DNA from: a bacterium
GTDB taxonomy: Bacteria > BMS3Abin14
Length of the DNA: 13,108 bases
NCBI GenBank assembly: GCA_020350725.1
Contig: CP070719.1
Coordinates: 2,244,801-2,257,908 of the forward strand
Reading direction: 5' to 3'
The translations under genes were made by a program, and so were the position numbers. The notes under the pieces are model-generated. The model saw nothing but the letters and a program-made list of their open reading frames with translations, was not told the DNA's origin and did not search any database. This document shows positions 1-13,108 of the stretch, piece by piece. Every line of letters starts with the position of its first letter. The stretch's first letter is position 1.

Positions 1-9
1 ATCTTCCCC

Positions 10-177
10 TATCCGAAAAGACCGTTCACAGTTCACGGTTCACGGTTGGCAAACCGCCGTGATTAGTGACTTGTGATTCGTGATTAGGTAACGAATTCAG
101 AGTCCAAAGTGCTAAGTGATATGTGATAAGTAACAGGTCAATAAACTTATCTCTTATCACTTATCTCTTAGGACTAT
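10..177. repeat. Degenerate heptameric repeat block A
   Basis: From about 10 to 177 the DNA reads as consecutive 7-bp words that stay in one register (word starts at 24, 31, 38 and so on to 171). The words change along the block. GTTCACR words (24-44) give way to a GTTGG/AACCGCC junction (45-58), GTGATTN words (59-86), AGTNNNA words (101-135), and TCTCTTA/TCACTTA words (143-170). Neighbouring words are near-copies of each other, yet the families differ. Positions 73-177 recur almost without gaps at 349-453. No open reading frame with coding character is present. The pattern resembles the short tandemly repeated repetitive (STRR) heptamers described in cyanobacteria, but with several word families chained together. 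Function is unknown. Confidence 0.85.
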
Positions 178-193
178 AATATCCTTCCTCCTT

Positions 194-241
194 CGCCCTC
201 TCGCCCCACCGCCCTACCGCCCATGCGCCCCTTCGCAATTA
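194..241. repeat. Octameric CGCCC-type tandem repeat
   Basis: Six consecutive 8-bp words begin with CGC at 194, 202, 210, 218, 226 and 234. Most have the form CGCCCNNN. This is a change of period from 7 to 8 between heptamer block A and the hairpin element that follows. A related C-rich run, less regular, precedes the equivalent hairpin element near 11868-11900. Confidence 0.7.
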
Positions 242-293
242 CTGTGGCCCTCTGTGGTGGCGTCTATAGGGACGCCTCTGTGTCCTCTGTGGT
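237..293. repeat. Conserved hairpin element, copy 1
   Basis: A conserved left flank (AATTACTGTGGCCCTCT at 237-253) leads into a perfect 6-bp inverted repeat, GGCGTC (259-264) and GACGCC (271-276), with a 6-base loop. A right flank of two 9-bp words of CTCTGTGNN type follows (276-293). The same flanks surround a different hairpin at 11901-11950. The stem arms differ between copies, but both copies can pair. Whether this acts as RNA or as DNA cannot be told from the sequence. Confidence 0.7.
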
Positions 294-300
294 AACGGCT

Positions 301-454
301 GGTTCACCGTTCACAGTTCGCAGTTGAGACCGCTGTGATTGGTGATCCGTGATTCGTGATTAGGTAACGAATTCAGAGTCCTAAGTACTCAGTGATATGT
401 GATAAGTAACAGCTCAATATACTTATCTCTTATCACTTATCTCTCAGAACTATA
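301..454. repeat. Degenerate heptameric repeat block B
   Basis: This is a second copy of the heptamer series of block A, in the same orientation. The offset is 276 bp from 349 onwards and 278 bp before that, because the central junction is 2 bp shorter. Word order is the same: GTTCACN, GTTGAGA/CCGCT, GTGATTN, GTAAC, AGTCC, AGTGATA, TCTCTTA. The copies differ by scattered substitutions rather than gaps, so the register is kept over 22 words. The block is followed by a CCTTCCTCCTTCGCCCT run shared with 183-199. That run overlaps the stop codon of the membrane spermidine-synthase-like gene (473-475). Confidence 0.85.
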
Positions 455-472
455 TGTCCTTCCTCCTTCGCC

Positions 473-2677
473 CTATCGCCCCCTCTCCCTGAGCGCCATC
501 CCTCCCCCCAGGCTCGCAGCAAGCAGAAGGGAGTACAGGATCGGCGCGAAAAGTCCGGCCATCAGGGGCAGAGCCAGGCCGCAGATGATGACTCCCGCGG
601 CCGCTCCGGCGAGATCCAGGCCATATGCGGCCCCGCCCACTCGCCGCCAGCCGCTGGTCTGCAGCCGGGCGCTTCCCGCGGCGAAGGTTATGCCGGTCAG
701 AAGTCCGGCGACGATCACGAGGAGGAGAAACAGTACCAACCCTATCGGTTCGGGAAGCCGTCCGGCCGAACCGGACGCGAGCAGGATGGCATTGGCCAGG
801 AAGAATCCCGACCACAGCCAGGCGGGACGGGAGGGACGGTCCGCCCGGGGACACAGGACCGCCCCAAAGGCCATGCCTGCCATGTAAAAGGAAAGGAGAA
901 GGGCGATCCGGGAATAAAGGTACCCGTAGCTTACCTGATAGAGATAAAGGAGAACGGTCTCGGCACCGATCCCCGAGAACCCTCCCATGACAAGGAGGGC
1001 TGCTCCCCCCGGACCGGGGCCGCCGGCCGCACCGACGGCAAAAGCAGCCAGGACCAGCACCGCCAGGCCGAGGAGAAAAGCGTACCGCCATCCGGCCCTC
1101 TCGGGGAGAGAAAGAAGCCCGGCATAACCCGTCCTGCCCGCCCAGAGCCGCAGGCGGTGCCTGACCGCCTCGGGTCTCAGATCCGTATTGGGCGCCGTTC
1201 CCGCAGCGGCTGCCAGCCCCCTCTCGACCGCTTCCATCCGATCCGCGGAGAGGTCCGCGTCCAGATATTCGCTGCGCAGGAACCTCAGGTCAAGGAGGCG
1301 CTCCCCGGCCACCCTGTCGACCAGGTCGGCGGTCAGGGGAGGGATGGGATCTCTGGCCGCGATGACCACATACCGACTGAGGGGGTACCAGGTCCGATGG
1401 GGGAAAAACGGGGCAAGGGCCCCATCCAGGCAGGCCAGGTATTTCCCCTGCGCAGGGGCCACATAATTGGCCGGCTCTCCTACGGAAAAACTCAGAACTC
1501 CCCCCGGTTTCAGGGAGCGGGCCGCCTCCTGAAAGAAGCCGCGGGTGTAGAGTCGACTCGTCTGAAGGGTGCCGGGATCGGGCAGGTCCAGGATCACCAC
1601 ATCGTAAGTCAGGTCATCGGTCCTTCTCAGGTGCCGGCGCGCGTCACCGGGTAGGGTCCTGACCCTGTCGTCCGCAAGTGATCCGGCGGTCTCGGGAACG
1701 AACTCCCTTTCCATCTCCAGGACGGCCCTGTCCATGATCACGAGATCCACTCTCGCCACGGGATGGGCCAGGACCTGGCCGAGTATACCCGTCGCCCTCG
1801 AAGAGACCAGGAGGACCGTTTTCGGATCGGTGTGGGTCAACAGGCCGGGATGAACCGCCTCCTCGGAGGATCTCAGGTCCGGGTAACTCAGGATGGGCGA
1901 ACCGTCGTAAAAGAGAACCTGGCCCCCTTTCGACCCCTCGGTCCAGACCATGCTGCCCAGGGGCGATTCCCTCTTGGCCAGGACGGAGAACTGACCCCAG
2001 CGCAGATCGTCCAGGCTTTTCAGGTCGACATCGAGGACGAAAAGGGACAGAAAGGCAGCCGCCGCCAGGAGGGAAATGGCCCGAATCGGGCGGTGCTTCC
2101 CGGCGATCCACGCCATCGCAGCTGTGATCGCCAGCCCCAGGAACCAGGCCAGCCGGTAACCCTGCAGATGGGGCACGCCCACGAAGAAAAAGAAGACTCC
2201 GCCCACCGCGGCGCCGGCCGACTCGGCGGCAAAGGCCAGCGGGGCCTTTTCCTCGCCGGCTGCCGCGGCGCCGAAAGTGAAGTCCGCCCCGTCGACCAGG
2301 CAGAACGGAGACAGGATCACGAGATAGGACCCGGCCATGAAGGCAAGGCCCACCACCTGCCCCACCGGTACGCCCAGCAGGGGACGGACGGCGTCCATAA
2401 GGATGGCTGTCAGGGGAAAAAGGAAGACCAGGAGAAAAAGGGCCGCGTACAGGGCAAGGTCCGGCCGCGCCAGGCCGGGGAAAAGACGCCTGGAGAGAAG
2501 CCCCCCCAGGCTCACCCAGAGGAGCCAGGCGAACAGGCCGAGAGCGATGCCGAGCTCGTTGCCGGAGAAGTTCGCGATCCCCCTGCGCAGGAAGACGATC
2601 TGGGCGAGAACGGTGAGGACACCCATGAGGGTCAGGGCAGCATATACCCTTCCGCCCCCCGGCCCGTCACCGGTCAT
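473..2677 (-). CDS. Multi-pass membrane protein with embedded spermidine-synthase-like domain
   Basis: The 734-residue protein has three parts. An N-terminal hydrophobic region with about six to seven likely helices spans residues 12-215. A soluble domain of spermidine-synthase/class I methyltransferase type spans about 225-445. A second hydrophobic bundle spans about 530-725. In the soluble domain the acidic strand end (VIMDRAVLEME, about 313-323), YDVVILDLPDP (358-368) and the LYTRGFF segment (376-382) fit the family. The glycine-rich nucleotide loop, normally GGGDG, reads SSRAT (292-296), so normal aminopropyl transfer is doubtful. The start ATG overlaps the stop of the upstream activator gene (ATGA) and is preceded by GGAGGAAGAGG, indicating translational coupling. 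The last codons and stop lie in repeat DNA. Fold assignment is firm; the reaction is unknown. Confidence 0.88.
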   Translation of the reverse strand: MTGDGPGGGRVYAALTLMGVLTVLAQIVFLRRGIANFSGNELGIALGLFAWLLWVSLGGLLSRRLFPGLARPDLALYAALFLLVFLFPLTAILMDAVRPLLGVPVGQVVGLAFMAGSYLVILSPFCLVDGADFTFGAAAAGEEKAPLAFAAESAGAAVGGVFFFFVGVPHLQGYRLAWFLGLAITAAMAWIAGKHRPIRAISLLAAAAFLSLFVLDVDLKSLDDLRWGQFSVLAKRESPLGSMVWTEGSKGGQVLFYDGSPILSYPDLRSSEEAVHPGLLTHTDPKTVLLVSSRATGILGQVLAHPVARVDLVIMDRAVLEMEREFVPETAGSLADDRVRTLPGDARRHLRRTDDLTYDVVILDLPDPGTLQTSRLYTRGFFQEAARSLKPGGVLSFSVGEPANYVAPAQGKYLACLDGALAPFFPHRTWYPLSRYVVIAARDPIPPLTADLVDRVAGERLLDLRFLRSEYLDADLSADRMEAVERGLAAAAGTAPNTDLRPEAVRHRLRLWAGRTGYAGLLSLPERAGWRYAFLLGLAVLVLAAFAVGAAGGPGPGGAALLVMGGFSGIGAETVLLYLYQVSYGYLYSRIALLLSFYMAGMAFGAVLCPRADRPSRPAWLWSGFFLANAILLASGSAGRLPEPIGLVLFLLLVIVAGLLTGITFAAGSARLQTSGWRRVGGAAYGLDLAGAAAGVIICGLALPLMAGLFAPILYSLLLAASLGGGMALRERGR

Positions 2678-3951
2678 CCGTCCTCTTCCTCCCCGGGTGC
2701 CCTGTTCCTGTCGGAGAGGCCGTATCTCCTGAGCCGGTCGTAGAACGTCGACTTCGCGATACCGAGGGAACGGGCGGCGGCCCTGATGTTGCCGTCCGAT
2801 TTCTCGAGGGCCCGGACGTAGTACATGCGTTCCAGTTCCTCGAGGGTGTGCGGCGTGGGAAAGTCCGGCTCCCCCCCGTCCCCGCCCTCGTCGAGGAAGA
2901 TCAGGTCGCCCGGACCGATCCTCGCTCCTTCCCTGAGGATGGCGGCCCGTTCGAGCACGTTCTTCAGCTCCCTCACGTTGCCCGGCCAGGGATGCCGCAT
3001 GAGCCTTCTCATGGCTCCCTTGTCTATCTCGACCTCGCCGCCCAGGAAGTGACGGGCCAGGAGAGGGATATCCTCCGGCCTCTCGCGCAGGGACGGGACA
3101 ACGAGGGGAAGCACGTGGAGCCTGTAGAGCAGGTCCTCCCGGAACCGACCCTGATCCGCCTCCAGTTTGAGATTGCGGTGGGTGGCTGTCACGACCCGCA
3201 CGTCGACTCCCACGGTGGATTGGGAGCCAACCCGCCTGATCTCGCCCGCCTCCAGAACCCTGAGCAGCTTGGGCTGAAGATCCATGGACAGCTCCCCGAT
3301 CTCGTCGAGAAAGAGGGTTCCGCCGTCGGCCTGCTCGAAGGCTCCCTTTCGGGGGGATGATGCCCCCGTGAAGGCACCCTTCTCGTGGCCGAACAGTTCG
3401 CTCTCGACGAGGTCGGCGGAAATGGCCCCGCAGTTGATGGCCACGAAGGGACCCGAGGCTCTCGGGCTGAGATCGTGGACAGCCTGTGCCACCAGCTCCT
3501 TACCGCACCCTGTCTCGCCTATGATGAGGACCGTCTTGATGGTGGTGGCGAACTGTCTGATCTTACCGAAGAGCTCCTCCATGGCCGGCGACCGCCCCAC
3601 GATTCCCCGAAATGTCCTTCCGGACGAGGGAACCTGCTTCCTCTCGGTCTCCCTGTCCCATTCCGCCTCCTCCCCGGTGAGGCGGAGGAGGTAGGGCCCT
3701 ATGGTGAACTCGCCCCCTTTTTCCAGGAGGGCCTTTTCGACACGCTCGCCGGCGATCCAGGTGCCGTTCGTGCTCCGGTCCAGAAGGAGGTAGCGGCTCC
3801 CCTGACGGATGAGCTCCGCATGGCTCCGGCTCACGGTCTCATCGGGGAGGATGATCTGGTTCTTTCGTCCCCGGCCGATGCCGATGTCCCTGGTGCTGCC
3901 GATGCGGTAGCCCCCCAGATATTGATCCCGTCTGTAGACCTCTATCCTCAT
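2674..3951 (-). CDS. FHA-domain sigma-54-dependent transcriptional activator
   Basis: The 425-residue regulator has an N-terminal FHA phosphothreonine-binding domain (about 18-90, with GRGRKN, SRSHAEL and STNGTW). An AAA+ sigma-54 interaction domain follows (about 115-340), and a Fis-type helix-turn-helix ends the protein (about 385-412, DGNIRAAARSLGIAKSTFYDRL). Walker A is GETGCGKE (145-152), the sigma-54-contacting GAFTGA loop is intact (192-197), Walker B is TLFLDEIG (212-219), and FREDLLYRL (270-278) is the arginine-finger region. There is no receiver domain, so input is probably Ser/Thr phosphorylation read by the FHA domain; no kinase gene is in the window. The frame stays open upstream to 4185, but the start at 3951 is preferred. 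It begins exactly at the FHA fold and sits 1 bp after the aldolase stop. Family assignment is very secure; the target promoters are inferred. Confidence 0.96.
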   Translation of the reverse strand: MRIEVYRRDQYLGGYRIGSTRDIGIGRGRKNQIILPDETVSRSHAELIRQGSRYLLLDRSTNGTWIAGERVEKALLEKGGEFTIGPYLLRLTGEEAEWDRETERKQVPSSGRTFRGIVGRSPAMEELFGKIRQFATTIKTVLIIGETGCGKELVAQAVHDLSPRASGPFVAINCGAISADLVESELFGHEKGAFTGASSPRKGAFEQADGGTLFLDEIGELSMDLQPKLLRVLEAGEIRRVGSQSTVGVDVRVVTATHRNLKLEADQGRFREDLLYRLHVLPLVVPSLRERPEDIPLLARHFLGGEVEIDKGAMRRLMRHPWPGNVRELKNVLERAAILREGARIGPGDLIFLDEGGDGGEPDFPTPHTLEELERMYYVRALEKSDGNIRAAARSLGIAKSTFYDRLRRYGLSDRNRAPGEEEDG

Positions 3952-3952
3952 G

Positions 3953-4570
3953 TCACCGATCCCCGGTCCGGTCCTCTCCCAGGAGCTCCTCCATCGACAT
4001 GCCGAGAGCGGCGCATCGGAGGAGGATGTCGCAGGACCACTCGAGGGCATGTGAGAGGTGAAGGCCCCTCTCCAGGCTCTCGGCCGCCGCGAAGGCTCCG
4101 TGCCCCCGCACAACGACAATGGGAAACTCGGCCAGCAGCCGACCGAGCTCTCTCCCCAATCCCTCGGATCCGACCTCCTGCGCACTGGTCAACACGGGGA
4201 CCCTCTCGAAGTAGTGCCGGCCCTCGACGTCCGCCGGCAGGATATCCCGGCCCAGCATCGACAGGGCGGTGGCCGACCGGGGATGGGTGTGGACGACGGC
4301 CAGCGCCGTGGTAGCGTGATAGATAGCCCGGTGGACCCTGACCTCGGTGGAGGCCAGGGAGGTCCGGCTGTCATCGGGCCCCACACCGACGGACACGAGA
4401 TCCTCCCGGTCCAGGTCGGCGAGCATGGCTCCCCTGCGCGTGATCACGACACGGTCGCCGATCCTCATGCTCAGGTTTCCGCTGTGTGAGTTGTTCAGAC
4501 CGCCCGTGAAAAGGAGTCTGCCGATCCGGGCGAATTCAGAGGCTGCACTCTTCGGTACTTCTTGCCCCAT
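3953..4570 (-). CDS. Class II aldolase/adducin family sugar-phosphate aldolase
   Basis: The 205-residue protein is of L-fuculose-1-phosphate aldolase type. The expected zinc ligands are H94 and H96 (VVHTHP) and H157 (RGHGA). E76 (STE) sits at the catalytic acid position, and NSHSGNLS (27-34) matches the phosphate-binding loop. These positions fall within two or three residues of the classical FucA numbering. Such enzymes cleave ketose 1-phosphates to dihydroxyacetone phosphate and an aldehyde. Known substrates in the family include fuculose-1-P, 5-deoxyribulose-1-P and 5-methylthioribulose-1-P; the sequence alone does not decide between them. A GGAG ribosome-binding site lies about 8 bases before the ATG. 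The gene leads a three-gene unit with the activator and the membrane protein, behind a sigma-54-like promoter. Confidence 0.93.
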   Translation of the reverse strand: MGQEVPKSAASEFARIGRLLFTGGLNNSHSGNLSMRIGDRVVITRRGAMLADLDREDLVSVGVGPDDSRTSLASTEVRVHRAIYHATTALAVVHTHPRSATALSMLGRDILPADVEGRHYFERVPVLTSAQEVGSEGLGRELGRLLAEFPIVVVRGHGAFAAAESLERGLHLSHALEWSCDILLRCAALGMSMEELLGEDRTGDR

Positions 4571-4697
4571 TATCCGGTCTCCATTCCCCTCTTGATCTTA
4601 TGTCCTGGAATGTTTTCCGAGTGCCGGCCGCCTCGGGAGCGGCGTCGATGGAGGCCGAACCCGAGGATGACCCCCTCCGGCATCGTGTTCGGTTTCT

Positions 4698-4715
4698 GAT
4701 TCAATTTCCGTTCCA
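4698..4715 (-). promoter_or_regulatory. Sigma-54-like -24/-12 promoter upstream of the class II aldolase
   Basis: On the minus strand the sequence TGGAACGGAAATTGAA matches the consensus TGGCACGNNNNTTGCA at most informative positions. GG and the downstream G are correctly spaced by 10 bases. The -12 element reads GA instead of GC, and -24 has one A-for-C change. It lies about 130 bp before the aldolase ATG, in the 256-bp gap after the dehydrogenase gene. The same transcription unit encodes a sigma-54 activator, which makes autoregulation plausible. Confidence 0.4.
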
Positions 4716-4826
4716 GAAAAAGAGGGGCTTTACCACGGCGATACCCATCCCCGTTCCCGGGTTGCCGGGCGGGCCGCCGTCTCCTTGGGAGGCCGGCCCT
4801 GAAAACCTCTCCTCAACCGGGGAAGG

Positions 4827-5840
4827 TCAACCGTTGGGCCTGACAATGACTTTGATGGACTCCTTCCCCTCGGTGACGAGAGCGAAGCCCCTCTGAATAT
4901 CCTCCAGGGCCAGCCGGTGCGTGATCAAATCGTCCACGGTGACGGTTCCCTTTGCCAGCAGGTCCATGGCGTCCACGATGTCCGGCGGGCCGCAGTAATA
5001 GGAGGTGAGGACCCGGATCTCGCTTCTCCAGAGTTCGTTGACGGGGATGGTGACGGTCCTGTCCGGGTCCGGAACCGCGAAGAACACCACCGCGCCCCCC
5101 TTGTCCACCCACGCCCAGGCTTCCTCAACGGCTGACAGGGCCGAAGTGCACAGCATCACGACGTCGGCCTTTGCCCCCTTCCCACCCGCCGGTTGCGCCG
5201 CATCGTCCCCGGACGCGAGGATGGTCTCGTCCGCCCCGATACCTCCCGCAAACTCGAGCCTCCCCGCATCGACGTCCACGGCGACAACCCGGCAGTTCCT
5301 CGCCTTCGCCAGCTTGACGTGCAGCAGGCCGGACATGCCGCAGCCCAGGACCATGACCGTTTGGCCCTCCCGGACCCCGGCCAGCCGCCAGGCCCTGACC
5401 ACACAGGCGAGGGGTTCGATGAATGTGCTCTGGTCGTACGACATTCCCTCGGGAAGCAGGTAGGTGCCCTTCTCCACGAGGGCCCTCGGCACGAGGATGA
5501 ATTCCGCGAAGCCCCCGGGCAGCCTTTCCGTGACCAGGGAGCAGACCGGGAAATGGCCGTCACGGCAATACGGACATTCCATGCAGGGAACCTTCGGCGC
5601 GATGAATACCCTGTCGCCCGGTTTGAATCCCTTCACCGACGCACCGGCTTCGACAACTTCCCCGCCCACCTCATGTCCCTGCACCAGGGGAGCCCTGGGA
5701 AGCCGGTACCACTCGACGACGTCACTGCCGCAGATACCGCAGGAGATGACCTTGACCAGGATCTCGTCCGGTCCCGTCCCGGGTCTGGGGACCTCCTCGA
5801 TCCTGATGTCCCGGTTGTTGTACCAGACGGCGACCTTCAT
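4827..5840 (-). CDS. Zinc-dependent medium-chain alcohol/polyol dehydrogenase
   Basis: The 337-residue member of the MDR superfamily has likely catalytic zinc ligands C34 (CGICGSD), H56-E57 (GHE) and possibly E142. The four-cysteine structural zinc lobe is complete (C86, C89, C92, C100). The Rossmann loop is GCGMSG (166-171), and an aspartate ends the second strand (VVAVDVD, about 187-191), which favours NAD(H) over NADP(H). Relatives include sorbitol and threonine dehydrogenases, so a polyol or an aldehyde/alcohol pair is the probable substrate. The gene begins 10 bp after the lsrF-like stop with AAGGGG as ribosome-binding site, so the two are almost certainly co-transcribed. A product aldehyde of the neighbouring aldolase would be a natural substrate, but this is inference. 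Confidence 0.94.
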   Translation of the reverse strand: MKVAVWYNNRDIRIEEVPRPGTGPDEILVKVISCGICGSDVVEWYRLPRAPLVQGHEVGGEVVEAGASVKGFKPGDRVFIAPKVPCMECPYCRDGHFPVCSLVTERLPGGFAEFILVPRALVEKGTYLLPEGMSYDQSTFIEPLACVVRAWRLAGVREGQTVMVLGCGMSGLLHVKLAKARNCRVVAVDVDAGRLEFAGGIGADETILASGDDAAQPAGGKGAKADVVMLCTSALSAVEEAWAWVDKGGAVVFFAVPDPDRTVTIPVNELWRSEIRVLTSYYCGPPDIVDAMDLLAKGTVTVDDLITHRLALEDIQRGFALVTEGKESIKVIVRPNG

Positions 5841-5850
5841 TGGAGCCGGC

Positions 5851-6732
5851 TCACCCCTTGTGCTTCAGAGTATTGAATAGGTCCAGAGCCCTGTCGGGGG
5901 TCTCGTCGTCGTGGACCACGGCTCGGACGGCCTGGATCATGGCCTCTGGTGCCTCGGACTGGAAGATGTTGCGCCCCATGTCGACGCCCGCTGCCCCCTG
6001 CTGCACGGCGTTGTAGGCCATGGTCAGGGCGTCGATCTCCGGTATCTTCTTGCCGCCCGCCATGACGATGGGCACCGGGCAGGAGGCGGTGACCGTCTCG
6101 AAGCCGTCCTCAACGTAGTAGGTCTTGATGTAGTGGGCGCCCAGTTCGGCGCAGATCCGGGTGGCGAGCCTGAAATACCGGGCGTCCCGGACCATGTCCT
6201 TGCCCACCGCCGTGACGGCCAGGGTGGGGATGCCGTACCGGGTTCCCGCGTCCACCAGCCTCGTCATGTTGATGATGGACTCCTTCTCGTATTCGCCGCC
6301 GATGAAGACCTGAACGGCCATGGCGCACACGTTCAGACGGATGGAGTCCTCGATGTCCACGGCGATCTCCTCGTTGGACAGCTCCTTGAGGATGCTGGCG
6401 CCTCCTGAGGCCCTGAGAACGATGGATTGGGTCAGGGAGGGGGGAACCACGCTCCGGAGGATGCCCCTCGTCAGCATGAGTGTGTCGGCATAGGGCACCA
6501 GGGGGAGGATGTTGATGTCCACACGCTCCAGACCGGTCACGGCTCCCTGGAAGTATCCGTGATCGATGGCCAGCATGACCGTTCTCCCTGACCTGGGATT
6601 GAAGATGCGTGCCAGCCGGTTCTTCATGCCCCAGTCCAGGGCGTTGGATCCCTTGAGAAAAAAGCCTTCCGTCTCCTGGGGCTTATCGGTGTGGTACTGT
6701 TTCCCTTCCCTCACATCGTCCATGTCTGCCAT
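5851..6732 (-). CDS. lsrF: LsrF-like class I aldolase/thiolase (AI-2 processing family)
   Basis: The 293-residue protein is close to E. coli LsrF from the first residues ([11 protein letters not shown]) through ALDWGM, IFNP, DHGYFQG and [11 protein letters not shown] to [11 protein letters not shown]. The Schiff-base lysine is K203 (IKTYYVE), the same number as in E. coli. LsrF is the last enzyme of autoinducer-2 breakdown, transferring an acetyl group from 3-hydroxy-5-phosphonooxypentane-2,4-dione to CoA and leaving dihydroxyacetone phosphate. A GAGGAGG ribosome-binding site precedes the ATG by 7-8 bases. No LsrK, LsrR, LsrG or Lsr transporter gene is in the window; the partners here are a dehydrogenase and a class II aldolase. 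The natural substrate may therefore be a related phosphorylated ketone. Family assignment is very secure, exact function less so. Confidence 0.93.
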
Positions 6733-6779
6733 CCGGCGTCCTCCTCGGGAACTGACGTCTGTCGTTTATCCACCAAAAA

Positions 6780-6808
6780 TTCTTATCTTTTAACAGGTTA
6801 AATTTCAA
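6780..6808 (-). promoter_or_regulatory. Candidate lsrF promoter with palindromic operator
   Basis: On the minus strand TTGAAA (6803-6808) is followed after 17 bases by TAAGAA (6780-6785). This would place transcription start about 40 bases before the lsrF ATG. The -10 is weak. The spacer contains a perfect 14-bp inverted repeat, TTTAACAGGTTAAA (6789-6802, given on the plus strand). Its position between -35 and -10 is typical of a repressor operator. Confidence 0.45.
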
Positions 6809-6852
6809 CCCCTGATCGGACAGGTTGCCGCCCCCGCCTCCTGTCGGGCGGC

Positions 6853-6872
6853 TCCGGAACCCGTTTTCCGGA
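6853..6872. repeat. Perfect 7-bp inverted repeat in the divergent intergenic region
   Basis: TCCGGAA (6853-6859) and TTCCGGA (6866-6872) pair perfectly around a 6-base loop, midway between the divergent lsrF and deacetylase genes. No U-tract follows on either strand, so it is not an intrinsic terminator. It could be a regulator binding site for either gene. Confidence 0.4.
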
Positions 6873-6938
6873 TCGGCTGCGGATTTCGGTGTCACCTGTA
6901 ATCTTGCCCCTTGCTGAGCATTCTGCTATTGATCTCTG

Positions 6939-8405
6939 ATGATGAAAGGGCACGCGACCACCTGTATCAACCATCCCGGCAAGCAGGCCCGGCGCAAATG
7001 TTTCCACTGCCTGCTTCCCATCTGTCCCGCCTGCCAGAGGCGGGCTCTGGGCCATATCTTCTGCTCTGCGGGATGCCAGCATCGCTACTGGCTGTCGGAC
7101 ATGGTTCTGCACCTCAAACGCCTATATCTCAGGATCTCCCTCCGCTTCCGGAGGGTGGAGAGGTCATTCCAGAGGGTGGCGGGCGGCGGTCTGCTCAGGA
7201 TCATCTCCCTTTCCCTTCTCGTCCTGATCCTGGCCCAGACCCTCGTCCTCAACGGCATCGTCAGGGACCTTCACGGCAAGCCGGGCGGGGCTCCGGACAT
7301 TGTATTCCGGACGCCTGACCTGGAGATCTTCGCCGAAGGCGGCTGGGTCATCCTGACGGGAAGCGCCCCCGGTTTCTCCACTGCCGTCCTGCTCACCGAC
7401 GGAAGGGAACGGGACGTATGCGCCATAACGGAGGGACATTTCACCTTCAACCTTCGTCCCGAGGATGACGACCACACCGTTCAGGTCCAGGTCTTCGGAG
7501 ACCGCCTTCCCGTCCTCTACACGAGATCCATCCTCCTCCCCGACCAGGGCGAGGTCCTGGGAGCGGTGAGGCCGCAGGACGCCGCCATCGAACCCTCCGG
7601 AGCACCGATCCCTCCAGCCGTCGAACTCCGGGACGAAAAGGATGCCGGCCAGGGGACGGCAGGGACGTCCCCGCTCCCTTCGCCGCACGAGGACTTCAGC
7701 CGGGGCAGTCCGGACCTCCGGAGCGTCGCCATCACCTTTGACGGAGGCAGCTACAGCAACGCTGCCGGGCGCATCCTCGATGTCCTGGGCGAGAGAGGTC
7801 TTAAAGCCACCTTCTTCCTCACCGGGGAGTTCATCAGGAGCTATCCGGAGGTCACCAGACGCATCGCGTCCGAGGGCCACGAGGTGGGAAACCACATGTA
7901 CAGTCACCCCCGCCTCACGACTTTCGCCAGGAACCTGAGGCACGAGGTCCTGCCCGGTGTAAACAGGGATTTCGTTGTCCGGGAACTGAAAAGAAACGAA
8001 GAAGTCTTCGAGGAGCTCACCGGCAGAAAGATGGTCCCGTTCTGGCGGGCGCCCTATGGAGAGCAGAACGAGCAGATTCGGCGCTGGGCCCTGGAGGCGG
8101 GATACCGCCACGTGTCCTGGACCTACGATCCCAAGACGAAGAAAAGCCTCGACTCCCTCGACTGGGTGTCGGACAGTGACTCCGCCCTCTACCTCACCTC
8201 GGATCAGATCGTCAGCAAGATCCTCTCCTTCGACAGGGAAACCGACAGAGGACTGGCGGGGGGGATCGTCCTCCTCCACCTCGGCTCCGAGCGCAAGGTG
8301 GATCCCTTCTATCCCAAGCTCGGTGACCTCATCGATCAACTGGAGGAGAGGGGTTACAGGCTTGGCCTGGTGAGCAACATGCTGGAGGTTCGGGAAGGAG
8401 GATAA
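6939..8405 (+). CDS. Membrane-anchored polysaccharide deacetylase with N-terminal zinc-ribbon (B-box-like) cluster
   Basis: This 488-residue protein has four parts. A cytoplasmic Cys/His cluster comes first (C9, H12, C21, C24, C29, C32, H39, C42, C46, H48), of B-box/double zinc-ribbon type. One transmembrane helix follows (about 85-107). A beta-rich Ig-like segment spans about 125-190. A low-complexity linker then leads to a NodB-type carbohydrate esterase 4 domain (about 262-485). NodB motifs are TFDGGS (266-271), NHMYSHP (H319, H323), WRAPYG (369-374), SWTYD (393-397) and LLHLG (445-449). The second aspartate of the usual TFDDG is glycine, so metal binding may differ. Topology puts the esterase outside the inner membrane, acting on peptidoglycan or an exopolysaccharide. 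No good ribosome-binding site precedes the ATG, but an in-frame stop at 6930 excludes a longer form. Confidence 0.9.
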   Translation: MMKGHATTCINHPGKQARRKCFHCLLPICPACQRRALGHIFCSAGCQHRYWLSDMVLHLKRLYLRISLRFRRVERSFQRVAGGGLLRIISLSLLVLILAQTLVLNGIVRDLHGKPGGAPDIVFRTPDLEIFAEGGWVILTGSAPGFSTAVLLTDGRERDVCAITEGHFTFNLRPEDDDHTVQVQVFGDRLPVLYTRSILLPDQGEVLGAVRPQDAAIEPSGAPIPPAVELRDEKDAGQGTAGTSPLPSPHEDFSRGSPDLRSVAITFDGGSYSNAAGRILDVLGERGLKATFFLTGEFIRSYPEVTRRIASEGHEVGNHMYSHPRLTTFARNLRHEVLPGVNRDFVVRELKRNEEVFEELTGRKMVPFWRAPYGEQNEQIRRWALEAGYRHVSWTYDPKTKKSLDSLDWVSDSDSALYLTSDQIVSKILSFDRETDRGLAGGIVLLHLGSERKVDPFYPKLGDLIDQLEERGYRLGLVSNMLEVREGG

Positions 8406-8521
8406 AGGACCAGCGGCTTCAGGCGGGTGTTTTTTCGTCCTGAGGACAAAGTGCCAAGAGATACGTTCAGCGTGTAAGGGCAAGGGTAAACCGGTGCACT
8501 GATTTCCTCTATTGATTGCCC

Positions 8522-8556
8522 AGTTCTTGATCCTCAGCTCTTAATCCCTGGAACTT
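8522..8556. repeat. Short heptameric block abutting the rmuC stop
   Basis: Five 7-bp words of the AGTTCTT / AGCTCTT / AATCCCT kind run from 8522 to 8556 in one register and end on the rmuC stop codon (8555-8557). The 149-bp gap between the convergent deacetylase and rmuC genes contains no convincing terminator. The only hairpin, GTCCTGAGGAC at 8437-8447, has 5-bp arms and no trailing T-run. Confidence 0.5.
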
Positions 8557-9820
8557 AGCCCCGCTTTTTCTCTTCGTCTTCGTCTTTCAGTTCACCGGCC
8601 TGTATGGGCCGGGCGTCCGTGGTGACCTTTTCGATCTCCTTGATCTCGTCCCCGACGCTTATCCCGTAATCCTTGAGGTTCCGCGCCGCGGACAGAACCC
8701 TCATCTCCAGGGACCCCACCGCCTTGTTGTAGGACTTCATCGCCTGCTCCAGGCCATTGCCGACACCCGAGAAATGCCTGGCCAGGGTGCGCAGGCGGTC
8801 ATAGAGAACCTGGCCGAGCTCGCTCACCTTGTGCGCGCTCCGCGCCAGGGACTCCTGCCTCCAGCCGTACGCCACCGCCTTCAGGAGGGAGATGAGGGTG
8901 GTCGGCGTCGCCAGGACGACCCTGCGGTCGACACCGAACTCAATGAGGCCGGGATCCTGCTCCAGAGCCGCGGAAAGCAGATTTTCCCCCGGCATGAACA
9001 TGACGACGAACTCGGTCGTCTCCGGAAGGTGTTCCCAGTATCCCTTGTCGCCCAGGGATCGAATGTGGCTCCTGACGTGCTTGGCGTATGTGTCCAGGTG
9101 GCCCTTTTTCTCCGCCTCATCGTCCGTTTCGACGGCGTTCAGGTAGGCCTCGGCGGAGACCTTGGCGTCGATAATGACCTGCCGCCCCCCCGGGAGATGA
9201 ACCATCATGTCGGGAACCAGACGCCCCCCCTCCGTCGAGACCGACGGCTGCTCGACGAAGTCGTAGTGCTCCCCCATACCCGCCAGCTCCACGACCCTCC
9301 GCAGCTGGATCTCTCCCCACATGCCGCCGATCTTCGGCGAGCGCAGGGCCTTGACCAGCTTAATGGTCTCCGTTTTGAGGGATTCGTGGGCACCGGAGAG
9401 CTGTTTGACCTGGACGAGGAGATCGCCGTACGCCTCCCGTCTTGCCTTCTCCATGTCGGATATCTCGGCGTTCACCCTGTTCAGGGATTCCCTGATGGGC
9501 TCCACCAGGTATTCTACAGCCTTCTGCCTGCCCTCGAGGTCCTTGTCCGCCAGTTCCCTGATATTTTCCAGGGCCTTCCGGGCCTGGTCCAGGAACATCT
9601 GGCTGTTGTCCCTGAGGATATCCGACGACAGCGCCTTGAAACGCTCGCTGAGATTCTCCTTGGCCTCGTCGATGATCCTCACCTTCTCCTCGGTGGATGT
9701 CACCTGGTGTTTCAGTTCGGTCTCGAGGCGGACGATCCTGGTCTTGGCCACCTGCCAGGCGATGACGTATCCGACACCGAAGCCGCCGAGGAGGATGAGG
9801 ATGATGTAGAGCGTGTGCAT
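8555..9820 (-). CDS. rmuC: RmuC family DNA recombination protein
   Basis: The 421-residue protein has an N-terminal membrane helix (about 3-22), a long coiled coil (about 28-160), and the RmuC nuclease-like core. The core carries SPKIGGMWGEIQL (161-173) and YDFVEQ (186-191). The PD-(D/E)XK-type residues are in LVPDMMV (D204) and IIDAKVS (D218, K220). MFMPGENLL and LATPTTLISLLKAVAYGW (303-320) are family signatures. RmuC limits inversions and other rearrangements at short repeats in E. coli, which is of interest beside repeat-rich DNA. The tail is acidic and lysine-rich. The ATG is preceded by GGAGAGGG at about 8 bases. The gene follows the protease gene on the same strand after a 175-bp gap that holds no clear promoter. 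Confidence 0.96.
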   Translation of the reverse strand: MHTLYIILILLGGFGVGYVIAWQVAKTRIVRLETELKHQVTSTEEKVRIIDEAKENLSERFKALSSDILRDNSQMFLDQARKALENIRELADKDLEGRQKAVEYLVEPIRESLNRVNAEISDMEKARREAYGDLLVQVKQLSGAHESLKTETIKLVKALRSPKIGGMWGEIQLRRVVELAGMGEHYDFVEQPSVSTEGGRLVPDMMVHLPGGRQVIIDAKVSAEAYLNAVETDDEAEKKGHLDTYAKHVRSHIRSLGDKGYWEHLPETTEFVVMFMPGENLLSAALEQDPGLIEFGVDRRVVLATPTTLISLLKAVAYGWRQESLARSAHKVSELGQVLYDRLRTLARHFSGVGNGLEQAMKSYNKAVGSLEMRVLSAARNLKDYGISVGDEIKEIEKVTTDARPIQAGELKDEDEEKKRG

Positions 9821-9995
9821 CGTTTTTCCCTCTCCTGCATGCGAAGGGCTCGATATGAGACGGCCTTTCCCGGCCGCGGCACTCGAGGGGGATCCGGCTG
9901 ATGCCGGCTTTCGGAGGACCAGAATACAGGATTACCGGGGAAAGCGGAATGCGATATTGGAAGCAGGAACAGCCGAAGGACGTCTCAAAGCCGCT

Positions 9996-11540
9996 TCATT
10001 CCGCCTGCCGTCTTCTGTCTCCTGTCTCCTGTTTTAAATCCTCGCTCCTGTCCTCAGGGATGCCATACCTCCCCAGGACATCGGTCGTTTTCGATGCGGC
10101 CTCCTGGAGATCAAGGACGAGGACCCTGCCGCTTTCCGCCTCGATCCGCAGCCAGGGATCCGCAGAGGATTCGATGATCCGGACCAGATCGGGCAGATCA
10201 CGGGGAACTTCACCCTGCACCGTGTTGACGATGGCGTCCTGCCAGCCCTGATATCCTCTTGTCAGGGGGGTGGCCAGGACCTTGGAAAGCAGGACGACCT
10301 GTCTTCTCTCGGCGGTCTTCAGGTTCCGGTAGCTCACGTAATAGCTGAAATCGGGCGGCATGTGTTTAAACAGCCTCAGGTAGTCGACGCTGAGGGGTTG
10401 AAAAACCAGCCCGCCGAAGATGTAGTAGCTGGGGGGGACGTCGAAACCGGGCCGCGGCACGAGGTCCGCCTCGTCCCTCAGGGATATCACTTCCTCGATT
10501 CTCCTCCCGTCCCGGAGAATGGACAGGGTTGCCCTGTCACCCACCTGTTTGGACTGGATGAGGTACCCGAAGTGGAGCCGGTTATTTTCCCTCCACGGGA
10601 CGGACAGATCCTCGGCGACGGGGATCCCGTCGATCCTGAGGAGGACATCCCCGGCCCGAAGGGTTCCGTTGGCGCTGCTCCCGAAATTGACTCCGGTGAC
10701 GAGAACGCCCGTCTCCCCATCGGCCAGGCCGAGGGCCCTGCGGAGGCTCGGATTCTCGATGGCCTGGTAGGTCACCCCGAGGGAAGGGAAGCCGTCGAAA
10801 CGGCCGTCCCGGACATCCTCGAAGAAATGGTCGATGACCGACGCCGGGACCATGAAGCCCACGTTCTCGGCAGACCGGATGGACTGGGCGGCGATACCCA
10901 CCATCTTTCCCCCCGAGATAACCGGGCCGCCGCTGTTGCCCGGGTTGATGGCCGCGTCGATCTGGACCAGGAGAAGCGGCCTCCTGGAATGGGCATAGCG
11001 GCTCACCTCGATCCGCGACACGATCCCCTCGGTGACGGAGATGGTCTCCCCTCCCAGGGGAAAACCGTAGACGGTCACGGAATCGCGGATGAGTGAGGTC
11101 GTTCCCAGTTTGACCGGGACGGCACCCTCGAAGAAGTCCTTGTCGTCCACGGAGAGGATCGCCAGGTCACAGTCGTGTCCGACGTACTCCACTCCTGCCT
11201 CAAAGCGGCGCGTGGTCCCTTCCCGCTTTACCTCGACGTTCACCTGGTTGGCCACCACGTGGGCGTTGGTCAGGATCCTGTTTCCCTCGATGACGACGCC
11301 CGAACCGCTGGTGGAAGTGATGCCGAGTTTCTGCCAGGGGTTGCGGACGTCCGGCGGATTGGATCGGGTGTAGACTTTGACAAGGCTCCGGCGGACCTCC
11401 TCGAACTCCGCGTCCCTGCCGGCGAGGGCCGTTGACGTCGGGCCGGCGGCGGTCACGATAAAGACGGCCAGGGGGATCAGCAGGGTCGTTGGGCGGATGC
11501 CGGTAACAGCCTTCCGTGTTTTCTTCATCGTCATCCTCAT
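9996..11540 (-). CDS. Periplasmic trypsin-like serine protease with PDZ domains (DegP/DEG9-like)
   Basis: This 514-residue precursor has a signal peptide with a likely cleavage after ALA (38-40). The trypsin-like domain contains the full catalytic triad: H94 (TNAHVV), D125 (CDLAIL) and S203 (NPGNSGGP). A PDZ domain covers about 250-355. The following region (about 358-475, with YYIFGGLVF and PLSVDYL) resembles the third-PDZ-like domain of the plant DEG9 type rather than the second PDZ of E. coli DegP. Methionines at 1, 3 and 5 are all possible starts. M5 (11526-11528) has AGG six bases ahead and gives a typical MKKTRK signal peptide. The role is probably envelope protein quality control. The last dozen residues (about 502-514) are encoded by heptameric repeat DNA, so the original tail may have been shorter. 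Confidence 0.93.
   Translation of the reverse strand: MRMTMKKTRKAVTGIRPTTLLIPLAVFIVTAAGPTSTALAGRDAEFEEVRRSLVKVYTRSNPPDVRNPWQKLGITSTSGSGVVIEGNRILTNAHVVANQVNVEVKREGTTRRFEAGVEYVGHDCDLAILSVDDKDFFEGAVPVKLGTTSLIRDSVTVYGFPLGGETISVTEGIVSRIEVSRYAHSRRPLLLVQIDAAINPGNSGGPVISGGKMVGIAAQSIRSAENVGFMVPASVIDHFFEDVRDGRFDGFPSLGVTYQAIENPSLRRALGLADGETGVLVTGVNFGSSANGTLRAGDVLLRIDGIPVAEDLSVPWRENNRLHFGYLIQSKQVGDRATLSILRDGRRIEEVISLRDEADLVPRPGFDVPPSYYIFGGLVFQPLSVDYLRLFKHMPPDFSYYVSYRNLKTAERRQVVLLSKVLATPLTRGYQGWQDAIVNTVQGEVPRDLPDLVRIIESSADPWLRIEAESGRVLVLDLQEAASKTTDVLGRYGIPEDRSEDLKQETGDRRRQAE
10003..10037. repeat. Heptameric GTCTCCT block inside the 3' end of the protease gene
   Basis: In-register 7-bp words (GTCTTCT, GTCTCCT twice, GTTTTAA) run from 10010 to 10037, preceded by a diverged word at 10003. 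On the minus strand they encode the last residues of the protease (QETGDRRRQ) before the TGA at 9996-9998. Other heptamer blocks in the window lie outside genes, so this one probably moved or grew into the gene end. Confidence 0.6.
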
Positions 11541-11612
11541 GGCAGCGGCTTTGACAGGATCAGTGGCGGGTTTGTCCGGCAGCGGAATAACCGCACGAAC
11601 TCACTCTGGCAC

Positions 11613-11641
11613 GTAATAAACCATTGGACGCCGGCGGTCAA
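11613..11641 (-). promoter_or_regulatory. Sigma-70-type promoter of the protease gene
   Basis: On the minus strand TTGACC (11636-11641, five of six consensus bases) is separated by 17 bases from TATTAC (11613-11618, four of six). Transcription would start near 11606, leaving a leader of about 65 bases before the protease ATG. It lies at the edge of the repeat block. Confidence 0.55.
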
Positions 11642-11664
11642 GGAGGAGGAGGGAGAAGTTTATG

Positions 11665-11812
11665 GTCTATAGTTTATAGTCTATAGTCTATTGGTTTGTA
11701 GTTTCCGGTTCACAGTTGGGAAACCGCCGTGATTTGTGATTAGTTAACCAATCCAAAATCCAAAGTCCCAAATCCAAAAGGATCGTTCACAGTTCACCGT
11801 TCACCGTTATAG
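11665..11812. repeat. Degenerate heptameric repeat block C
   Basis: Four GTCTATA-type words (11665-11692) are followed by one 8-bp word. Sixteen heptamers in a single register then run from 11701 to 11812: GTTCACA, a GTTGG/AACCGCC junction, GTGATTN, GTTAACC, AATCCAA/AGTCCCA, and GTTCACN again. The GTTCAC-GTTGG-AACCGCC-GTGATT order matches blocks A and B, more than 11 kb away in the window, in the same orientation. This block and block D fill most of the otherwise gene-free interval 11541-12168. Confidence 0.85.
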
Positions 11813-11844
11813 ATTGCTTCACCTGAGTCTCGGTTCGCCATGAC
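11812..11844 (+). repeat. GATTGCTTC...CGCCATGAC interspersed element, copy 1
   Basis: A 33-bp element begins GATTGCTTC and ends ATGAC. A diverged copy in the same orientation lies at 11973-12004, with most differences being transitions. Similar short elements of the form GATTGCTTCG...CGCAATGAC are familiar between genes in many bacterial genomes. Here they alternate with heptamer blocks. Confidence 0.55.
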
Positions 11845-11894
11845 AACCGCTTTATCTCTCCGCGTCCCCGTATCCCCGCGCCCGTCTATCGCCC

Positions 11895-11953
11895 CCTCGC
11901 AATTACTGTGGCCCTCTTTGGCGCTGCCCGCAGGGGCGCTTCTGTGTCCTGTA
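11895..11953. repeat. Conserved hairpin element, copy 2
   Basis: The flank AATTACTGTGGCCCTCT (11901-11917) and the right flank CTGTGTCCT (11942-11950) repeat those of copy 1 at 237-293. Between them GCGC (11921-11924) pairs with GCGC (11936-11939), and CCC (11927-11929) pairs with GGG (11933-11935), around a 3-base loop. The insert has the same length as in copy 1 but a different stem sequence. Confidence 0.65.
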
Positions 11954-11972
11954 TAGTCAAGGATTGTTTCGG

Positions 11973-12004
11973 GATCGCTTCGCCTGGGTATGGCTCGCGA
12001 TGAC
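11973..12004 (+). repeat. GATTGCTTC...CGCCATGAC interspersed element, copy 2
   Basis: This is a diverged 32-bp copy of the element at 11812-11844, beginning GATCGCTTC and ending CGCGATGAC. It lies between the second hairpin element and heptamer block D. Confidence 0.5.
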
Positions 12005-12035
12005 GGTGCAGGCGCAGGACTGCTGTGGTCTCAAA

Positions 12036-12126
12036 TTTTGGACTTTGGATTAATTTCTAATGTTCCAATTTCTAATGCTCTAATGCTCTGCTTCTGAACC
12101 GTGAACTGTGAACGGTGAACGGTGAA
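12036..12126. repeat. Degenerate heptameric repeat block D (inverted relative to C)
   Basis: Thirteen 7-bp words keep one register from 12036 to 12126: TTTTGGA/CTTTGGA, then CTAATG-type words, then CCGTGAA, CTGTGAA and CGGTGAA words. GTGAAC is the reverse complement of the GTTCAC words of blocks A-C, and TTTGGA mirrors TCCAAA of block C. Blocks C and D therefore form an imperfect inverted repeat around about 220 bp. The block ends about 40 bp after the stop of the haem sensor gene. Confidence 0.8.
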
Positions 12127-12168
12127 GAATTTTTTTGGATTACCCCGGTTTCCTCTGTAGACCTTGAC

Positions 12169-12897
12169 CTATTCTTTCACCTTCGCGGTCTCGATCTGGA
12201 AGGCGAACATGAGTCCGGCGATGAGGACCAGTCCCATGACCCAGATCCCGAAGTAGACCGCCTGCGTGAACTTCCTCCCGGAGGCATCCTCGTCGATGAT
12301 GGATGTCAGGGGGAAGCTGACACTGATACCGCCCCGGATGCCGCCGAGAATGGCTCCGGGAGAGCCGTGACATCCCAGGCACGCTTCCTCGACGATGAGG
12401 GGGCGCATAAACCGGAAATGAGTCCTTCCGGAACCGTCGGTGGTCGCATCCACGAAGAGGTCCCGCCCCTGCTCAAATTTTCTCAGGGCCTCCGCCTCCC
12501 AGGGCACGGGGGAGTTGGCGGGCCGGATCGGATCCAGGCTGGTAATGCGTATGACGGCCCCCCTCTTGCGCATGGATATCTCGGACACCTGACGGGTCAT
12601 GTAGGCCGGATTGATTAGCGTTAACAGGGAACCATCCTGAGACACCACATCCCTTTCCGGAACCGTCAGAAAGGGATTGGGGGGGTTATCCTCATCCACC
12701 AGGACATACACGCCGCCGTGGTCGGCGTTCCACTGCCGGAAATCGACGATCTGTTGATAGAGAGCCTGAGCATGGTTGACCGCAATCCGCCGAGCCTCCC
12801 GCTCATCCTGCCAGACCTCGAGACGGAAGATCATGAACAGGAGGACCGTCCAGATGATCATCAGCGTCAGGGCAAGATAACGCAGCAGCCTTGCCAA
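12169..12897 (-). CDS. Tll0287-like (DUF3365) membrane haem c sensor protein
   Basis: The 242-residue protein has an N-terminal membrane helix (about 6-25), an extracytoplasmic domain of Tll0287-like/DUF3365 type, and a second membrane helix (about 214-234). The domain carries one c-type haem motif, CLGCH (C173, C176, H177), and the preceding FRFMRPL segment typical of the family. In many relatives a HAMP domain and a histidine kinase or methyl-accepting domain follow. Here the protein stops eight residues after the second helix, and the next DNA in frame shows no HAMP-like sequence. It is therefore either a stand-alone redox/gas-sensing membrane protein or a remnant. The start is TTG, chosen because GGAGGGGG lies 7-8 bases upstream and the first helix begins directly after it. 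Confidence 0.88.
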   Translation of the reverse strand: MARLLRYLALTLMIIWTVLLFMIFRLEVWQDEREARRIAVNHAQALYQQIVDFRQWNADHGGVYVLVDEDNPPNPFLTVPERDVVSQDGSLLTLINPAYMTRQVSEISMRKRGAVIRITSLDPIRPANSPVPWEAEALRKFEQGRDLFVDATTDGSGRTHFRFMRPLIVEEACLGCHGSPGAILGGIRGGISVSFPLTSIIDEDASGRKFTQAVYFGIWVMGLVLIAGLMFAFQIETAKVKE

Positions 12898-12955
12898 GGA
12901 ACACCCCCCTCCACGCCGGACTTCTTATTGTCGCTGTCCGGCGGGATTCCCTATA

Positions 12956-12983
12956 ATTATAGCAGAAAGGGGGCTATTGGGAA
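12956..12983 (-). promoter_or_regulatory. Promoter of the haem sensor gene
   Basis: On the minus strand a perfect TATAAT (12956-12961) lies 16 bases after TTCCCA (12978-12983), giving a leader of about 50 bases before the TTG start. The -10 sits in the 12-bp palindrome CTATAATTATAG (12951-12962). The -35 sits in the left arm of a longer palindrome at 12974-12997. Confidence 0.5.
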
Positions 12984-12997
12984 TTTTTTCTCAATAG
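12974..12997. promoter_or_regulatory. Palindrome overlapping the -35 of the haem sensor promoter
   Basis: CTATTGGGAA (12974-12983) and TTCTCAATAG (12988-12997) form 10-bp arms with one mismatch around a TTTT centre. It overlaps the candidate -35, so a regulator binding site is likely. It also lies 13 bp after the stop of the partial upstream gene, but lacks the U-tract of a terminator. Confidence 0.4.
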
Positions 12998-13010
12998 GCG
13001 TCCTGACAAC

Positions 13011-13106
13011 TTAGCCAACATGGGGATGCTCCTCAACCAGGCGCCGGACCTCCCGGAGGTTGAAGGACGTCTCGAGAGCTTCTCCACACCACCTGCTGCA
13101 TCGGTT
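13011..13106 (-). CDS. C-terminal end of an unrecognised protein (partial)
   Basis: On the minus strand one frame is open from the window edge to a TAA at 13011-13013, giving 31 residues. They begin with a CSRWC segment and end LREVRRLVEEHPHVG. The amphipathic end and the codon third-base GC content (22 of 31) look like real coding sequence, and the orientation matches the downstream haem sensor gene. The opposite strand is also open from an ATG at 13020, but without a ribosome-binding site. Too little is visible to assign a family. Confidence 0.4.
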   Translation of the reverse strand, partial: NRCSRWCGEALETSFNLREVRRLVEEHPHVG

Positions 13107-13108
13107 GA

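Follow-up and report, generated by a model that had tools for sequence, protein, structure and literature searches.

How can a stretch of bacterial intergenic DNA pass through unlike sequence families and still be read in words of 7 bp? This question is raised by positions 10-454 of the window, the 13,108-nucleotide stretch analysed here, which covers positions 2244801-2257908 of a 2.78-Mb single-contig genome. Relative to dinucleotide-Markov shuffles, the self-identity of 10-454 is 0.47 at lag 7 (z 11.1) and 0.43 at lag 14 (z 7.8), with adjacent lags at ~25%. The lag-7 signal is present in two blocks, A and B (z 8.9 and 7.1 against the same type of shuffle), and absent from 200-295 between them (z 0.0). 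Thus, the initial annotation was right to read both blocks as 7-bp words, and block A resolves into 23 heptads (Table 1). TRF reports period 7 at 24-47. Module a of block A and the first hairpin (24..58) fold with module b (z -3.4), and module h (238..295) is a small hairpin flanked by direct repeats.

Table 1. Repeat features of the window, with positions counted from its first letter
Feature	Position	Strand	Content	Basis
Block A	24-184	+	23 consecutive heptads	
Block A, heptads 1-9	from 24		GTTCACA GTTCACG GTTCACG GTTGGCA AACCGCC GTGATTA GTGACTT GTGATTC GTGATTA	
Block A, heptads 10-16			GGTAACG AATTCAG AGTCCAA AGTGCTA AGTGATA TGTGATA AGTAACA	
Block A, heptads 17-23	to 184		GGTCAAT AAACTTA TCTCTTA TCACTTA TCTCTTA GGACTAT AATATCC	
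Block A, module a and first hairpin	24..58	+	GTTCACA GTTCACG GTTCACG GTTGGCA AACCGCC	direct reading
Block A, module b	59..86	+	GTGATTA GTGACTT GTGATTC GTGATTA	direct reading, TRF
Block A, linking words	87..107	+	GGTAACG AATTCAG AGTCCAA; includes GAATTCAGAGTC	
Block A, core hairpin with heptad arms	101..177	+	AGTCCAA AGTGCTA AGTGATA TGTGATA ... TCTCTTA TCACTTA TCTCTTA GGACTAT	
C-rich spacer, module g (CGCCCTC-like)	185..232	+	without period 7	
Module h	238..295	+	CTGTGGCCCTCTGTGG-TGGCGTC-TATAGG-GACGCC-TCTGTGTCCTCTGTGGTAA; without period 7	
Block B	302-453	+	series of block A repeated	
Block B, module a and first hairpin	302..334	+	GTTCACC GTTCACA GTTCGCA GTTGAGA CCGCT	
Block B, module b	335..362	+	GTGATTG GTGATCC GTGATTC GTGATTA	direct reading, TRF
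Block B, linking words and core hairpin	363..453	+	duplicate of 87-177	
Second window locus	11657..11810	+	(AGTCTAT)n, GTTCAC, first hairpin, GTGATT, AATCCAA x4, GTTCAC x3	
Second window locus, opposite-strand part	12051..12126	-	GTTCAC, ATTAGAG, AATCCAA words; modules a, d, c	

A single 7-bp register, as initially proposed, is kept inside block A and most of block B, not over the whole of 10-454. Specifically, block B has a 2-bp loss at the first hairpin (GTTGAGA-CCGCT versus GTTGGCA-AACCGCC in block A), and 200-295 is aperiodic. Among sampled loci, 79 pairs place the first-hairpin junction mainly in three phases, with 40, 30 and 7 pairs each. The register is kept from GTGATT to AATCCAA (17/17) and from AATCCAA to GTTCAC (35/43), and the junction of GTGATTC with GTTCAC is shifted by 3 in 18/19. 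As the copies are related by descent, none of these counts is independent of the others. A register kept across unlike families is more than simple juxtaposition calls for; common descent of the copies explains it.

When A is aligned with B, 146 of 172 columns are identical. Among the loci read, the GAATTCAGAGTC variant is present in A and B only; L044 and L051, other copies with the same module fusion, have AATCCAA at its position. Judged from this comparison, A and B are a local duplication. The word order that they share, put forward in the initial annotation as fixed in both copies, therefore reflects one event rather than two and is not independent evidence.

The block of the window matched 103 places in the genome, and 40 of 208 candidates were scored. 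The genome sample comprises 173 kb, namely 35 repeat loci, five arbitrary 20-kb stretches and the window. Repeat blocks occur in one of the five arbitrary stretches (L080, two blocks). The sample contains 214 periodic segments at lag 7, with 118 and 42 at lags 14 and 8, minor lags at 16 (19 segments) and 21 (13) and at most five segments at every other lag from 3 to 30, while one shuffled copy gave a single segment at lag 8 and not any at lag 6 or 7. Autocorrelation, the check suggested with the initial annotation, thus returned a lag-7 excess over shuffles both here and in the genome sample. The weaker second period of 8, seen in L044-L078 and at window positions 202-222, apparently resides in C-rich words, CGCCCCAC and CCGCGTCC among them.

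The recurring word families number at least six: GTGAACN, AATCACN, ATCCAAA, ATTAGAG, CTTATCT with AGTGATA, and CTGGACT. Each block strings several families together, and each sub-array by itself has one word. Within blocks, 412 of 436 module marks are on the same strand and 24 on the opposite one. The arrangement of the modules is directional, approximately c/d - a - b - c - a - i - h - i - k - core - g - j, with some modules missing and others recurring. In an approximate test, for which block strings were transcribed and opposite-strand marks removed, the order asymmetry reached 220, whereas the highest value in 2000 shuffles was 130. It is this genome-wide order that upholds the claim of a fixed order. 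Of 42 clusters, none falls within a predicted gene, and the gene contexts are 13 tandem, 12 convergent and 6 divergent, with some loci counted twice. The second window locus has the same families as 10-454 plus AGTTTAT/GTCTATA words (TRF 11657-11808; lag-7 z 5.6 for 11541-12168). The region 10-454 is one internally duplicated copy of a composite repeat located at dozens of intergenic sites in the genome. The composite is a directed string of modules, mostly degenerate 7-bp arrays, parted by small hairpins and non-periodic spacers. Its word order is fixed because the whole composite was copied, and does not come from a 7-bp process.

The dispersal could be that of a non-autonomous mobile element, in which a Y1 (HUH) transposase recognises the hairpins, as RAYT/TnpA-REP does REP, so that the composite transposes. 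The genome has two Y1_Tnp genes, the hairpins are of significant stability, and the dozens of dispersed copies are strand-consistent. However, neither of the two Y1 genes is flanked by repeat copies. The gene at 1208563 lies between inverted ends that belong to it, GGGGTCGCATCTTGCCTTTTAACC and GGTTAAAAGGCAAGATGCGACCCC, at a locus with no match to heptad modules, and the gene at 1167023 is in a frame of GGGGTCAGAG and CTCTGACCCC, with a heptad module only outside the frame. In addition, the composite copies have variable ends, partial module sets and no fixed termini, and the plasmid and phage collections contain no match, which also led us to reject carriage by plasmid or phage. On balance, transposition of the composite is unlikely. 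The Y1 gene of L085 (G000:C1:1208563), with its two inverted ends, is likely a separate small mobile element.

The dispersed copies are very improbable as an artefact of short-read contigs joined at repeats, because the same word families are found in independent assemblies of relatives and other lineages, and the copies differ from one another and sit between different genes. What speaks for such an artefact is that runs of ~100 N, probably scaffold gaps, are often in or beside repeats, and that a G/C-only junk stretch is present at one L073 site. The N runs include L044 1103-1202, L057 60-159, L116 and others, and are probably gaps where the assembly broke. The low-complexity stretch (L073, ~300-430) adjoins an inverted copy of the neighbouring module and is probably an assembly error.

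Array length differs by whole 7-bp units between copies in one genome. Specifically, the spacing from CCGTGAT to AATCCAA is 16, 23, 30 or 37 and falls in one class modulo 7 in 17/17 cases at sampled loci. The same is true for GTTCAC to GATTGCTTCAC (13, 20, 27, 34 or 41; 43/47), for the TCTGGAC pair (14 or 21; 36/37) and for AATCCAARA to GTTCAC (14, 21, 28, 35 or 42; 35/43). Copy-to-copy alignments contain 259 gaps of length 7 versus 58, 84 and 70 of lengths 5, 6 and 8, an excess that aligning periodic DNA itself favours; the flank distances are free of that weakness. Gaps of 1 to 2 outnumber 7-base gaps, and 7 is the peak among gaps over 4 bases. These spacings support the proposal in the initial annotation of a 7-base process, in the form of one that adds and deletes 7 bases at a time.

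The words also change along the arrays. Over 53 blocks, identity decays from 0.434 at lag 7 to 0.398, 0.325, 0.295 and 0.281 at lags 14, 21, 28 and 35, with a background of ~0.26. Neighbouring heptads of block A share on average 3.95 of 7 positions, and heptads two, three and four words apart share 3.38, 2.4 and 2.0. Part of this likeness between neighbours is clustering of like words. Stepwise drift can be followed in the AGTNNTA series of block A (AGTCCAA, AGTGCTA, AGTGATA, TGTGATA), and in other genomes, as in GTTCACA GTCCACT GTAAACT (G004) and GTTCACC GTTCACT GCTGACA GCTTACT GCTCACT (G299).

The unit is exactly 7 in many words that are unrelated to each other, and in some stretches of the chain the words drift without leaving the register. 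A dedicated templated mechanism, like telomerase, a diversity-generating retroelement or a retron, might produce both by writing 7-base words. However, the genome, scored 100% complete, has no RVT_1 match, the same search having matched in 3 of 14 control genomes. Moreover, there are many words, not one template, and ordinary slippage yields the same pattern. We give templated writing hardly any credence.

Selection for a structured RNA or a regulator-binding array, for example in 3'-end processing or translation control, was considered with the core hairpin. In 27 aligned copies, the consensus fold has z of -4.9 and -5.5 on the two strands, and the distance from 5' arm to 3' arm is 32 in 34/36. 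Many copies are near gene 3' ends, and 12 of 31 contexts are convergent, with some loci overlapping. However, compensatory change was not detected in the core hairpin: 89.8% of cells are paired versus 89.9% in shuffles, with one double change in 764 cells. The preservation of the hairpin therefore reflects recent descent, not demonstrated selection. An Rfam search matched no family, position and orientation relative to genes vary, and in other genera the orthologous intergenic sites lack the 10-454 composite. Specifically, the orthologous site of the gene at 473-2677 has other modules or words in three other genera. Such differences at orthologous sites show turnover, not its mechanism, and the sites have diverged too far to serve as empty sites in a comparison for target-site duplication. 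Maintenance of the composite by selection is improbable, and neither selection on structure nor the selection on spacing suggested in the initial annotation is supported, given the lack of compensatory change and the varying phase of the first hairpin. The module GATTGCTTC..GCAATGACA presumably resembles palindromic repeats of many bacteria.

We consider it probable that slippage of 7-bp units together with point mutation built the arrays, and that ordinary duplication and recombination spread the composite. The nascent strand would slip by one 7-nt word in replication or repair, so that an array grows or shrinks. Point mutations would make neighbouring words drift apart, and long arrays would come to read as successive word families. 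The assembled composite would be copied, whole or in part, to other intergenic sites by segmental duplication, recombination or gene conversion. On this view, the composite need not have a function and may for the most part be neutral DNA that is tolerated in the gaps between genes. Core copies less than 5 kb apart are 0.948 alike versus 0.894 for distant ones (p 0.002, three pairs only), and the two cores of L057, 2 kb apart, are identical. Loss of mismatch repair was rejected as a cause because MutS is present in the genome; loops of 7 nt as a rule escape mismatch repair.

Some observations are against slippage with ordinary duplication. Slippage leaves the spread of one directed composite to many sites unexplained, and a dispersal enzyme was not identified. 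Word families sometimes meet at sharp junctions, where 0 to 2 of 7 positions agree, and drift therefore does not connect all of them. As to the unit itself, heptanucleotides are the most abundant long-repeat class in most genomes, and slippage was offered for heptanucleotide repeats with 7 nt as the proposed polymerase contact length (Mrazek 2007, to the extent cited in PMC4679880). It is doubtful, if conceivable, that bacteria replicate or repair DNA with an inherent 7-nt copying step, whatever the sequence, with the composites here as its oldest products. If that were true, intergenic DNA under relaxed selection would turn into drifting, in-register chains of 7-bp words.

Heptad arrays are widespread in general, and the period is specific. 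The compared set contains 12 genomes of the source family, and a second genome of the source genus did not appear in it; the nearest relatives listed after the family have no rank below the domain in common with it. Of 386 genomes, 22 contain GTGAACN x3 and 14 contain AATCACN x3, with 16 and 7 of these, respectively, lying outside the family, while the GTGAAC word at period 8 is found in 1 of 346. Control words of similar composition are found in 4 of 386 (AGCAGTN x3), 3 (CAAGTGN x3, the backward control) and 0 (TGGCAAN x3), and by these counts only GTGAAC looks enriched. Horizontal spread of particular words between phyla was rejected on the same controls (0 to 4 of 386). Because control words also occur, shared words need not mean transfer, and word sharing between genomes is weak evidence for it.

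Several arrays elsewhere were observed in passing. Upstream of an HtrA-like protease gene (window 11541-12168; L131, L133), three genera have heptad arrays of different words, maybe by chance, with several words here, CTTATCC in G008 and GTAAACT in G004. In other lineages, GTTCAC arrays are apparently inside reading frames (L101; L115 in G133; L114 in G299; L107 in G243), and the G243 array is within what looks by eye like an S-adenosylhomocysteinase gene. L030 (G010) is an array of ~28 words that alternates GTGATTA, GTGATGG and GTAATTG and has higher-order periods above 7.

Heptanucleotide LSSR (Mrazek et al. 2007), as summarised in PMC4679880 and PMC4692102, are likewise mostly intergenic 7-nt tandem arrays with unit-wise length variation, for which slippage with 7 nt as the polymerase contact length was proposed; GTGATTA is cited there from Helicobacter pylori. 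In common with LSSR and STRR, the arrays here have a unit of 7 above chance, whole-unit variation between copies within a genome and a mainly intergenic location; the blocks do not have one principal word each. Compared with LSSR as summarised there, at least six families in one genome are here strung with hairpins and spacers into a directed, repeated composite. TAACTGA repeats (MacGregor 2015, PMC4679880) also form heptamer arrays between genes, alongside other heptamers in some genomes, and have strain-specific histories. They differ in that a single word predominates, frequently immediately upstream of a start codon, and the available part of that paper reports no genome-wide module order. 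For these repeats in Beggiatoaceae, 3'-end processing or translation control was suggested. The same part of the paper describes indels in steps of 7 nt that separate Cyanothece strains, a mixture of heptamers in Microcystis, and Bacteroidetes assemblages that combine several heptamers. The Microcystis case indicates that the contrast drawn in the initial annotation with cyanobacterial STRR, as arrays mainly of one word, was overstated. STRR and the G-rich heptamers of Xanthomonas and Nostoc (GGGAATC, GGGGA(T/C)T; PMC4692102) share degenerate 7-bp units at many intergenic loci, but are single-word and G-quadruplex-forming, whereas the words here are not G-rich. REP/REPIN and small palindromic dispersed repeats (e.g. 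PMC3116915) are likewise many dispersed intergenic hairpins. In contrast to a short palindrome with fixed ends, the composite is much longer and compound, with heptad arms and with ends and module sets that vary, and a linked RAYT was not found.

Arrays of heptamers, arrays that mix words, and strain differences by 7-nt indels are thus already published (PMC4679880, PMC4692102). The number of word families and their directed order may be new, on the weak evidence of a search that found no description of them and left many relevant papers outside. Because many word families in one genome have the same 7-bp step, the step is separable from any particular word. Strain comparison and reporter assays could thereby address the old question of why bacterial long repeats favour 7 nt. 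The directed composite is a natural record of small intergenic repeats assembling and spreading without an evident transposase.
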